This document shows positions 1-56,853 of a stretch of DNA of 56,853 nucleotides, piece by piece. A program made the translations under genes and the position numbers. The notes below the pieces were generated by a model. That model was not told the origin of the DNA and searched no databases. It saw nothing but the letters and a program-made list of their open reading frames with translations. The stretch is from IMG/VR virus record IMGVR_UViG_3300034524_000079, positions 1-56,853 of that record. One strand, given 5' to 3'. This DNA comes from a virus. Numbering within the stretch: position 1 is the first letter of the stretch; each line of letters opens with the position of its first letter.

Positions 1-71
1 TCAGAGAGTTGGTACTGAGGAGTTTGCGGGACATGGTAAAAGTTAAAGTGGTGGGTGCCGACAAAAGCTAG
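1..71 (+). CDS. 3' end of small early protein (continues from 56639)
   Basis: This is the last part of the 52-residue protein that starts at 56639 and crosses the artificial contig junction; the stop TAG is at 69-71. It converges on the minus-strand zinc-ribbon gene ending at 76, leaving only 4 bp between them. Confidence 0.8.
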   Translation, partial: RELVLRSLRDMVKVKVVGADKS

Positions 72-127
72 TGGTTTATTTGCCGAAGTTTTTCAGTGTT
101 CTCTCAAAGTCTTTCAATGCTCGGTTA
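1..127. repeat. Terminal direct repeat, left copy (circular contig overlap)
   Basis: Bases 1-127 are identical to 56727-56853. The repeat cuts through one gene (56639-56797) and part of the next (76-315), so it is not a biological end. A perfect 127-bp overlap is what a de Bruijn assembler with k=127 leaves on a closed circle. Unique genome length is therefore 56,726 bp. Confidence 0.95.
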
Positions 128-315
128 GCATCTCTAAATTTTTTATCGGTTCCTTCTTCGTGCTCAATCGTAATTTCGCTCTTACATGAAGGGCATGTGA
201 CGGTGCTACCTTCATGCATCAACACTTTTACTTTGACTTTAAATTGATGACCGCATTCTTCATTGGGACATGTGAAGTCAACGTCTCCATCGCCAATGAG
301 TTGTTCAAGATCCAA
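76..315 (-). CDS. Small zinc-ribbon protein
   Basis: Encodes 79 residues with two Cys pairs (CPNEEC near residue 16 and CPSC near residue 41) that should hold one zinc ion, then a charged helical tail. The start is TTG at 313-315 behind a strong site reading GGAGGA on the minus strand. It stands alone on the minus strand among plus-strand early genes, so it probably has its own promoter. The family is not recognised; a nucleic-acid or protein adaptor role is only inferred from the zinc ribbon. Confidence 0.7.
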   Translation of the reverse strand: MDLEQLIGDGDVDFTCPNEECGHQFKVKVKVLMHEGSTVTCPSCKSEITIEHEEGTDKKFRDANRALKDFERTLKNFGK

Positions 316-390
316 AGATATTCCTCCTATGTCGGCACCCAGTTTACAATTTCGACACAGGAGAGGAAATACCTACCAGGAGGTGAGAAG

Positions 391-507
391 TTGCGTAGTT
401 GGTTAAGATGCATAATCGCGGCAATCAGGTTTAAGCGTTCCTGGAACAAGAATTACTTCAAAGTTTCCCCGGAGCAACTTCTCCGGGCCGGGAAAGGAGT
501 GAGATAA
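391..507 (+). CDS. Small basic protein, 38 aa
   Basis: A TTG start at 391 follows a near-perfect AGGAGGTGAGAAG ribosome site. The product is basic (Arg/Lys rich) with a hydrophobic patch (CIIAAIRF). Its last codons form the ribosome site for the next gene, whose reading frame begins directly after the TAA, suggesting translational coupling. No family recognised. The frame stays open further upstream, but only as a shadow of the opposite-strand gene. Confidence 0.5.
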   Translation: MRSWLRCIIAAIRFKRSWNKNYFKVSPEQLLRAGKGVR

Positions 508-786
508 ATTTACTTTCTTAATGAGCACCTAATAATCACAGAAGCAAAGCTGGCCGGGTGGACGACAGGGCGACTGATATTTGACGACATCATCTACCTG
601 GAAACAGACGACGATAGCGACGATATCCCGATCACAGACGATTGTATCCTGGAAGCACTTAATGACGGCAAGTGGGAGCGCGTGACCGCTGAGGACTTAG
701 AAAAGAAAACTCCTGAGGGGTGGCCCATGTTGGGCGGGTTCACCGCCAGGTTAAAGAAAGGTGGTGGTAAGAATGGCACTCGGTGA
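508..786 (+). CDS. Acidic early protein, 92 aa, apparent ATT start
   Basis: The frame is open from the TAA at 505-507 to TGA at 784-786 and codes well (acidic DDDSDD stretch, Trp and Gly rich tail). It has no ATG, GTG or TTG in its first 58 codons. The only codon at proper distance from the AAAGGAGTGA ribosome site is ATT at 508-510, eight bases after GGAG. It overlaps the next gene by 14 bp. An ATT start is rare in bacteria. A sequencing error or recoding is the alternative, but the fit of site and frame is good. Function unknown. Confidence 0.55.
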   Translation: MYFLNEHLIITEAKLAGWTTGRLIFDDIIYLETDDDSDDIPITDDCILEALNDGKWERVTAEDLEKKTPEGWPMLGGFTARLKKGGGKNGTR

Positions 787-1093
787 CACGCACAAAACGG
801 AACAATTAATAGAGGACATTAAGAGATTAGGCTACCCGCAGATTATCGACTATTACCACGGCGGCAGGATTCACATGGCTGCCGATTCCCATAAAGTCAG
901 TGAGTTCGGCATCAAGCTCTTTGCAGGCAATAGTGAGTGTTTTATTTCCATCCTGAGCGCTTATCTGTTGGAGAAAGACCGGCCCGACAATGTTGTTGCC
1001 CGCTGTCGGAGATGTTATGAGGTAATGGAATATGAGGTAATGGAAAAGGAGATCGGAAAGTCAATGTTCACGCTGTACTGGCCGGAAGGATAG
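773..1093 (+). CDS. Hypothetical early protein, 106 aa
   Basis: ATG at 773 is preferred over GTG at 761 because it lies at the right distance from AAAGGTGGTGG. The protein has a CRRCYEVM segment (two Cys) and two EVME repeats near the C terminus. It overlaps the preceding gene by 14 bp, so it is part of the same operon. No known family recognised. Confidence 0.65.
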   Translation: MALGDTHKTEQLIEDIKRLGYPQIIDYYHGGRIHMAADSHKVSEFGIKLFAGNSECFISILSAYLLEKDRPDNVVARCRRCYEVMEYEVMEKEIGKSMFTLYWPEG

Positions 1094-1182
1094 TACCCGG
1101 CCACCGGTACCAGGCAGCCGGGATGGGGGTGAAACTGGGGCTTTCTTAATACTAATTCTAACCCGGAAGGAGGCGGAAATCT

Positions 1183-1680
1183 ATGTACAAAACGGCACGG
1201 AAACAGACCGGAATGAGCATTGAACATGCAGCTGACGCGCTTCACATTGGATACCGGACGCTAGTAAATTACGAGAACGGCCATACTACCATACCGCCGG
1301 AAATCGTCCTGGAAATGTCCCGGGTGTATAACCAACCGGCAATATGTGCAAAGCACTGCTCGGAAAACTGCCCAATCGGGCAAGTATATGCTCACTCAGT
1401 AGAAGAAAAGTGCCTGACAGAAAATGTCCTTACACTGCTTAAGGAGCTTAATGACATAAAGGGTGCTAAGGACGAATTAATTGAAATCGCTGCCGATGGA
1501 AAAATAGACAGTGACGAGAAACAGGCCTGGGACCGGATTATGAAAGAGCTGGATGATGTGGCCCGGGTGATTGAACGGATTAAGTGGCAGGCAAGGACCT
1601 GGGCAAAACAAAAACCCGCCCAGGCGCGAGTGGCTGAAGAGCGGGTTAAGTATCAGAAAAAGAAAACAGCCGCATTATAG
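1183..1680 (+). CDS. XRE-like helix-turn-helix protein with Cys-rich middle
   Basis: The N-terminal 45 residues look like an XRE helix-turn-helix (SIEHAADALHIGYRTLVNYENG). A cysteine cluster follows (CAKHC..CPIG near residues 50-63), then a long charged helix. The ribosome site GGAAGGAGG lies 8 bases before ATG 1183. Such proteins occur early in Firmicutes prophages and may act as secondary regulators. DNA binding is inferred from the motif; the target is unknown. Confidence 0.75.
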   Translation: MYKTARKQTGMSIEHAADALHIGYRTLVNYENGHTTIPPEIVLEMSRVYNQPAICAKHCSENCPIGQVYAHSVEEKCLTENVLTLLKELNDIKGAKDELIEIAADGKIDSDEKQAWDRIMKELDDVARVIERIKWQARTWAKQKPAQARVAEERVKYQKKKTAAL

Positions 1681-1749
1681 AGCGGCCCAATGCAAAATGG
1701 CTTAAGTCAGTATACCACGGGCCCCAGGCCCGGTCAAGGAGTTGATATT

Positions 1750-2010
1750 GTGAATAAGGCGCAGGAAGCGGCCACCGCGATCAAGGCGGCGATAGATAAG
1801 ACCAACGAAGTTATGCATTGCATCTGCATCATGGCAAACAATCATGGAGTTACCGTCCAGGTGCAAAGCCTGGATGACCTGGAGCAAGTGCCGGGCGAAG
1901 AGAGGCGGCAGCCCTTCAGCCACGATTACCCGGTTGAGGCATACAAGATGGTCGATGGCGTTAAGTTTTTCTGTTTGCTGACAGCGGAAGAAGTAAAGAA
2001 AGGTGCTTAA
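1750..2010 (+). CDS. Hypothetical early protein, 86 aa
   Basis: GTG at 1750 follows AAGGAGTTGATATT and is chosen over the upstream ATG at 1690, which has no ribosome site. The N-terminal half is an alanine-rich helix and the C-terminal half is mixed alpha/beta. No family recognised. It ends 8 bases before the tRNA-like element. Confidence 0.6.
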   Translation: MNKAQEAATAIKAAIDKTNEVMHCICIMANNHGVTVQVQSLDDLEQVPGEERRQPFSHDYPVEAYKMVDGVKFFCLLTAEEVKKGA

Positions 2011-2017
2011 GTTTTGC

Positions 2018-2122
2018 GGGGCGGCGGCGCAAAGGTGAGCGCAGCGGAGATACCACGTGGCACACTGGACGCAAAGCCCGGGCCGGAGGTGTGCTGTGCA
2101 GGTTCGAATCCTGCCCGCCCTG
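2018..2122 (+). ncRNA. tRNA-like element without a resolvable anticodon arm
   Basis: Three arms of a tRNA are intact. The acceptor is GGGGCGG (2018-2024) pairing with CCGCCCT (2115-2121, one G-T). The D-arm is GCGC/GCGC with an AAAGGTGA loop (2027-2042). The T-arm is GCAGG/CCTGC with loop TTCGAAT (2098-2114). Between D- and T-arm lie 55 nt instead of the usual 23-40, and no 5+7+5 anticodon arm with T33 is found there; a 6-bp GCACAC/GTGTGC stem fills part of it. It could be a decayed tRNA, a tRNA carrying an insertion, or a tRNA mimic. CCA is not encoded. Confidence 0.5.
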
Positions 2123-2150
2123 CACAATTTTATAAATGGAGCGTGAGAGA

Positions 2151-2294
2151 ATGTACGTTTATATTCAGTCTGAGCCCGGTCTCTGGACTGTTGGTTTCTA
2201 CGACCCGAATGGGAACTGGCAACCGGAAAGCGACCACGATTCGCCAGAGAAGGCGGCAGAAAGGGTTGCTTATTTGAACGGAGGGATATCATGA
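2151..2294 (+). CDS. Small phage protein, 47 aa
   Basis: ATG at 2151 opens a compact protein with an aromatic N terminus (MYVYIQSEPGLWTVGFYDPNG) and a C-terminal helix ending in AYLNGG. This pattern is familiar from short hypothetical proteins encoded just before the AAA ATPase/RecT operon in Firmicutes phages (recollection). The TGA overlaps the ATG of the ATPase gene (2291), so the two are translationally coupled. Confidence 0.7.
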   Translation: MYVYIQSEPGLWTVGFYDPNGNWQPESDHDSPEKAAERVAYLNGGIS

Positions 2295-4273
2295 AAATAC
2301 TGAGCCTTACCTTGAAAAACTTCAAAGGGATTAAGAGCTTTACCTTGGACACCAGGGGCGGAAATACTAGCGTCTATGGAGACAATGCTACAGGCAAGAC
2401 CACCCTGGCTGATGCACTGTATTGGCTCCTTTTCGATAAAGATAGCCAAAACCGCAAAGACTTTGATATAAAGACTATCACTCCCGACGGCCAGGTAGTT
2501 CACGGCCTGGAACATTCTGTTGAAGGCATTTTCGACATTGACGGTCAGAAACTCACCTTAAAGAAAGTATTTACTGAAAAATGGACCAAGAAGCGCGGTA
2601 GCGCTGAAAAGCAGTTTACTGGACACACCACCGACCACTATATTGACGGGGTGCCAGTTAAGAAAAAAGAATACACGGACCGCGTTTCTGAAATCGCTGA
2701 CGAAAGTATTTTCAAGCTACTCACATCACCCACCTACTTCAACACCCAACTCCACTGGCAGGAACGCCGCAATATTCTCCTTCAAGTTTGCGGCGATGTC
2801 AGCGACCAGGAAGTGATTGAATCAGATAAAGACCTTGCTAAGCTACCTGACATTTTACAGGGCCGCAAGCTGGAAGATCACCGCAAGGTTATAGCTGCCA
2901 GGCGCAGCGAGATCAACAAGGAGCTGGAGCGGATCCCGGTCCGTATCGATGAGGTCACACAGGGGCTGCCGGAGCTGCCGGCCGGCACCAAAACCGCCTA
3001 TGAGAACGAACTGAACATCTTGACCGAGCTGAAGAGCGGCAAGGAGCGGGAAAAGCTCCGCATTGAATCCGGCGGAGAAATCGCCGAGAAGCGCAAGGCC
3101 CTGGCCGAACTGGACGCGGAGCTGCAGGAGTTAAAGAACGGCCTACGTGCGGACATTGACGCGGGGATGGAGACTGAACGCAGCAAGATCCGGCAATACA
3201 GTAAAGAAGCCGACAATCTGAAATCTGAGATTGAGTTTCGGCAAGAATCCATAAACGGCAAGCGGAGGATGATCGAGGCTCGCAAGGCGGAAATGGACAG
3301 ACTGCGGACAGAATGGGAAACCGAAAATGCCCGCCAGTTTGAATATTCCGCGGAAGATACATGCCCGACGTGCGGCCAGACCCTGCCGGCGGAGCAGATC
3401 GAAGCTGCCCGGCAAAAAGCCCTTGAGCAATTTAATACTGCAAAAGCCGAGAAGCTGCAACGGATAAGCCATGAAGGCAAGACTCTTAAGGCCCGCGTCG
3501 AAGAGCTTGAAGCCGAGATCGCCGAAACCGAGGCAGAGATCGCGCGGCTGGAAAAAGATCTGGCCGACGCCGAAGCTGACAAGGCCGCTGCCCAGGCCCG
3601 GCTTGTAAAGCTCGAAGAACAACTCACCGCAATCGAGCAGAATGAGGAATACCAGCGGAAGCTCAAAGAGCGCCAGGCCCTAGCCGATGCCATTGCCGCC
3701 CTGGAGGCTGATAGTGGCCCCGCGCTGGAAGCCGCCCGGGCGGAGCTTGCCGAAATCGAAGAGAGGATCTCCTCCGCCCGGCTGCAGCTGCAGAAATTCG
3801 ATGACCACGCCCGCGGCCAGGCCCGCATCGAGGAACTCAAAGCACGGGAGCGCGAGCTGGCCGCAGAATTCGAATCGCTGGAGGAGGAGCTCTACTTAAC
3901 GGAGCAGTTTATTCGCTGCAAGGTCAAGCTCCTGGAGGATAAGATTAATTCCCGCTTTGAGTATGCCCGCTTTAAGCTCTTCGAGATCCAGGTCAACGGC
4001 GGAATATCTGAGTGCTGCGAGACCACCTACAAAGGCGTGCCCTACGGCAGCAGCCTCAATAATGCTGCCAGGATAAATGTCGGGCTCGACATCATAAACA
4101 CCCTGTCTGATTTTTATAACTTCTACCCGCCGATTTTCATCGACAACCGTGAGGCAGTCACCCAATTGATTGACACCCGGGCCCAGGTTATCAGCCTGGT
4201 AGTTAGCGAGCCTGACAAAGAGCTCAGAGTGGAGTACGAGAGCGACCAAATATCTCAAAGGGAGGCATCTTAA
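2291..4273 (+). CDS. Rad50/SbcC-like SMC ATPase
   Basis: The protein has 660 residues. The N terminus carries Walker A (GDNATGKTT, residues 30-38). Two long coiled-coil arms flank a CPTCGQ zinc hook near residue 358. The C-terminal lobe has a signature-like SSLNNAARINVGLDI and Walker B (PIFIDNREA). This is the layout of Rad50/SbcC, shorter than host SbcC. It opens the recombination operon with RecT 1 bp downstream. No SbcD-type nuclease gene is adjacent; the MBL-fold protein two genes on is the only candidate partner. Probable role: loading or steering single-strand annealing at DNA ends during replication. Confidence 0.85.
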   Translation: MKILSLTLKNFKGIKSFTLDTRGGNTSVYGDNATGKTTLADALYWLLFDKDSQNRKDFDIKTITPDGQVVHGLEHSVEGIFDIDGQKLTLKKVFTEKWTKKRGSAEKQFTGHTTDHYIDGVPVKKKEYTDRVSEIADESIFKLLTSPTYFNTQLHWQERRNILLQVCGDVSDQEVIESDKDLAKLPDILQGRKLEDHRKVIAARRSEINKELERIPVRIDEVTQGLPELPAGTKTAYENELNILTELKSGKEREKLRIESGGEIAEKRKALAELDAELQELKNGLRADIDAGMETERSKIRQYSKEADNLKSEIEFRQESINGKRRMIEARKAEMDRLRTEWETENARQFEYSAEDTCPTCGQTLPAEQIEAARQKALEQFNTAKAEKLQRISHEGKTLKARVEELEAEIAETEAEIARLEKDLADAEADKAAAQARLVKLEEQLTAIEQNEEYQRKLKERQALADAIAALEADSGPALEAARAELAEIEERISSARLQLQKFDDHARGQARIEELKARERELAAEFESLEEELYLTEQFIRCKVKLLEDKINSRFEYARFKLFEIQVNGGISECCETTYKGVPYGSSLNNAARINVGLDIINTLSDFYNFYPPIFIDNREAVTQLIDTRAQVISLVVSEPDKELRVEYESDQISQREAS

Positions 4274-4274
4274 A

Positions 4275-5123
4275 TTGAGTAACAAGCCAGCAAACGCTGT
4301 TGCGCCTATGAACAAACTCAAAGCCCTTTTGAATGTCGATAGTGTCCAGGCGCAGTTTCAAAACGCGCTGAAGGAAAATGCCGGTGCTTTTATCGCTTCA
4401 ATTATTGACCTTTATGGGTCTGACCAATATTTACAGAAATGTGATCCCAACGCTGTAATCATGGAAGCGCTGAAAGCGGCCACCTTAAAGCTGCCCATCA
4501 ACAAGCAACTTGGATTTGCTTACATCGTTCCTTACAAAAAAAATGGCAAACCTATCCCTCAGTTTCAGCTTGGTTATAAGGGGTACATTCAGCTTGCAAT
4601 GAGAACCGGGCAATATAAATTCCTGAACGCCGGTACTGTTCCCGAAGGTATGGAAGTAGAGCGCGACATACTGACCGGACAAATAAAGTTCACTGGTGAG
4701 CCTACAGGCAATAATGTTCGAGGGTATTTTGCCCACATGGAGCTCCTCAACGGGTTTTCAAAAACGGTGTATATGAGCAAAGAGGAAGTAGTCGCCCATG
4801 CAAAGCGGTATAGTGCCAGCTACAACTCAAGTTCATCGGCCTGGAAAACTAACTTTGACGAAATGGCAATGAAGACAGTTACCAGAAGGCTTCTTTCCAA
4901 ATACGGTATTCTTTCCACCGATATGATATCTGCCCTTACGTCAGACCAGGACGATATTGAAAATCAGGTGGATGAAGAGATTGCCAACGAGGCAAATAAG
5001 GAAGCCATAGACGTGGAATATAACGCTTCCGATGAAGAAGGAGAAGCGCCGCAAGATGGCGGTATGGATGATGGGTACTATCAGGCCACAGGTACCGATG
5101 GTCCCACGGACCCGGGATTCTAA
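4275..5123 (+). CDS. recT: RecT-family single-strand annealing protein
   Basis: The 282-residue product has hallmark RecT segments: ALKAATLKLPINKQLGFAYIVPY, FQLGYKGYIQLAMRTGQY and the later KTVTRRLLSKYG. The C-terminal tail is acidic and disordered. TTG at 4275 is the start, 8-9 bases after GGGAGG. RecT proteins pair complementary single strands in phage recombination and replication. It is 1 bp from the Rad50-like ATPase and overlaps the MBL gene, so the three act as one unit. Confidence 0.93.
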   Translation: MSNKPANAVAPMNKLKALLNVDSVQAQFQNALKENAGAFIASIIDLYGSDQYLQKCDPNAVIMEALKAATLKLPINKQLGFAYIVPYKKNGKPIPQFQLGYKGYIQLAMRTGQYKFLNAGTVPEGMEVERDILTGQIKFTGEPTGNNVRGYFAHMELLNGFSKTVYMSKEEVVAHAKRYSASYNSSSSAWKTNFDEMAMKTVTRRLLSKYGILSTDMISALTSDQDDIENQVDEEIANEANKEAIDVEYNASDEEGEAPQDGGMDDGYYQATGTDGPTDPGF

Positions 5124-5827
5124 TGATCGAGATTACCACGTTCGCCTCCAGCAGCCGGGGTAATTGTTACCGAGTAACGGACGGAGAAACACCTTTGCTG
5201 CTAGAGTGCGGCATCCGGTACAAGGAAATACAGCGCGGTTTGCAGTTTCGGGTTTCAGAGATTGTTGGTTGCTTGATTTCACACGAACACAAAGATCACT
5301 GCAAGGCCCTGGCCGATATCACAAAAGCCGGTATTGATTGCTATATGACTAGGGGAACAACTGAGGCTTTGGGCGCTACAGGGCACCGGATAAAAATAAT
5401 TAAGCCCCGGGAACAGTTTAAGATTGGAACCTGGGCCATTCTCCCCTTGGAAATTCAGCACGATGCCGTTGAACCAGTGGGATTCTTAATGGCTAACCGG
5501 GCCGGGGATAAACTTTTATACGCCACGGACACTTACTATGTGCGGTACCGGTTCCGGGGACTAACACACATCATGGTCGAGTGCAATCACAGCAAAGATA
5601 TCCTGGAGGAAAACGTGAGGTCCGGGGCTGTACCGATAGAGCATAAAAACAGATTGCTTCGGTCGCACTTCAGCCTGGATAACGTGAAAGAATTCCTTCG
5701 AGCTAATGACCTGAGTAGGGTTCAGGAAATTCATTTGATACACCTTTCAGATGGGAACTCTGATGCTGAGCGATTTAAGCGAGAAATTCAGGAACTAACT
5801 GGAAAAGAAGTTTATGTTGCAGAGTAA
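5123..5827 (+). CDS. MBL-fold metallohydrolase
   Basis: The 234-residue product shows the metallo-beta-lactamase fold motif SHEHKDH near residues 53-59. Upstream is an SSSRGNCYRV strand-loop, and downstream are an ATDTYYVRY motif and conserved His residues. It is close to YycJ-type MBL hydrolases. Its first A overlaps the recT stop. Position after recT suggests a nuclease role replacing RecE-type exonuclease; this is inference from context only. Confidence 0.85.
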   Translation: MIEITTFASSSRGNCYRVTDGETPLLLECGIRYKEIQRGLQFRVSEIVGCLISHEHKDHCKALADITKAGIDCYMTRGTTEALGATGHRIKIIKPREQFKIGTWAILPLEIQHDAVEPVGFLMANRAGDKLLYATDTYYVRYRFRGLTHIMVECNHSKDILEENVRSGAVPIEHKNRLLRSHFSLDNVKEFLRANDLSRVQEIHLIHLSDGNSDAERFKREIQELTGKEVYVAE

Positions 5828-5834
5828 AGCCCCC

Positions 5835-5888
5835 GGCGGGACACAACACCCGCCACCAGGGCCATTTTTTGTACCCGTAGGCCCTGGT
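5835..5888 (+). terminator. Two back-to-back hairpins after the MBL gene
   Basis: GGCGGG (5835-5840) pairs with CCCGCC (5849-5854). Directly after, ACCAGGGCC (5855-5863) pairs perfectly with GGCCCTGGT (5880-5888) around a loop containing six T. Neither hairpin is followed by a T-run, so this may be an attenuator or mRNA-stabilising structure rather than a full terminator. Confidence 0.45.
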
Positions 5889-5913
5889 TATACCTACCAA
5901 GGGAGGCGAAATT

Positions 5914-6072
5914 GTGAAACATCGCAAGCGCTTAACGAGGAAGCAGAAGGAGATTGTGAAAGCAGCCCGGCTGAATCCAGAAAATTGGTTGAGAACAAAA
6001 GTCTTACCGGGCGAGCTGCACCTTGTTCACCGGCATACTGGTACCGTGAAGGTGTTGAGGTTGGCGGGGTAA
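5914..6072 (+). CDS. DUF6906-like small basic protein
   Basis: GTG at 5914 follows GGGAGGCG. The 52-residue product reads KHRKRLTRKQKEIVKAARLN then NPENWL and LPGELHLVHRHTG, a pattern recognised from the short phage family annotated DUF6906. Basic N terminus and amphipathic helix are visible. Function unknown. It lies between the recombination genes and a coiled-coil gene 15 bp downstream. Confidence 0.75.
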   Translation: MKHRKRLTRKQKEIVKAARLNPENWLRTKVLPGELHLVHRHTGTVKVLRLAG

Positions 6073-6087
6073 GGAGGATTCAATAGT

Positions 6088-6288
6088 ATGCAGCAATCAG
6101 CAAAAGAATTTGACCGGGTAAGGATAGATGCCTTAAGAGAGAAAGTTAGCAGCCTGAGATCGGAAAACGCAAAGCTGCGGAGATTTCTAAAAGATATTTC
6201 AAATTATATCCAAAGAGAGTGTAAAGGTTGTGAAACCGGGACGGAGATCATTAGCGAGTGCACCAAGGTTTTGGGTGAGCAGAAGTGA
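6088..6288 (+). CDS. Small coiled-coil protein, 66 aa
   Basis: ATG at 6088 sits after AAGGAGG. The first 40 residues are a leucine-patterned coiled coil (DALREKVSSLRSENAKLRRFL) and the C terminus has a CKGC pair. Its stop TGA overlaps the GTG start of the next gene. No family recognised. Confidence 0.7.
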   Translation: MQQSAKEFDRVRIDALREKVSSLRSENAKLRRFLKDISNYIQRECKGCETGTEIISECTKVLGEQK

Positions 6289-6428
6289 CCTGCCCCAACT
6301 GCGGCCGCAAGTGCTGTCTTCTGAGCTGGGATCTGGAGCACTACCCAAACGGTTGGTGTATGAAGTGCAGGGAGGCTGAGCAATATTGTGCTACTTGCAA
6401 GGCGAGGGAGTGTGAAGCGGATGCCTAA
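6285..6428 (+). CDS. Cys-rich zinc-binding mini-protein, 47 aa
   Basis: GTG at 6285 overlaps the preceding stop. The product has three paired-cysteine knuckles (CPNCGRKCC, CMKC, CATC) in 47 residues, enough for two zinc ions. The ribosome site is weak, so expression likely depends on coupling to the gene before it. The final codons overlap the start of the ASCH-like gene. Function unknown. Confidence 0.6.
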   Translation: MTCPNCGRKCCLLSWDLEHYPNGWCMKCREAEQYCATCKARECEADA

Positions 6429-7062
6429 CGAAAAACCGATTATTTTTTCAACTTCTATGGTGCGGGCAATTTTAGATGGGCGAAAGACGCAGACAAGAAG
6501 GGTGATTAAGCCGCAACCAAAACATCACTATGACGATAACTGCAAAAAACCTGGATGGTTTGATACAGGCGGGAATCGTTGGGCTTGTAAGGGGTGTGGT
6601 GGAGAAATTGAACCATTCACAGGGGACAGTAAAATATGTGCACCTTATCAGCCCGGCGACATCCTCTGGGTGCGGGAAACGTGGTTGAAAAATGCACCTG
6701 GGGGGATAACGAAATACTTTTATAAAGCCGACAAACACCCTGAGGAAGTAATTGGTCAAATGAATGCATTCGGTTATAAATGGCGACCATCCATCCACAT
6801 GCCCCGCAAAGCGGCCCGCTTATTCCTCCGGGTGAAAAATGTCAGGGTGGAGCGACTGCAGGATATTGCCGAAGCTGATGCAATTGCCGAGGGAATACGC
6901 CAAGTTGATTCAAGGAAATGGGAATCTAGTTTTAGGCTCGGCTGGTTTGACAGCCCAATATTGGCCTTTAAACAACTTTGGGACAGTATCAACGCTAAAC
7001 GTGGTTTTGGCTGGGAGATTAATCCTTGGGTGTGGGTTATTGATTTTGAGGTGATGAAATAA
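6421..7062 (+). CDS. ASCH/PUA-like phage protein
   Basis: ATG at 6421 (213 aa) is chosen over an upstream TTG-type start at 6388. The N terminus KPIIFSTSMVRAILDGRKTQTRRV is the well-known opening of phage proteins annotated as ASCH-domain or 'morphogenetic' proteins. A CKGC pair and WVRETW and RPSIHMPRKAARL segments follow. ASCH domains resemble PUA and are thought to bind RNA or modified bases. It is immediately followed by a Gp37/Gp68-type gene, a frequent neighbour in phages. Confidence 0.8.
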   Translation: MPNEKPIIFSTSMVRAILDGRKTQTRRVIKPQPKHHYDDNCKKPGWFDTGGNRWACKGCGGEIEPFTGDSKICAPYQPGDILWVRETWLKNAPGGITKYFYKADKHPEEVIGQMNAFGYKWRPSIHMPRKAARLFLRVKNVRVERLQDIAEADAIAEGIRQVDSRKWESSFRLGWFDSPILAFKQLWDSINAKRGFGWEINPWVWVIDFEVMK

Positions 7063-8025
7063 ATGGGTCAAACAAAGATTGAATGGGCTGACATCAGCTG
7101 GAACCCCGTAACGGGGTGTTCCAAAATAAGCCCCGGCTGCCAGAACTGCTATGCTGAGCGCATGTCAAAGCGCCTGGCTGGGCGGTGCGGGTACCCGGCG
7201 GACGAGCCCTTTCGGGTGACCCTGCACCATGGTAGATTGAATCAGCCTTTAGGGTGGACAAAGCCAAGCAAAGTATTTGTTTGCAGTATGAGCGATTTAT
7301 TCCATGAAGACGTGCCGGATATTTTCATTATAAACGCATTAGCGGTTATGGCCGAGGCTTCGCAGCACATATTTCTCTTGTTGACCAAAAGGCCGGAGCG
7401 TATGAAGGAGATAATGACCCACGACACCATTGCTGCTGATGTTTGGTTGCAGACTTCAACCGGTGTAAGCGCCAGCCCTTTAGTGTGGCCGCTGCCCAAT
7501 GTTTGGCTAGGCGTAACTGCCGAGAATCAAGAGTATGTAAGCAAACGGGTACCTGTTCTTTTGCAGATACCGGCAGCAGCACGGTTTGTGTCAGTGGAGC
7601 CAATGTTAGGGCCGGTGGACTTGGAGAGTATACAGTTTGACCGAAATACACAAATGAATATCCTCGAAGGGTGCGGGGTGAGTTCCAGAGCGGGCGGGCA
7701 AATGATACCAAATGCTTTTTGTGAGCCATTAAACTGGGTTATTTGCGGCGGCGAGAGCGGGCCGGGGGCAAGACCGATGCATCCGGATTGGGTGCGGGAT
7801 TTAAGGGATCAGTGCCAGGCGGCTGGGGTGCCGTTTCTATTTAAACAGTGGGGTGAATATTGTCACCCCGACCAAATGCCGCCAGAAACTTACAGGCAGG
7901 TGGATGCGGCGCACAATCTATCCGGGCATGGGAATTACAATCAACCTTGGCGAGTTGGCAAAAATAAAGCCGGTCGCTTGTTGGACGGCCAAGGGTGGAA
8001 CCAGTTTCCGGAGGTGTTCCAATGA
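7063..8025 (+). CDS. Phage Gp37/Gp68-like protein (DUF5131)
   Basis: The 320-residue product begins TKIEWADISWNPVTGCSKISPGCQNCYAERM, the family signature with a C-x6-C-x2-C cluster near residues 19-29. Later segments VFVCSMSDLFHEDVP, LLLTKRPERM and VICGGESGPGARPMHP are typical. The three-Cys cluster recalls radical-SAM enzymes, but the spacing differs from CxxxCxxC. No reaction is established to my knowledge. It shares an operon with the ASCH-like gene and overlaps the next gene. Confidence 0.88.
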   Translation: MGQTKIEWADISWNPVTGCSKISPGCQNCYAERMSKRLAGRCGYPADEPFRVTLHHGRLNQPLGWTKPSKVFVCSMSDLFHEDVPDIFIINALAVMAEASQHIFLLLTKRPERMKEIMTHDTIAADVWLQTSTGVSASPLVWPLPNVWLGVTAENQEYVSKRVPVLLQIPAAARFVSVEPMLGPVDLESIQFDRNTQMNILEGCGVSSRAGGQMIPNAFCEPLNWVICGGESGPGARPMHPDWVRDLRDQCQAAGVPFLFKQWGEYCHPDQMPPETYRQVDAAHNLSGHGNYNQPWRVGKNKAGRLLDGQGWNQFPEVFQ

Positions 8026-8435
8026 AACTATACCACTTCACCCCGGAGTTCCTATTAAATCGGATCTTAAGCGAAGGTGTAACTTTGGGCAAAATACCCA
8101 TCTTAGATAGCAGCGGCAATGTAAAATCTTTTGCAACTGGCTGCCAGTGGCTGACCAGCGACGGGGGCTGGGACAAACAAAGCTGGGCCACAAGTCAGCT
8201 GATAAATTACGACCGGACGGCTTGTAGGATGATGATAAAAATACCAAAATCAAGCCGCGATAAGCTGTGCAAAGCCCATGACATTCTGGATCAGCTACCA
8301 AAGTCATCCCAGCGGCTGATAACTGACTGGCAAGGTAGTGAGAATTGGTACCTTTTTTTCGGTCGGATACCGCCGGGGTGGATTCGGCAGGTGGATAAGA
8401 AACCGGGGGATTTGAGGGAGGTTAATCATGGCTAA
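8022..8435 (+). CDS. Unknown protein with ADP-ribosyltransferase-like N terminus
   Basis: ATG at 8022 follows GGAGGTGTTCC. The start LYHFTPEFLLNRILSEGVTLGKIP resembles the opening of DarT/Tpt1-like ADP-ribosyltransferase folds (Y-H-x-T then ILxxG). CQWLTSD and a C-terminal NWYLFFGRIPPGWI follow. Resemblance is by eye only, and no catalytic Glu is confidently placed. It overlaps the Gp37/Gp68-like stop, so it may act with that protein. Confidence 0.55.
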   Translation: MKLYHFTPEFLLNRILSEGVTLGKIPILDSSGNVKSFATGCQWLTSDGGWDKQSWATSQLINYDRTACRMMIKIPKSSRDKLCKAHDILDQLPKSSQRLITDWQGSENWYLFFGRIPPGWIRQVDKKPGDLREVNHG

Positions 8436-8589
8436 AAAGAAATGCTGCGCCTGCGGTGAGCCGGGCGCACACGATATAAAGGTGGACAAGCGGGGCACGG
8501 AAATGCCGCTATGCCCGATATGTGAGCGGATATGGGAAGCTAAGCGGGAGCAGGTGCTAAATAGCTTAAAGGAGCGGAGGACAGCATGA
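8428..8589 (+). CDS. Zinc-ribbon mini-protein, 53 aa
   Basis: ATG at 8428 overlaps the previous gene and follows GGGAGG. CCACG and CPIC pairs about 25 residues apart form a single zinc ribbon, followed by a charged helix. The stop overlaps the start of the Spo0E-like gene (ATGA). Function unknown. Confidence 0.65.
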   Translation: MAKKKCCACGEPGAHDIKVDKRGTEMPLCPICERIWEAKREQVLNSLKERRTA

Positions 8590-8759
8590 GAGAGCCATAT
8601 ATTATTCGGGCCGAGCTTGAACTTGAGCGGGACAGGCTCATCCAGATGTTTTCTGAGCGGGGAGAAATCGACGACGAAATACTGGCGCAGTCCCAGCTGG
8701 TTGATATGCTGCACATGGAGCTAGTGAGGGCGGAGAGGGCGTTGGCCCGTGCGAGCTAA
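8586..8759 (+). CDS. Spo0E-like aspartyl-phosphate phosphatase
   Basis: The 57-residue helical-hairpin protein has the Spo0E family spacing: a first helix (ELELERDRLIQMF), a turn with Gly, then EILAQSQLVDMLHMEL, containing the S-Q-x-x-D signature that dephosphorylates Spo0A~P in Bacillus. Length matches the family. ATG 8586 overlaps the preceding stop and its end overlaps the methyltransferase start. A phage copy could hold a spore-forming host out of sporulation; that role is inferred. Confidence 0.72.
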   Translation: MREPYIIRAELELERDRLIQMFSERGEIDDEILAQSQLVDMLHMELVRAERALARAS

Positions 8760-10272
8760 CGAGTTAACTTTCGGAGTTCTTCACCTTTTCGCCGGTATCG
8801 GCGGGGCGGCTTTGGGGATGCAGGAAGCTACCACTGAGTACCGGGGTGTGAACGGGAACTTCGTCACTCTGGCAGGCATTGATTGTGACCTGGAGGCCTG
8901 TGACGATTTCGAGAAGCTGACCGGGGCCCCGGCGGTGAACATGGACCTGTTCTCCCGGGAGGATTACACGGCATTCCACGGCGAGGAGCCGCCGCAGGGG
9001 TGGCGGGAGGCTGTTCCGGGCGATATACGGGAAGCAACGCAGGGCATTTACCCGGACGCTATATTTCTTTCGCCGCCCTGTAAGGGCTTTTCGGGGCTGC
9101 TGCCCACCAAGAGCGCAAAGAGCGACAAGTACCAGGCTCTGAACAGGCTAACTGTGCGCGGGCTGTGGCTGTCCCTGGAGGCTTTCCGGGACAACCCGCC
9201 CGGGATAATCCTCCTGGAGAACGTGCCGCGCATTACTACCCGGGGCGCGGAGCTGCTGCGGCAGATAAAGGCGCTGCTTGCCGGATACGGGTACGTGTTT
9301 CATGAGGGAAGTCACGACTGCGGGGAGATAGGCGGCCTGGGCCAGCACCGGAGACGGTACCTGTTAATAGCCAGGTTACCGGATAAAATACCCAACTTTG
9401 TTTATAAGCCACCGGAGCTAAGGGTAAAGTCAATTGGTGAGATTGTCGGGCCGTTACCATTGCCGGACAATCAAAACGCAGGGCCTATGCACAGGATGCC
9501 AAGGCTCCAGTGGAAAACTTGGGTGCGGTTGGCGCTCATTCCTGCTGGCGGTGATTGGCGGGATTTAGAGAAGATAGCGCCGGAGCAATATTGCCTGCAG
9601 CATATACCGCGGAAATCTACCCTTGGCGTAAGCCCGTGGGATAAGCCCGGTCCAACCGTGATAGGACATGCCAGAGTTGGCGGCAGTCAAGCATCGGCAA
9701 TATCAGACCCAAGGCTTTCAGAAAGAGATAACCGTCACCCGGGAGTTTACCGGGTAGTAAGGTTTAATGAACCAGGCCCATGCGTTACAGGTACACGGTT
9801 CGGGTCCGGAGCTCCGGCCATAGCTGACCCAAGACTAGGTTGCAAATGCAGAAACGGTCTTTATGGCGTTCTGGACTGGGATAAGCCAAGCTGCACTGTT
9901 ACCGGGGCCCGGAACCTTCACAGCGGAACCGCGGCGGTGGCAGATCCACGGGTACCAAAAGATACTGAGCAGGGCGTGTGGATCATAATAGCCGAGGATG
10001 GGGCATGGCACAGGCCGCTGACGACATTAGAGCTTGCGGCACTACAAGGGTTTCCTACGGTGATGGATGATGGTTCGCCGTTAGTGCTGACCGGGAAATC
10101 GGATGCACGATGGCGAGAAAGGATCGGGAATGCGGTACCGCCGCCGGCGGCAAAGGCGATTGGGGAGCAGGTATTAAGGACGCTTTTACTGAGTGCATGT
10201 GATGGCTGGGAGTTAAGCGCAACACCTATATGGGTGGTGCCGGAGTTGCCAGCTGAGGCGGTGAAGCAATGA
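8749..10272 (+). CDS. DNA (cytosine-5) methyltransferase
   Basis: The 507-residue product contains C5-methyltransferase motifs in order: I (FAGIGGAALGM, residue 13 on), IV (SPPCKGFS, catalytic Cys near residue 117), VI (LLENV), VIII (GLGQHRRRYLL) and X near the C terminus (RIGNAVPPPAAKAIG). The variable region of about 200 residues holds three repeated blocks (e.g. ADPRLG, GVYRVVRFNEPGP, GVLDWDKPSCTVTG). GTG 8749 overlaps the Spo0E-like gene. No restriction endonuclease is adjacent, so it is likely an orphan protecting phage DNA. Confidence 0.93.
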   Translation: MRANELTFGVLHLFAGIGGAALGMQEATTEYRGVNGNFVTLAGIDCDLEACDDFEKLTGAPAVNMDLFSREDYTAFHGEEPPQGWREAVPGDIREATQGIYPDAIFLSPPCKGFSGLLPTKSAKSDKYQALNRLTVRGLWLSLEAFRDNPPGIILLENVPRITTRGAELLRQIKALLAGYGYVFHEGSHDCGEIGGLGQHRRRYLLIARLPDKIPNFVYKPPELRVKSIGEIVGPLPLPDNQNAGPMHRMPRLQWKTWVRLALIPAGGDWRDLEKIAPEQYCLQHIPRKSTLGVSPWDKPGPTVIGHARVGGSQASAISDPRLSERDNRHPGVYRVVRFNEPGPCVTGTRFGSGAPAIADPRLGCKCRNGLYGVLDWDKPSCTVTGARNLHSGTAAVADPRVPKDTEQGVWIIIAEDGAWHRPLTTLELAALQGFPTVMDDGSPLVLTGKSDARWRERIGNAVPPPAAKAIGEQVLRTLLLSACDGWELSATPIWVVPELPAEAVKQ

Positions 10273-11366
10273 GCGCAATAACAGGACCGGTTTTGAAATA
10301 CCCTGGTAGTAAGTGGCGCATGGCGAATTGGATAATTAACCATATGCCTCCGCATTCCACATACTTGGAACCCTTTGCCGGTTCCCTGGCGGTCTTCTTT
10401 AATAAAACACCGTGCACCGTGGAAACAATTAACGACTTAGACGGTAATATTATCAATTTTTTCAAAGTGCTAAGGGAAAGGCCGCAGGAACTGGCGGAGC
10501 TGGTCAGCTTTACACCCTGGTCCCGGAAGGAATATGAAAGCCTTTTAACCACAGCCAGTGACCCGGATTACTTTGTTAGAACCGGGGATGAGTTGGAAGA
10601 TGCCAGGCGATTATTGATTCGTATGTGGATGGGTAGGGGCAGTAAAACAAGTGACCGGTCAAGCTGGAGGCATAATATACAGGCACCGGGGAGTACCACT
10701 TCAAGGCAGTGGAAGTATTTACCCAGGAACCTGCTACTGGCTGCCGAGAGGCTAAAGGATGCACAAATTGAGTGCCAGCCGGCAGTTAAGCTGATTAAGC
10801 GTTACAAGTTTCCGGACGTGTTGATATATGCAGACCCGCCTTACCCGCTAGTAACCAGGTCGAAACGAATTTACAAGCACGAAATGGACGATAGCGACCA
10901 TCTGGAACTATTGGATACACTGGATGAACACCCGGGCCCGGTATTACTTAGCGGTTACGTTTGCCAGTTATATGATGAGCGGCTGCATCACTGGGAGAGA
11001 AAAACCGCCCAGGCATGGGCCGAGGGCGGAGCACAAAGAGAAGAAGTGTTATGGCTTAATCCGGTGGCCGCCCGGGAGATTGGGAAGAATTCGTTATTCT
11101 GGGGGGATGATGCCGTGAGGACGGTTGATGTTATATACGAAAATTTACGCCGGGAGCAGGATATGCTTATTCAGATGGACAGGCGGGATCCGAATACTTA
11201 CCAACAATCGTGCGTAGTGGATAAGCTTATAAATGAGTATTATGCGGCTTTGAAGCGGGAGGGGCACAGCTTTTGCGGTGGCCCGGAGGAATGCTATGAG
11301 AGGCAGAGGGAACGGCATGAGATGATGAGCAAAAAGCTGGATGAGTATTTAAACACTACCATTTAA
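10269..11366 (+). CDS. N6-adenine DNA methyltransferase (Dam/MT-D12 type)
   Basis: The N terminus LKYPGSKWRMANWI and YLEPFAGSLAVFF are the MT-D12 SAM-binding motifs, and ADPPYP near residue 187 is the catalytic D-P-P-Y. At 365 residues it is longer than Dam, with a C-terminal helical extension of about 90 residues. ATG 10269 overlaps the C5-methyltransferase stop. Two methyltransferases of different chemistry in tandem imply broad shielding from host restriction. Confidence 0.92.
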   Translation: MSAITGPVLKYPGSKWRMANWIINHMPPHSTYLEPFAGSLAVFFNKTPCTVETINDLDGNIINFFKVLRERPQELAELVSFTPWSRKEYESLLTTASDPDYFVRTGDELEDARRLLIRMWMGRGSKTSDRSSWRHNIQAPGSTTSRQWKYLPRNLLLAAERLKDAQIECQPAVKLIKRYKFPDVLIYADPPYPLVTRSKRIYKHEMDDSDHLELLDTLDEHPGPVLLSGYVCQLYDERLHHWERKTAQAWAEGGAQREEVLWLNPVAAREIGKNSLFWGDDAVRTVDVIYENLRREQDMLIQMDRRDPNTYQQSCVVDKLINEYYAALKREGHSFCGGPEECYERQRERHEMMSKKLDEYLNTTI

Positions 11367-11381
11367 CTGGGAGGGCCAGGC

Positions 11382-12350
11382 GTGAGTAAAACTACACAGG
11401 CCGATATACCACAAAAAATAGATATGGATGATGGATATTTCCCCCTGGCCCAAACGGCCCTTTTAACACTCTCCAAGACTAAGTTATCAGGGGCCCAGCG
11501 GGCTATTATAGACGTTGTATTTACACAGACCTATGGATATTACAACGAGACAAGCCAGTACCAGGACAAGGCCAAGAAGCGTTTTACCAGGGCACAGATT
11601 TCCTATGACTTCTTTATGCAGCACACCTGGATGGGGAAGCAGGAAGTAAGCAGGGCAGTTAATCAGCTGGTAAAGTGGGGTATTCTTGGCCGAGATAAAA
11701 ACACAACACCATATACATATTGGTTCGTAGTACATACAGACAAGTGGGCCCCGGAGTGTTGGAGAGTTAGCAGGATAGCTAACAGTAAGCAGGATAGCGA
11801 ACAGTCAACAGGACAGCTAACAAAGAGTTCGCAGGATAGCGAACAAGGTGTTAGCAGGATAGCTAACAGTTCGCAAGTCTCAGCCCAGGATTCCCAAGGC
11901 TCGGCGGGGTCCCTAAATAAAAGTATAAATAAAAGAGAAATAAAAGATCATGTTGTTGATGATAATAACGCGCGTGCGCGCGAAGCAAACAATATACCAC
12001 TCACCTTACAGCAAGAATTTGGCAGGCCGGTTAGCTCATCCGAAATCGAGATACTTAACCACTATGCTAACCAGGGAATGCAGGAACCAGTTATTTGTGA
12101 GGCCGTGAAACGTGCTAAATTACACGGTTCCCCAAAGGTGTCATACGTTGAGGGCATTTTAAAGAACTGGCTTGCCGAAGGTGTTTACGACATGGCAGGC
12201 GTTGAACGTGTTGACCGCGAGTTTGAGGCTAAAAAGAACAAAAAGGGGGTAAAGATACGTGGACCCGATAACGCAAGCACTGGAAAGCATGAGGCAAAGC
12301 CAAAAAAATCGAAGTACGAGGGACTTGTCCCAAAGGTCGGAGGCGGTTGA
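11382..12350 (+). CDS. Replication initiator (RepO-like N terminus, DnaD-like C terminus)
   Basis: GTG at 11382 follows GGGAGGGCC. Residues 15-120 match the phage replication protein O winged helix (YFPLAQTALLTLSKTKLSGAQRAIIDVVF...). A low-complexity linker (residues 128-190) encodes the iterons. The C-terminal segment (VSYVEGILKNWLAEGV) resembles the DnaB/DnaD family domain. It binds the origin and recruits the helicase via the DnaC-like loader encoded directly downstream, which overlaps its 3' end by about 90 bp. Confidence 0.85.
   Translation: MSKTTQADIPQKIDMDDGYFPLAQTALLTLSKTKLSGAQRAIIDVVFTQTYGYYNETSQYQDKAKKRFTRAQISYDFFMQHTWMGKQEVSRAVNQLVKWGILGRDKNTTPYTYWFVVHTDKWAPECWRVSRIANSKQDSEQSTGQLTKSSQDSEQGVSRIANSSQVSAQDSQGSAGSLNKSINKREIKDHVVDDNNARAREANNIPLTLQQEFGRPVSSSEIEILNHYANQGMQEPVICEAVKRAKLHGSPKVSYVEGILKNWLAEGVYDMAGVERVDREFEAKKNKKGVKIRGPDNASTGKHEAKPKKSKYEGLVPKVGGG
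11766..11983 (+). repeat. Replication origin: five palindromic iterons plus AT-rich stretch inside the initiator gene
   Basis: Five 18-bp units of the form GTTAGC-AGGATA-GCTAAC start at 11766, 11785, 11804, 11827 and 11850, with a half unit GTTCGC at 11869. Each has inverted outer hexamers; units 2-4 vary (GTAAGC/GCGAAC, GTCAAC/GCTAAC, GTTCGC/GCGAAC). Steps are 19, 19, 23, 23 and 19 bp. An A-rich unwinding-type stretch (11914-11968) and an alternating CGCGCGTGCGCGCG (11969-11982) follow. This copies the lambda plan of an origin inside gene O. Confidence 0.85.
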
Positions 12351-13014
12351 GTGTCCTGAGTGCCAGGACAGGGAGTTTATCATCCGGGGAAATACTGCAA
12401 TCCCTTGCAAGTGCCGGGAAATGAAAACCATACGCAGGCTTATTAAGAGTTCTGGCATTACCGAGGAGCAGAGGAAAATTACGTTTGATAAGCTCGACCC
12501 AAAGCGCTCAAATAGCCAGATGTACTGGATGGCAAAGCAATACCTGGATGAATTTCACGACATAGCTGCCATGGATACCGAAGCCAAGGGAATAGGCTTT
12601 GCCGGCTCTGTGGGGACAGGTAAGACAACCCTGCTTATTGCCGTGGCTAACGGGTTGATTGTTCAACAAATACCGGTGCTTTTTGTTAACACCTCAGACC
12701 TGGTTGCTGAGCTCTACGATGCCCAGTGGGGCCGCGATGAGGAAACGCTGAACACTAAAATACACAAGGTCAGCACGGCAAAACTGGTTATCTTTGACGA
12801 TGTGGGCAAAGAGAAAATCACCGACTGGGTGAGGGCCCAGTATTATCGGATTATTAACCACCGGTACGCAAACAGGCTGCCTACCTGCTTTACAAGCAAT
12901 CTTAACTTTGACGAAATTGCAGACCAGGTAGGAGACGCAACTGCAAGCCGGTTGTATGCTTTGACTAAGGGTTGGCAGATACACATTGATGCCGAGGATT
13001 ACCGGCTGGTGTAG
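12259..13014 (+). CDS. DnaC-like helicase loader ATPase
   Basis: The 251-residue AAA+ protein has a Cys cluster (CPEC...CKC) near residues 33-52, Walker A (GSVGTGKTT near residue 113), Walker B (LVIFDDVG) and a sensor segment (PTCFTSNLNF). GTG 12259 follows AAAGGGGG inside the 3' end of the initiator gene. With that gene it forms the initiator/loader pair that puts the host DnaB helicase on the origin. Confidence 0.9.
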   Translation: MDPITQALESMRQSQKNRSTRDLSQRSEAVECPECQDREFIIRGNTAIPCKCREMKTIRRLIKSSGITEEQRKITFDKLDPKRSNSQMYWMAKQYLDEFHDIAAMDTEAKGIGFAGSVGTGKTTLLIAVANGLIVQQIPVLFVNTSDLVAELYDAQWGRDEETLNTKIHKVSTAKLVIFDDVGKEKITDWVRAQYYRIINHRYANRLPTCFTSNLNFDEIADQVGDATASRLYALTKGWQIHIDAEDYRLV

Positions 13015-13048
13015 CAAAACAAACAAACTCTTTTTGGGAGGGTTTTCC

Positions 13049-13147
13049 ATGGTCTGCTATTCATGCCGCTGCTGCCCGTGGCACTTTACGGATCAGTGCC
13101 CGGGCCTGGCGGAGTGGTCGAGAGAGGGGTGTATTAAGCGTGGATAA
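13049..13147 (+). CDS. Cys-rich mini-protein, 32 aa
   Basis: ATG 13049 lies behind GGGAGGG. The peptide has six Cys (CYSCRCC...CPG...CIK), a plausible single zinc knuckle. Its TAA overlaps the GTG of the next gene, the usual coupling in this operon. Short length limits certainty. Confidence 0.5.
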   Translation: MVCYSCRCCPWHFTDQCPGLAEWSREGCIKRG

Positions 13148-13571
13148 AATAGAACAGGCTGCAAGAGTGGCTTTTAAAACTAATCATGACGTTAACTCGA
13201 TATTAGAAATTCTGGAAGCCGCCGAACATTTTGAGTTATTGGCAGAGCGAAATAAGATCTGTGCCACCATAAACGTGATGGTAGAAGCATTAAAATCCTT
13301 GCGAGACGGGCCATATATCTTTCACCCTGATTACTGCAAAATGATCGAGGAAGCATTGGCCGGTTCCGCCGTTAGGGATGAAGCCGATCGCATCCGAAAA
13401 CTGGAGGACATTGCCAAAGCGGCGCGGGAATATATCAACTCTCTAAACATGAGCAGGTGTATATCACCGCAGGAGATTGCTTTGGTTAGGGCCCTGGCCG
13501 AGTTAGAAAGAGCAGTTGAAAAGGGTGGTGTCGCCAATGCGAATAAAAAAAAGTTAAGCTCACCAAATTAG
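13140..13571 (+). CDS. Hypothetical helical early protein, 143 aa
   Basis: GTG 13140 overlaps the preceding stop. The product is almost entirely helical with Glu/Ala/Lys-rich segments and no recognised motif. Its 3' end overlaps the likely original start (13537) of the next gene. Confidence 0.6.
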   Translation: MDKIEQAARVAFKTNHDVNSILEILEAAEHFELLAERNKICATINVMVEALKSLRDGPYIFHPDYCKMIEEALAGSAVRDEADRIRKLEDIAKAAREYINSLNMSRCISPQEIALVRALAELERAVEKGGVANANKKKLSSPN

Positions 13572-13579
13572 AAAAAATC

Positions 13580-14017
13580 ATGATGGTCTACGAAAAACAG
13601 AGCAATATGGGCGTTTGGGATGAATACTCCCTTAGTTGTTCCGAGGCTGCCAAGCCATCATTCTACGAAGCACTTGAAAAGCTGGCCGCGCATGTCGTTG
13701 AGATGTGCGAACTGCCGGAGGAATACGAAGACAGGATCAAGGTGAAAGGCGTTTCCTTCAGCTACGGCGGCGAGAATGAGGTTATGGGGGCCACAATCAG
13801 CGCACAAATGGAGCTTGAAAACTCATACCAGAATCTTAACATCAACACCCCACATAAAGCCTCTGACATGTACGCTCCAAACGCTGAGCCGGATGAAATG
13901 CAGTTACTGACCAGTGACTGTATTGAGGACCTGGAAAAGCTGCAGGATGAATGTAGAGCCTATATCAAAGGCGACCGGGCGCAAGGTAGGTTGCAGTTTG
14001 AGGAGATGGCGTCCTGA
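13580..14017 (+). CDS. Conserved-type early phage protein, start region broken at an A8 run
   Basis: As read, translation can begin at ATG 13580 (MMVYEKQSNMGVWDEYSLSC, 145 aa), but no ribosome site precedes it. Upstream, ATG 13537 gives MRIKK, then an 8-A run shifts it to a stop. With 7 A it would read MRIKKVKLTKLEKIM and join this frame, matching the familiar opening of such phage proteins. So this is slippage at A8, a one-base error or a real frameshift. The middle has SFSYGGENEVMGATISAQM. Function unknown. Confidence 0.65.
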   Translation: MMVYEKQSNMGVWDEYSLSCSEAAKPSFYEALEKLAAHVVEMCELPEEYEDRIKVKGVSFSYGGENEVMGATISAQMELENSYQNLNINTPHKASDMYAPNAEPDEMQLLTSDCIEDLEKLQDECRAYIKGDRAQGRLQFEEMAS

Positions 14018-14077
14018 TCTACTGCGGCCAGTTAGGCCAGAAGAGTTGGTATCTTAAAATCCAGGGAGGCGGTACCT

Positions 14078-14869
14078 TTGAGCAAAACACAAAACACAAG
14101 CCTGCGCAAATCAAAGATGGGGTGCCGCCTGCCCCATGAAAGCCATGACGTGGGAGACGGGTATACTGCACCAAGCCCGGTGAAAAAATATCGACTTAGC
14201 CCGGAAGAGTTAGCTAAGTATGGCCCGATAAAGAAAGTTGAGCACCGCCGACAATTACTGACACGTGATGTACTGGTTGAAAAATTAAAAACACTGACCG
14301 TGGGTCAGGTGGCCCAGCGTCATAACATACCTGCGGTAATGGTTTTTAAGCTGGTTGAAAAGTATGGTTTGGAGCTGGACAAGAAAAACCGGTTGAAGGA
14401 GGGTGAAAGCATGGAAAATGTTGATAAATCTTTACGCAAAAATGAATTCGAGCCTTATGAGCCCAAGAAGACCCGCCTGGAAATCGCCCGGGAAAAGATT
14501 GACTTGGAGAAATATAAGAACCTAAAAGCGCAAGGGAAAACCGACAAGGATATGTATGAGGAGCTAGACATACCGGTGGATGTGTTTTACACACTCAAAA
14601 AAGAGTGGGGGATTGCTCAGACAATAGCCAAAAGTAAGCCTGATCCCAAAAACGATAAGGCTGCCGGTAAAAAGATGACGATCTCTAAGGCTATGGAGTT
14701 GCGAGAGGAATTGTGCGCTGATAGGTCTTGCATTGCGGATATTATGGATCCGGGAAAATTGGAAATATCACCAAAAGTGCGGGAACTGTTAAGTAATCAT
14801 TACGAAAAGTGCGGGGAGAGGTTGGAGCGGATCGACAAAGTTTTCGACTCCACGGAAATTGAGGTGTGA
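14078..14869 (+). CDS. Helix-turn-helix-like early protein, 263 aa
   Basis: TTG 14078 follows GGGAGGCGG. Two separate helix-turn-helix-like segments are seen: LTVGQVAQRHNIPAVMVFKLVEKYG (residues 72-96) and KTDKDMYEELDIPVDVFYTLKKEWG (about 153-177). The rest is charged. It could be a DNA-binding regulator or origin/packaging factor; no family recognised. It precedes the Tas-like gene by one small gene. Confidence 0.6.
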   Translation: MSKTQNTSLRKSKMGCRLPHESHDVGDGYTAPSPVKKYRLSPEELAKYGPIKKVEHRRQLLTRDVLVEKLKTLTVGQVAQRHNIPAVMVFKLVEKYGLELDKKNRLKEGESMENVDKSLRKNEFEPYEPKKTRLEIAREKIDLEKYKNLKAQGKTDKDMYEELDIPVDVFYTLKKEWGIAQTIAKSKPDPKNDKAAGKKMTISKAMELREELCADRSCIADIMDPGKLEISPKVRELLSNHYEKCGERLERIDKVFDSTEIEV

Positions 14870-14871
14870 GT

Positions 14872-15138
14872 ATGAACCTTAGCTTTAATTTTAACCCGGT
14901 GGATACCGTAGCGATTTACGCTGATGATCCGGAATACCAGATCGGCAAAAAGGCAGTTAAAGGCGATTATCGGCTTACTGAGCGGCAGGAGCAGGTAAAG
15001 AATATGTTTTTACACCTGGTTAGCGTGGTGCGGAGAAAAGAATTGCCGGTGAACATTGATCGGCTTCTGGACGCCACCAGGGATTATGTTCAAGAACGGA
15101 GGCTGGAGGAATATGAGTGGACTCGGAGGGTTGGCTAA
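14872..15138 (+). CDS. Hypothetical protein, 88 aa
   Basis: ATG 14872 is preferred over GTG 14866 because GAGGTG (14861-14866) then sits 5 bases upstream. It is a mixed hydrophilic protein with a C-terminal helix and no recognised motif. It overlaps the next gene (start 15113) by 26 bp, so it is the immediate operon partner of the Tas-like protein. Confidence 0.6.
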   Translation: MNLSFNFNPVDTVAIYADDPEYQIGKKAVKGDYRLTERQEQVKNMFLHLVSVVRRKELPVNIDRLLDATRDYVQERRLEEYEWTRRVG

Positions 15139-15916
15139 GGTTTACCAGGATATCCAGGGGCTCAGAGTAGCCCTTGGAAACAAAACCTGGAGCGCGGAAA
15201 ATGCGGACGGCCGGGCAGTGCCGGCGATATATGAAACAATGATTGCCCAATTAAAAGAAATGGAAGCCGGCCTTGTTAAAGAGGCAAAACAGTACCTTAA
15301 AGAGCACCCAGCATGGATGGGATTTGGTAAAGACGTAAAGGGACTGGGCCCAACGCTGGGCGCTCAACTGATCGGGTACATCGAAGATATCGGGCGCTTT
15401 GATACCGTGAGTAAGCTCTGGAAATACTGCGGCCTGGCCTGTGTGGACGGAAAGGCCGACAGGATGAGGAAGGGGCAGAAGGCGAGCTATAATCCGAAGA
15501 TCAAGAGCCTGCTTTACAACATTGGGTGTAGCTTTATCAAGACCAAGAGTCCGTACCGGCGTATCTATGACGATAAAAAGCAATACTACCGGCAAGTAAA
15601 GCAGGACCCGCAGATCATGGCAGTAACCGGTGACAATGCCGGGATAATAAACAATATTCGACAGGATAAAAAAGAGTGGCCCAGGTATCTCGCGACCGCC
15701 ATCAAGGAAGCCAAAAAGCAAGGAAAACAAAAACCCTGGACGGACAATCACGTTCACATGGCAGCCCTCAGGAAGATGGAAAAGATATTCCTTGCCCACC
15801 TCTGGGAGCAGTGGAGAATTGCCGAGGGTTTGCCAACCAGGCGGGAGTACGTGTTTGATTGCCTCGGACATACAAGTAGGTACGAAGCCAAAGATTTTAA
15901 AAAGCAAGCCAGTTAG
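15113..15916 (+). CDS. Nop/IS110-C-terminal-like protein; candidate TasA of a TIGR-Tas system
   Basis: ATG 15113 follows GGAGG. The 267-residue product has a coiled-coil helix pair (about residues 38-65) and then a Nop-like/IS110 C-terminal core: KDVKGLGPTLGAQLIGYIEDI, SKLWKYCGLA and NPKIKSLLYNIGCSF. Its C-terminal helix region reads HMAALRKMEKIFLAHLWEQW. The IS110 DEDD catalytic half is absent, as are HNH and RuvC motifs, so it cannot be a transposase or nuclease alone. Its stop codon lies in the first degenerate repeat of the adjacent array. This gene-array pair fits TasA-type RNA-guided DNA binding (established for the Tas family; applied here by inference). Confidence 0.75.
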   Translation: MSGLGGLAKVYQDIQGLRVALGNKTWSAENADGRAVPAIYETMIAQLKEMEAGLVKEAKQYLKEHPAWMGFGKDVKGLGPTLGAQLIGYIEDIGRFDTVSKLWKYCGLACVDGKADRMRKGQKASYNPKIKSLLYNIGCSFIKTKSPYRRIYDDKKQYYRQVKQDPQIMAVTGDNAGIINNIRQDKKEWPRYLATAIKEAKKQGKQKPWTDNHVHMAALRKMEKIFLAHLWEQWRIAEGLPTRREYVFDCLGHTSRYEAKDFKKQAS

Positions 15917-16342
15917 CCTTTAAAGATATGAGGACTTCTGTAAAATGCGAGCCTTACACGCCCTGAGGCCCACCTATCTTTGCGAGCCTTCGAAAAAATG
16001 AAACCTGAACAGTATTGCGAGCTGGAATTCAGATGATACCCTTCGGACCATGCGAGCTTATGGATATTTGAGGACTATATTAGTGTGCGAGCTGTGGATA
16101 CTTGTAAACTAAGTCTCTAATGCGAGCCGGAAATAAAACTTGAAATCGATACTACTTGCGAGCCCGGGTAAAAATAAGTATTGGATGCTTGTGCGAGCTT
16201 GGCAATATTTTTGATACAATAACAAACTGCGAGCTACCGTATTAGTGAGAACTTGGGAAGGCTGCGAGCTGCTGTGATTTCGAGATCTTATCATGAATGC
16301 GAGCCTAACTTCAATCGATGTGAATGTAAGAAATGTGCGAGA
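15911..16342 (+). repeat. TIGR-like array: 11 exact TGCGAGC repeats plus degenerate ends, 35-36 bp period
   Basis: TGCGAGC starts at 15946, 15981, 16016, 16051, 16086, 16121, 16157, 16192, 16228, 16263 and 16298. A degenerate AGTTAGC (15911) opens the array and TGCGAGA (16336) closes it. Steps are 35, 35, 35, 35, 35, 35, 36, 35, 36, 35, 35 and 38. About 18 bp after each repeat start lies a second loose box: TGAGGAC, TGAGGCC, TGAAACC, TGATACC, TGAGGAC, TGTAAAC, TGAAATC, TAAGTAT, TGATACA, TGAGAAC, CGAGATC. Each unit thus holds two unique spacers of about 9-11 nt between 'edge' and 'loop' repeats, as in TIGR arrays that give 36-nt guide RNAs. Confidence 0.85.
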
Positions 16343-16425
16343 CCCGGCCACACAAACCACGAAAGGAGGATGCTCCGACGGAAGACGTATAAACGCTGTT
16401 CATGAGCTGGCCGGGTTTTATTTCT
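16342..16425 (+). terminator. Structured 3' end of the array transcript
   Basis: ACCCGGCCA (16342-16350) pairs perfectly with TGGCCGGGT (16408-16416), followed by TTTATTTCT. The 57-nt inside can form GGAG-GATG-CTCC and CGT-ATAA-ACG hairpins, so this is a multibranched RNA with a terminator-like tail. It begins inside the last degenerate repeat, so it likely ends or stabilises the guide-array transcript. It resembles no riboswitch I know. Confidence 0.55.
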
Positions 16426-16518
16426 AATTACCCAAAATACTTGAAGGGAGGTGTCACCGCCTTCCTTCTCTCCCGATTTTTTGATTGGCGGAGGTTGGGC
16501 TTTATATCCTCCCGGTGA
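16402..16518 (+). CDS. Possible small protein, 38 aa
   Basis: ATG 16402 opens a protein-like frame (WPGFISNYPKYLKGG..., then LLSRFFDWRRLGF) ending at TGA 16518. No ribosome site is close; AAAGGAGG lies about 25 bp upstream, next to an 11-codon frame that ends in ATGA overlapping this start. It may be coupled to that leader. The start sits in the right half of the terminator-like stem, so translation and folding would compete. Confidence 0.35.
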   Translation: MSWPGFISNYPKYLKGGVTAFLLSRFFDWRRLGFISSR

Positions 16519-16614
16519 ACCTTGTTACAAAGTGAAAATTAGGCCATACCGGAAGAGAAATATTTACGTTGTGCCACTAAAAGATATCATATCTATGACC
16601 GTGGGGTGGTAGTT

Positions 16615-17097
16615 GTGAACAGAATGAGCGTAGCGGAAGCGAGGGCAAAGGGGTATCTACCAGCAACGAAGGCCAAAAAACAAAAGTCGGTACCGGCAGT
16701 GACCACGGCCCGTTGGGATCTACAGACCCAGGACGACTACTACATAATAACAATCCCGGAACAGCTGCCGAGTCTGAATGTCTGGAATAAGTGGCACTGG
16801 AGTACCAAAAGCCAACTGCTCAACTATCTGGCTAACTCTATAGGCTGGCTGGTGAACGCGAAAAGGGTTCCCTGCCTCCAGCGGCCGCAGGTGAAAGTGG
16901 TTTACTATTTCCGGACCAGGCGCAGGCGCGATAAGGACAATTATGCTCCCAAGTTTATTTTAGATGCGCTGAGGTATGCCAGGATAATCGCCGAAGATAA
17001 CGCGGAAGTATTGGAACTCCTGCCGGTGGAGTTTAAGGTTGATAAGGTTAGCCCCAGGGTGGAGGTTTGGGTGAAGGAGCGTAAGCCGGATGGATAA
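16615..17097 (+). CDS. rusA: RusA-family Holliday junction resolvase
   Basis: GTG 16615 follows GGGGTGGT. The C-terminal half has the RusA core: RRRRDKDNYAPKFILDALRYARIIAEDNAEV, with the D-x-D-N and later D carboxylates that bind metal, then EVWVKE. At 160 residues it is a little longer than E. coli RusA because of a basic N-terminal extension. It resolves recombination and replication branches for packaging. It overlaps the next gene. Confidence 0.88.
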   Translation: MNRMSVAEARAKGYLPATKAKKQKSVPAVTTARWDLQTQDDYYIITIPEQLPSLNVWNKWHWSTKSQLLNYLANSIGWLVNAKRVPCLQRPQVKVVYYFRTRRRRDKDNYAPKFILDALRYARIIAEDNAEVLELLPVEFKVDKVSPRVEVWVKERKPDG

Positions 17098-17332
17098 AGT
17101 GAGTAGAGTTCTTTTAAGGCCAGTTGATACAACGGATTGGGCGGAGAGACCAAAGCTGTTCGTGGATATATTTGGCGGCTGGAATGCAATGGAATATATG
17201 GGCTGGGTAGAGCGGGGCAAGAAAAAATATTTGGATCAACTGAGTAAAAAGCGTGGCCACCGGATAGTGATCATTACAGACCAGGATGATTTTACCGAGT
17301 TTTTGAAGAGGGAGGCGAGCCCCGTGGGGTGA
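17090..17332 (+). CDS. Hypothetical protein, 80 aa
   Basis: ATG 17090 overlaps the rusA stop. The product is mixed alpha/beta (KLFVDIFGGWNAMEYMGW; HRIVIITDQDDFTEFL) with no recognised family. Coupled at both ends to neighbours. Confidence 0.6.
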   Translation: MDKVSRVLLRPVDTTDWAERPKLFVDIFGGWNAMEYMGWVERGKKKYLDQLSKKRGHRIVIITDQDDFTEFLKREASPVG

Positions 17333-17490
17333 AGCGCTACTGCCAAAAGTGTGGGGACGAGCTTTTCCAGGTGTATGGCCTGCGCTGGGAAGCTTGGAGA
17401 TGTTTGCGGTGCGATTTACTGTATACGATAGTTGGTGGCAAATTGAAGCGGTGGACGTTGCTATCCAAGAGCGGATCGGAGGGGGCGTGA
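17329..17490 (+). CDS. Zinc-ribbon mini-protein, 53 aa
   Basis: GTG 17329 overlaps the previous TGA. Two pairs, CQKC and CLRC, are about 22 residues apart in a rubredoxin-like zinc ribbon, followed by a basic strand. It is one of several zinc mini-proteins in this early operon. Function unknown. Confidence 0.6.
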   Translation: MKRYCQKCGDELFQVYGLRWEAWRCLRCDLLYTIVGGKLKRWTLLSKSGSEGA

Positions 17491-17494
17491 TTAA

Positions 17495-17695
17495 GTGTTT
17501 GACGGGATCGGAACCTGGTTGATTGTCGTTGGTGGTGGCATGTCTTTTAGATCATCATTCCAAAACTTTATTAGGGCAGGGTTTGAGCCTATACACCCTC
17601 CCAGCGGCCTGCGGATCGGCAAAACCATCACCCCTTACGCCCGGGCGAACCTAAGGCCCGGGTGCCGGGGGCCGGAGGTGGAGGCGGATGGCTAG
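17495..17695 (+). CDS. Possible small protein, 66 aa
   Basis: GTG 17495 lies 7 bases after GGAGGGGGCG. A short hydrophobic N terminus (GTWLIVVGGG) is followed by a basic, proline-containing tail without recognisable domain. The end overlaps the start of the next gene, which favours it being real, but base composition alone could keep this frame open. Confidence 0.4.
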   Translation: MFDGIGTWLIVVGGGMSFRSSFQNFIRAGFEPIHPPSGLRIGKTITPYARANLRPGCRGPEVEADG

Positions 17696-17990
17696 GAAGC
17701 AGAGGCTGCGGCCGCACGAGGTACACATAACCAAGCACGGCTATGAACGGTATGTGGAGCGGATGGAGCGCATGGGAGCGGAGCCGCTAAAGATTAAGAG
17801 GCTGCGGTTAAAAATAAAGGGTCGGCTGAACGATAAGATCGGCAAAGGAATCGGGATAGAAAGTGGTATAGCAGTGAGAATTGAGGTTGCGCCGGGGCTG
17901 GACGCGATATTGAAGCTTGACTTGGATGGGTGGGTGGTTCTCACGTTTGTTTACTGGCATGAGCTTGCTGTAGTTGGGTTGGGGGCGTAG
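17688..17990 (+). CDS. Hypothetical basic protein, 100 aa
   Basis: ATG 17688 follows GGAGGTGGAGG. The N-terminal half is basic (HEVHITKHGYERYVERMERMG; KIKRLRLKIKGRL) and the C-terminal half is a beta-rich hydrophobic region (GLDAILKLDLDGWVVLTFVYW). Similar proteins occur in Peptococcaceae prophages by recollection; function unknown. Confidence 0.65.
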   Translation: MARKQRLRPHEVHITKHGYERYVERMERMGAEPLKIKRLRLKIKGRLNDKIGKGIGIESGIAVRIEVAPGLDAILKLDLDGWVVLTFVYWHELAVVGLGA

Positions 17991-18036
17991 ACGCAACAAG
18001 GTAATTTAATGACTTGATTTTTTTAGGAGGTTTAGG

Positions 18037-18282
18037 ATGAATCCAACACAAAGAAAAGATTCCGAGAAATGTGAACAGATGGCAGAACAGGGAAAGGATA
18101 TGGATTGCTTGGGATGTAGTTGTAATGTGTGTATAGCAAACTATGGATTAGACCAGAAATTAGAGTATGTAAAAGGAAGATTGGAAGATATTTTAGGTGT
18201 TATCGAGTTTAAGGAATCTAAAACTGTACCATCTAAGGATTTAAAAGAGTATATAGAAACAACATTAAAGCAATTGCGGTAA
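18037..18282 (+). CDS. Cys-rich cargo-type protein, 81 aa
   Basis: ATG 18037 follows TTAGGAGG. The N-terminal half holds CEQMAEQGKDMDCLGCSCNVC, a dense cysteine cluster; the C-terminal half is helical. The DNA is clearly richer in A+T than the flanking operon, as is the next gene, suggesting recent acquisition of the pair. Function unknown. Confidence 0.65.
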   Translation: MNPTQRKDSEKCEQMAEQGKDMDCLGCSCNVCIANYGLDQKLEYVKGRLEDILGVIEFKESKTVPSKDLKEYIETTLKQLR

Positions 18283-18321
18283 ATAGGTATTATCTGCCTA
18301 GTAATAAGGAGGATGATTAAC

Positions 18322-18603
18322 TTGACCAATCAAGAAAAGGTAGAACTTATAAACACATTGCACAATAAAGTAGTAGACTATGATTGTGAAGAAGGTATTT
18401 GCTTGAGTGTTTTGGTGCCCTTAGATGAAAACACAAAAAAGGTTCTTAAACAATTAGGTAAAAACGAAAATTGGATTGAAAGAAACAAGATTTCATGCTC
18501 TCTAACTGAAAGCGATGTTATTGATCTAACTTCCGTAGGTTTTGAGTTTGCAAAATGGTGGGATAGTGAGCAAGGTTTCAGCTTGGAACCAAAGCAATCT
18601 TAG
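18322..18603 (+). CDS. Hypothetical protein, 93 aa
   Basis: TTG 18322 is chosen over ATG 18313, because AAGGAGG abuts that ATG and leaves no spacing. An acidic protein with DLTSVGFEFAKWW near the C terminus; no family recognised. A+T rich like its upstream neighbour. Downstream 18604-18692 holds no visible gene. Confidence 0.6.
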   Translation: MTNQEKVELINTLHNKVVDYDCEEGICLSVLVPLDENTKKVLKQLGKNENWIERNKISCSLTESDVIDLTSVGFEFAKWWDSEQGFSLEPKQS

Positions 18604-18692
18604 TTTCTAGTCACAAAATGTATGTGATACGCAAAGAACTTTGACACCAAGGGGATAAATGCTGATTAGTTAACCAGGAGGGGATGAGATTG

Positions 18693-19196
18693 ATGGCGGC
18701 CAAGGCGCTTGACTCTGAGATTAAGAAGGATAATAAGATAGTGGCCGGCTGGCTTCTTTATTACCACGAGCGCAAAATTGATTATGAACAGCAGAGGGAA
18801 TTTATTCTACATTCCTCCGGTCCCTGCCTGTCTGATGTTATTCCGGGTGGTACGAACATCACTAGCGACACGACTGGGCGCAAAGGCCAGAAACTGGGGG
18901 ATTTGCAGGATACGGAGAAGTGGTTGGCTTTAGTGGAAGAGGTCGAGCGCCGGTTGCCATGGAAACTTCAAAAGTTTTTGCTTTTGAGAAGGGAATATAG
19001 GCATAGCCCTAAAAGAGGGCCGGGACGGCCAAGCTGGGTTCCTGTTGTGCAGAGAAGGTATGCTGAGGAGTTGGCCAAGCATCTGGGTAAGGCTGAAGAA
19101 GATGTGTGGATTAATAGCCCAAATACGTTTCATGAATGGTGGGATCGGATAGTTGATTATACTGCCAGGCTGGCGGGGAAGAGGGGATTGTTGTAA
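18693..19196 (+). CDS. Probable late transcription regulator (ArpU/RinA-like position)
   Basis: ATG 18693 (or TTG 18690) follows AGGAGGGG; the ATG at 18684 is too close to it. The 167-residue product has WLLYYHERKIDYEQQREFIL, an EEVERRLPWKLQKFLLLRREYRHSP core and an ELAKHLGKAEEDVW helix-turn-helix-like segment. This fits the size and place of the ArpU/RinA-type late activators encoded just before terminase genes. Family assignment is by position and general pattern only. Confidence 0.55.
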   Translation: MAAKALDSEIKKDNKIVAGWLLYYHERKIDYEQQREFILHSSGPCLSDVIPGGTNITSDTTGRKGQKLGDLQDTEKWLALVEEVERRLPWKLQKFLLLRREYRHSPKRGPGRPSWVPVVQRRYAEELAKHLGKAEEDVWINSPNTFHEWWDRIVDYTARLAGKRGLL

Positions 19197-19253
19197 AAAA
19201 TAATTTTCTCGCCGAGAATATTTGAGTTAAAGTGTGTTATTATGTTAGAAAGA

Positions 19254-19324
19254 GCCGCCTGCGGGAAGGGCGGTTTTCTTATGTCCTTTTTTAAATTATG
19301 GGCCCACAGGGCTCTTTTCTTTTT
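19254..19324 (+). terminator. Two successive terminators
   Basis: CCGCC (19255-19259) pairs with GGCGG (19269-19273) before TTTTCTT, and GCCC/GGGC (19302-19312, loop ACA) is followed by TCTTTTCTTTTT. They end the early operon. A GTGTTAT box lies just upstream, as it does before the terminator at 20126. Confidence 0.7.
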
Positions 19325-19335
19325 GGAGTGATTCT

Positions 19336-19509
19336 ATGTCTGTCAATAAACCAAGTGTAAGTAATAGTGGTCAACAAAAAGAAAAATTTACTCCGCTTGA
19401 TTTTACTATAGGATTAATTGTTGTTATGTTTATGTTTTTTGCGGTTGTTGCCGGTCTTTGGATGATTATGAATCCGGAGGTAAGCATCCTTGATGCGTTT
19501 AAATACTAG
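19336..19509 (+). CDS. Single-pass membrane protein, 57 aa
   Basis: ATG 19336 follows TTGGAGTG. A polar N terminus of about 22 residues precedes one strongly hydrophobic helix (IGLIVVMFMFFAVVAGLWMIM), then a short tail. A+T rich, flanked by terminators and the terminase remnant, so it looks like cargo. Function unknown. Confidence 0.65.
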   Translation: MSVNKPSVSNSGQQKEKFTPLDFTIGLIVVMFMFFAVVAGLWMIMNPEVSILDAFKY

Positions 19510-19586
19510 GCATGGAAAAGTAAAGCGATTTCAATTGACGGTTAATTATATTTAAATTTTTAAATTGCACAAAGAAGGTGGTGGTA

Positions 19587-20066
19587 TTGGCAAGGTGGAC
19601 AAAAGAACAAAAACAGGAAGTATTGGCCTATGCCGAGACTGCTACCATTCGAGAAGCGGCTGAGAAGTTCGGTGTTCCGGAAGGGACCATAAAACGCTGG
19701 CGAAGTGAACAGCGCAGGAAAAACGAACCGAACCCCAAAAGCGAACCAAAAGCGAACCGAACTAAAAAGAGAACCGAACCAAAGAGTAAAAAAGCTGAGC
19801 ATAAAAACGATGGCAAAACAACCGAGGTTGAAAACCCTAAACTCACTGAAAAACAAAAGCTTTTCTGTCTCTACTACATAAAAAACTTTAACGCTACCCA
19901 AGCATACCTAAAGGCGTTCGGTTGCAGTTATGATGTGGCAAATGCAGAGGGATATAAAATGCTTGTAAAGCCTTGTGTGAAAGAAGAAATTGCACGGCTC
20001 AAGGAAATAAAGCGTCAGTCTATTATGCTGGACGAAGATGATATCGTTGATGCCAGGTCAATTTGA
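19587..20066 (+). pseudogene. Truncated Terminase_2-type small subunit
   Basis: TTG 19587 follows AAGGTGGTGG. The 159-residue product has the N-terminal helix-turn-helix (IREAAEKFGVPEGTIKRWR), a Lys/Glu/Asn/Pro linker, and the Terminase_2 core (LTEKQKLFCLYYIKNFNATQAYLKAFG; GYKMLVKPCVKEEI). It stops right after MLDEDDIVD, where relatives such as XtmA continue about 100 residues into the oligomerisation region. A terminator follows at 20126 and a second, unrelated small terminase is at 21822. It is most simply a remnant of a replaced packaging module. Confidence 0.7.
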
Positions 20067-20125
20067 AGACCGGACAAAACGCGGACAAAAATCTGCCTAA
20101 AATGTGTTATAGTCATATCATAGGG

Positions 20126-20151
20126 AACCGCCCCGAGAGGGCGGTTTTTTT
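20126..20151 (+). terminator. Strong terminator after the terminase remnant
   Basis: CCGCCC (20128-20133), loop CGAGA, GGGCGG (20139-20144) and seven T. An upstream GTGTTATAGT resembles a -10 region, echoing the arrangement at 19235-19280. Confidence 0.85.
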
Positions 20152-20191
20152 AACACGAAGAAGCGGGATACTTAAGGTTATTCCTAGGGAG

Positions 20192-20331
20192 CTAAGAAAT
20201 TCTAACAAATTCCGTGTTGTCGCATTTTGGGCAAGCGGTAATACGTCAGAATTATCGTCCAAGGTAACAAGCTGACCGTCTTTTGTGCATTTGTAAGTAC
20301 CTTTGCCTGGTTTTTCACCTGTGGTTGGCAT
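20192..20331 (-). pseudogene. Frameshifted small zinc-ribbon gene
   Basis: ATG at 20331 follows AAAGGAGGTG. It reads MPTTGEKPGKGTYKCTKDGQ and continues to DDNSDVLPL, the opening of a common small protein family. One-base rephasing after this gives CPKCDNTEFVRIS and a stop at 20192. The first Cys pair is also damaged (CTKD instead of CxxC). Either a decayed gene or a one-base assembly error, though the lost Cys favours decay. Confidence 0.6.
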
Positions 20332-20508
20332 AAATAACACCTCCTTTCATAAAAACAAATTTGTTAATGGTAACGTTCCATGGTGAAGAAGGTTTTCCTT
20401 TATCTAACATTGTCGGAAAAGGACGGATTATTTCGGAAGGAAGCTACAAATTCATGCCGAATTTATTGAGGTAAATAAAGGCAGTTATGACAAACTGGAG
20501 GTGTTGAA

Positions 20509-20985
20509 GTGAGGAAATTTATTTTTCTATTATGTTTAGCGATGCTGTTGGTGGCTGGTTGTAGTAATGAAACTGAAGTGGTAACCGATGCATCGACCGA
20601 TGTTGAACAAAGGACGCCGGAAACCAGAGAAGATGAGATAATGATAGGTATAGAACAAATAGTTAAGGAACAATATGGCAGTACGTCAATTAAAGAAATT
20701 GATATTAACCAACATTATGGCACAGATGACACAGATGACTACATAGCATTAATATATTTATCCTTTGATGCTAAAAACACTGTAGGAACCTCTAAAGAAA
20801 TGATTGAAATGTACGGTAGTGACTTAGCAGCAAGGCTGGCGGATGAAAAGGATATAAGTGAAATAACGATATTCTGGGAAGTACCTTATCTTAAAGAGGG
20901 GGTAAATATAGCAAAGTTTAATCTTGTTAGAGAAGGAGAAGACATGGTTTTTAAAGATAAATGGTTTGCCCCTTTATTTAATTAA
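20509..20985 (+). CDS. Phage-encoded lipoprotein
   Basis: GTG 20509 follows GGAGGTG. A classic lipoprotein signal peptide (MRKFIFLLCLAMLLVAGC, lipobox LVAGC, Cys18) is followed by a Thr/Asp/Glu-rich linker and an alpha/beta domain. It is A+T rich, single-gene, and closed by a terminator, so it may be expressed in the lysogen. Surface exposure suggests a superinfection-exclusion or fitness role; not proven. Confidence 0.75.
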   Translation: MRKFIFLLCLAMLLVAGCSNETEVVTDASTDVEQRTPETREDEIMIGIEQIVKEQYGSTSIKEIDINQHYGTDDTDDYIALIYLSFDAKNTVGTSKEMIEMYGSDLAARLADEKDISEITIFWEVPYLKEGVNIAKFNLVREGEDMVFKDKWFAPLFN

Positions 20986-21015
20986 GCATAGGTTTATTAT
21001 AGCTACTTTGTAATA

Positions 21016-21046
21016 AATAAGAGCCTGAGGGCTCTTATTTTTATTT
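21016..21046 (+). terminator. Terminator after the lipoprotein gene
   Basis: AATAAGAGCC pairs with GGCTCTTATT (21016-21039), followed by TTTATTT. Confidence 0.85.
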
Positions 21047-21057
21047 GAGGTGATTTT

Positions 21058-21423
21058 ATGCCAAAGCGACCTCCAATTCCCTGCCGCTATCCCGGGTGTC
21101 CGGTCCTAGTGGAGGGTGGTAGGTACTGCGATCAGCATCGTAAACAGGAACGCAAGCAGCAGGATAGCCGGAGGGGTACTGCGGCACAGCGCGGTTATGA
21201 CGGAAGGTGGCAGCGGTACCGGAAATGGTTCCTGAAACGGAATCCGTTGTGTGTCAAGTGTCAAGAGAATGGGAATATTAATTCAGCAACTGTGGTTGAC
21301 CATATAAATCCTCATAAAGGGGACCGGAAACTGTTTTGGGATCCAGAGAATCACCAGGCATTATGTAAGCGGTGTCACGATAGAAAGACAGTGAAAGAGG
21401 ATGGAGGATTTGGGAATGGATAA
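21058..21423 (+). CDS. HNH endonuclease of the packaging module
   Basis: The 121-residue product has zinc pairs (CRYPGCP; CVKC; CKRC) around the HNH core TVVDHINPHKGD...NHQALCKRCHDRK. Such HNH proteins sit immediately before the terminase in cos-type HK97-like phages and are needed with the terminase for cos cleavage (established for HK97-like and related phages). It lies about 290 bp before the candidate cos site. Confidence 0.9.
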   Translation: MPKRPPIPCRYPGCPVLVEGGRYCDQHRKQERKQQDSRRGTAAQRGYDGRWQRYRKWFLKRNPLCVKCQENGNINSATVVDHINPHKGDRKLFWDPENHQALCKRCHDRKTVKEDGGFGNG

Positions 21424-21676
21424 AACCAAGGAAGCAAAAGCTAACGGATTTTCTGTTGCGGTAAACATAGATACCGATAATCTTGTTTTAAAGTGCAGGG
21501 CTATTACTAGGCATTTAACTGCATTAGCTAATGACCTGGAGCGTATAGACAAGCAGGTAGATAGCGAGGCGAAAGTTTGCATGGTAATTGATCTGCTAAA
21601 TGACTTGAGTCATAAGGACCTAAAGGAAATGGCGGATTACGTAAAGGCCTTGGTTGATTGTGATAGAGGTAAATGA
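21416..21676 (+). CDS. Hypothetical protein, 86 aa
   Basis: ATG 21416 overlaps the HNH stop and follows GGAGG. The protein is helical (LKCRAITRHLTALANDLERIDKQ) with no recognised family. It is the last gene before the candidate cos region. Confidence 0.6.
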   Translation: MDKTKEAKANGFSVAVNIDTDNLVLKCRAITRHLTALANDLERIDKQVDSEAKVCMVIDLLNDLSHKDLKEMADYVKALVDCDRGK

Positions 21677-21710
21677 TAAGCGAAACTTATGGTTGTAGTG
21701 GGTAGGGGGG

Positions 21711-21782
21711 TCTCATTTTCTGGAAAGTTTGGCCTATAGACCGGCGGGGGGCCTTCGTGCAAGATTTTTTCCCAAAATGAGA
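21711..21782. other. Candidate cos (packaging) site
   Basis: The 136-bp gap between HNH and small terminase holds no gene. A 9-bp inverted repeat TCTCATTTT (21711-21719)/AAAATGAGA (21774-21782) flanks a GC-rich core with CCGGCGGGGGG (21741-21751). Similar G-runs at this place mark cos in HNH/P27-type phages by recollection. The exact nick positions cannot be read. Confidence 0.5.
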
Positions 21783-21821
21783 AACTTTTATAATAAAAAT
21801 CGCTAATGGGAGGTGGTAGTG

Positions 21822-22376
21822 ATGGCAGGTAGACCTCCAAAACCAGTTTCAGTCCTGAAAATGGAAAAAAAGAGCCACCGTACAAAAGCGGAACTTGAGG
21901 CCCGGGAAAAAGCAGAAAGTCAGTTACTGACTGGTGTTACCTTAAAGGCTTGGCCAGAGGTTAAGCAAAACAAGATCGCCAACAAGGAGTTTAACCGGCT
22001 GAAGAAACTCCTTAAGATAATCAACCACAACGACGCCTTACATGAGGCCGTCATAAACCGGTACTGCCTTTTGGTGGCAGAGTGTAAACAGGTAGAGGAA
22101 ACCCTTGACCAGCTTCGGGGGGATATTAACGAACTGGCAAGGGTGTACACTGAAGGAGAAATAGAATATCTTCAGTACATCAATGAAAGAGGAAAGCTCC
22201 AGGACCGCATGTTGGCCTGGGATAAAAAGCTTATGGACAAACGAAAGATGCTTCTGCAAATTGAGAAGGAATCAGTCATGACAATCCTGGGTGCACTTCG
22301 GGCTATTCCTAAAAAACCAGAGGAAAAGAAGGAAAGCCCTATGGCCGAATATTTGCGAAGGAAACGAGGAAGTTAA
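21822..22376 (+). CDS. terS: Terminase small subunit, P27 family
   Basis: ATG 21822 follows GGGAGGTGG. The N terminus MAGRPPKPVSVLKMEKKSHRTK is typical of P27-family small terminases. A central coiled coil (residues 80-150) and a basic C terminus follow. It recognises cos DNA and feeds it to TerL, encoded 43 bp downstream. It is the working small subunit, in contrast to the truncated one at 19587. Confidence 0.88.
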   Translation: MAGRPPKPVSVLKMEKKSHRTKAELEAREKAESQLLTGVTLKAWPEVKQNKIANKEFNRLKKLLKIINHNDALHEAVINRYCLLVAECKQVEETLDQLRGDINELARVYTEGEIEYLQYINERGKLQDRMLAWDKKLMDKRKMLLQIEKESVMTILGALRAIPKKPEEKKESPMAEYLRRKRGS

Positions 22377-22419
22377 ATAATGGAGTTGATTTGACGAAGG
22401 GATAAAAGCTGGTGATGAT

Positions 22420-23970
22420 ATGCAGCACAGCAAACAAAAAGCACTAGACGTGATCGAATTCATTCAGATGCTGCACCACACGGGTGATTTTTACGGCCAG
22501 CCTTTTATACTGCTTGATTGGGAATATGAAGTTATCTGGGATGTTTACGGTACCGTCAATGATGGCGGTTATCGGCAATATCAATACGCTTACCTGGAGA
22601 TACCCAAAAAGAACGGAAAGACCGAGCTTACTGCCGGTCTTTCTTTATATCACCTGTTTAACGATCCACCCAGCGGACAGATATACTGCTGTGCGGCAGA
22701 AAAAGATCAAGCTGGTTTAGTTTATAAAGCTGCCAAGGAAATGATTGAGCAGGATGAGACCTTGGAAGAATTAGTCAAGGTGGTTGATAGTAAGAAGGAA
22801 ATTTATAACCGGGAAACCGGTACGTTTATAAAAGTTCTTTCTGCAGAGGCATATTCCAAGCACGGTCTCAATCCTACTGTAGTTATATTTGACGAACTTC
22901 ATGCTCAACCCAATAGAGACCTCTGGGACGTGATGACCTTTGGTGCCGGTGCCGCCCGGAAAGAGCCGCTTTGGTGGGTTATAACCACTGCCGGTGACGA
23001 TCCGGATCGGCATTCAATCGGGTGGGAAGTTCATGAATATGCACGCCGGTTAATTGACGGAGAAATTGAAGACCCTATCTGGTACGCCAAAATATACGGC
23101 GCCGGAGAGGATGACGATATATTTGATGAGGCAACCTGGTACAAAGCTAACCCAAGTTTAGGCCATACTATTGACGTTGAGAAAGTAAGGCAAGAGGCAA
23201 TTGGGGCCCGGAACGACGAAGGTAAGGAAAAATTATTTCGATGGCTCAGATTAAATCAGTGGGTGTCTCTGAAATCTGTAGGATGGCTGCCGCTGACGCT
23301 TTGGGATTCAACGGTGGGTGATTGGAACCCGGCAGAACTACTAGGTAGAAAGTGTTACATTGGCCTGGACTTATCAAGCACTGTCGACCTGACGGCAGCG
23401 GCTTTATTATTCCCGCCCCAGGAAAATCAGGATAACTGGAGGGTTATCTTTGAGGCATGGATCCCTGAAGACAATATGAAAGAGCGCATCCAGCGCGACC
23501 ACGTGCCTTATGACCGGTGGGTAAAAGAAAGATATTTGCATGCCACCCCCGGGAATGCCGTTGATTATGATTTTGTAGAGGCCAGGATAAAAAGCATGGC
23601 CCAGCAGTATGATATTAAATATTTATGTGCTGACCCTTGGAATAGCAGGATGCTTACCCAGCGACTTGCAAAGGCGGCTATTGAACCAGTTGAAGTGCCG
23701 CAAACAATAGCAGGTTTATCCCCGGGCATGAAAGAGATGGAACGGTTGTTTAGAACCGGTCATTTAACACACGAGAAAAACCCTGTTGCTCGGTGGTGTT
23801 TTGGCAACATTGTTGTCGCTGTGGATGGCAACGAGAACATAAAGCCCATGAAGAACAAGTCAAAGGATCGTATAGACCTTATTGTTGCTCTCATTAACGC
23901 TATGAACATAGCCATAAGGCTTGAAGATAAGCGTAGTGTCTACGAAGAGAGGGGGATTAGAAAGCTTTGA
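22420..23970 (+). CDS. terL: Terminase large subunit
   Basis: The 516-residue product has ATPase Walker A (IPKKNGKTE, residues 61-69) and Walker B (VVIFDELHA, near 154-162). The nuclease domain shows GLDLSSTVDLTA, CADPWN and a C-terminal KDRIDLIVAL carboxylate. This is the Terminase_1/HK97 class. ATG 22420 is used. It overlaps the portal gene by 4 bp (TTGA). Confidence 0.95.
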   Translation: MQHSKQKALDVIEFIQMLHHTGDFYGQPFILLDWEYEVIWDVYGTVNDGGYRQYQYAYLEIPKKNGKTELTAGLSLYHLFNDPPSGQIYCCAAEKDQAGLVYKAAKEMIEQDETLEELVKVVDSKKEIYNRETGTFIKVLSAEAYSKHGLNPTVVIFDELHAQPNRDLWDVMTFGAGAARKEPLWWVITTAGDDPDRHSIGWEVHEYARRLIDGEIEDPIWYAKIYGAGEDDDIFDEATWYKANPSLGHTIDVEKVRQEAIGARNDEGKEKLFRWLRLNQWVSLKSVGWLPLTLWDSTVGDWNPAELLGRKCYIGLDLSSTVDLTAAALLFPPQENQDNWRVIFEAWIPEDNMKERIQRDHVPYDRWVKERYLHATPGNAVDYDFVEARIKSMAQQYDIKYLCADPWNSRMLTQRLAKAAIEPVEVPQTIAGLSPGMKEMERLFRTGHLTHEKNPVARWCFGNIVVAVDGNENIKPMKNKSKDRIDLIVALINAMNIAIRLEDKRSVYEERGIRKL

Positions 23971-25247
23971 GCCAACAAAAAACAAGAGCTCCTACCATTC
24001 GGGAAAGGCTATCTGCTGCCTGGTCCGCTATTAAGGGCCAGGCTTATTCGATGGAGGATTTTGACCGGGATATTAGACGGTCAATAATTGGAGGCAGGCC
24101 AACTCATTCCGGTGTAAGAGTGAATGAAGAGAGCTCATTGCGGTATGTTACGGTTTATTCCTGTGCCCGTATCTTGGCTGAAACCGTGGGCAGTTTACCG
24201 TTCTTTGTTTATCGGGAACGTGATGGCAAGAAAGGAAAGGCCAGGGACCACCCCTTGTTCTGGCTTTTGCATGATGAGCCCAATGATGAAATGGATAGCC
24301 TAACATTGCGGGAAACCCTTACCAGCCAAATGGCGCTTTCAGGCAATGCTTATGGAATTTTAACTCTTAATCGACGCGGAGAGGTTATGGAGATTTACCC
24401 CTGGGAGTGGCATAAAGTAAGGCCAGACAGAGATAAGGAAACAAGAAAGGTTTTTTACTGGATAAACGATAGGGGTAAAGAAGAAAAGATGCCGGCTGAG
24501 CGCATTTTGCACATTCACCTTTGGGGCCCGGATGGCATTATGGGTTATTCTCCTATTCGTATGGCTCGTGAAGCCGTAGGTCTAGGATTGGCTGCCACTG
24601 AATTTGCCGCTCGGTTTTATGGGCAGGGCATGAATGTTGGCGGGGTTTTGGAGCATGCCGGGGAGTTAAGTGACAAGGCGTATGAACGCCTGAAAAAATC
24701 TGTTGATGAACAGTGGGTCGGCCTGGAAAACTCATGGAAGCCGATTATCCTGGAAGAGGGGATGAAGTACAACCGTATCCCAATGCCACTGAAAGATGCT
24801 CAGTTTATTGAGCAACAGAAGTTTACCCGGGAAGAAATGTGTTCCCTTTTTCGTGTGCCGCCTCACATGGTGGCAAATTTAGACCGCGCTACTCACAGCA
24901 ATATTGAACACCAGTCTTTGGAGTTTGTGATGTACACTATGCTTCCTTGGTTAAACCGCTGGGAACAAGCTATAAACCGGAGACTATTTACCCGCCGGGA
25001 AAGGGAGCAGGGTTACTATTGCAAGTTTAACCTTTCCGGTTTACTCCGCGGCGATTCCAAAAGCCGTGCGGAAGCGCTTCATATTATGCGCCAGGATGGT
25101 GTGATAAACGCTGATGAATGGCGCGAGCTGGAAGAAATGAATCCCCAAGAAGGAGGCGTCGGCAAGTTGTACCTGATTAACGGTAACATGGTGCCTATAG
25201 GGGATGACGGGAAGCCACAACCAAACGAAGGAGGTGGAGGAGATTGA
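23967..25247 (+). CDS. HK97-family portal protein
   Basis: TTG 23967 overlaps the terL stop. The 426-residue protein shows portal segments: RYVTVYSCARILAETVGSLPFFVYR, LSGNAYGILTLNRRGEV, RIPMPLKDAQFIEQQKFTREEMCSLFRVPPHMV and EFVMYTMLPWLNRWEQAINRRLF. It forms the dodecameric entry vertex of the capsid. The 3' end overlaps the protease gene. Confidence 0.95.
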   Translation: MSQQKTRAPTIRERLSAAWSAIKGQAYSMEDFDRDIRRSIIGGRPTHSGVRVNEESSLRYVTVYSCARILAETVGSLPFFVYRERDGKKGKARDHPLFWLLHDEPNDEMDSLTLRETLTSQMALSGNAYGILTLNRRGEVMEIYPWEWHKVRPDRDKETRKVFYWINDRGKEEKMPAERILHIHLWGPDGIMGYSPIRMAREAVGLGLAATEFAARFYGQGMNVGGVLEHAGELSDKAYERLKKSVDEQWVGLENSWKPIILEEGMKYNRIPMPLKDAQFIEQQKFTREEMCSLFRVPPHMVANLDRATHSNIEHQSLEFVMYTMLPWLNRWEQAINRRLFTRREREQGYYCKFNLSGLLRGDSKSRAEALHIMRQDGVINADEWRELEEMNPQEGGVGKLYLINGNMVPIGDDGKPQPNEGGGGD

Positions 25248-26155
25248 AGAAAGCTCGAAAGTTTTGGCAATTCCGTAATGCTGCTGACGATTCCAATGTT
25301 GGAGAATTACTGATATACGGAATCATAGGCGACTGGCTTTTCGATGACGTAAACCCTAAAGAGTTTAAGAAAGAGCTGGATGATCTGGGGGACGTTGAAG
25401 AAATTAGGGTCTTTATCAACTCTGATGGCGGAGATGTATTTGCTGGCCAGGCTATCCATAGCATGCTCAAGCGCCATAAGGCAAAGGTCAGTGTCTACAT
25501 TGACGGCCTGGCTGCCAGCATAGCTTCGGTAGTGGCCATGGCCGGGGATACTGTTTACATGCCGAAAAATGCCATGATGATGATTCATAATCCCTGGACG
25601 ATTGCCCTTGGTGATGCAAACGAATTCAGGGAAATGGCTGAGATTCTTGATAAGGTGCGCGAGAGCATCATTATCGCTTATCAACAAAAGTCTGATCTTG
25701 ACCGGGAAGAGATTATCGAGCTTCTTGATGCTGAAACCTGGATGAGCGCGGAAGAAGCTGTTGAGAAGGGGTTTGCCGACGAGATAGAAGAGACAAAAAA
25801 GGTGGCTGCACTATTTGACCGGAACAACAAAAAGCTGATTATGAATGACCAGGAACACGACTTAAGTCGGTTTCACAAGTTGCCTCAGTTAGAACATATC
25901 CCGGAAGCTCCGGCTGGCAAGCATAAAACAAAGCCGAGCAAACAGGACAGTCAACAGCAAGACTCTTTATCGGCACTTCTTGAGGGTGTTTATGCTAATG
26001 AGAAGCTTCTCAAAAGGGCCTGCGATGCTTTAAATGAGTTGCTGGAAAGGATAAATGGAAAAGAGGATCAACGTCCTAAACAACAGCGGCTAAAGCCGCT
26101 GTCTTTATATGAAAAGCGCCTGCAGGTAAATGAGAAATCACTAAAATTTTTATAG
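25244..26155 (+). CDS. ClpP-like prohead maturation protease
   Basis: TTG 25244 follows GGAGGTGGAGG. A ClpP-type serine protease core spans residues 20-190: GLAASIAS with catalytic Ser92, MMIHNPW with His115, and a later DREEIIELLDAETWMSAEEAVEKGFADEI segment. The C-terminal 110 residues are charged and helical and may act as a scaffold. It processes the delta domain of the capsid protein encoded next. Confidence 0.92.
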   Translation: MKKARKFWQFRNAADDSNVGELLIYGIIGDWLFDDVNPKEFKKELDDLGDVEEIRVFINSDGGDVFAGQAIHSMLKRHKAKVSVYIDGLAASIASVVAMAGDTVYMPKNAMMMIHNPWTIALGDANEFREMAEILDKVRESIIIAYQQKSDLDREEIIELLDAETWMSAEEAVEKGFADEIEETKKVAALFDRNNKKLIMNDQEHDLSRFHKLPQLEHIPEAPAGKHKTKPSKQDSQQQDSLSALLEGVYANEKLLKRACDALNELLERINGKEDQRPKQQRLKPLSLYEKRLQVNEKSLKFL

Positions 26156-26166
26156 GAGTGGTACAA

Positions 26167-27528
26167 ATGAAAACGCTTAAAGAGTTGCTTGCGAAGCGTG
26201 CTAAAAAAATCAAAAACCAGCGTGAGCTTATCGATGCTGCAAAAAAAGAAGAGCGTAACCTGACTGAGGAAGAAGCAAAGAAGTTTGACGAACTGGAAGA
26301 TGAGATCAAGGCCCTGGATGAAAAAATCGAAACCGTTAAAGCACAGGATGAGCGCGAGCAAAAACTTGCTCAGCGGGAAAAAGAATTGGGCGACCCTGCA
26401 CAACATCAATTCCGCCCAGCCGGAGCTATCCCCGGAGAAACAGGCAAAGAAAAGCTGGATAATGGCGGCTTTAAAAACATCGGTGAATTCATTGACGCTA
26501 TTCGGTTTGGAGATTCTGAGGGGCGGCTAAATAGTGTGAAGAAAGATGATAATGGTGCTTATGAAGTACCGGATGCTTTTAAAGGCAAACTGCTTGCACG
26601 CATTCGTAACGAGTGGACTATGGGTACCGGCAGTGAAGGCGGATTTGCTGTTCCTGAACAGTATCAACAAGGTATTCTTATGATGAGCCCCGGGGTAGAA
26701 ATTATTCGTCAGCGAGCTACTGTCATTCCGGCCGGCGACCCGCCCGACGGGAAAATAACTATTCCGGCGTTCCACCAAGGGGCAGATGGTGTGTGGGGCG
26801 GCGTAGAAGTTTACTGGACTGAAGAAGGCGGCGAGAAAAAAGAAACTGAGGGCAAATTACGAGATGTATCCCTCGAACCCCATGAAGTATCTGCCCTTAC
26901 TGTCGTAACCGATAAACTGCTTCGCAATTGGCAGGCAGCCAATACTTTCATAACCTTCCTGCTTCGTGGGGCCATGATGGCAACAGAAGATCAGGTGTTT
27001 ATTAAAGGTAATGGTGTCGGCAAGCCGATTGGAGTTATTAATGGAAAGGGCGCCATGGCTGTTAATCGTGATACTGCGAATGAAATTAAGTACATCGATG
27101 TTGTAAAAATGCTGGCCAAACTTCCGCCTGAAAGTCAGAGCAATGCAATGTGGATTGCCAACCAGAGCGCAATGCCGCAGCTTATGACGCTGCAGGATGC
27201 AGCTGGTAATTATATTTTTATCCGCGGCGATGCCACCCGGGGTATTCCGGATACTTTAGCCGGCATCCCGATCCGTTTCACCGGTAAAACATATCCGCTG
27301 GGAACTAAAGGCGACCTTATTTTGGTGGACCTGCAATACTATCTCATTAAGGATGGCAGTGGTCCGTTTATCCGCGCCAGCGAGCACGTATATTTCAAAA
27401 ACAATAAGACAGTGATTAAAGCTTTCTGGAACGTTGACGGCAAAGGCTGGGTTGATGAGCCGCTTACTTTGGAGGACGGTTCTACCCAGGTAAGTCCTTA
27501 CGTTGTCCTGGATGTGCCGGCGGCGTAA
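26167..27528 (+). CDS. Major capsid protein, HK97 fold
   Basis: ATG 26167 follows AGGAGTGG; GTG 26158 is less likely. Residues 1-75 are a charged coiled-coil delta domain, removed on maturation. The core shows GGFAVPEQYQQGILMMSPGVEIIRQRATV, an EGGEKKETEGKLRDVSLEPHEV segment and P-domain and A-domain strands as in HK97 gp5 relatives. A cleavage site near residues 95-150 is inferred. Confidence 0.94.
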   Translation: MKTLKELLAKRAKKIKNQRELIDAAKKEERNLTEEEAKKFDELEDEIKALDEKIETVKAQDEREQKLAQREKELGDPAQHQFRPAGAIPGETGKEKLDNGGFKNIGEFIDAIRFGDSEGRLNSVKKDDNGAYEVPDAFKGKLLARIRNEWTMGTGSEGGFAVPEQYQQGILMMSPGVEIIRQRATVIPAGDPPDGKITIPAFHQGADGVWGGVEVYWTEEGGEKKETEGKLRDVSLEPHEVSALTVVTDKLLRNWQAANTFITFLLRGAMMATEDQVFIKGNGVGKPIGVINGKGAMAVNRDTANEIKYIDVVKMLAKLPPESQSNAMWIANQSAMPQLMTLQDAAGNYIFIRGDATRGIPDTLAGIPIRFTGKTYPLGTKGDLILVDLQYYLIKDGSGPFIRASEHVYFKNNKTVIKAFWNVDGKGWVDEPLTLEDGSTQVSPYVVLDVPAA

Positions 27529-27560
27529 GCGCATTCGCTAATTGAATAATGAAAATAATG

Positions 27561-27585
27561 AAAGGGAGGGCAACCCCCTCCCTTT
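27561..27585 (+). other. Perfect hairpin after the capsid gene
   Basis: AAAGGGAGGG pairs fully with CCCTCCCTTT around CAACC. No T-run follows, so it probably stabilises capsid mRNA or attenuates downstream transcription. Confidence 0.7.
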
Positions 27586-27611
27586 GAAAATTCTATAAGG
27601 AGAGATTTGAA

Positions 27612-28019
27612 ATGCCTATGAAGATTTCTGAACGTGTACAGGTCAAAGAGGCGATAACCCCGCAGGACATTGCAACTGCTGATGTGACGAGTGCTTATTA
27701 TGATTTACAGGGCATCGGCCAGGTAATGGTGGTGATTACCACCGGTACCATTGCCGAAACTAAGAAGGTTACAGTCCAGCTAATGCAGGCCAAAGATGAC
27801 CAGGGCACCGATGCAAAAACTCTTGGAGATGCGGTGGAATTAGTGGCCGGTAACGGCGGCGAAAAGCTGTTTATCACTACAGAAGCAAACGCAGCCAGCT
27901 TGGATCTGGCTAATGGTTTTAGCCATATTGCTGTAAAAGTTGGGTCCGATGATCCTGCCGCTACTCCTCCGGATGGGGCTGCCGTTTTGATATTCGGCGA
28001 TTTGTCCTTTAGGGGATAA
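27612..28019 (+). CDS. Probable head decoration/structural protein
   Basis: ATG 27612 follows AAGGAGAG. A 135-residue, beta-rich protein of Val, Thr and Gly (YYDLQGIGQVMVVITTGTIAETKKVTVQLMQAKD; FSHIAVKVGSDDP). Composition and place directly after the capsid gene suggest a capsid decoration protein. No family signature is certain. Confidence 0.6.
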   Translation: MPMKISERVQVKEAITPQDIATADVTSAYYDLQGIGQVMVVITTGTIAETKKVTVQLMQAKDDQGTDAKTLGDAVELVAGNGGEKLFITTEANAASLDLANGFSHIAVKVGSDDPAATPPDGAAVLIFGDLSFRG

Positions 28020-28036
28020 TAAATAAAACTATTACT

Positions 28037-28066
28037 AAAGAGGGCGGGGATTTCCCCGCTCCTTTT
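28037..28066 (+). terminator. Weak terminator/attenuator hairpin
   Basis: GCGGGG (28044-28049) pairs with CCCCGC (28054-28059), flanked by AAAGAGG and CTCCTTTT, which extend the stem imperfectly. It lies between the decoration and next structural gene. Confidence 0.5.
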
Positions 28067-28084
28067 GGTAAGGATGGTGATTAT

Positions 28085-28438
28085 GTGCCGCACTTTAAGG
28101 TCGTCGCTGAATTTATCGATAAGAAAAGCGGTAAACGGTTGAAGCCCGGTGATACTGTAGATGCATCCGGTGACCGCGTAGAAAGGCTTAAAAAAGCCGG
28201 TGTTATAGAGAGGGAAATATCTATGCCGGTAAACAAAACAAATATTGATCCCTCATTTGTCCCACAGCATCTGGGTGGGGATTTGTACTTACTGCCCAAC
28301 GGCGATAAGGTGCAGGGTAAGGATGAGGCTATAAAAGCTATATTTGCCCTGGAGGAAGAAGTGGATGCAGAAGAAGAAAAGCCCAGGAAGTCCGCCGGCA
28401 AAAACAATAAAAAGAAAGGCAGAAAGGCGGGAAAATAA
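28085..28438 (+). CDS. Head-region protein, 117 aa
   Basis: GTG 28085 follows AAGGATGGTGA. The N-terminal 50 residues (FKVVAEFIDKKSGKRLKPGDTVDASGDRVERLKKAGVIE) look like a small beta fold seen between capsid and connector genes of Firmicutes phages. The C terminus is a Lys/Glu tail. Function unknown. Confidence 0.65.
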   Translation: MPHFKVVAEFIDKKSGKRLKPGDTVDASGDRVERLKKAGVIEREISMPVNKTNIDPSFVPQHLGGDLYLLPNGDKVQGKDEAIKAIFALEEEVDAEEEKPRKSAGKNNKKKGRKAGK

Positions 28439-29020
28439 ATGTCCCTGGTATTAGTAACTGCGCCACAGGTAGAGCCTGTTACACTGGATGAAGTAAAGAC
28501 GCACCTACGCATAGACGGTACCGATGAGGACGTTTTTCTTACTGCCCTCGTCAAAGCTGCCCGTGAATATTGCGAATCCCCCGGTCTAAACCGTGCCCTA
28601 ATTGCCCAGACATGGGATCTATGGCTTGATAAGTGGCCGGATAAAGATTATATTGTTTTGCCCAGGCCCCCTTTACTGGCAGTTAACAGCGTGAAGTATT
28701 ATGACACTGATGATGCTGAATACACTTTTGATTCTGTTAATTACTTTGTAGATACAAAGAGCGAGCCCAGCCGGATAGCACTTGCTTATAATAAAACCTG
28801 GCCTACTACAACATTGCGCCCTGCCAATGGTATTGTGGTTAATTTTGATGCAGGTTATGGGACCGCAGATAAAGTGCCGCAGACCATTAAGCAGGCAATG
28901 TTATTACTGATAGGTGGCTGGTATGAAAACCGTGAATCTACTATAGCCGGTACGATTGCGCGGGAAGTCCCTTTCTCGGTAAAAGCATTGCTTAGCCCGT
29001 TAAGGGTGGTGCCGGTATGA
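28439..29020 (+). CDS. Head-tail connector, phiE125 gp8/HK97 gp6-like
   Basis: The 193-residue product starts PVTLDEVKTHLRIDGTDEDVFLTALVKAAREYCE, a strong signature of the gp6/gp8 connector family, and continues with WDLWLDKWP and a C-terminal AMLLLIGGWYENRE. It forms the ring under the portal. Overlaps the head-closure gene by 4 bp. Confidence 0.9.
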   Translation: MSLVLVTAPQVEPVTLDEVKTHLRIDGTDEDVFLTALVKAAREYCESPGLNRALIAQTWDLWLDKWPDKDYIVLPRPPLLAVNSVKYYDTDDAEYTFDSVNYFVDTKSEPSRIALAYNKTWPTTTLRPANGIVVNFDAGYGTADKVPQTIKQAMLLLIGGWYENRESTIAGTIAREVPFSVKALLSPLRVVPV

Positions 29021-29343
29021 GAGCTGGGGAATTGCGACACAGGATAACCATTCAAAAGCCGGTGGAAGTTAAGGATGAATATAAAACGATAATTGATGTT
29101 GGTTGGCAGGACTTTGCCACGGTATGGGCGGCAGTAGAGCCAGTACGTGGGAGTGAGTATATTCAGCTGCAAAACTCAAAATCTGAGCTTACTGTGCGGG
29201 TTAGAATACGTTATCTTGCTGGCGTAAATGATTCGATGCGTATACTTTATGGGGGCAGAATTCTTTATATTAACTCCCCTCCAATTGATGTCGATGGAAG
29301 ACACCGGGAAATGGAGCTCATGTGCGTTGAGGATGATGGTTAA
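29017..29343 (+). CDS. Head closure protein (SPP1 gp16-like)
   Basis: The 108-residue product reads AGELRHRITIQKPVEVKDEYKTIIDVGWQDFATVWAAVEPVRGSEY, the head-tail adaptor signature, with later RIRYLAGVNDSMRILYGGRILYI. It seals the DNA-filled head. The stop overlaps the next start (TTAATG). Confidence 0.92.
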   Translation: MRAGELRHRITIQKPVEVKDEYKTIIDVGWQDFATVWAAVEPVRGSEYIQLQNSKSELTVRVRIRYLAGVNDSMRILYGGRILYINSPPIDVDGRHREMELMCVEDDG

Positions 29344-29807
29344 TGCCGCAAACAATAACATTGGCGCAATTTCAAGCGCAATTAAAAAGAATACTGGCCA
29401 CCTATCCGGAGAGAAAGCAAGAGCTGTTAACCCAGGCCGGTGAATTACTTTTGGATAACGCAGCCGATATCACCGACGAGGACGAGGGGAGGCTGAAAGC
29501 TTCTTATAACCGCATTCCCTGGAACGGGGAAAAGGAATGGGTTCTTGATGTAGAGGATGACCAGGTAACCGCCGGCACTGACGTTTTTTATGCAAGGATG
29601 GTTGAGGAAGGACACAAGTTAGTTCGGGTTGTAAGAAGGGTCAAGCGCGGTCGGCGGGTTTACCGAATCAAAGAAGACCTGGGTTTTGTCCCGGGTAAAC
29701 ACTATTTTCGCAGGGCTTTCGAGCAGACAGAAAGAGAACTTCCTGACATGGTTGTGAATTTTATGCGCGAGTTGGGGAAGGAGATGGGCTTTGATGTTAA
29801 GGGATAG
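29343..29807 (+). CDS. HK97 gp10-like tail completion protein
   Basis: The 154-residue product fits the gp10/Gp17 neck family by its helical N terminus, VTAGTDVFYARMVEEGHKLVRVV middle and FVPGKHYFRRAFEQTERE C-terminal segment. It overlaps the next gene by 14 bp. Confidence 0.85.
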   Translation: MPQTITLAQFQAQLKRILATYPERKQELLTQAGELLLDNAADITDEDEGRLKASYNRIPWNGEKEWVLDVEDDQVTAGTDVFYARMVEEGHKLVRVVRRVKRGRRVYRIKEDLGFVPGKHYFRRAFEQTERELPDMVVNFMRELGKEMGFDVKG

Positions 29808-30240
29808 CCTCGATGCTCTCCGGGGGGTATTAATCAGTGCCTTCCCTAATGTGGACACAATCTACATTAAGAATGTGCCGGAAAAGTTTGAGAGGCCCAG
29901 CTTCCTCGTAGATCTTGTGAGCCAGGCGGAAGAACATATTAATAAAAGGTATTACCAGCTCCAGGCTACCTGGCAAATTGTATATTTTGCTCCCGAGGAT
30001 AAAGTTAAAAACCCGGATAAGCTTGACCAGTACAGTGTGTCAGATGCGTTAACAACAAAGTTGATGGAAGGGATGGTGGTTTCCGGCCCCGGCGGTACCA
30101 TATACAGGATACTTGATTGCAGTGGGGGCCCCAGGAACGAGGAAGTATATTTAACGGTCAGGCTTGAAACCCATGCGGCCAGGCCAGAACCGGAGCATGA
30201 TCTAATGCAGGACGTCGATCACGTATTTAAGGAGGAATAA
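29794..30240 (+). CDS. Tail terminator-type protein (DUF6838-like)
   Basis: ATG 29794 (TTG 29791 possible) follows GGAAGGAG. The 148-residue product has RPSFLVDLVSQAEEHINKRYYQLQATWQIVYFAP, a pattern seen in minor tail/terminator proteins upstream of PBSX-type sheath genes. Position between neck and sheath supports a tail-capping role. Confidence 0.75.
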   Translation: MLRDSLDALRGVLISAFPNVDTIYIKNVPEKFERPSFLVDLVSQAEEHINKRYYQLQATWQIVYFAPEDKVKNPDKLDQYSVSDALTTKLMEGMVVSGPGGTIYRILDCSGGPRNEEVYLTVRLETHAARPEPEHDLMQDVDHVFKEE

Positions 30241-30243
30241 AAA

Positions 30244-31329
30244 GTGCCTCTTCCGAGTGTAGTTATTACGTTTAGGAGCAAGGCGATCGCGGCAATTCAG
30301 CGGGGAGCCGTGGGTATACTGGCGGTGGTGCTTAAGGATGCAAGTGTGGCGTCGGGCGTGGAAGAACACAGGCTACAGGATATTGCTGATATTCCGGATA
30401 CTTTAAGCGTGACTAACCAGGAGTACCTGGAACTTGCTTTCATGGGCATCCCAAAGGAAATTAAAGCTGTGGTGATATCTGATGCTGCGGTGGATTACAA
30501 TGATGCGTTAAATTACTTGGAAACCATCAAGTGGAATACAGGGTGTATTCCTGGTATTGACGCCGCTGACGTTTCCACTGTCACCACCTGGGCCAAGAGC
30601 ATGCGAGACAATAAAGAGCGTAAAATCATAATGGTTCTGCCCGATAGCGATGCAGATCATGAAGCAGTGGTTAATTTTGTTGTTGAAGACGGTGAAGGCA
30701 CTCCGGGCACTGTCGATGTTGGGGAAGAGAACTATTCAGTTAGTGAATACAGCGCAAGGGTTGCCGGATTGATTGCCGGGTTGCCGTTGACCGTGGCCCC
30801 CACTTTCCAAGTTCTCAGTGAGGTGGATGACGTTCCACACATGACGAAATCAGAGGCTGACGCAATGGTGGACGCGGGGAAATTTTTCCTCTACCACGAT
30901 GGCGAGAAAGTTAAAGTAGCCCGGGGCGTCACCAGTCTTGTAACAACAACCGAAACCAAGGGTGCTGATTGGAAGAAAATCAAACTTGTCCGCATTCTGG
31001 ACATGGTTTACCACGATATTAAAAGCACTATCGAAGATGTGTATATTGGCAAATACCAAAACAGTTACGAAAATAAACTGCTTTTGCTATCGGCCATTAA
31101 CGCATATTTTGAAGTGCTGGAGCAAGAGCTAGTGCTGGACCCCGGCAAGAACCGGTGTGAAATTAATGTGCCGGCCCAGAAAACCTACCTGCGGTCCATT
31201 GGTGAAGATGTGGACAATATGACTGAACAAGAGATCAAAGAAGCCAACACGCGGGACCAGGTATTCCTGGTATCCACAGTGCGCCCGCTGGACGCTATTG
31301 AGGACGTCGACCTGATTATAAACCTTTAA
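30244..31329 (+). CDS. Tail sheath protein (XkdK-like)
   Basis: GTG 30244 follows AAGGAGG. The 361-residue product starts LPSVVITFRSKAIAAIQRGAVGILAVVLKD and ends CEINVPAQKTYLRSIG...FLVSTVRPLDAIEDVDLIINL, typical of the short PBSX/XkdK-type contractile sheath. It proves a contractile (myovirus-type) tail. The tail tube gene follows. Confidence 0.94.
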   Translation: MPLPSVVITFRSKAIAAIQRGAVGILAVVLKDASVASGVEEHRLQDIADIPDTLSVTNQEYLELAFMGIPKEIKAVVISDAAVDYNDALNYLETIKWNTGCIPGIDAADVSTVTTWAKSMRDNKERKIIMVLPDSDADHEAVVNFVVEDGEGTPGTVDVGEENYSVSEYSARVAGLIAGLPLTVAPTFQVLSEVDDVPHMTKSEADAMVDAGKFFLYHDGEKVKVARGVTSLVTTTETKGADWKKIKLVRILDMVYHDIKSTIEDVYIGKYQNSYENKLLLLSAINAYFEVLEQELVLDPGKNRCEINVPAQKTYLRSIGEDVDNMTEQEIKEANTRDQVFLVSTVRPLDAIEDVDLIINL

Positions 31330-31342
31330 GGGGGTGTTATAG

Positions 31343-31774
31343 TTGACCGGTGAACAAGTTATAAACGGTACCCACGGAGAGCTCTGGCTGGATGGAGAAA
31401 AGGTCAGCGAGTGCTATGGCTTGGAAGCCAGGGTAGAACTTAACAAGGAGGATGTGGACATCTGCGGGAAGCTCGGCACCGATACAAAAATGATGGGCTA
31501 TAAGGGAGCCGGCACGTTGAAGCTGCACAAAACAAACAGCCGGATGATGCTTAAGCTTTCTGACGAAATCAAAAGGGGGATTAACCCCCGCCTTCAAATA
31601 TTGAGCGCTCTTAAAGATCCGGCGGCCCTGGGCGCAGAAAGGGTATTGATAAAAGATGCCGCTTTTGATGAAATAGCTCTTGCCAACTGGGAGGCAAAAC
31701 AAAAGGGTACCAATGAGGTGCCTTTTACTTTTACTGACTGGGACCCCATCGACTTGATTGAGCCCAGGGAATAG
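31343..31774 (+). CDS. Tail tube protein (XkdM-like)
   Basis: TTG 31343 follows GGGGGTG. The 143-residue product has INGTHGELWLDGEKVSECYGLEARVELNKEDV, GYKGAGTLKLHKTNSRM and a C-terminal FTFTDWDPIDL, as in XkdM. It polymerises inside the sheath. Confidence 0.93.
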   Translation: MTGEQVINGTHGELWLDGEKVSECYGLEARVELNKEDVDICGKLGTDTKMMGYKGAGTLKLHKTNSRMMLKLSDEIKRGINPRLQILSALKDPAALGAERVLIKDAAFDEIALANWEAKQKGTNEVPFTFTDWDPIDLIEPRE

Positions 31775-31799
31775 AGATCGGTTAAGGAGGGTAAATGAA

Positions 31800-32195
31800 T
31801 TGAGTACACTTGACCTGTTGCTGAAAATAGACGAGGCAAAGATCAAAAAACCTACAAGACGAGTTGAGATTAAGCGGCTTTCCGAGTTGGTCGGAGAGAA
31901 GGTGGTATTCACCTGCGAGGCTGTTACCCATGACAGGTTGACTGAGATCCAGGAAATGTCTGTGGATTACAAGACCCAGGAAGCTGACATTAGTGAGCTG
32001 CAAATACAAACGGTTTTAAGCGGCATTAAAGAACCGGACTTAAAAAACAAAGAATTGATGGAAAAGTTTAAGGCGCATACGCCTAAAGAGCTGCTGAAAA
32101 AAATGCTTTTAACCGGGGAAATTACAAACCTGTACAACGTTATTTCTGAGCTTTCCGGCTTTGGGGCAGGAGCTGTTGAGGAAATAAAAAACTAA
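31800..32195 (+). CDS. Tail assembly chaperone, short form (XkdN-like)
   Basis: TTG 31800 follows AAGGAGGG and is chosen over the upstream open frame from 31758. The 131-residue product has RRVEIKRLSEL, VVFTCEAVTHDRLTEIQEMS and KELLKKMLLTGEI, as in XkdN-type chaperones. It ends GAVEEIKN just after a slippery A AAA AAC at 32186-32192. Confidence 0.9.
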   Translation: MSTLDLLLKIDEAKIKKPTRRVEIKRLSELVGEKVVFTCEAVTHDRLTEIQEMSVDYKTQEADISELQIQTVLSGIKEPDLKNKELMEKFKAHTPKELLKKMLLTGEITNLYNVISELSGFGAGAVEEIKN

Positions 32196-32374
32196 TAAAA
32201 ACTGACGGGCTTGCTGAAATGTGCTACTACTACTGGTCTGAAAAAGGTGTGAGACCGTCGGTTATTTATAATATGGCCCCGGGAGAGAGGTTGTTCATCC
32301 GAGCGTGTTATGAAATTGAGTTAAGCGAAAAGAAAAACCGTCCAACATGCCCTTTGTTGACAAGACGAAAGTAA
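31800..32374 (+). CDS. Tail assembly chaperone, -1 frameshift long form
   Basis: At A AAA AAC (32186-32192), with zero-frame codons AAA AAC, a -1 shift enters a frame open to TAA 32372-32374. It adds 60 residues (LIKTDGLAEMCYYYWSEKGVRPSVIYNMAP...). This is the G/GT arrangement of tail chaperones that set tape-measure assembly. The extra segment includes the YYYxEKGxxPS-YNM pattern typical of the long form. Full product 191 residues; the tape measure gene is next. Confidence 0.85.
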
Positions 32375-32405
32375 AGCCCTAGCTATTTAGCTTTAGCTGG
32401 GGCTT
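32374..32405 (+). other. Hairpin after the chaperone frameshift frame
   Basis: AAGCCCTAGCT (32374-32384) pairs with AGCTGGGGCTT (32395-32405, one T-G). It starts at the long-form stop. A short T-poor tail follows, so readthrough into the tape measure gene is likely. Confidence 0.6.
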
Positions 32406-32488
32406 GCTCTTGTAATGATTGCCATGTGTTGTTGTAATCTAATAGTTTTGCCATTCCCGCCAATATGTTATAAAAAGTGGTGAGCTGT

Positions 32489-34678
32489 ATGATTTTAGGG
32501 GCCTCTTTTAGACTAAAAGATAATTTTACCTCTACAATGGTAAAGGCCCAAAAGGCCACTCAGGACACAACTAAATCTATGCGTTCTGCTCAGGTCTTTA
32601 CAGGGGAGATGTCAAAATCAACAGCCCAGCTCAGAAGTACGATGAGGCTTTATAAGGCTGAGTTAAGGGCAACGACAGCGCGTATGGATGATGCAAAGAA
32701 TTCCACCGAGGCTTTAAGGGCTAAATCAGATTCCTATAGTAAACAGCTTATTGTTCAGCGTCAGATTTTAAATAACCTATCTGATCAGCACAGGCGTGTT
32801 GCACAAGCTGAAGGGGAAAACTCAAAAGAGGCCATGCGCCTGGCCACGGCAGTGCAAAGGGCAAAAGCAGAAGAGGCCCGGATTGAGAGGCAACTTAAAA
32901 CCACAAATAAGGCCATCACAGACCAGTCAAGTTCGTGGCGGCGTTTAAGAAGTGAGTACGACAAGGCTAAAGCAGATGCTGCACCCCCTACATCATTTGA
33001 TGCAATGCGCGGTGCCGGTATGGCGGTTACCGGTGTTGGAATTGGGGCGACTGCCGGCATTGCCGGTACAGTTAAAGTTGCTGCTGATTTTGAAAGCGCC
33101 ATGAGCAGGGTGGGCGCATTGTCCGGGGCCACCGATGCAGAACTGCAAAAAATGAATAAGACGGCCCAGGAACTTGGCAGCAGTACAGCATTTAGCGCAA
33201 CCCAGGCGGCAGAAGGCATGCAATTTTTGTCTATGGCAGGTTTTAATGCAAGTGAGACCATCGCCGCCATGCCGGGTATGTTGGATATGGCTGCAGCCGG
33301 CCAGGTTGAGCTCGGACGCGCGGCTGATATTTCGTCCAACATTCTATCCGCATTCGGTTTAGAGGCCAGCGAGATGAGACGCGTGGGGGATGTGCTGACT
33401 AAAGCTTTTACATCCTCAAACGTTAACCTTGAAATGTTGGGAAATACCATGCAGTATGTAGGCCCGATAGCTAAGGCCGCTGGCTTCAGTCTTGAAGAGG
33501 TAAGTGCCGCTGCCGGGTTACTTGGTAACGCTGGTATTCAGGGTGAGAAAGCCGGTACTGCCTTGCGGTCTGTGATAACCAGGCTTGCTGACCCTCCCAA
33601 AGAAGCATCTGACGCAATGGATAAGCTTGGGCTGCAAATAACGGATTCAAACGGTAAGATGCTCCCTATGGCTAACATTTTAGGACAAGCAGAAGAGGGC
33701 ATGAAAGGGATGACAAATGCCCAAAGGACTGCTATTGCTTCTCAGTTAGCGGGTACAGAGGCGGCCAGTGCATTTCTTGCCCTTATGGATACAGGCCCGG
33801 ACAGATTAAAAGATTTCACTGGTGAGCTTGAAAACTCTGGCGGCACAGCCCGTAGGGTGGCAAAAGAGCAGCTTGACAATTTAAATGGCAGCTTGACAGA
33901 GCTGAAGTCAGCATCTGAAGGGGCTGCTATATCAATTGGTTCTACACTTTCACCATACATTAGGCAGGCGGCAGAATTTATAAAGGGCTTAGTGAATAGA
34001 TTTAACAACCTGTCTCCAGAGATGAAAAAAGCAATAGCTATTACTGCAGCTGTCGCCGCTGGGGTGGCTTTAATAGGGGGCCCTGTGTTGCTCCTCATAG
34101 GACTTTTGCCAACCATTGCGGCCGGGTTCTCAACTCTTGTTGGTATTTTCGGGGCCTTCAATACTGTTATGCTTGCCAACCCGATAGGACTTGTGATTGT
34201 AGCTATAACGGCTCTTATTGCGGCCGGAGTTTTGCTTTATAAGAACTGGGATAAAGTGAAATCATCAGCCAGTAGTCTATGGGAAGGCATAAAGAACGCA
34301 TTTAAAAAAGGTGTTAATGTGGCTATAGGCTGGCTCAATACTTTGATCGATAAGATCAACATGATTCCAGGCATCACCATACCAAAAGTAGAGAAGCTTG
34401 ATATCAAAAACCTTTCTACCAGCTACAATCCCATGGCTCATGGCCACGCGTCAGGTCTCCCTTATGTACCTTATGACAATTACCCCGCACTATTGCACAG
34501 AGGAGAATCAGTATTAACCAGGGCAGAGGCTGATAATCACCGCAAGGAAGGCACTGGTAAAGTGATTAAAATAGCTAATCTCAATATTAATGGCATGAAT
34601 AAGACGGTTAAAGAGATTTTTGACGAGATCATGGATATAGCCGAGCGGGAGGAATTTAACACCGGTGAGGTTGTTTAA
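32489..34678 (+). CDS. Tail tape measure protein (TP901 family)
   Basis: ATG 32489 follows AAGTGGTGAG. The 729-residue product has an N-terminal coiled coil and the TP901 core (ADFESAMSRVGALSGATDAELQKMNKTAQELGSSTAFSATQAAEGM...). Two or three hydrophobic helices follow (VAAGVALIGGPVLLLIGLLP; IGLVIVAITALIAAGVLLY). The C terminus has SGLPYVPYDNYPALLHRGESVL, a common tail tip. It sets tail length and is relatively short, implying a modest tail. Confidence 0.94.
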   Translation: MILGASFRLKDNFTSTMVKAQKATQDTTKSMRSAQVFTGEMSKSTAQLRSTMRLYKAELRATTARMDDAKNSTEALRAKSDSYSKQLIVQRQILNNLSDQHRRVAQAEGENSKEAMRLATAVQRAKAEEARIERQLKTTNKAITDQSSSWRRLRSEYDKAKADAAPPTSFDAMRGAGMAVTGVGIGATAGIAGTVKVAADFESAMSRVGALSGATDAELQKMNKTAQELGSSTAFSATQAAEGMQFLSMAGFNASETIAAMPGMLDMAAAGQVELGRAADISSNILSAFGLEASEMRRVGDVLTKAFTSSNVNLEMLGNTMQYVGPIAKAAGFSLEEVSAAAGLLGNAGIQGEKAGTALRSVITRLADPPKEASDAMDKLGLQITDSNGKMLPMANILGQAEEGMKGMTNAQRTAIASQLAGTEAASAFLALMDTGPDRLKDFTGELENSGGTARRVAKEQLDNLNGSLTELKSASEGAAISIGSTLSPYIRQAAEFIKGLVNRFNNLSPEMKKAIAITAAVAAGVALIGGPVLLLIGLLPTIAAGFSTLVGIFGAFNTVMLANPIGLVIVAITALIAAGVLLYKNWDKVKSSASSLWEGIKNAFKKGVNVAIGWLNTLIDKINMIPGITIPKVEKLDIKNLSTSYNPMAHGHASGLPYVPYDNYPALLHRGESVLTRAEADNHRKEGTGKVIKIANLNINGMNKTVKEIFDEIMDIAEREEFNTGEVV

Positions 34679-34690
34679 GGTGGGATCGAT

Positions 34691-35320
34691 ATGGAGTTTT
34701 GGTTGAGTTTTGATAATTTTACTGAGAAGCTGCAGCTTCCTGTAAATCCGGGGGTATTTCGCGTTTTCACGGGGAACAGCAACAATATTGTAGATATCGT
34801 TGCTCTGGGTGAATTAAACCTTATTGGCGGCGAGAGGCTTGCTGAGGTTCAGCTTACTTCTTTCTTCCCGAGGCAGTGGGCTCCGTACTGCGCCTATCGT
34901 AGTATCCCAGACCCTTACGACGCAGTAGACCAAATTGAGAAATGGCGGCAATCAAAAAAGCCTGTACGCTTGATTATAACGGACACCCCGGTAAATATGG
35001 CCTGTGCTATTGAAGGCTTTGAATATGGTGAGCAGGGCGGGAGTAGGGATGTAAATTATACGCTGTCGTTGCGCGAATACCGGTTTGTCGAAATAAGACA
35101 GGTTACAGACTCGGTGCCAACCGGGATGAGTGCCCCCCGGCCGGACACTAAGCCCAAACCAAAGACCTATGAGGTGAGATCCGGCGATAGCCTGTATATG
35201 ATTGCAAAAAAAATCTATGGTGAAGGAAGTAAGTGGCGTGACTTGTATGCGGACAACAAATCTGTTATTGGCCCGGATGCCAACCTGATTAAGCCCGGTC
35301 AGCAGTTGGTGGTAGCATGA
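34691..35320 (+). CDS. LysM tail protein (XkdP-like)
   Basis: The 209-residue product has an N-terminal domain typical of XkdP (FDNFTEKLQLPVNPGVFRV) and a C-terminal LysM motif (VRSGDSLYMIAKKIYGEGSKWRDLY...PGQQLVV). LysM probably contacts peptidoglycan at the baseplate hub. Overlaps the next gene by 4 bp. Confidence 0.9.
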   Translation: MEFWLSFDNFTEKLQLPVNPGVFRVFTGNSNNIVDIVALGELNLIGGERLAEVQLTSFFPRQWAPYCAYRSIPDPYDAVDQIEKWRQSKKPVRLIITDTPVNMACAIEGFEYGEQGGSRDVNYTLSLREYRFVEIRQVTDSVPTGMSAPRPDTKPKPKTYEVRSGDSLYMIAKKIYGEGSKWRDLYADNKSVIGPDANLIKPGQQLVVA

Positions 35321-36318
35321 ACTATAAACTTATAAACCAACAGCCAGCCGGGATTTTTGATATCACCCCACTCGTAGAAAGTATAAGTTGGGGCGGTGAC
35401 ATACGCCAGGCGGCCAGGAAAATGGACATAAGCCTAATTCATTCTCGTGACGATAACCAGCCCAAATATATTCCTCCCTTGGCCACTTGGTTAATGCTAA
35501 AGAATGATGAAAGAGAAATCCTGCGAACTGTCCCGTTTTCTACGGCAGTAGATACTTCCGGGACGCTGAAGGTAACGTCTTATACCCATGCTATATACAT
35601 GCTTAAAAGCCGGCACACGGCTAAATTTAAAAGCATGACTGCTGATGCAATAATACGACAGCTTTGCAAAGCCTTTGGTATTAATGTGGGTACCATACCG
35701 AGCACCGGGGTAACACTGGACAAGCTTATTTTAAGAAACCAGACCATTTGGGATATGTGTGTGATTGCTTTAACTGAAACCACGGAGCGCAACGGTAAAA
35801 AATATCAGATCAGATTTGACCAGGGAAAGCTAAATGTCATAGAAAAAGCACAGCAAACAGTGCGCTGGTTAATTACTCAGGGTTCTAATCTTATGAATGC
35901 CAGCTATTCTGAGAGCATTGAAGATATGCGGAATAGGATCGTTGTTGTTGGTGATAAGGATAAAGTTTTGGCCAGAGTTGAAGACGTTGACCTGATAAGG
36001 CAATACGGTCTGCTCCAGGAGTTGAAACAGCAAAATGATATAAAATCAGGAGAAGCGCGGAATATTGCCAAAAACGTACTGAAGGAACTTGGCCGGGTGT
36101 TTCGCGAGGCAAATATTGAGTGCCTGGGCCTGGATGATGTGGAAGCAGGAACGGCGGTTGAAGTGGAGGAAAAGCTTACCGGGTTAACCGGTACTTTTTA
36201 TGTGGATACCGATGAACACGTGTGGCAAAATGGTCACCACACAATGAGGCTAAAATTAAACTGGACTGATGAGGTTGCCACCAAGGAGGCTCCCCAGGAC
36301 AATGAGCAGGCTGAGTAA
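35317..36318 (+). CDS. Baseplate hub protein (XkdQ-like)
   Basis: The 333-residue product shows IFDITPLVESISWGGDIRQAARKMDISLIHS and a C-terminal HVWQNGHHTMRLKLNW region as in XkdQ/gpD-like hub proteins. It overlaps XkdR-like downstream by 17 bp. Confidence 0.88.
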   Translation: MNYKLINQQPAGIFDITPLVESISWGGDIRQAARKMDISLIHSRDDNQPKYIPPLATWLMLKNDEREILRTVPFSTAVDTSGTLKVTSYTHAIYMLKSRHTAKFKSMTADAIIRQLCKAFGINVGTIPSTGVTLDKLILRNQTIWDMCVIALTETTERNGKKYQIRFDQGKLNVIEKAQQTVRWLITQGSNLMNASYSESIEDMRNRIVVVGDKDKVLARVEDVDLIRQYGLLQELKQQNDIKSGEARNIAKNVLKELGRVFREANIECLGLDDVEAGTAVEVEEKLTGLTGTFYVDTDEHVWQNGHHTMRLKLNWTDEVATKEAPQDNEQAE

Positions 36319-36703
36319 ATTAATACAAAAGAGGGCTGGTGGGATGGTTCCCCGGGGTATCGAATTAGCTACTGTTATTGCCCCGCCTCCCGGCTTAATT
36401 ATTAAAATAGATAATATGGCTATCAATCTTGAAGCCGATGATTTGATTGTTTGTGAGCATCTTTTGGAGCACCAGCGCAGTTATTCAACCTCGCCAGCTG
36501 TGGCCAGTAGTGAAGTATCAGAATGGGAAGATATCGATCCGCCAACACACAATCACAGCCACCAGGTAAAAAGGCTAACTTTAAACAGTCAGTCAGTTAC
36601 TATATATACTAAATTACAGGCAGGTACGAGGGTAGCTGTTATGGCACTTCCTGGGGGGCAGCAATACCTAGTTTGGGATAAGGTGGTGGAAATGGGTGTC
36701 TAG
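36302..36703 (+). CDS. DUF2577 baseplate protein (XkdR-like)
   Basis: ATG 36302 follows AAGGAGG. The 133-residue product has GIELATVIAPPPGLIIKIDNMAINLEADDLIVCEHLL and a DPPTHNHSHQV metal-like His cluster, typical of DUF2577 spike-associated proteins. Overlaps the XkdS-like gene. Confidence 0.85.
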   Translation: MSRLSKLIQKRAGGMVPRGIELATVIAPPPGLIIKIDNMAINLEADDLIVCEHLLEHQRSYSTSPAVASSEVSEWEDIDPPTHNHSHQVKRLTLNSQSVTIYTKLQAGTRVAVMALPGGQQYLVWDKVVEMGV

Positions 36704-37130
36704 TATTTTCCCCGAATTGGAAGTTACCGAAATAAATAAAGCCGATGACGAAAGGGTTGCATACGGTAAGGAGTTAGCCTTTGATTTTGCCGGCGGTGAC
36801 TTCATCATGGTTGACGGCAGCCCAAAGGTAGTGGAAGGTGTCGAAGCCTTGAAAGTTTGGATCGAAAAGGCTATTCGGACGGCCCGGTATCGGTTCCCGG
36901 CGTATACTTTCAATTATGGTTGTGAAATAGAAGAAATAATCGGGTACGATATTCCCCGACCTGTCTTAGAAAGCGAGGTGCAGCGGGTTATCCGCGAGGC
37001 ATTAATTTACGATGATCGCATTGAGGATGTCCGAGATTTTATTATCGAACGGGGCGGCGATTGGCTTAAAGTAACATTCCGGGTAATTACTTTTTTGGGT
37101 GACTCCTTTGAACAGGAGGTGGCGGCATAA
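36696..37130 (+). CDS. DUF2634 baseplate protein (XkdS-like, gp25 type)
   Basis: GTG 36696 overlaps the previous stop. The 144-residue product with LAFDFAGGDFIMVDGSPKVVEGVEALKVWIEKAIRTARYRFPAY and IIGYDIPRPVLESEVQRVIREAL matches DUF2634, the gp25-like wedge protein of PBSX tails. Confidence 0.9.
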   Translation: MSSIFPELEVTEINKADDERVAYGKELAFDFAGGDFIMVDGSPKVVEGVEALKVWIEKAIRTARYRFPAYTFNYGCEIEEIIGYDIPRPVLESEVQRVIREALIYDDRIEDVRDFIIERGGDWLKVTFRVITFLGDSFEQEVAA

Positions 37131-38195
37131 ATGTATGAAGACCAAACAGAATCTACAATAAGACAGCGTATGCTGGATGCGGTGCCTTCCGACTTAAACA
37201 AACGGGAAGGCAGTTTTATTTATGACGGCATTTCACCGGCTGCCATTGAGTTAGCCCTGGCTTACATTGAGCTGGATCGGGTAATTAACCTCGGATTTAT
37301 CCAAACAACCTATGGCCAATACCTTGATTATCGGGCCGCTGAACATGGCCTTACCCGGAAGGCCGCGACAAAGGCTACCGGACAGGTAACTATATTAGGC
37401 AGCCAGGGTACCGTGGTTCCGGTTGGATCTGTCTTTGCAACCGGATCAGGGGTGGAGTTTGAAACTACGGACGAGGTTACCATCGATGAAACCGGGCAAG
37501 TTAGTGCGGATATCGAAGCAGTGGATGCTGGCACGGGCGGGAATGTGCCGGCGGAAACAATAACTGAGATCCTGGTATCCATTCAAGGGGTAACCGATGT
37601 GATAAACAATGATCCAACCGAGGGTGGGACGGATGAGGAAACAGATGACGCCCTTGTTTCGAGGTTATTGGAAAAAGTGAGGCTACCGGCAACCAGTGGC
37701 AACGTTGCACACTACAAACAATGGGCGCTGGAAGTAGCCGGGGTGGGGGACGCAAAGGTGTTTCCTACTTGGGATGGTCCTTTAACAGTTAAAGTAGCTG
37801 TCATAGATAGTAATAAACAGCCTGCCAGCGCTGAGATTGTCCAGGACGTGGCGGGTTACATTGAAGAGGTCCGGCCAATCGGGGCCACGGTAACAGTTGA
37901 AAGCGCCGCCGGGTTAAACATTGATGTTTCTGCAACCGTGGTTCTGGACACAGGAGCCGTGTTAGCTGATGTGCAGGCAGCCTTTGAAAGTGCCCTGGAT
38001 GAATACCTGCAAGAAATAGCTTTTGAGCAAAATTACGTCAGCTATGCCCAAATCGGAGCTTTGTTGCTTAATACTTCGGGAGTGCTTGATTACAGTAACC
38101 TGCTTTTAAATGGAGCATCTGCAAATGTTTCTGTAGGGGATACGGCAAGCAACTGCCGGGTGGCCATTAGGGGGACGGTGTCGCTCAGTGAGTAG
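37131..38195 (+). CDS. Baseplate J family protein (XkdT-like)
   Basis: The 354-residue product has YEDQTESTIRQRMLDAVPSDLNKREGSFIYDGISPAAIELA, the baseplate J core GGTDEETDDALVSRLLEKVRLPATSGNVAHYKQWALEVAGVGDAKV, and a C-terminal VGDTASNCRVAIRGTV. It forms the wedge ring of the contractile baseplate. Overlaps the next start by 8 bp. Confidence 0.94.
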   Translation: MYEDQTESTIRQRMLDAVPSDLNKREGSFIYDGISPAAIELALAYIELDRVINLGFIQTTYGQYLDYRAAEHGLTRKAATKATGQVTILGSQGTVVPVGSVFATGSGVEFETTDEVTIDETGQVSADIEAVDAGTGGNVPAETITEILVSIQGVTDVINNDPTEGGTDEETDDALVSRLLEKVRLPATSGNVAHYKQWALEVAGVGDAKVFPTWDGPLTVKVAVIDSNKQPASAEIVQDVAGYIEEVRPIGATVTVESAAGLNIDVSATVVLDTGAVLADVQAAFESALDEYLQEIAFEQNYVSYAQIGALLLNTSGVLDYSNLLLNGASANVSVGDTASNCRVAIRGTVSLSE

Positions 38196-38757
38196 AGCTG
38201 ATGTCATGCTGGCGTATGTACCGAAGTTTATACAGCAGGTCCAGGCTTACAAGGCGGTTATAGATGCCCAGGGTGCTGAATTTGATACACTGCGTACCAA
38301 TATTGAGGATATCCTGAAACAATTTTATGTGGAAACCGCCACCGAGTGGGGCCTTGACCTTTGGGAACAGATGCTGGACCTGAAAAGCTATGCTGGAAAG
38401 CCCCTGGACCAGCGCCGCAGCAGGATAATATCAAAGCTAAGGGGTATGGGGACAGTAACCATTTCCCTGATTAAAAACGTGGCCGAAAGTTATGTGAATG
38501 GAACGGTGGAGGTTGCTGAAAACACCTCCGAGTACGGATTCACAATTAAGTTCATTGATACGCGCGGGGTACCACCGAACTTGGATGATTTGAAAAACGC
38601 AATAGAAGAGATAAAGCCGGCCCATCTGGCTGTGGAATATAAATTCCGTTATCTAATTTGGGATGAACTGGATAACATAAACACAACTTGGGATTCGCTA
38701 GATGCGCATCTTTATAGCTGGGATCAGCTAGAGGTTCTGGACCCAGCTACTTATTAA
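38188..38757 (+). CDS. YmfQ/XkdU-like baseplate protein with TW-D-L tail
   Basis: GTG 38188 is used. Residues 1-150 match YmfQ (DUF2313): MLAYVPKFIQQVQAYKAVIDAQGAEFDTLRTNIEDIL and TEWGLDLWEQMLDL. The last 35 residues hold three W-D-x-L units (IWDELDN, TWDSLDA, SWDQLEV), the same motif repeated in the protein at 39653. That may be a docking motif between the two. Confidence 0.85.
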   Translation: MSRADVMLAYVPKFIQQVQAYKAVIDAQGAEFDTLRTNIEDILKQFYVETATEWGLDLWEQMLDLKSYAGKPLDQRRSRIISKLRGMGTVTISLIKNVAESYVNGTVEVAENTSEYGFTIKFIDTRGVPPNLDDLKNAIEEIKPAHLAVEYKFRYLIWDELDNINTTWDSLDAHLYSWDQLEVLDPATY

Positions 38758-38797
38758 TTATGATTGCAATTTACCGGGTTTGGTTGGAGGTGACTTA

Positions 38798-38956
38798 ATG
38801 AAATACCGAAACGGACAAAGAGTATTCATTGTCCTCAAAGGAGAAACCAAAAAGGCAACAGTCATCGAATACAACAATGAAAATTATATTGTACAGCTGC
38901 TCGATGGGAGCAAGGTGGTTATTAAAGAGAGTGACATTGTAAGTGAAACATATTAA
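38798..38956 (+). CDS. Small SH3/KOW-like beta protein, 52 aa
   Basis: ATG 38798 follows GGTTGGAGGTGA. The product reads KYRNGQRVFIVLKGETKKATVIEY then YIVQLLDGSKVVIKESDIV, a short beta-barrel pattern. It lies between baseplate and fibre genes. A structural role is likely but unproven. Confidence 0.65.
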   Translation: MKYRNGQRVFIVLKGETKKATVIEYNNENYIVQLLDGSKVVIKESDIVSETY

Positions 38957-38971
38957 TAAGGGGTGAGTTAA

Positions 38972-39649
38972 TTGCCAAACTATTTCAACCTAACGCTTGA
39001 CACCACGGGCCCGGCGAACCCCAGCATAACAATAGAGGGCGGGGCTCAATATGCAACTCAGCAATTAGTTGACTGTGCTATTGGTACTACAGACGGGAAC
39101 ACGACCGGGTACCAGATGAAAATTTGGGGTGATGTAGATACCGCCTATGACACTGATGTGCAAGGCACGGAGGCAACATCAAACTGGATAACGTTCCAAG
39201 AATCAAAGCAGGTAAAATTAGCAAGCGGTGATGGCAATAAAACACTGTATGTCCGTATCCGTGACGACGTGCATAACGAATCTGGCCAGGCCAGCGACAG
39301 CATAAACCTTGATACCACGAAACCGGTAGTTACGATTTCCGGACCGGACGTAACTAAAATTTCTAAAGTGGCTGGCAAGGATGTCTGTGCTTTCAGCTTC
39401 CAGGTAGATTCTAACTTTACAGAGTATAAGGTTAAAGTTGTGTCCAGCACGGGTGCATCCCACGATACCGGTACTGTTATACCCACGACTGCCGGTTCAA
39501 CCAATATGTCAGACAGTGGCAGTTTTGCAGCCACCACACCCATCGACTGTTCCATAAAAGGCGCAGACCTTGAAGCAGCAAGCGCCGGGGACGGTACTAA
39601 GATAATTAAAGTGTTCGCAAAGGACGAGGCTGGAAACTGGAGTGCGTAA
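38972..39649 (+). CDS. Ig-like tail/baseplate protein
   Basis: TTG 38972 follows AAGGGGTGAG. The 225-residue product has two Ig-like beta repeats with closing motifs YVRIRDDVHNESGQASDSINLDTTKPVVTI and IIKVFAKDEAGNWSA. Such domains decorate tails and may bind cell-surface sugars. It is part of a run of three related fibre-associated genes. Confidence 0.7.
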   Translation: MPNYFNLTLDTTGPANPSITIEGGAQYATQQLVDCAIGTTDGNTTGYQMKIWGDVDTAYDTDVQGTEATSNWITFQESKQVKLASGDGNKTLYVRIRDDVHNESGQASDSINLDTTKPVVTISGPDVTKISKVAGKDVCAFSFQVDSNFTEYKVKVVSSTGASHDTGTVIPTTAGSTNMSDSGSFAATTPIDCSIKGADLEAASAGDGTKIIKVFAKDEAGNWSA

Positions 39650-39652
39650 GTT

Positions 39653-40138
39653 ATGACCGCACCCAATATTGTGATTAAATCAGTAAGCCAGGCAAAAATC
39701 AGCGACGAACCCGGAATGGATAACTGCGAAGTGCAATTCCTTGCTGATCAGGACCTGGTGGATTGGGAAGCCCGGGCGGATGGAAGCGGGGTAAAGCAGG
39801 GGCTTTTGGTCGGCAAAGCAGTGACTGACCCTATCCCAAAAACTTGGGATGAGCTTGACACGAAGGCATATTCCTGGGATCAATTCGATGCTTTAAGTCA
39901 AACCTGGGATGAGCTGGATGACCGGCGCATACTAATTCCGGACACTACCTGGGACGAGTTAGATGCCCTGGCGCAGACGTGGGACCAGCTTAATGCGAAA
40001 AGTGAAACCTGGAATGAGTTTGACGGCCGGGAGGCATCTTTCATCGTTAAGGACGAGGAACTTACCCTGGGCGATAAAACATATCGCATAAACGTATACG
40101 GTAAAAATGAAGCCGGGGAGTGGACACCCTATGGCTAA
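39653..40138 (+). CDS. Tail protein with six TWDELD-type repeats
   Basis: The 161-residue product contains, between residues 62 and 125, six units of about 10 residues around T/S-W-D-x-L/F-D: TWDELDTKAY, SWDQFDALSQ, TWDELDDRRI, TWDELDALAQ, TWDQLNAKSE, TWNEFDGREA. The flanks are Ig-like strands ending YRINVYGKNEAGEW. The same motif occurs in the YmfQ-like protein. Likely a structural zipper in the baseplate-fibre joint. Confidence 0.7.
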   Translation: MTAPNIVIKSVSQAKISDEPGMDNCEVQFLADQDLVDWEARADGSGVKQGLLVGKAVTDPIPKTWDELDTKAYSWDQFDALSQTWDELDDRRILIPDTTWDELDALAQTWDQLNAKSETWNEFDGREASFIVKDEELTLGDKTYRINVYGKNEAGEWTPYG

Positions 40139-40619
40139 TTTTTTTCAGTTAGAATTAGACACATCCCCGCCGGTAATATCGATAACTGCACCAAGTTACA
40201 CGGTACCACATATCGACACTGAAATAATTATCTCATCCGACGAACCCCTGGATAACTACCAGGAGTTTTTTATTGTCGACAGTGCGGGCACCAGGCATGA
40301 TGTGATATTTGATTACCTGGGAGACTCCTTCCGGGGAGTGATAGACTTCTGGGATTACGCTCTCGGAATAGCCACTATTTATGCCCGGGTGAGGGACGAG
40401 ATGCATAACCTATCCCAGATTGTCATGGCCACGATAGACATTAAGAAAGCGGCTCAAGTATTTATCACAATTAAGGATATTTTCAAGGATATACAAATAA
40501 CCGAAAACATAATGCCGCTGGCTATATCGCAAAACCAAAGGGAAGTGCAAATATCAGAAACAACCAGGGAAGTGATGCTTGATGAAATGACGCGGAAAGT
40601 TGAGGTGGCGGCAAAATGA
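40131..40619 (+). CDS. Tail-associated protein, 162 aa
   Basis: ATG 40131 overlaps the preceding stop and follows GGGGAG. The N-terminal half is Ig-like (ATIYARVRDEMHNLSQIVMATIDI resembles the domain closing strands of the 38972 product). The C-terminal part is a helical repeat-like region (AISQNQREVQISETTREVMLDEMTRKVEV) that may trimerise. Confidence 0.65.
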   Translation: MANFFQLELDTSPPVISITAPSYTVPHIDTEIIISSDEPLDNYQEFFIVDSAGTRHDVIFDYLGDSFRGVIDFWDYALGIATIYARVRDEMHNLSQIVMATIDIKKAAQVFITIKDIFKDIQITENIMPLAISQNQREVQISETTREVMLDEMTRKVEVAAK

Positions 40620-40900
40620 AGCAGCATATTCAAATGGGTAACACCGTAAGGCTTACAGCCCAATTTAGCGACTGGGACGGTAACCCAGTGGACCCGGCCC
40701 TTATAAAAGTCAAGTTCTATGATACCAGGTTCAAGCTACTTGAAGAACACAGCGTCGGGGCTGCCAACAAATTGGATGTGGGCAGCTATTATTTTGATTA
40801 CGTTCCTCAAGTTCCCGACACCATTTATTACGAATGGTACGCGGAAATTGACGGGCTGCCGTCACTAAAACGTGAAAGCTTGACGGTGCGAAAAATTTAG
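40616..40900 (+). CDS. Small beta-sandwich tail protein, 94 aa
   Basis: The product reads MGNTVRLTAQFSDWDGNPVDPALIKVKFYD...YYFDYVPQVPDTIYYEWYAEIDGLP, a single Ig-like/BppU-type beta sandwich common in baseplate upper-protein modules. Overlaps its upstream neighbour by 4 bp. Confidence 0.7.
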   Translation: MKQHIQMGNTVRLTAQFSDWDGNPVDPALIKVKFYDTRFKLLEEHSVGAANKLDVGSYYFDYVPQVPDTIYYEWYAEIDGLPSLKRESLTVRKI

Positions 40901-40913
40901 GGAGGTGTAAAGA

Positions 40914-41537
40914 TTGCCAGAACAAACACCTAAACTTGGCATCAAAAAGCCACTGGGAAATGAAACAGTATCCCGGGCGGCTTTTAATGAAAATTACGAT
41001 ATTATCGACCAAAATGCCGCTGCCCAGGCTGACCTTGATGCGCATTTGGCCGATACTGCGCCACACTCTGCAACCTCGTCGCCAACAGCAAACCGATTGG
41101 TTTTGCGCGATTCAAGTGGTAGGGCACAATTTGTTTCGGCCATGGTTGAATATTCCCCTGCCAGTGTAGATACCCCAGGAAATGAATACCCTGTCGGTAT
41201 ATCATACTCTAATGTCAGTATCAGTAGTGGTTGGCCTTTTGGTGGCACGCTTCAAACAATCCACATTAGTAATATCCGTATAATGCAAATATTAATGGAA
41301 CACGGCAACAGTACGATTGGAACGGGTGCGCCTAGAGTGTACTTCAGAGCGTGGCACTACGAACGTGGTAATTGGGCTAATTGGAGACAAATAAACCTCG
41401 AACAAGGAACGGGCAGTCCTGAAGGAGTGCTCACAGCTAACGTAGGCACAATCTACCAGAGGCTTGATGGTGGTGCAGGTACGACATTGTACGTCAAAGA
41501 ATCCGGTACCGGAAATACAGGGTGGGTGGCAAAATGA
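40914..41537 (+). CDS. Tail fibre protein
   Basis: TTG 40914 follows GGGAGGTG. The N terminus TPKLGIKKPLGNETVSRAAFNENYDIIDQNAA is a common phage tail-fibre attachment segment. The C terminus (YVKESGTGNTGWVAK) closes many Firmicutes fibres. The middle is beta-rich and probably host-binding. Ends where the next start overlaps. Confidence 0.82.
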   Translation: MPEQTPKLGIKKPLGNETVSRAAFNENYDIIDQNAAAQADLDAHLADTAPHSATSSPTANRLVLRDSSGRAQFVSAMVEYSPASVDTPGNEYPVGISYSNVSISSGWPFGGTLQTIHISNIRIMQILMEHGNSTIGTGAPRVYFRAWHYERGNWANWRQINLEQGTGSPEGVLTANVGTIYQRLDGGAGTTLYVKESGTGNTGWVAK

Positions 41538-41758
41538 TAAAAGAGTGTGTAGTTTTAAATGGGAAGGTTATAAATGTTGGGCCTTGGGATGACCAGGGAG
41601 GCAGTAATCCAATCCCTGATGGCGCAGTTGTTGAGGAAAGAGATTTTGAGTACCATCCAGATAGAGGTTGGTATGAGGTAGGAAATCCTGCTATTCCAAC
41701 AGCAGAAGAACGGTTAGAGGCTCTTGAAATGGCTATGTTAGCCATGCTTGACCTATAA
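41534..41758 (+). CDS. Small tail-fibre-associated protein, 74 aa
   Basis: ATG 41534 overlaps the fibre stop. The product has VVLNGKVINVGPWDDQGGSNPIPDGAVVEERDFEYHPDRGWYEVG and a C-terminal coiled segment (AEERLEALEMAMLAML), similar to short proteins paired with XkdX. Likely structural. Confidence 0.65.
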   Translation: MIKECVVLNGKVINVGPWDDQGGSNPIPDGAVVEERDFEYHPDRGWYEVGNPAIPTAEERLEALEMAMLAMLDL

Positions 41759-41777
41759 AATCATAGGAGGTAAACAA

Positions 41778-41909
41778 ATGATGTATCAATTCATTCTTAA
41801 TATGTGGATTATGGGCAAAATCACTGAGGAAAAGGTTAATTCATATGTTGCCAAGGGCTTTATTACCCAGGAACAAGCAAATATGATTCTAGCAACGCCT
41901 CAGCTTTAA
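41778..41909 (+). CDS. XkdX-family protein, 43 aa
   Basis: ATG 41778 follows AGGAGG. The sequence (ILNMWIMGKITEEKVNSYVAKGFITQEQANMILATP) is the XkdX pattern W..gkiT.e.v...v.kG.IT..q...I. It closes the tail operon. Confidence 0.85.
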   Translation: MMYQFILNMWIMGKITEEKVNSYVAKGFITQEQANMILATPQL

Positions 41910-41951
41910 TATCACAGTAGGCAAATAAACGCATTATTAGGCAAGGGACTA

Positions 41952-41980
41952 TGTACAAAGTGAATGTGTAATTCTATAAT
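41952..41980 (+). promoter_or_regulatory. Sigma-A-like promoter of the glycosyltransferase-like cargo gene
   Basis: TGTACA (41952-41957), a 17-bp spacer and perfect TATAAT (41975-41980), 38 bp before the ATG at 42019. It gives this gene its own transcription apart from the late operon. Confidence 0.65.
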
Positions 41981-42018
41981 ATTAGTATATTTAATTTCTT
42001 TAGTTAAGGAGAAACATC

Positions 42019-43260
42019 ATGTCGTTAGAAGAATTAATCCAATCTTTGCCTGATAGTGCAGTTAGAAAAATGAATAATTTCCAAGAAAAGAAAGACTCTC
42101 TATCCGCATATCAACTTGCAAGGCACCTAATAGATATAAAAATGACCCAAATTATACCGGAAATTTTTAGTAACATCCTTCCGATAAAAATTAGAACTGA
42201 TGAAACCGAATTTTATGGAATGCTTATGGAAATATACTGTTTCTGGGTTAATAGACATTACAAAAAAAATGAGGCCATCAATATTATTCAAGATTTAATT
42301 GAGCGTGACTTTGCCATAAATGGTGAAAGTTATTGGTATTTCCATCACCGTGCACATATTGCGGAGAACCTAAAGCATAATTCTTTTGAAGCTGATACAT
42401 TTTATGCGCTGGCGGCATCAAAAGCTAAAGGTTTAAATTTATATCATATCACTAATGGCATATTCACTATACGACCTGATGAATATGTAAAAGAGTTGTT
42501 AACTAAACAGGAACCTGAATTTACTCATAGAAATTTCAAAATAATAGATTATTATAAGCCGGACAGATATAAAGATTGTGTATATCTCGTTTGTGCCGAT
42601 GCCAATTATTTCAAATTATATTCAGAACTTCTAATAAATAGTGTGATTGAAATGGAACCAGAAAATATAGTTGTTCACTTTCATATTATTAATCCAGACC
42701 AAGATTGTCTTGAATTAGCTAAAAGATTAAGTAGGTTATCTCGTACAAATTACAGCGTAGAGTACATTAATTTCCCTGACGGAATGATCGAAAGAAGTAA
42801 GATGGCATATTACACAACCCCAAGATACACACTTATTCCCGAGCTAATGGACCGCTATGGAACAGATTTCATTGTTACGGATATTGATGTATCTATTAAG
42901 GAGAAATGGAATAACTTTCTTGAGGTTACTCGCAAGCATGATTTAGCCCTTTCTTCTGGGGTTCTGAGCCAACAAAATTATTATCCATGGACACGTGTAT
43001 CGGCAGGGTTATCTTACTTTGGTAATAATTCGCTTTCTCGTGCATACTTAAAGATTGTTAAAAAATACATTACTACTTTTTTTGATTTTTCGCCTTCCGG
43101 GGTTAATTGGTTGATAGATCAGAACGCTTTATGGAAAGCTCATAAGTTGCTTAATTTAACTGCCTACGATAATCGAGTTGGGAAAATACATCTTGCTATG
43201 CTTGTGAATCTGGCCCAAGATCATCCACAGGGGAAAAAGGGGTTCATTCAAAAAAAGTAA
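42019..43260 (+). CDS. Glycosyltransferase-like cargo protein
   Basis: ATG 42019 follows AAGGAGA. The 413-residue product has an N-terminal helical region and a GT-A-like part: VYLVCADANYFKLYSELLINS, VHFHIINPDQD, and a metal-binding DIDVSI near residue 292. The C terminus has a WLIDQNAL segment as in GT8-type enzymes. The DNA is far richer in A+T than the tail genes, so it was acquired. It may modify host surface sugars in the lysogen or transfer sugars to the virion; not proven. Confidence 0.6.
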   Translation: MSLEELIQSLPDSAVRKMNNFQEKKDSLSAYQLARHLIDIKMTQIIPEIFSNILPIKIRTDETEFYGMLMEIYCFWVNRHYKKNEAINIIQDLIERDFAINGESYWYFHHRAHIAENLKHNSFEADTFYALAASKAKGLNLYHITNGIFTIRPDEYVKELLTKQEPEFTHRNFKIIDYYKPDRYKDCVYLVCADANYFKLYSELLINSVIEMEPENIVVHFHIINPDQDCLELAKRLSRLSRTNYSVEYINFPDGMIERSKMAYYTTPRYTLIPELMDRYGTDFIVTDIDVSIKEKWNNFLEVTRKHDLALSSGVLSQQNYYPWTRVSAGLSYFGNNSLSRAYLKIVKKYITTFFDFSPSGVNWLIDQNALWKAHKLLNLTAYDNRVGKIHLAMLVNLAQDHPQGKKGFIQKK

Positions 43261-43305
43261 TAATAGTTTAAGAATTGTTCGTCGCATTTGGATTTTTATG
43301 CGACG

Positions 43306-43327
43306 AAAAAAACGCCCCTTCTAGGGC
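43306..43327 (-). terminator. Terminator for the minus-strand gene at 43343
   Basis: On the minus strand GCCC-TAGAAG-GGGC is followed by G and seven or more T. Another hairpin CGTCGCAT/ATGCGACG (43280-43305) lies on its left and may serve the plus-strand gene, though without a T-run. Confidence 0.7.
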
Positions 43328-43342
43328 ATTGAAAAACTATTC

Positions 43343-43561
43343 TTAAGGTAATAAATCATATTTTGGGGCGAGGGCGTTGCCTTTTTTAATTGCATCATTA
43401 TCAGATTCAGCTGTAAACATTTCAAGAAATTTCCGGTTACTTAATACGTTCCCTGATGGTTTTTTAAGTATTGCGTACTCATTAGATAAATCGTTTTTCT
43501 TGATAATCCAAAATATTTCTGAATTATCATGAGAAATTAATTTACTCCATTCCGCATTCAT
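43343..43561 (-). CDS. Small antisense-oriented cargo protein, 72 aa
   Basis: ATG at 43561 has AAAGGAG 13 bases upstream on the minus strand. The product is mixed and charged (LISHDNSEIFWIIKKND; KFLEMFTAESDNDAIKKG) with no family recognised. Opposite orientation to the late genes, A+T-rich DNA and its own terminator mark it as independently expressed. Confidence 0.65.
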   Translation of the reverse strand: MNAEWSKLISHDNSEIFWIIKKNDLSNEYAILKKPSGNVLSNRKFLEMFTAESDNDAIKKGNALAPKYDLLP

Positions 43562-43651
43562 TTTACTCGATTCACTCCTTTATTATGCTTTTTTAAAAGA
43601 TATTAAACATTAAGTGAGTGTTTCCTTTAAAAAAGAATGCCGAAATTAAGG

Positions 43652-43673
43652 CGCCCATCGGGGCGTTATTTTT
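43652..43673 (+). terminator. Terminator before the lysis genes
   Basis: CGCCC (43652-43656), ATCG, GGGCG (43661-43665) and TTATTTTT. It lies upstream of plus-strand lysis genes, so it must be bypassed, or those genes use a promoter further down. Confidence 0.75.
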
Positions 43674-43706
43674 ATGCCCTGGTTTCTGAATAGGGGGTGA
43701 TTGCCA

Positions 43707-43970
43707 TTGACGGATAGAGACATCTTGAACGAAATGCGGGAAGACATAAGGGAGATGAAAAAATCAATAGAGGGATTACTTAGATTTGAGCGGAAGGCGT
43801 TGGAAAACTACGTTACTATTGAGCACTGTGAGAGGAACCGACAGGGATGCCTTGAACAGCGGAAGATGCAGGAGCAAAACTTTAAGTGGGGCGTAGGTAT
43901 TATACTTACTTTAGGCGCACTTACCATTTCTGCTCTGGTGGCTTTAGGTGGGTGGGCCACAGGGAAGTGA
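43707..43970 (+). CDS. XhlA-like lysis protein
   Basis: TTG 43707 (or 43701) follows GGGGGTGA. The 87-residue product has a coiled coil (DILNEMREDIREMKKSIEGLL) and a single C-terminal membrane helix (WGVGIILTLGALTISALVALGG), as in the PBSX haemolysin-like protein XhlA. It works with holin and amidase in lysis. Confidence 0.82.
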   Translation: MTDRDILNEMREDIREMKKSIEGLLRFERKALENYVTIEHCERNRQGCLEQRKMQEQNFKWGVGIILTLGALTISALVALGGWATGK

Positions 43971-43974
43971 CGTA

Positions 43975-44175
43975 ATGATTGATGAACTGGAATGGACGTG
44001 CCCGGACTGTGGCCTCCAACAAAAGGATATGATCTACAGTATTAAGGGCTCTACTTTACGATGTAAAAAATGCTTAGGCACATACGGGTTCTATTTTAAA
44101 GGCCCCTATCTTTTCAAGATGCTGGCGGGTGTTCGGAAGGAATCAATACAAAAAAATAAGGAGAGGGTAAAATGA
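43975..44175 (+). CDS. Zinc-ribbon protein in the lysis region, 66 aa
   Basis: ATG 43975 follows AGTGACG. CPDC and CKKC pairs about 22 residues apart form a zinc ribbon; the C terminus is basic. The last codons overlap the protease start. Function unknown. Confidence 0.65.
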   Translation: MIDELEWTCPDCGLQQKDMIYSIKGSTLRCKKCLGTYGFYFKGPYLFKMLAGVRKESIQKNKERVK

Positions 44176-45269
44176 TTCAGTTAGCTGATTTTAAAGTCAT
44201 GGCCACTGCTGCGGATCCCCCGCAGCTTTCTTATGCCACAAAAATGCTGGGTGTAGAGTTAGAGTGGCCGGAAACCAAGGGCGCAGGGGTAAAGGTAGCG
44301 GTTATTGATACCGGTGCCGACATTAAACATCCAGACCTGCAGCACTTGGCTGATGCTGTTGACTTCACCGGTGAAGGCCCAAATGACGGGAACGGTCACG
44401 GTACATGGTGCCTGGGTGCTATCGGGGCCCGGGGCAAAATGACGGGAGCAGCACCTGAAGTAGAATTATACTCCGTGAAAGGGCTAAAAAATAATGGGTC
44501 CGGTGAAACATCTCACCTATTAAAATCCTTAGAATGGTGCCTGGCCAACAAAATGGATATAGTGAGTATGTCATGGGGCGGCGGCATGCCGCTTAATGTG
44601 CAGAAGCAATATCGAGAAATTCTAGGTGAAATGGTAAAGCAGGGGATTAAACCGGTAGCGGCCGCCGGCAATCTTTACAGGTTGTTCCCGGACGAAGATA
44701 CTGTAATATTCCCGGCCGATTTCCCTGACACAATTGCGGTGGCCAGTGTCAATATTGAAAAGCGCCATTCCCCGTTTAGCAGCGCAGGTAAAAACATCGA
44801 TGTGGCCGTAGCAGGAGAAGAGGTGTGGGGCCTGTGGAAAGGGCAAACCTATGCAAAGGTTTCCGGTACATCTATGGCCTGTCCGGCATACGCTGCTGCA
44901 CTGGCTATTTTCGACGGCAAGTCCATGCTCCGGTTTAATCGTAAGTTGACGCTGGAGGAAGCCCGATTAATTGGTAATATCTACGCCGAAGATCGTGGCG
45001 AAAAAGGTCCTGACAGGAAGTATGGGTTTGGTGTATTTTCCTTTGGCCGTATCTCTGATGGAGGTCTTGCTCCTGACCGTGCGTCCATTGATCTTAAATT
45101 TGAAGTGGGTAGCACCCGGTACTGGAAGAACGGTGTAGAGAAACGGGCATGCCTTGCTCCGTTCATCACTCCGGAGGATAGGGCAGTATTAAGTATTCGT
45201 GATGTTGGCGAGGCTTTTGACGCTTACGTTGACGGCAACAACCTGCCTTTCATTACGGTCAAGAGGTGA
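44172..45269 (+). CDS. Subtilisin-like (S8) protease fused to a copper-amine-oxidase-like stalk domain
   Basis: The catalytic triad is visible: VAVIDTGADIKHPD (Asp46), DGNGHGTWCLGAI (His76) and GTSMACPAYAAAL (Ser about 234). Residues about 300-365 read DLKFEVGSTRYWKNGVEKRACLAPFITPEDRAVLSIRDVGEAF, the copper amine oxidase N-terminal-like stalk domain common in Peptococcaceae cell-wall proteins. No signal peptide is seen, so release would need lysis. Placed between XhlA-like and amidase genes; it may aid lysis or act in the tail. Confidence 0.88.
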   Translation: MIQLADFKVMATAADPPQLSYATKMLGVELEWPETKGAGVKVAVIDTGADIKHPDLQHLADAVDFTGEGPNDGNGHGTWCLGAIGARGKMTGAAPEVELYSVKGLKNNGSGETSHLLKSLEWCLANKMDIVSMSWGGGMPLNVQKQYREILGEMVKQGIKPVAAAGNLYRLFPDEDTVIFPADFPDTIAVASVNIEKRHSPFSSAGKNIDVAVAGEEVWGLWKGQTYAKVSGTSMACPAYAAALAIFDGKSMLRFNRKLTLEEARLIGNIYAEDRGEKGPDRKYGFGVFSFGRISDGGLAPDRASIDLKFEVGSTRYWKNGVEKRACLAPFITPEDRAVLSIRDVGEAFDAYVDGNNLPFITVKR

Positions 45270-45275
45270 TATTGG

Positions 45276-45764
45276 ATGAGTATTGAGGATGTCATTAGGG
45301 ACCCCGCCAATGAAAGCACTACAATTCAGGCACTTGATTGGACCTATATTATTATCCACCATACCGGAGCATGGGAGAAGAGCCCCCAGCAGGTAAAGGA
45401 TTATCATCTGTCCTTGGGTTGGCGTGACGTAGGATACAACTACCTGATTGATTATGCTGGGAAGGTGCATGCCGGTCGATCCCTGAGCATTCCCGGGGCG
45501 CACTGTATTGCCGGAAATATGAATTTTCGTGGTATAGGCGTTGCGCTGCTGGGTAATTTCGAGGAAAAGAAACCAACACCGAACCAGATGAACAGCCTAT
45601 TTGCTCTTAGCGCTGAGTTGTGTGCGGAGCACCAGGTTCATCCGGATAGGATACTTGGTCATGGGGAAGTGCCAGGAGCATATACAGGATGCCCTGGGAG
45701 ATATTTGGATTTATCAGCGGTGCGGCGGGTTGTGAAGCGTGTGGTAATAAAAAATGATATTTGA
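45276..45764 (+). CDS. N-acetylmuramoyl-L-alanine amidase (Amidase_2)
   Basis: The 162-residue endolysin shows DWTYIIIHHTGAWEKSPQQVKDYHLSLGWRDVGYNYLID, the first zinc His and fold of the amidase_2/PGRP family, then RGIGVALLGNF and HGEVPGAYTGCPG with the second His and Cys. No separate wall-binding domain is present. It cleaves peptidoglycan at lysis. Confidence 0.95.
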   Translation: MSIEDVIRDPANESTTIQALDWTYIIIHHTGAWEKSPQQVKDYHLSLGWRDVGYNYLIDYAGKVHAGRSLSIPGAHCIAGNMNFRGIGVALLGNFEEKKPTPNQMNSLFALSAELCAEHQVHPDRILGHGEVPGAYTGCPGRYLDLSAVRRVVKRVVIKNDI

Positions 45765-45790
45765 TTATCAGGAAAGGATAAGGTGATAAC

Positions 45791-46126
45791 ATGCCAAATG
45801 AATTCATTACAATTGATTACCTGGCCACCTTCGCCGGTATGGTGGTTACCGTGGCCCTGGTTGTTCAGTTCACCAAAAGCGTTTTGAAGAAGAAGTTTAA
45901 AGACTGGGTGATCCGGTTATATGCGTTGGCCTGGGCTTGGGTGCTGCAGGCTTTTTTACTATTTGTTAAAGGCAACTTGACTGTAGAAGCTGTTGGCTTG
46001 GCCGTGCTTAATGGTTTCCTAGTGGCCCTGGCGGCCGCCGGCACTTATGAGACTATCGCTGACCCGGGGGCCGCCAAAGCTAAATTAAATAGTCGATATA
46101 CGGAGGCAACTAAATCAAGGAGGTGA
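45791..46126 (+). CDS. Holin
   Basis: ATG 45791 follows AAGGATAAGGTG. The 111-residue product has three hydrophobic helices (FAGMVVTVALVVQF; LYALAWAWVLQAFLLFV; AVGLAVLNGFLVALAAAG) and a basic C-terminal tail, the class I holin layout. It follows the amidase by 26 bp. The last codons form an AGGAGG/CCTCCT hairpin. Confidence 0.85.
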   Translation: MPNEFITIDYLATFAGMVVTVALVVQFTKSVLKKKFKDWVIRLYALAWAWVLQAFLLFVKGNLTVEAVGLAVLNGFLVALAAAGTYETIADPGAAKAKLNSRYTEATKSRR

Positions 46127-46156
46127 AAGCCTCCTGAGATTGTTGCCTCGTTGTTG

Positions 46157-46192
46157 CCCCTGACCGGAAGGTCGGGGGTTTTTATCTTTTTT
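46157..46192 (+). terminator. Terminator ending the late operon
   Basis: CCCCTGACC (46157-46165), GGAA, GGTCGGGGG (46170-46178) and a T-run interrupted by ATC. It meets the 3' end of the convergent XRE-ImmA gene. Confidence 0.9.
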
Positions 46193-47360
46193 TCTTTCGT
46201 TTAATCTCGTTTATTAAGCTTAAATTAAGTACGTTTTCTTCTCTGCTTAACATCTTTTCTGGTAGAAACAATAAGGAGGTAATTTCATCCTTGTTCATTG
46301 AAAATTGATCCAATAGCTCATCAACCGAAAATATAGAGTTATCAATTAAAAGTTCTAATGCTTGTTTGAAAAGATATGGTTGTTCAAACTTAATAACATT
46401 ATCCAAAGGTTCTCTTTTTTTGTAACCTTTTTTATTGATTTGCATAAATAAATATCTGGTTTGGTTTTCGGTAAGCAGTTGAAGGTTTCTGCAACGCATA
46501 ATCATGGCTTGAATAGATACTTTCCACCGTTTTTTTAACATAATAAAATGGTCAATTGAAACAGATGTTATATCACTGGAAAAGGAATCATAAGGCAAAA
46601 GAAAAGCACCAGCAAAGTACATTGCTTCCTCTTCAACTCTATCAAAAACCTCTTTTTTGGATAATTCGGACTGATCAATATTAGGATGCAAAATTAAGTG
46701 ACCAAGTTCGTGAGCCAAATCAAACCTAGCTCTTACAGCAGAATCGAATCCAGTACCGTATACGATATATGGGACGTTGTGGTACCATTGAGAGAAAGCA
46801 TCAACTTTTTTGTTTTTTATGCCAATATTACAAATAACAAAGCCTTTTTCTTGTAGTAGACTTACCATGTTAGGAATGGGGGCTTTACCAAGATCCCAGT
46901 GTTCTCTTAAGCGCTCAGCTACTTCTTCAATTATCGAGTAGTCTAAATCATCTGTTATTAAATCACTAAAGTCAGGCAAATCAACCTTTGGAAAATCAAT
47001 ATATTTACTTAAAAATTGATAAAATTCATCTGTCCACTTTATGCGATATTTATATGATTCCTTGTCTTTTTTCGTAGCACTTTTCATGCTGCGAAAATAT
47101 ACTGCACTATTTGAATAATCTTCGTTTATATTATTTTGGGGCTTTTTGAAAAACCTAACTGGGAAATCAAGCACTTCGGACATCTTCATCAAGACAGCTG
47201 GGCTAGGTTTTGATAAACCCAATTCGTATTGAGATATTGCTTGGCTAGATACGCCGACAAGTTCAGATAACCCTTTTAATGAATAACCCCTTGCTAATCT
47301 AGCCTCTTTTATTCTTGATGGAATAATATGTACTTGATCTTTATTGAAATGGCTTTTCAT
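46182..47360 (-). CDS. XRE regulator fused to ImmA/IrrE peptidase
   Basis: ATG at 47360 follows GGAAGGGG on the minus strand. Residues 13-70 are an XRE helix-turn-helix (RIKEARLARGYSLKGLSELVGVSSQAISQYELG). A zinc peptidase core lies around residue 215-225 (DLAHELGHLILHP). The A+T-rich pair with the upstream 47376 gene is opposite to the late operon. Such fusions regulate stress or toxin-antitoxin and phage-defence modules. Confidence 0.88.
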   Translation of the reverse strand: MKSHFNKDQVHIIPSRIKEARLARGYSLKGLSELVGVSSQAISQYELGLSKPSPAVLMKMSEVLDFPVRFFKKPQNNINEDYSNSAVYFRSMKSATKKDKESYKYRIKWTDEFYQFLSKYIDFPKVDLPDFSDLITDDLDYSIIEEVAERLREHWDLGKAPIPNMVSLLQEKGFVICNIGIKNKKVDAFSQWYHNVPYIVYGTGFDSAVRARFDLAHELGHLILHPNIDQSELSKKEVFDRVEEEAMYFAGAFLLPYDSFSSDITSVSIDHFIMLKKRWKVSIQAMIMRCRNLQLLTENQTRYLFMQINKKGYKKREPLDNVIKFEQPYLFKQALELLIDNSIFSVDELLDQFSMNKDEITSLLFLPEKMLSREENVLNLSLINEIKRKKKR

Positions 47361-47375
47361 AAATACCCCTTCCCT

Positions 47376-48047
47376 CTAAGCATCTCTAAATTTAACCTTT
47401 GCCAATATCTCCTCTTTGAGAGCGGTAATTTTCTTTTCTTTTTCAGCAACATCGATTATTTCTTTTTCTGGCTCATAGAATGCGTATTCAGATTTAAGGT
47501 CAATATTTTTTAAAACAGAGTTCATTTTTTGGTCAGGGACAATCAAATTCACTGTTTCTAATTGGTCAGATACTACTTCGTATGTAAGAAAACAACAGTA
47601 TGGTTCATTATTTAAAAAAAGTCTATTCTTATGGTTAACGTCAAAGAATAAATTAATACTCTTAAAATCATTCTGAGCGCATTTCTTTAGGCGATGAAAA
47701 GATTTGTTGGGGAGTCCGTTGGGTTGTCGAGCACGACTAATGTTTATAATCACATTGCCTGATTTCAGAATACCGTTCTTGTAACCAAAATTATTAACTT
47801 TTTCCGCGTAGTAATAAAAAGGAAAGTTTGGGCTCACCATATCTGGCTCAAAGTGTCTGCATACAATATAGCTCAATAAATGCCCCTTTGTGTTTTTAAA
47901 AAATTCCGATTGGAACAAGGAATCATGTTCAAGTAAAAAGTCATTAAAAAAGTTAAAAGCGTCATTTATTACAGGATAAAGGCGTGCCCTTTTCCCAATA
48001 GGAAGTTCCTGATCAATAAGCTCGTCTGGAGTTTGGTATATCCTCAA
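47376..48047 (-). CDS. Partner of the XRE-ImmA regulator, 223 aa
   Basis: TTG at 48047 follows AAGGGGTATG. A mixed-fold protein with aromatic stretches (DAFNFFNDFLLEHD; NFPFYYYAEKVNNFGY) and a charged C-terminal coiled coil. No family recognised. Operon order and shared promoter suggest a toxin or effector controlled by the XRE-ImmA protein, as in RosmerTA-like systems; this is inference. Confidence 0.6.
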   Translation of the reverse strand: MRIYQTPDELIDQELPIGKRARLYPVINDAFNFFNDFLLEHDSLFQSEFFKNTKGHLLSYIVCRHFEPDMVSPNFPFYYYAEKVNNFGYKNGILKSGNVIINISRARQPNGLPNKSFHRLKKCAQNDFKSINLFFDVNHKNRLFLNNEPYCCFLTYEVVSDQLETVNLIVPDQKMNSVLKNIDLKSEYAFYEPEKEIIDVAEKEKKITALKEEILAKVKFRDA

Positions 48048-48080
48048 ACAACATACCCCTTTTGCTTTAGTATTGGTTTC

Positions 48081-48149
48081 TCAAGTATTTTATAATTTGT
48101 TAGTTAATCTGTCAAGTAAATTTGATTTAAGTTTTAAATTTATCAAGTA
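48081..48149 (-). promoter_or_regulatory. Promoter with three TCAAGTA operators 31 bp apart
   Basis: On the minus strand TTGACA (48115-48110), 17 bp, TAAAAT (48092-48087). TCAAGTA (plus strand) starts at 48081, 48112 and 48143, exactly 31 bp apart (about three helical turns). The first touches the -10 and the second the -35. These are likely binding sites of the XRE-ImmA regulator, giving autorepression. Confidence 0.72.
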
Positions 48150-48238
48150 AACTAATGCCTTATAACCAAATGCCAGCTACTCAGGTTTTAAGATAAAGAT
48201 TAATTCGGGCATACTAAACTACTCACGAATTATCTTTC

Positions 48239-48262
48239 CTCCCTGCGGGGAGTTATTTTTTT
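48239..48262 (+). terminator. Plus-strand terminator
   Basis: CTCCC, TGCG, GGGAG, then TTATTTTTTT. No plus-strand gene lies just upstream; it would stop antisense transcription or an unrecognised small RNA from 48150-48238. Just right of it, GGTGGC/GCCACC (48272-48289) is a probable minus-strand terminator for the next gene. Confidence 0.7.
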
Positions 48263-48277
48263 GCACAAAGAAGCCAC

Positions 48278-48994
48278 CTAAAGGTGGCGGTAAATATCCT
48301 TACGGACCTGCTCCAGCGTCACAACCTTAAACCGAAGCTTCTCTTTGTTACACTTTTTTATCGTTTCGCTCACAACCTCTGGACGATCCGTGAGCACGAC
48401 CACCTTCGGGAACCGGTATTTCCCTTCTTCATTTTTCTTAGCCCACCATTGCTGGGTCCATGCTTTACTCAAAAAGTACGACGAGTATAACTTCACTTTA
48501 TCAAACTGGTTATTGCTATCGGCCCGGTCTACCTCCACAAAGTAAGGCTGTAGCACTTCCTTTGCCGTATTCTTCAGCACCAGCAACGCATCACTGACCA
48601 GCCTATTCTTCTCTCCCCACTCCTGAAAGTATTCGCGCACGAACGCCTGGATCTTAAACCAGCTTTTCCGCTGGGTGACCAGTGACACATAAACCCAGTT
48701 CACCAGCACCGCATGCTCCATCTTTTGATTACGCCTTCCAGTAAAGTATGCATACTGTTCATCCAGACCGGTCCTTGCCCGTTTCAGCTTCTTATCCTTA
48801 TATAATTTGGTTAACCTCTGCACTGCCTTCGCCGGTGTCTTGTGGTCAGCAAAAAACAATGCGTGAATCTGGTCCCGGGTGTAAGGTCCGGATTCAGAAA
48901 TCAGCTGCACGATTTTCTTATCCCGCTCCATGCCCAGGCGAACAAAGTCACGCGGGTCTGGTTTTACCTTCTCCTGCGCTATCACCATTTCCAT
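48278..48994 (-). CDS. Replication-relaxation family protein
   Basis: The 238-residue product has an N-terminal winged helix (RDKKIVQLISESGPYTRDQIHALFF; AVQRLTKLYKDKKLKRART) and a nuclease-like C-terminal half (PYFVEVDRADSNNQFDKVKLYSSYF; FPKVVVLTDRP), the pattern of Replic_Relax proteins of Gram-positive plasmids and ICEs. It is unusual in a cos phage. It follows FtsK-like and membrane genes in one minus-strand operon. Confidence 0.82.
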   Translation of the reverse strand: MEMVIAQEKVKPDPRDFVRLGMERDKKIVQLISESGPYTRDQIHALFFADHKTPAKAVQRLTKLYKDKKLKRARTGLDEQYAYFTGRRNQKMEHAVLVNWVYVSLVTQRKSWFKIQAFVREYFQEWGEKNRLVSDALLVLKNTAKEVLQPYFVEVDRADSNNQFDKVKLYSSYFLSKAWTQQWWAKKNEEGKYRFPKVVVLTDRPEVVSETIKKCNKEKLRFKVVTLEQVRKDIYRHL

Positions 48995-49191
48995 CCCCTT
49001 TCTAAGTCCTCAAATATGGAGTAACAGGCCGGCTCTTTGCCCAAGTCCAAACTGCTGCACTGCGGATTTTTGCCCTGAATCAAATACCTTTCCTCTCTTA
49101 TCGCCTCCGACCGGTCATGCCTCACTTTATTGCCTAGGGACTGGCCCAGGTGCTTCGCCCCAAGTTTTGCCATCCGGTTTAAGATTCCCAT
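48982..49191 (-). CDS. Small basic protein, 69 aa
   Basis: ATG at 49191 follows AGGAGG. The N terminus is amphipathic and basic (GILNRMAKLGAKHLGQSLGNKVRHDRSE) and the C terminus has two Cys (CSSLDLGKEPACYSIFEDLE). It overlaps the replication-relaxation gene by 13 bp. No family recognised. Confidence 0.65.
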   Translation of the reverse strand: MGILNRMAKLGAKHLGQSLGNKVRHDRSEAIREERYLIQGKNPQCSSLDLGKEPACYSIFEDLERGWKW

Positions 49192-49306
49192 AATCAACCT
49201 CCTAACTAGCGAATGAGATTTTTGCGCTGCGCTCTTACTTCTATCCCGTCATTTCCCTATAGTTTCGTTTCCCTCATCCTTATTATTACTCGCCTTAGGG
49301 TTCAAA

Positions 49307-49352
49307 AACGTATGCTGTTATAACGGGGTTTAAAACGTATCAACGAACGTAT
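49307..49352. repeat. Three AACGTAT direct repeats
   Basis: AACGTAT begins at 49307, 49334 and 49346, the last touching the ftsK-like stop. The 160-bp gap 49192-49351 holds no gene. Given flanking FtsK and replication-relaxation genes, these could be plasmid-type iterons, oriT elements or operator sites. Confidence 0.5.
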
Positions 49353-50485
49353 TAAGGGCAAATCTCGATGTCCTCCGGGACGGGATCCGGCTCCCACGTG
49401 GACAACTCGGTGGCCGTGGCAGGGATTTTGGACAAGGTTTTCTGCACCCCTTCAGGTGCCTTCAAAAACATAGTCTGCACTTCCCGGGACTTGTTCCCAA
49501 ATCGGTATATTGCCCTCCCTGGAACCGTGGGCAAGTAAGCAGCCTGCGGACCATCCAGGATGATTTCACTATTTTTGCGGTCAGCCGTCCGGAAAGAAAT
49601 TCGCGCCGTAAATAAGGCCCTGGTATCCCCGTCGATGACCTTCGTGCTAGGCCTCTGGGTGGCGGCCACAATACTGATACCCAGGGCCCGGGCCAATCTA
49701 ACCAACCGGTCTAAAATATCCCAAGCCTTTTCATCCCGAAGCTCCGCAATTTCATCGATGACCACCACGATATACGGTAGCTGCTCCCCTTCCCAGTCCT
49801 GCACCTTCACCACTCTGTTTTCCAGGAGCTCCATTCTCCGATCCATTTCTTCCTCAACCTGCTTAAGCACCTGAAGCGCTCCCTGCTCAGTGTGAACGCA
49901 AGTGGCGTGATTCCGGTACCACGCAAACTCCAACCGCTTCAAGTCAATGATATACACCACCACATTAGCCCGGAGAAGGGTGCAAATAGCTTGGTGCAGC
50001 CAATTACTTTTGCCGGCACCGGAACCACCACCCAGGAGCAAGTGTGGGGCGTCGGCTAGGTCCAACATGATGAGCCCTTCCCGACCGTAACCCACCGGCA
50101 CCGGCTGGAGCATATTGTTGACCTCAACAAAATGGTATCGGTAAAAGTTTTTTATCTGCCCGGTGAACACCCGGAGAAGCAATGTACCGTGCCGCGGTTC
50201 AATCTCCACCTCACCTCCAAGTGACCAGGCGAGGGAATGTTTTTTGGCCCGGAAATGGAGATCCGAAAGGCCGTTTGGTAGGTGTAAGAGTAGGCTAAAA
50301 CCGTAACTTTCTTTTTGCTCCTGGAGCACTATAGGGTATAGTAGTTGCCCGGACTGCGCTTTGACATAAAGTTTGTGATTATGCCAGATGTCCCGAAGTC
50401 CATGCGCTGCGCCGGTGGTTTTTAGCTTCCGCTTTTCCTTTGCCCGCTTATCCATGTACTTTAAAACCTCCGCCAAGCTACTCAT
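49352..50485 (-). CDS. FtsK/SpoIIIE-type DNA translocase
   Basis: ATG at 50485 follows GAGGTG; the upstream extension to 50545 is a shadow of the previous gene. The 377-residue product has Walker A (LGGGSGAGKSN, residues 151-161), VVYIIDLKRLEFAWY, Walker B (YIVVVIDEIAEL) and AATQRPS, all FtsK motifs, without gamma domain. Similar proteins act as coupling pumps on ICEs and plasmids. In a phage it could partition or mobilise the circular form. Confidence 0.88.
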   Translation of the reverse strand: MSSLAEVLKYMDKRAKEKRKLKTTGAAHGLRDIWHNHKLYVKAQSGQLLYPIVLQEQKESYGFSLLLHLPNGLSDLHFRAKKHSLAWSLGGEVEIEPRHGTLLLRVFTGQIKNFYRYHFVEVNNMLQPVPVGYGREGLIMLDLADAPHLLLGGGSGAGKSNWLHQAICTLLRANVVVYIIDLKRLEFAWYRNHATCVHTEQGALQVLKQVEEEMDRRMELLENRVVKVQDWEGEQLPYIVVVIDEIAELRDEKAWDILDRLVRLARALGISIVAATQRPSTKVIDGDTRALFTARISFRTADRKNSEIILDGPQAAYLPTVPGRAIYRFGNKSREVQTMFLKAPEGVQKTLSKIPATATELSTWEPDPVPEDIEICP

Positions 50486-50741
50486 TGCCCAACACCTCAA
50501 ATAAACGTATTGCGTCACTGAGCTGGCCGAAATCGTACCCGTCAATCATAAACCCGTTAATAATCTTGAGCCCCTGGAAGAACGCGAGCAGGATAATAAT
50601 TACCATCACTGCGCTGGCCGCTCCGGTGAAAAGTTTATCCAGCTCACCTTTGCCGAACATATGCAGAAAGATGGATACTACCATGACGATTACAGCGATT
50701 AGGAAGGCAACAGTAAACAGGATCAGGCCCACCTTAAGCAT
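50478..50741 (-). CDS. Membrane protein, 87 aa
   Basis: ATG at 50741 follows AAAGGGG then GGTGAG. Two membrane helices (VGLILFTVAFLIAVIVMVVSIFL; AASAVMVIIILLAFFQGL) are followed by a polar tail. It overlaps the FtsK-like start by 8 bp, suggesting a membrane partner of the pump. Confidence 0.72.
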   Translation of the reverse strand: MLKVGLILFTVAFLIAVIVMVVSIFLHMFGKGELDKLFTGAASAVMVIIILLAFFQGLKIINGFMIDGYDFGQLSDAIRLFEVLGNE

Positions 50742-50742
50742 C

Positions 50743-50823
50743 TCACCATATCCCCTTTCTTTTGCTGCAGAACCAGATTTTAAGGAAGAGAAGTATTGCC
50801 ACAAAAAGAAAAGCCAACTTCAA
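50743..50823 (-). CDS. 26-residue membrane peptide
   Basis: TTG at 50823 lies 1 bp after the preceding stop, behind GGTGGTGA. The peptide is a single hydrophobic helix (LAFLFVAILLFLKIWFC) with a basic end (SKRKGIW). The stop (50745-50743) ends 1 bp before the next ATG at 50741. Coupled layout supports it in spite of small size. Confidence 0.5.
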   Translation of the reverse strand: MKLAFLFVAILLFLKIWFCSKRKGIW

Positions 50824-50824
50824 G

Positions 50825-51001
50825 TCACTTCACCACCTTCAAATGATTTTGCTTTCGCCTGGTTTTCTTGCGTGCTTTAGGTTTGCTTTCCCCCCAGGCC
50901 CAGGGCATCCGCAAAAGTGGGTCCCAGCGCTGGACGGCTTTCTCGTAGGCATAAAGGCCTAGGAAGATGAGTAGCAGCCGGCCAAAGAAAACGGTTTCCA
51001 T
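50825..51001 (-). CDS. Single-pass membrane protein, 58 aa
   Basis: ATG at 51001 follows AAAGGAGGT. An N-terminal membrane helix (FFGRLLLIFLGLYAY) precedes a Trp-rich stretch and a very basic C-terminal tail (KPKARKKTRRK). It is the first gene of the minus-strand FtsK operon. Confidence 0.68.
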   Translation of the reverse strand: METVFFGRLLLIFLGLYAYEKAVQRWDPLLRMPWAWGESKPKARKKTRRKQNHLKVVK

Positions 51002-51018
51002 GGGGTACCTCCTTTCTG

Positions 51019-51038
51019 GTTGTAATGTTCTCTACAAC
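51019..51038 (-). promoter_or_regulatory. Operator-like palindrome upstream of the FtsK operon
   Basis: GTTGTA (51019-51024) and TACAAC (51033-51038) form an inverted repeat 18 bp before the first start codon (51001). It may bind the XRE protein encoded at 51104. Confidence 0.5.
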
Positions 51039-51090
51039 GTTTGTTTATGGATATTGCAACATGCCTGTCCATGATTCCATGAAAAGAAAA

Positions 51091-51119
51091 CCTGCAGAGT
51101 TAATTACTCACTCTGCAGG
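51091..51119 (-). terminator. Terminator of the XRE gene
   Basis: CCTGCAGAGT (51091-51100) pairs perfectly with ACTCTGCAGG (51110-51119). On the minus strand TTTTCTTTTC follows. The stem overlaps the last codons of the gene. Confidence 0.85.
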
Positions 51120-51481
51120 TAAAATAGATCTTCTACGGCCATGTTGAGAGCATGTGATATAAGTAGTGCCATCTCAACGGATGGCTTATATTTGCCGCTA
51201 ATCAAATGGCTTATGTATACCCGTTCAATGCCAGTTTCCTTTGCAACTTCAGATTGCGTTTTGTTAGCTACGTGGAAGGCATTTTTTAAATCATTTCTCA
51301 ATATTACATTATTTCTGTGTAGAGGCTTGCAACTTCGCAAGTAAGGCTTTAGTCCGTTTCTAATAATCCGCTCCATGAAAATACTTTCTGTTATTTCTGG
51401 CTCTATTCTTTTAAGTTTTTTAAAAGCCGCTTCCAGCGTCTCTTTTAGCCCTGGTTGTAACTCCACCTTGGAAAAGTCCAT
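51104..51481 (-). CDS. XRE-family regulator, 125 aa
   Basis: ATG at 51481. The N-terminal 60 residues are helical and CopG-like in feel (LKETLEAAFKKLKRIEPEITESIFMERIIRNGLKPYL). The C-terminal half is an XRE helix-turn-helix (SEVAKETGIERVYISHLISGKYKPSVEMALLISHALN). It probably controls the FtsK operon or the divergent 37-residue gene through the palindromes at 51019 and 51497. Confidence 0.85.
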   Translation of the reverse strand: MDFSKVELQPGLKETLEAAFKKLKRIEPEITESIFMERIIRNGLKPYLRSCKPLHRNNVILRNDLKNAFHVANKTQSEVAKETGIERVYISHLISGKYKPSVEMALLISHALNMAVEDLFYLQSE

Positions 51482-51496
51482 CCGAACACCACCTTC

Positions 51497-51512
51497 GTAA
51501 TGTATTCATTAC
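51497..51512. promoter_or_regulatory. GTAATG-TATT-CATTAC operator
   Basis: A perfect 6-bp inverted repeat lies in the 69-bp divergent gap between the XRE gene (minus) and the 37-residue gene (plus). It is a likely binding site of the XRE protein. Confidence 0.55.
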
Positions 51513-51550
51513 ATGCTTTGTGGAAATACTACGTGGCGGAGGTGGGGAAA

Positions 51551-51664
51551 ATGCTATCTTTAATTCGGGATATAAATAACAATCCTGATTACGACCGGGA
51601 TGACTATGATGTGAATAAACTTGTGCAGGCTTTGGCTCAAACAAACAATGATAGAAATAAGTAA
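51551..51664 (+). CDS. Divergent acidic mini-protein, 37 aa
   Basis: ATG 51551 follows GGAGGTGG. The peptide is acidic and Asp/Asn rich (RDINNNPDYDRDDYDVNKLVQAL). It has its own terminator at 51665 and lies between an XRE regulator and attP, the place of antirepressors or directionality factors. No family recognised. Confidence 0.55.
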   Translation: MLSLIRDINNNPDYDRDDYDVNKLVQALAQTNNDRNK

Positions 51665-51690
51665 CCCGGACCTGAGCCGGGTTTTTCTTT
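51665..51690 (+). terminator. Terminator after the 37-residue gene
   Basis: CCCGG (51665-51669), loop ACCTGAG, CCGGG (51677-51681) and TTTTTCTTT. Confidence 0.85.
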
Positions 51691-51890
51691 AGTTGTTGCA
51701 ATTAGGGTAAGTAAGTGGGATAATTAGTCCGGCAGGAATGAAAAAGCTGGTGCCCTTGGTGCCCAAATTGGTGCCCATGGTGCCGAAAATGCGGGTAAAA
51801 ATGGTGAGTAGGGTAAAAACGGAAAATGGCGAAAATGCAGAAATGACGGGCTGTTTAAGGTTTCTGCGGGGTTAATAAAATTGCTTACCC

Positions 51891-51940
51891 TCAGCTTCCC
51901 AAGCTGAGGGCTGAGGGTTCGATCCCCTTCACCCGCTCCA
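51891..51940 (+). other. attP: attP core, identical to the 3' half of tRNA-Gly(CCC)
   Basis: The 50 bp fold as tRNA positions 27-76: anticodon stem TCAGC/GCTGA with loop TTCCCAA (anticodon CCC), 5-nt variable loop, T-arm GAGGG/CCCTT with loop TTCGATC, acceptor strand CACCCGC, T73 and CCA. The 5' half of a tRNA is missing. Phages with tRNA attB sites carry this part so that integration restores the gene. It lies 24 bp from the integrase stop. Confidence 0.92.
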
Positions 51941-51950
51941 ATAAAATCAA

Positions 51951-51989
51951 GGCCTCCGAGGACCTACTTGATCCTCCGGAGGCCTTTTT
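51951..51989 (+). terminator. Terminator hairpin between attP and integrase
   Basis: GGCCTCCG (51951-51958) pairs with CGGAGGCC (51977-51984), extended imperfectly inside, followed by five T. It includes the integrase stop and would shield the integrase gene from plus-strand transcription. Confidence 0.85.
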
Positions 51990-53259
51990 GGTGCCCATTT
52001 GGTGCCCGAGTGCCTTCATTTTCTTTCTTGGTGCCCATAACATCGTCAAGCCTGTTGATAGCCTGGCGCTTCAATTTGTCGGCTACGTGAGCATAAATAT
52101 CTGCTGTTGTACCATACTTGGAGTGACCTAAGAGTTCCTGGATTACTTTCATGTCCTCACCCAGCTCCAGGAGTCTGGATGCAAAGGTGTGCCTGAGAGC
52201 ATGTGGTGAGATGTGGTTAAGGTCGAGCTTGTCCCTTAACTGCTCAAATGAGCGGCTGAGATTTCGAGGCCATATATAAGTGCCGGCTCTGCTCGGGAAC
52301 ACCATAGAATCTTTTTGATATTTGTTCTTTTCCTGGAGGTGCTCTCTGTGTTTTAATAGAAATGTAACTACCATAGTTGGAAGTGGTATGGTCCGCCTGC
52401 TTTTTGCTGTTTTAGGCTCCCCGACAACAAGACCCTGGCCTTTAACAGCTACAACTGATCTTACGATTTGAATATATCTCTCATTTTTAAGGTTCTTTAT
52501 TTCTTGTTCAACAATTCTTACTTCTTCAATTGAAGCTTTATTTTTAGTGAGCTCCCAGAGCTCTTTTTCTTTTTCTAGTTGGGCAACATAAGCATCTATG
52601 GCAGGGTCTACATCCTCCCAGTGCAACCCGATTACTTCTTCCCGGCGCAGGCCGGTGCCCAGCATGGTAACGAAAGCGGCACCAAGTTTATGGTCAGCCA
52701 AAGCATTTAAAAGCTTGTCCTGTTCCTCCACTGTCATTATTCTTTTTTCTTTATATTTAAGCGGCGGTCTAGTGGTGGCTTCACAAGGGTTAAACTTAAT
52801 AATACGGTTTTTAATGGCCTGTTTAAATGCACCGTTAAAAAGCTGATGAACCTGGTGCACAGCTCTAGATGATTTTCCGTCTTCAATGAGTGAGTTGTAT
52901 AATCGTTGAAGATGCTCTGGTCGGAGTTTTTGAAGAGGAACGTTGCCTAAAGTAGGCCTAATAAAATGGTCAATGTAGTAAGCATAAAGCTCATACGTAC
53001 TTGGACGCAGAGTAGGTTTTTTATACTCCCTTAACCATTCTTCCATCCACTCAATCACGGTAATTTTGTCAATATCAACGTGGGTACCCTGTTCAAGTTC
53101 AGCAATGATTAGAGCCATGATATTTTTAGCTTCTGACTCCCGCCCGGTATGATACCGAACAATGCGCTTTCTTTTGCCGGTGACCGGGTCCTTGCCTGCC
53201 TCCACAACGATTTTCCATTTGTTTTTTGTGTTTTTTACTTTTCTAATGTGGCCGGCCAC
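51964..53259 (-). CDS. int: Tyrosine recombinase (integrase)
   Basis: The 431-residue product has an AP2-like arm-binding N terminus (1-60), a SAM-like core-binding domain (66-165) and a catalytic domain with Arg205 (TGLRREEV), Lys283/286, His353/Arg356 (HALRHTF), His379 (LLGHS) and Tyr389. An insert of about 40 charged helical residues (222-262) lengthens the catalytic domain. ATG at 53259. It joins attP to a host tRNA-Gly gene. Its last codons contain three arm-type repeats. Confidence 0.96.
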
Positions 53260-53305
53260 AGGATCACTCCTTTATTCGATATTATATCTCTACAGTTTGT
53301 ATCAG

Positions 53306-53339
53306 TAAAAAAGAAAAATTTCCCGGCCGGGTGGCCGGG
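53306..53339 (-). terminator. Terminator of the membrane protein gene
   Basis: CCCGGCC (53322-53328), GGGT, GGCCGGG (53333-53339). On the minus strand AAATTTTTCTTTTTT follows. Confidence 0.85.
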
Positions 53340-53346
53340 GATAGGG

Positions 53347-54084
53347 TTAATTATCATTTGCATCTTGTACGCCAAACATAATACCAATTTCTTTAGAACT
53401 GTTAACGAAGTATTTTTTTCCATTACACACGGTTTCGCTGTCTAAATTTAGTATATCTACATTATCCCCTACAATCTTCAGTTCTCTAAGAATATCCCCT
53501 CTTTTATTTGGACTTATTTCCGGGTTTACGGCCGCAATTAGGATACCCATAGAAGTAATAATATTTAGCCCTGATTGCGCAGTTCCATCACCTTGCCCTA
53601 AAATTGTAACGCTGCGGATGCTGCCATCCTGCTTATTAATCGAACCTATGAGCCCCAAATGACTGGTTAGCATATATTGAAATGTATCCTGAACTGATCC
53701 TTCATCAACATTTAAATCGGTGATGCGCAAATCTGAATCAAATTCGGTAGCGGCCTGATTGAAGCGGTCTTTGAATTCATCAGGTTTTAAGCCTATACTA
53801 AAAATCTTTTCCGTTTCATTTTTCGGTTTACTTTGGTTTAGATTGGCTTGATTAGCTGATACAGACTGCGTTTCGGATGGACTTTTGTTAGTGATATCTT
53901 TCTGGTTAGCATTTTCTTCTTCGCCTGCAAAAATTCCAATAACAGTCAGTAATACACAAAGATAAAAGATACTCGCAATTATTTTCTTCCACATTTTTCC
54001 CGACCTAAAGCCAGGAATTTTTGATTTATTTTTCTCTAATTTTTCTTCTTGGTTAACATCGTTATTTTGAGTTTCATCTGACAA
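53347..54084 (-). CDS. Membrane-anchored protein, possible superinfection exclusion
   Basis: ATG at 54084 follows AAAGGAGGTCG. A polar N terminus of 30 residues precedes one membrane helix (IIASIFYLCVLLTVIGIFAG, about 34-53), then a Ser/Asn/Gln linker and an extracytoplasmic alpha/beta domain. It is located between integrase and repressor, where lysogenic conversion genes sit. A+T rich. No family recognised. Confidence 0.65.
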   Translation of the reverse strand: MSDETQNNDVNQEEKLEKNKSKIPGFRSGKMWKKIIASIFYLCVLLTVIGIFAGEEENANQKDITNKSPSETQSVSANQANLNQSKPKNETEKIFSIGLKPDEFKDRFNQAATEFDSDLRITDLNVDEGSVQDTFQYMLTSHLGLIGSINKQDGSIRSVTILGQGDGTAQSGLNIITSMGILIAAVNPEISPNKRGDILRELKIVGDNVDILNLDSETVCNGKKYFVNSSKEIGIMFGVQDANDN

Positions 54085-54151
54085 GAAATCGACCTCCTTT
54101 AAACTGATTTGTTGATATATGTAAAATTACGTCGAAACCCCCTTAAAACAC

Positions 54152-54172
54152 AAAAACCGCTACCTAGTAGCG
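54152..54172 (-). terminator. Terminator of the ImmA-like gene
   Basis: On the minus strand CGCTAC-TAG-GTAGCG is followed by GTTTTTG. The stem overlaps the final codons of the gene. Confidence 0.75.
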
Positions 54173-54685
54173 CTTTATTATGTCTCTCCATTTAAACGGG
54201 TGTTTTCTTCTCATAAACCCTATTTTTGTCCGCATAAACCAGTCTTCCACATCAAAGTGTTCTATCCATTCCCACAATTCATGCGGGCCGATCCTTGCAA
54301 AGTCCCAGAATGCCTCATCCGGAATAAGTATACTTGTACCCCACTGAAGGGCTAAGTGTTCATCTTTTGCTACTAATACCGCCAGGTTATCGCGGCTGCT
54401 TTGGGTTAAACTTCTAAACTTTGCGCCGTGGTATGCTACGTGCTGAGCTCTGGGTGGGTACAGACAATGTCCTATTTCTTCTAAAAGGATACATTTCTTC
54501 TGGCGGGGTAATTTGTCCAATTTGGGATCAAGATAAACATACGGCGGCTCGGCATAAGCAATAAACTCTGGATGAATCTTAGACAAATTTCGGTATCTAA
54601 TCTTTATATTCATTTGATCAGCTAAAAAATAAATATAATCCAAGTCTGGGCCCGCAAACTTTTTTATCTTACAAATGCCTAATAT
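54164..54685 (-). CDS. ImmA/IrrE-like peptidase with EEIGH motif, possible ATA start
   Basis: The product has the ImmA-type core LLEEIGHCLYPP, with Glu in place of the first His of HExxH. This change is also known in other phage ImmA relatives, which keep EExGH. A TTG at 54643 has no ribosome site. AGGAGG (54692-54697) stands 6 bases from an in-frame ATA at 54685, which I favour as start (173 aa). It follows the repressor gene and probably cleaves or tunes it, as ImmA does ImmR. Confidence 0.7.
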   Translation of the reverse strand: MLGICKIKKFAGPDLDYIYFLADQMNIKIRYRNLSKIHPEFIAYAEPPYVYLDPKLDKLPRQKKCILLEEIGHCLYPPRAQHVAYHGAKFRSLTQSSRDNLAVLVAKDEHLALQWGTSILIPDEAFWDFARIGPHELWEWIEHFDVEDWFMRTKIGFMRRKHPFKWRDIIKRY

Positions 54686-54700
54686 TATCAGCCTCCTTAC

Positions 54701-55399
54701 TTATTCTTTGTCTTCATCGTCTTCATCATCAAAATTTATTTGTCCTGGTATTTTAGGGCCATGAGCTGCCTTCCCAGGGTTTTGGGGGTATTCCGGTTTG
54801 CCATATATTTCAAACACGCGACGTGTAAGATACTTTCTTGCCTCTTCGGGCAATTGATGCTCATATACTATTTCTTGTACTTTTACCGTTGCTTCTGCCA
54901 CGTTGATTTCATTTCTGGGAATTAACTTTTCCCAATCTGGGTGGAAGTTATTATTGTCTTTAGATTGGGGGTTAGGGCTGTGCCCCGCTATGTTTTCACC
55001 TCCGTCATGAATTTGTGTTTGCTTCGGTGAATTTACAAACTTTTCTTTTGCTTTACGAATCAATTTTAATATATCTTCATCCGGAAGGTCAAGAGCTGTA
55101 TCAATTTCAGCGATCTTCTGTAGTGCCTTTTCGAAGTTTTCCTGGTGGAGCGGGGCATCGATGTCAATTTTGGTGGGGTTTTTAGAATTGCCGGGGTCAT
55201 CAGTGCGGCCTAAAAGGTAATCAGTAGATACATTGTACAAATCAGCAAGTGTTTTTAATGTTTCATAATCCGGCTCACTCACGCCGTTTTCGTACCCTGA
55301 CAAAGTTTTATTATTAATGTTGGTTAGCCTTTTTACTTGTACCTGAGTTAATCCTTTATTCTGCCTTGCCTTTTTTAGGCGCCTTCCGACCTTATTCAA
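54701..55399 (-). CDS. XRE-family phage repressor
   Basis: TTG at 55399 follows GGTGGTGA. Residues 5-60 form an XRE helix-turn-helix (RRLKKARQNKGLTQVQVKRLTNINNKTLSGYENG then LADLYNVSTDYLLGR). The C-terminal part is not a LexA-type peptidase domain but a helical region with an acidic tail (DDEDDED). It faces the Cro-like gene across the operators, so it is the lysogeny repressor, controlled by the ImmA-like protein. Confidence 0.9.
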   Translation of the reverse strand: MNKVGRRLKKARQNKGLTQVQVKRLTNINNKTLSGYENGVSEPDYETLKTLADLYNVSTDYLLGRTDDPGNSKNPTKIDIDAPLHQENFEKALQKIAEIDTALDLPDEDILKLIRKAKEKFVNSPKQTQIHDGGENIAGHSPNPQSKDNNNFHPDWEKLIPRNEINVAEATVKVQEIVYEHQLPEEARKYLTRRVFEIYGKPEYPQNPGKAAHGPKIPGQINFDDEDDEDKE

Positions 55400-55452
55400 T
55401 GAGATCACCACCAATCATATTTTAACACCATTCTTTGAATCACAGAATAAAA

Positions 55453-55532
55453 GTCTTAGAATTTTAGAAAATGCTCTTGACATCTTAAAAATTAAGATAT
55501 ATTATTAGTATGACAGTCTTAGAAATTAAGAC
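55453..55532. promoter_or_regulatory. Lysis-lysogeny operators and early promoter
   Basis: Palindromes ATCTTA-AAAAT-TAAGAT (55482-55498) and GTCTTA-GAAAT-TAAGAC (55516-55532) and a partial GTCTTAGAATTTTAG (55453 on) form three operators. TTGACA (55477-55482), 17 bp, TATTAT (55500-55505) is a strong rightward promoter with one operator inside its spacer and another just downstream. Repressor bound here would block early transcription. Confidence 0.85.
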
Positions 55533-55551
55533 CTGGGGAGGGTGGTGAACG

Positions 55552-55812
55552 GTGAAATTACATGAAAAATTAAGGCTTTATCGTTCTAGTCGTGGGATCA
55601 CCCAGACGTGGCTTGCGAATCAAATAGGCATACCTTTAAAAACATTGAACGGCATTGAACTTGGCAGGCAACGCTTAAGCGCTGATATGTTTGAGCTTAT
55701 TTGTCGCAAAGGTTTTGATGTTAATCCGGGTATTTTTTTTAAGGATGGGTTCTTAGAAACTAAGACAGACAATGATGTTTCCAGCTTTGTGCCCACCGGT
55801 ACCGAAGATTAA
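55552..55812 (+). CDS. Cro-like XRE protein
   Basis: GTG 55552 follows GGGAGGGTGG. The 86-residue product is a single XRE helix-turn-helix (KLRLYRSSRGITQTWLANQIGIPLKTLNGIELGRQRLSADMFELICRKGFDVNPGIFF). It is first in the rightward early operon and opposite to the repressor, the place of Cro. Confidence 0.85.
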   Translation: MKLHEKLRLYRSSRGITQTWLANQIGIPLKTLNGIELGRQRLSADMFELICRKGFDVNPGIFFKDGFLETKTDNDVSSFVPTGTED

Positions 55813-55994
55813 TTCGTTTTCTCCGTAGGCCCTGGTGCATACAAAACCATGGTGCAGTATATGAATTCAGCGCCATCAGCAACAAACTTTGTTTCAAATA
55901 TGCGTTGCGGCTTTTCAATCTTTAACCACTCATTGAAGAGTTCTTGCAGTTCCTTATGGTCGTTGGATGCCAGAAACTCCGAACGATAATTCAT
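55809..55994 (-). CDS. Small protein, paralogue of the 56079 product
   Basis: ATG at 55994 follows GAGAGGGG. The 61-residue product shares with the 66-residue product at 56079 the pattern D-H-x-x-L-x6-W-L-K/R-x-E-K-P-x-x-I and a later Y-C-x-M. It runs antisense to the early operon just after the Cro-like gene. Function unknown. Confidence 0.65.
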   Translation of the reverse strand: MNYRSEFLASNDHKELQELFNEWLKIEKPQRIFETKFVADGAEFIYCTMVLYAPGPTEKTN

Positions 55995-56078
55995 CTTTAC
56001 CCCTCTCAAACTTGAAAAGTTAATGCTTAATATACCCTAAACTTTTCGAAGTTAAGAAGGAAAAAGGAGGGATGCAAA

Positions 56079-56279
56079 ATACCACATTATGACGTAAAAA
56101 TATTCGCCGACAGCGATCACGAGGTGCTGGAAGTAAAAATCAGGGATTGGTTGCGCCGTGAGAAGCCAAAAAAAATCATTAATGTCCAAGATATGCCGAA
56201 CAGTGAACATCCATATTGCGTAATGTTTGTTTTCGAATCGGCAGCAAGGCCTCTACCTAAAGACAAGAAAGGCAGGTGA
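56079..56279 (+). CDS. Small protein, 66 aa, apparent ATA start
   Basis: The frame PHYDVKIFADSDHEVLEVKIRDWLRREKP... has no ATG/GTG/TTG before its conserved part. AAAAAGGAGGG ends 7 bases before ATA 56079, the only suitable initiation codon; an in-frame TAA lies a few codons further up. Homology to the opposite-strand gene at 55809, which has a normal ATG at the same point, supports this start. Function unknown. Confidence 0.62.
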   Translation: MPHYDVKIFADSDHEVLEVKIRDWLRREKPKKIINVQDMPNSEHPYCVMFVFESAARPLPKDKKGR

Positions 56280-56283
56280 TAAG

Positions 56284-56565
56284 ATGCCAGCAGCACTTAA
56301 AGAGCGTCTAGCTTATACAGTGGAGGAAACGGCAAACGCCCTGGGTGTGTCGGTAACAACTGTATACCGAATGGTGGAAAATGGTTCTCTCCCACATAAA
56401 CGTCTCCCTGGGAGAGGAACAGGAGAAAGAGGTCGCATTATTATTTTGGCTGATGCGCTCAGAAAATGGATATCCCAACCGGATGAACCACGGCAGATAA
56501 CAGTGCAAAAGAACGCGGAAAAAATTGCTAAGGATGCGGCAAGAAAACTAAGATCGGTAAGGTAG
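56284..56565 (+). CDS. Excisionase-type helix-turn-helix protein
   Basis: ATG 56284 follows AGGCAGGTGA. The 93-residue product has a MerR/Xis-type winged helix (LAYTVEETANALGVSVTTVYRMVENGSLPHKRLPGRGTGERGRIIILADALRKWI). It may act as excisionase or early regulator; it lies over 3 kb from integrase, so the recombination role is uncertain. Confidence 0.8.
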   Translation: MPAALKERLAYTVEETANALGVSVTTVYRMVENGSLPHKRLPGRGTGERGRIIILADALRKWISQPDEPRQITVQKNAEKIAKDAARKLRSVR

Positions 56566-56638
56566 CGGCTAAACCCTCACAACCTTAATCACCGCAGCGG
56601 CCACCACATAAAATCATCCTTTCAGGAGGTGAAAGCGG

Positions 56639-56797
56639 ATGCCGGAAGCACGACAGTTCACGGCAAAGGTTAGGTTCGATATGAGCGGCTTGATTGAGAC
56701 CCTGAAAGTTGCAAGGAAGGCCACGGTCAGAGAGTTGGTACTGAGGAGTTTGCGGGACATGGTAAAAGTTAAAGTGGTGGGTGCCGACAAAAGCTAG
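56639..56797 (+). CDS. Small early protein, 52 aa, spanning the contig junction
   Basis: ATG 56639 follows TTCAGGAGGTG. The product is basic (KVRFDMSGLIETLKVARKATVRELVLRSLRDMVKV) with a helix that could bind nucleic acid. Its 3' end is repeated at window start. The 73-bp gap before it (56566-56638) holds no gene. Confidence 0.7.
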   Translation: MPEARQFTAKVRFDMSGLIETLKVARKATVRELVLRSLRDMVKVKVVGADKS

Positions 56798-56853
56798 TGG
56801 TTTATTTGCCGAAGTTTTTCAGTGTTCTCTCAAAGTCTTTCAATGCTCGGTTA
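56727..56853. repeat. Terminal direct repeat, right copy
   Basis: Exact copy of bases 1-127; see that entry. Together they show the molecule is circular or circularly permuted. Confidence 0.95.

What the first reader, a model, noticed from the sequence alone, without database searches (positions are those of the whole stretch)
15113..16342. Candidate TIGR-Tas RNA-guided system (nuclease-less TasA type) in a contractile-tailed phage
Seen: a 267-residue protein with the Nop/IS110-C-terminal core but no DEDD, HNH or RuvC motif, and right after it 11 exact TGCGAGC repeats 35-36 bp apart. Each interval is split at its centre by a loose TGARRMC box into two unique spacers of about 9-11 nt. Known: TIGR-Tas systems pair a Nop-domain Tas protein with arrays of alternating edge and loop repeats giving 36-nt guide RNAs that bind DNA by two spacers; they are reported from phages and parasitic bacteria. 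Inference: this is a TasA-type system that binds rather than cuts DNA, perhaps silencing rival phage or host genes.
Basis: partly seen in the sequence, partly recalled or inferred. Interest (0 to 1): 0.97.

Follow-up and report, generated by a model that had tools for sequence, protein, structure and literature searches.

The report
TIGR-TasA guide-RNA locus in temperate phage
A complete temperate phage genome carries a small RNA-guided DNA-binding system of the recently described TIGR-Tas kind (nuclease-free TasA type) with 12 paired guides; it is a genuine new member of a known kind, its targets are still unknown, and none of them lies in the phage's own genome.

Summary
The 267-aa protein at 15113-15916 is a stand-alone Nop-domain Tas protein. 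It scores 188.6 bits against NCBIfam TIGR_Tas_endo (cut-off 100), and its AlphaFold model matches TasR and TasH in the 11 best PDB hits. Directly after it lies a 12-unit dual-repeat TIGR array: edge TGCGAGCY, loop TGARRMCY, mostly 35-nt units, ending with a truncated edge plus a terminator-like hairpin.

The window is a complete circular phage genome of about 56.7 kb, temperate, with a contractile tail. About 30 related loci carry the same kind of array. The nearest (L001, 72% identity) shares the edge repeat and a small gene coupled to tasA, but no spacers.

Scanning the guides with the published two-strand rule found no target in the phage's own genome or in 2.9 Mb of phage DNA beyond mis-paired controls.

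A by-product: the residue at TasA position 96 predicts the first base of box D. F goes with U in 13 of 13 arrays and A goes with A in 20 of 20, including 14 of 14 not used to find it. New member of a known kind; mechanism by analogy, targets unknown.

The parts
15113..15916 (+). tasA: 267-aa solo Nop-domain Tas protein, no nuclease domain
   Evidence: NCBIfam NF052498 188.6 bits (cut-off 100); phrog_4285 E 3.7e-48; PDB 9mty E 1.8e-27; AlphaFold model pLDDT 83, Foldseek 9mty E 7e-12
15398..15400 (+). codon of TasA F96 (RFDTVSKLW), the residue that covaries with the first base of box D
   Evidence: F with U 13/13 arrays, A with A 20/20; tree test
15593..15724 (+). in-frame insertion of about 44 aa in TasA (residues about 161-204), absent in L001; low model confidence at 167-182
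   Evidence: alignments, model
14866..15138 (+). small gene (88-90 aa, 'p90') overlapping the tasA start; conserved only in the nearest relative L001 (50% identity)
15911..15945 (+). unit 0: degenerate 5' edge (AGTTAGCC, overlaps tasA stop codon), spacer A, loop TGAGGACT, spacer B
15946..16335 (+). TIGR array, 11 units with exact TGCGAGC edges (35-36 nt; last unit 38), loop TGARRMCY, two unique spacers each
16336..16342 (+). 3' truncated edge repeat TGCGAGA
16339..16419 (+). terminator-like hairpin after the array (12-bp stem 16339-16350/16408-16419, then U-rich tail)
   Evidence: fold -31.5 kcal/mol, z -3.05; loop is about 57 nt, longer than a classical intrinsic terminator
15919..15946 (+). 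weak sigma-70-like match just before the first full edge (TTTAAA-16-TAAAAT)
   Evidence: consensus scan only, 9 of 12

Best explanation
A TIGR-TasA locus carried by a temperate contractile-tailed phage. The array is transcribed, probably with p90 and tasA, and cut within each edge repeat into 12 tigRNAs of about 35-36 nt. A TasA dimer holds one tigRNA through the two box C/D pairs, one in the edge and one in the loop. Spacer A then pairs with one DNA strand and spacer B with the other, opening and bending an 18-20 bp site without cutting it. Bound sites would be blocked for transcription, replication or packaging, most likely in DNA of other mobile elements or the host, not in the phage itself. 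Shown here: the protein family and fold, the array anatomy, conservation of locus organisation, absence of a nuclease domain, absence of self-targets at 16 or more of 18 matches. Inferred from TasR/TasH/FpTasA biochemistry: processing, dimer, two-strand pairing, bending. Inferred without direct support: what is targeted and why.
For: NCBIfam TIGR_Tas_endo above cut-off. TasR/TasH are the 11 best structure matches, then IS110, then weakly Nop5. Array significance. The array directly follows tasA in the relative L001 (19 units, same TGCGAGCT edge, own spacers) and arrays lie beside about 30 further Tas genes. Box D is the same in edge and loop of an array: 17 AG/AG, 8 TG/TG, 1 CG/CG against 1 mismatch (Fisher p 1.2e-7 for A against not-A, not corrected for kinship); the window is TG/TG, as expected if both repeats meet identical protomers of a dimer. 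TasA residue 96 tracks that base: F with U 13/13, A with A 20/20, 14/14 in loci not used to find it, and the same way at all 3 independent switches on supported branches. The solved TasR (9mty) also has F here and its box D is UG. Processing of TasA arrays and two-strand targeting are published for the family (PMC12045711).
Against: No target was found, so function rests on analogy. Window units are mostly 35 nt instead of 36, box C is CY instead of CCR (CCR is the commonest in other arrays), and four of 12 loops are degenerate, so some units may be decayed. No expression data. The 44-aa insertion could affect function.
Confidence: 0.93

Rival explanations
1. The guides regulate the phage's own genes: TasA is an RNA-programmed repressor of its own genome, for example in the lysogeny switch.
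For: TasA does not cut, and in many of these loci the module sits among early replication genes.
Against: The genome is complete. Best self-matches are 13-15 of 18 for the 12 guides, the same as mis-paired and wrongly oriented controls. Pooled guides of other loci show no target excess in the phage DNA scanned either.
Confidence: 0.06
2. TasA aids recombination or integration: guides bend DNA at attachment or recombination sites as an RNA-guided helper of the integrase or of the resolvase encoded next to it.
For: Suggested for TasA in PMC12045711 from the 180-degree bend. The first downstream gene is a Holliday-junction-resolvase-like protein in the window (RusA-like), and the first sizeable downstream gene of L001 is resolvase-like too (a different RusA-like family).
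Against: No guide matches the region around the tRNA-Gly/integrase (part of the negative scan). Other TIGR loci have other neighbours. Twelve different guides are more than one attachment site needs.
Confidence: 0.08
3. TasA works with the coupled small protein p90 as an effector complex, so the locus may do more than bind.
For: p90 overlaps the tasA start in both members of this clade and is conserved at 50%.
Against: Found nowhere else in IMG/VR or the phage records; no family hit; only a low-confidence model. Overlapping genes are ordinary in phages.
Confidence: 0.12
4. A decaying or non-functional remnant.
For: Four degenerate loops and irregular unit lengths.
Against: Intact ORF with all conserved Nop motifs, 11 perfect edges, intact ends and hairpin.
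Confidence: 0.06

Closest known systems
TIGR-TasA (for example FpTIGR of Flavonifractor plautii; Faure et al. 2025, PMC12045711)
   Same: Solo Nop-domain protein, dual-repeat array with edge and loop repeats, two short spacers per unit, truncated first and last edges, terminator, phage setting
   Different: 35-nt units instead of 36, box C reduced to CY, about 44-aa insertion in TasA, coupled p90 gene; no experiment done on this locus
TIGR-TasR (TaTasR, PDB 9mty) and TIGR-TasH (Salicola phage CGphi29, PDB 21kl/9w04)
   Same: Same Nop fold (Foldseek E 7e-12 and 8e-11) and same array principle; TaTasR has UG box D and F at the residue-96 position, as here
   Different: They carry an N-terminal RuvC or HNH nuclease and cut DNA; the window protein has none
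L001, IMGVR_UViG_3300033149_002110
   Same: 72% identity to the window TasA, same TGCGAGCT edge, same coupled p90 gene, resolvase-like gene downstream
   Different: No spacer in common, no insertion in TasA, 19 units
IS110/IS621 bridge-RNA recombinases
   Same: Share the Nop-like RNA-binding C-terminal domain
   Different: NF033542 29.7 bits against a cut-off of 140; no N-terminal DEDD domain; array instead of bridge RNA
Nop5 / box C/D sRNP
   Same: Distant fold relation and box C/D logic
   Different: Foldseek E 0.8 only; no fibrillarin-recruiting N-terminal domain in the protein
CRISPR arrays
   Same: Interspaced repeats with unique spacers
   Different: Repeats of 7-8 nt, two alternating kinds, spacers of 9-10 nt, no Cas-like hit for the proteins scanned

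Membership tests
TIGR-Tas | Nop-domain protein of the Tas family | tested here: met
   NF052498 188.6 bits, cut-off 100; Foldseek TasR/TasH ranks 1-11
TIGR-Tas | Adjacent array of two alternating 8-12-nt repeats with two short spacers | tested here: met
   Edge 8 nt, loop 8 nt, spacers mostly 9-10 nt
TIGR-Tas | Edge and loop share box D and box C motifs | tested here: met
   TG...CY in both; box D covariation across 27 arrays
TIGR-Tas | Truncated first and last edge repeat, then terminator | tested here: met
   hairpin loop longer than usual
TIGR-Tas | 36-nt unit / 36-nt processed tigRNA | tested here: inconclusive
   DNA units are 35 nt (8) or 36 nt (2) between the 11 exact edges; RNA not measurable here
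TIGR-Tas | tigRNA-guided, two-strand DNA binding | not testable with these tools
   Needs biochemistry; target search negative
TasA subtype | No HNH or RuvC nuclease domain | tested here: met
   267 aa, Nop core only; Pfam and NCBIfam show no nuclease
IS110 transposase | N-terminal DEDD domain and score above the family cut-off | tested here: not met
   29.7 of 140 bits; match confined to the C-terminal part
CRISPR-Cas | 25-36-nt repeats with Cas proteins | tested here: not met
   Repeats 7-8 nt; no Cas-like hit in PADLOC or NCBIfam for the ten proteins scanned in each, TasA and its upstream neighbours included
Box C/D snoRNP (Nop5) | Close Nop5 structural match | tested here: not met
   Foldseek 1nt2 E 0.8, prob 0.66

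The most novel reading that the evidence does not exclude
The window and L001 represent a distinct TIGR-TasA subtype: 35-nt guides, shortened box C (CY), and a translationally coupled partner protein (p90) that acts with TasA as an effector, giving the nuclease-free protein a second activity.
Probability: 0.12. Interest if true: 0.65.

Novelty: new member of a known kind. Interest (0 to 1): 0.45.

Why it matters
The role of nuclease-free TasA and the targets of its guides are stated as open in the founding paper (PMC12045711). This is a complete temperate phage genome with an intact 12-guide locus, so own-genome targets could be examined exhaustively, and none were found under the published rule. 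The comparison also gives a testable protein-RNA code: the residue at position 96 appears to read the first base of box D. That would allow Tas proteins to be paired with arrays by sequence and repeat specificity to be switched.

Tried and rejected
1) Self-targets: 12 guides x own genome, model A + 0-2 nt + rc(B); best 15/18, equal to mis-paired and wrong-orientation controls.
2) Targets of 297 guides from all arrays in 2.9 Mb of phage DNA: 0 at 18/18, 6 at 17/18, against 5, 5 and 6 (at 17 or more) for mis-paired guides. An apparent excess of 13 for 'A then B on one strand' came from redundant phage records and duplicated units.
3) Exact targets of guides 3 and 9 in all IMG/VR contigs: none.
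4) Ornatilinea apprima (isolate with a TIGR locus): only a 15-nt match, E 1.3, and one guide absent from 150 class relatives.
5) A conserved accessory gene beside TIGR loci: neighbours are mixed (replication, methyltransferase, HNH), with no family in more than 2 of 74 proteins.
6) p90 relatives: none beyond L001; model too poor for a fold search.
7) More loci for the residue-96 rule from 400 Chloroflexota and 380 Patescibacteria: one Chloroflexota genome over the cut-off (already known), and the Patescibacteria hits lack the motif and recognisable 36-nt arrays apart from the one already known.
9) First TasA scan of genome contigs with a two-sequence alignment found nothing.

Full report
WHAT IS THERE. 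The window is a complete circular phage genome: its first 127 bases recur exactly as its last 127, giving about 56.7 kb. It encodes terminase, portal, major head protein, tail sheath, tape measure and baseplate proteins, a tyrosine integrase and repressors, so it is temperate with a contractile tail. Its terminase is closest to a Paenibacillus phage (69% identity), which suggests a Firmicutes host; the host itself is not known.

At 15113-15916 lies a 267-aa protein. It scores 188.6 bits against NCBIfam NF052498 TIGR_Tas_endo (curated cut-off 100) and only 29.7 against IS110 (cut-off 140). By sequence it matches the solved TasR 9mty (E 1.8e-27) and TasH (E 3.5e-14). Its AlphaFold model (pLDDT 83) matches TasR/TasH in the 11 best PDB hits, then IS621/ISCro4, and Nop5 only weakly. 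It has no nuclease domain, which makes it a TasA.

THE ARRAY. Eleven exact TGCGAGC copies spaced 35-36 nt run from 15946 to 16304, with a truncated copy at 16336. A degenerate first edge overlaps the tasA stop codon, giving 12 units. The longest chain of any heptamer at such spacing in 60 simulated sequences was 2, against 11 here. The central loop box at offset 18 exceeds all 2000 shuffles, in the window and separately in L001. After the last edge comes a strong hairpin with a U-rich tail. This is the published TIGR layout: truncated edge, (edge, spacer A, loop, spacer B) repeated, truncated edge, terminator (PMC12045711). Two details differ from most other arrays seen here: the units are mostly 35 nt, and box C is CY rather than CCR.

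RELATIVES. The nearest is L001 (72% identity over the alignment), with the same edge repeat and 19 units directly behind its tas gene. About 30 further viral or MAG loci, and the isolate Ornatilinea apprima, carry arrays. Phages that share RecT and early genes with the window lack tas altogether. One of them (G005) keeps several flanking genes in similar order but has neither p90, tasA, array nor RusA. TIGR is therefore an accessory module in this phage lineage. p90 (14866-15138) overlaps the start of tasA and is conserved only in L001.

HOW IT MOST LIKELY WORKS. From the family's biochemistry, tigRNAs of one unit each are held by a Tas dimer; spacer A and spacer B pair with opposite strands of an 18-20 bp site with no PAM. 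From the reported 8-nt 3' overhang and the 'C-5' rule I derived that the target reads 5'-A-(0-2 nt)-rc(B)-3' on one strand. A nuclease-free TasA would bind and probably bend such a site. What is bound is unknown.

I tested self-targeting over the whole genome: the best matches are 13-15 of 18, the same as mis-paired and wrongly oriented controls. For 297 guides from all arrays in 2.9 Mb of phage DNA there were 0 matches at 18/18 and 6 at 17/18, against 5, 5 and 6 for mis-paired guides. Two guides had no exact target in IMG/VR. The guides therefore do not address the phage itself or the relatives sampled. The natural targets lie elsewhere, for instance in the host or in unsampled elements, or pairing is looser than modelled.

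A PROTEIN-RNA CODE. Across arrays, box D has the same first base in edge and loop (17 AG/AG, 8 TG/TG, 1 CG/CG, 1 mixed), as the founding paper also observed in general terms. I asked which TasA position tracks this base. Position 96 (F in RFDTVSKLW) separated the groups almost completely. Counting all loci, F goes with U in 13 of 13 and A with A in 20 of 20. This includes 14 of 14 loci not used to find the rule, among them the Salicola TasH array, whose AG was predicted before it was read. On a tree built without that column the residue switched 4 times. Box D switched the same way in all 3 independent pairs on supported branches, too few for significance by sign test. Loci with other residues (C, V, P, S) are not decided by the rule. 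The solved TasR has F here and UG as box D. This code is my inference from covariation. The text and figure legends of the paper that I read do not mention it; its figures and supplement were not seen.

NOVELTY. The kind of system is known since 2025; this locus is a new member with small departures (35-nt units, box C, insertion, p90).

CAVEATS. No RNA or binding data exist for this locus. Spacer borders are uncertain in four units. Collections are incomplete, and the host genome could not be searched.

Noticed in passing
window 1-127 and 56727-56853: Exact 127-bp direct terminal repeat: the record is a complete circular assembly of about 56.7 kb.
   Followed up: yes
L028 3860-4574 versus L031 4560-5117: Two closely related phages (blocks 89-94% identical): the array next to tas is largely replaced (16-21% divergence plus indels), while a second array downstream differs by only 1-3%, less than most flanking DNA. 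Spacer turnover in one place and conservation in another.
   Followed up: partly
L020 4709-5179 versus L022 4709-5100: Flanks 90-92% identical up to the first edge repeat and after the array, but nearly all spacers differ: TIGR spacers change faster than the rest of the phage.
   Followed up: partly
window 15593-15724: About 44-aa in-frame insertion in TasA at a place where other Tas proteins also vary in length; TaTasR shows none there in the sequence alignment.
   Followed up: partly
window 48278-50545 (-): Replication-relaxation protein and FtsK/TraB-like ATPase genes, more typical of conjugative elements or plasmids, inside the complete phage genome.
   Followed up: no
window 51866-51940: tRNA-Gly (CCC) gene directly beside the integrase 51964-53259, possibly the attachment site.
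   Followed up: no
window 7063-8025: DUF5131 / radical-SAM-like protein that matches PADLOC candidate defence families PDC-M41B and PDC-M30B.
   Followed up: no
L051-L061 and phage records such as NC_028874 (Pari): 76 Mycobacterium phage records carry a distant tasA-like gene, some annotated as 'transposase', without a recognisable dual-repeat array nearby in those checked.
   Followed up: partly

What the first reader, a model, noticed from the sequence alone, without database searches (positions are those of the whole stretch)
15911..15952. First array unit overlaps the stop codon of the Tas-like gene
The TAG stop (15914-15916) lies in a degenerate repeat AGTTAGC at 15911, exactly 35 bp before the first perfect repeat, with a normal centre box (TGAGGAC) between. 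Gene and array therefore share one transcript and the first guide would be cut from the mRNA end, which may couple guide processing to Tas expression.
Basis: seen in the sequence. Interest (0 to 1): 0.7.

Follow-up and report, generated by a model that had tools for sequence, protein, structure and literature searches.

The report
Guide-RNA array starting inside a stop codon
In this phage the first unit of a TIGR guide-RNA array begins inside the stop codon of the TasA gene next to it, so gene and guides almost certainly share one messenger; many related viruses do the same, also behind genes that have nothing to do with TasA, so it looks like a general habit of these arrays more than a TasA control switch.

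Summary
The locus is a TIGR-TasA system: a 267-aa solo Nop-domain protein (fold match to TasR 9mty, Z 23.8) followed by 12 dual-repeat units of mostly 35 bp and a terminator-like hairpin. AGTTAGC is the known 5'-truncated first edge repeat. Across 33 Tas clusters the first edges keep AGCCA, the last edges keep TGCG, and together they give exactly the published 36-nt guide; this puts the predicted 5' end of guide 1 here inside the stop codon (T^AG, 15914^15915).

In related viruses 63 of 104 arrays start at a same-strand stop codon (7% at random positions). Unit 1 keeps its boxes while its spacers turn over behind nearly identical gene ends, so it is a real guide unit. One shared transcript is well supported. 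A coupling peculiar to Tas is not: arrays behind non-Tas genes show the same overlap (11 of 28, against 10 of 28 behind tas), and the stop position shifts between related phages. Best reading: co-transcribed arrays packed onto the stop codon of whatever gene precedes them. Cutting out guide 1 should cost that mRNA its stop codon: untested, simple to test.

The parts
15113..15916 (+). tasA gene (267 aa, solo Nop-domain protein), stop TAG 15914-15916
   Evidence: PF02371 1.4e-8, phrog_4285 2.8e-48; profile to TasR 9mty 1.2e-78 and TasH 3.1e-39; AlphaFold pLDDT 88.6, 9mty Z 23.8
15911..15919 (+). 5'-truncated first edge (edge0) AGTTAGCCT; right half AGCCT intact, contains the stop codon
15915..15949 (+). 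predicted tigRNA 1 (35 nt), 5' end inside the stop codon (T^AG)
   Evidence: boundary TGCG^AGCCA inferred from first and last edges of 33-37 Tas clusters; not measured
15929..15937 (+). loop repeat of unit 1 (TGAGGACTT); its TGA is the next in-frame stop after TAG
15946..15952 (+). first complete edge repeat TGCGAGC
15911..16342 (+). TIGR array: unit 1 plus 11 further units, ending in the last edge TGCGAGA
16339..16424 (+). terminator-like hairpin (long GC-rich stem, large loop, T-rich 3' arm) that includes the end of the last edge
   Evidence: fold -33.1 kcal/mol, z -3.37
14866..15138 (+). small conserved ORF overlapping the tasA start; same operon
   Evidence: homologues directly upstream of tasA in L001 (1.6e-19) and L097 (6.8e-7)

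Best explanation
This is the junction of a TIGR-TasA locus. tasA and its guide array are transcribed as one RNA that ends at the hairpin after the array. Unit 1 is a real guide unit whose edge repeat is cut down to the right half (AGCCT), the only part a first unit needs, since the left half of an edge is the 3' end of the unit before it. Here that half-edge is laid over the stop codon, so the A and G of TAG are also the first two letters of guide 1, and maturation is predicted to cut between T and AG. Such overlaps are common to TIGR arrays behind any gene and reflect compact packing of arrays onto stop codons inside operons; they are not a switch specific to Tas. Shown by comparison: the layout, its register, its recurrence, the turnover of unit-1 spacers, and its independence of Tas. 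Inferred: the shared transcript in this phage, the exact cut, and the loss of the stop codon when guide 1 is excised.
For: Coordinates and chance estimate. Protein is TasA by sequence and fold. First edges keep AGCCA (positions 5-9: 33, 36, 35, 29, 27 of 37 clusters) and not TGCG (10, 13, 6, 12 of 37), while internal edges are nearly invariant at positions 1-7. Last edges keep TGCG (32, 33, 31, 31 of 33) and mostly lose the rest; AGCCA+9+9+9+TGCG = 36 nt, the published tigRNA length. 63/104 arrays start at a same-strand stop codon versus 7% at random and 11/104 on the opposite strand, with no promoter-like enrichment. Stops peak at offsets 2-3, where stop and AGCC share letters (10 of 47 in range, p 2e-4). 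Near-identical gene ends (91-97%) carry different unit-1 spacers (L015 v L073, L020 v L066, L084 v L088). The same arrangement is present in Microcystis phage Mvi-JY20. tas and non-tas genes give the same frequencies.
Against: No RNA data for this phage. A weak sigma-70-like match (9 of 12) lies within unit 1 at 15919-15946, so an internal start after unit 1 is not excluded. [quoted passage not shown] In the characterised SpTIGR array of phage CGphi29 the stop is about 30 nt upstream with a hairpin-like stretch between, so overlap is not a rule.
Confidence: 0.8

Rival explanations
1. Regulatory coupling: Tas-dependent excision of guide 1 cuts the tasA mRNA at its stop codon, leaving a non-stop message that is degraded, so Tas limits its own synthesis; conversely, terminating ribosomes shield unit 1 while Tas is being made.
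For: Predicted cut inside TAG here; in 10 of 28 dereplicated tas loci the stop lies at or beyond the predicted guide 5' end. Tas protein is needed for processing.
Against: Equally frequent behind non-tas genes (11 of 28); stop position is labile among related Tas genes (L078 -6 v L079 +18, L098 v L011, L108 v L071); most tas loci keep the stop upstream of the cut.
Confidence: 0.12
2. The array has its own promoter inside the 3' end of tasA or in unit 1, and the overlap is only spatial.
For: A 9-of-12 sigma-70-like match at 15919-15946.
Against: Promoter-like scores at array starts equal those of shuffles (mean 7.73 v 7.62); the match would start transcription after unit 1; the equivalent spot in L001 has a different sequence.
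Confidence: 0.12
3. Unit 1 is a decayed remnant, not a working guide, and the stop-codon match is leftover repeat sequence.
For: Its left half-edge is lost; L097 (58% identical Tas) has a clearly broken first unit.
Against: Only the left half is lost, in nearly all clusters alike, and the right half and loop are kept; spacers of unit 1 are replaced in close relatives while the boxes stay.
Confidence: 0.08

Closest known systems
TIGR-Tas systems, TasA type with dual-repeat array (Faure et al. 2025, PMC12045711)
   Same: Solo Nop-domain protein, alternating edge and loop repeats, short split spacers, 5'-truncated first edge, 3'-truncated last edge, terminator-like hairpin, phage genome.
   Different: Units mostly 35 rather than 36 bp (second spacer about 8 nt); the last units have degenerate loops; the first edge is laid over the tasA stop codon, which the paper's main text does not mention.
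TIGR-TasH of Salicola phage CGphi29 (SpTIGR)
   Same: Array directly downstream of the tas gene on the same strand, truncated first edge.
   Different: HNH nuclease domain; stop codon about 30 nt before the first edge with a hairpin-like stretch between.
Box C/D snoRNP Nop5 and IS110 (IS621) transposases with bridge RNA
   Same: Nop-type RNA-binding fold (8wt9 Z 15.3, 1nt2 Z 8.2).
   Different: No transposase or RuvC domain here, no bridge RNA; guides come as a tandem array.

Membership tests
TIGR-Tas (TasA, dual-repeat) | Nop-domain Tas protein | tested here: met
   Profile E 1.2e-78 to TasR 9mty, 3.1e-39 to TasH; model pLDDT 88.6; 9mty Z 23.8, rmsd 1.8, 199 residues
TIGR-Tas (TasA, dual-repeat) | No nuclease domain (TasA rather than TasR or TasH) | tested here: met
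   267 aa; model residues 1-265 align to 9mty 111-322, i.e. beyond its N-terminal RuvC part; no HNH or RuvC hit in Pfam
TIGR-Tas (TasA, dual-repeat) | Array of alternating edge and loop repeats with spacers of about 9 nt | tested here: met
   12 edge repeats from 15946 plus truncated edge0; loop boxes TGANNNCY in most units; spacers mostly 8-9 nt
TIGR-Tas (TasA, dual-repeat) | 5'-truncated first edge and 3'-truncated last edge followed by a terminator | tested here: met
   AGTTAGCCT first, TGCGAGA last, hairpin 16339-16424 with z -3.37
TIGR-Tas (TasA, dual-repeat) | Array RNA processed to guides of about 36 nt bound by Tas | not testable with these tools
   needs small-RNA sequencing; predicted length 35 nt for unit 1
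TIGR-Tas (TasA, dual-repeat) | Tandem-spacer binding of double-stranded DNA targets | not testable with these tools
   binding needs a biochemical assay; a scan for self-targets in the window found nothing beyond shuffled spacers apart from one 2-mismatch hit in 18 nt with a 2-bp gap
CRISPR array | One long repeat with single spacers, cas genes | tested here: not met
   two short alternating repeats and split spacers; the adjacent gene is TasA

The most novel reading that the evidence does not exclude
Excision of the first guide cuts within, or upstream of, the stop codon of the upstream gene, so each message can yield either protein or a complete guide set: a built-in exchange between Tas (or another gene product) and guides, with non-stop mRNA and ribosome rescue as the by-product. 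This would hold for the third or more of arrays in which the stop lies at or past the predicted guide 5' end.
Probability: 0.15. Interest if true: 0.65.

Novelty: new member of a known kind. Interest (0 to 1): 0.45.

Why it matters
The TIGR-Tas maturation pathway and the way arrays arise are stated open questions in the founding paper. The comparison gives a sequence-only prediction of the cut (TGCG^AGCCA) that matches the 36-nt guides, shows that arrays usually start on the stop codon of the gene before them, and names loci in which the cut should fall inside a stop codon, where guide production and translation of the same RNA must collide. It also warns that removing or re-terminating a tas gene in a construct can destroy guide 1.

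Tried and rejected
Homologue searches with single proteins and close alignments found only L001 in viral contigs and none in genome contigs or plasmids; the edge-repeat pattern was far more productive. Rfam: no match in the window. Spacer targets within the phage: not beyond shuffled spacers apart from one 2-mismatch hit in 18 nt with a 2-bp gap, taken as chance. Recoding of TAG: no sign; other genes use TAG, and a TGA follows in frame after four codons. A Tas-specific junction: rejected by the control with non-tas genes. An array promoter at the junction: no enrichment. An in-frame loop TGA as a planned backup stop: the loop of unit 1 is in frame in 19 of 48 loci listed, near the one third expected, so not claimed.

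Full report
Observation. The coordinates given are exact. The open reading frame from ATG 15113 ends in TAG at 15914-15916; AGTTAGC spans 15911-15917, TGAGGAC 15929-15935, and the first full TGCGAGC 15946-15952, 35 bp on. Edges follow to 16342 with spacings of 35 to 38. The conjunction of AGC[CT] with a good loop box at the right distance occurs 3 times in 112,524 other positions, so unit 1 is not a chance match.

What the locus is. The protein matches Pfam Transposase_20 and phrog_4285, TasR of PDB entry 9mty at 1.9e-27 by single sequence and 1.2e-78 by profile, TasH at 3.1e-39 and IS621 at 1.3e-7. A model with pLDDT 88.6 aligns to 9mty with Z 23.8, rmsd 1.8 over 199 residues, and to Nop5 with Z 8.2. 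It has no nuclease part. With the dual-repeat array this is a TIGR-TasA system in the sense of Faure et al. 2025 (PMC12045711). [quoted passage not shown] Its main text does not mention stop codons.

Comparison. A scan for three spaced TGCGAGC repeats found more than 119 stretches of viral contigs. Forty-eight distinct Tas-array junctions fall into 39 Tas clusters at 70% identity. In 37 of them the first edge keeps AGCCA (33, 36, 35, 29, 27 of 37) but not TGCG (10, 13, 6, 12 of 37), whereas internal edges are nearly invariant at positions 1-7. The last edge keeps TGCG and mostly loses the rest. The two truncations meet at TGCG^AGCCA, and AGCCA + 9 + 9 + 9 + TGCG is 36 nt, which agrees with the published guide length without having been fitted to it. 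In the window the TAG occupies positions 4-6 of the first edge, so the predicted cut is T^AG, 15914^15915.

Where the stop lies. In tas loci the stop may overlap the half-edge as TAG-CC or T(A/G)A-GCC, may be the TGA or TAA of unit 1's own loop repeat so that the gene codes through half-edge and spacer A (L017, L062, L079, L106, L125), or may lie a few bases upstream. The Microcystis phage Mvi-JY20 has the same TAGCCT as the window. The closest TasA, L001, has its stop 8 nt before the first-edge start; L097, 58% identical, has a broken unit 1. Related Tas genes differ in stop position (L078/L079, L098/L011, L108/L071).

Control. Arrays that follow genes other than tas show the same thing: of 28 dereplicated cases in each group, stop at or past the predicted guide start in 10 (tas) and 11 (other), and at offsets 2-3 in 5 and 5. 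Offsets 2-3, where stop and AGCC share letters, are over-used (10 of 47, p about 2e-4 against a uniform spread). Overall 63 of 104 arrays start at a same-strand stop codon, against 7% at random positions and 11 of 104 for the opposite strand, and promoter-like scores at array starts do not exceed shuffles. Arrays thus sit in operons, directly after whichever gene precedes them; in several loci the last edge is followed at once by the ribosome-binding site of the next gene.

Is unit 1 alive? In near-identical gene ends the unit-1 spacers have been replaced while half-edge and loop are kept: L015 against L073 (95% over the last 300 nt), L020 against L066, L084 against L088. That is the behaviour of a working guide unit.

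Mechanism. Shared transcript: strongly supported by layout, the terminator-like hairpin after the array only, and the published co-expression from a promoter before tasR, but not measured in this phage. Cut inside the stop codon: inferred. Consequence for translation: a message from which guide 1 has been cut has no stop codon. Whether this matters to the phage is unknown; the control with non-tas genes and the lability of the stop argue that the layout arose from packing and not from selection for control of Tas. The paper's remark that minimal arrays needed full edge repeats leaves open how the 5' end of unit 1 is formed.

Limits. Spacers show no convincing target in the phage itself.

Noticed in passing
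window 14866-15138: A small ORF overlapping the tasA start is conserved directly upstream of tasA in L001 and L097; no family match; a possible partner gene.
   Followed up: partly
window 15593-15730: The window TasA carries an insertion of about 43 residues (161-203) absent from L001, with lower model confidence (pLDDT 57-76).
   Followed up: no
window 16121-16342: Edge repeats stay perfect along the array while loop boxes decay in units 7, 8, 9, 11 and 12; the last unit is 38 nt.
   Followed up: no
window 16339-16424: The terminator-like hairpin uses the end of the last edge as part of its stem and has an unusually large loop containing AAAGGAGGATG.
   Followed up: partly
L017, L062, L079, L106, L125: The Tas stop codon is the TGA/TAA of the first loop repeat, so the Tas C-terminus is encoded by the half-edge and spacer A of guide 1.
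   Followed up: yes
L028, L038, L105: The tas reading frame appears to run through one or more array-like units.
   Followed up: no
L026, L062, L069, L077, L084, L108, L110: The last half-edge TGCG is followed within about 25 nt by the ribosome-binding site and start of the next gene: arrays in mid-operon without a terminator.
   Followed up: partly
L016, L043, L053, L055, L057, L091, L095, L112: Several viral contigs carry two or more separate arrays, some upstream of tas or with no tas gene in the fetched stretch.
   Followed up: no
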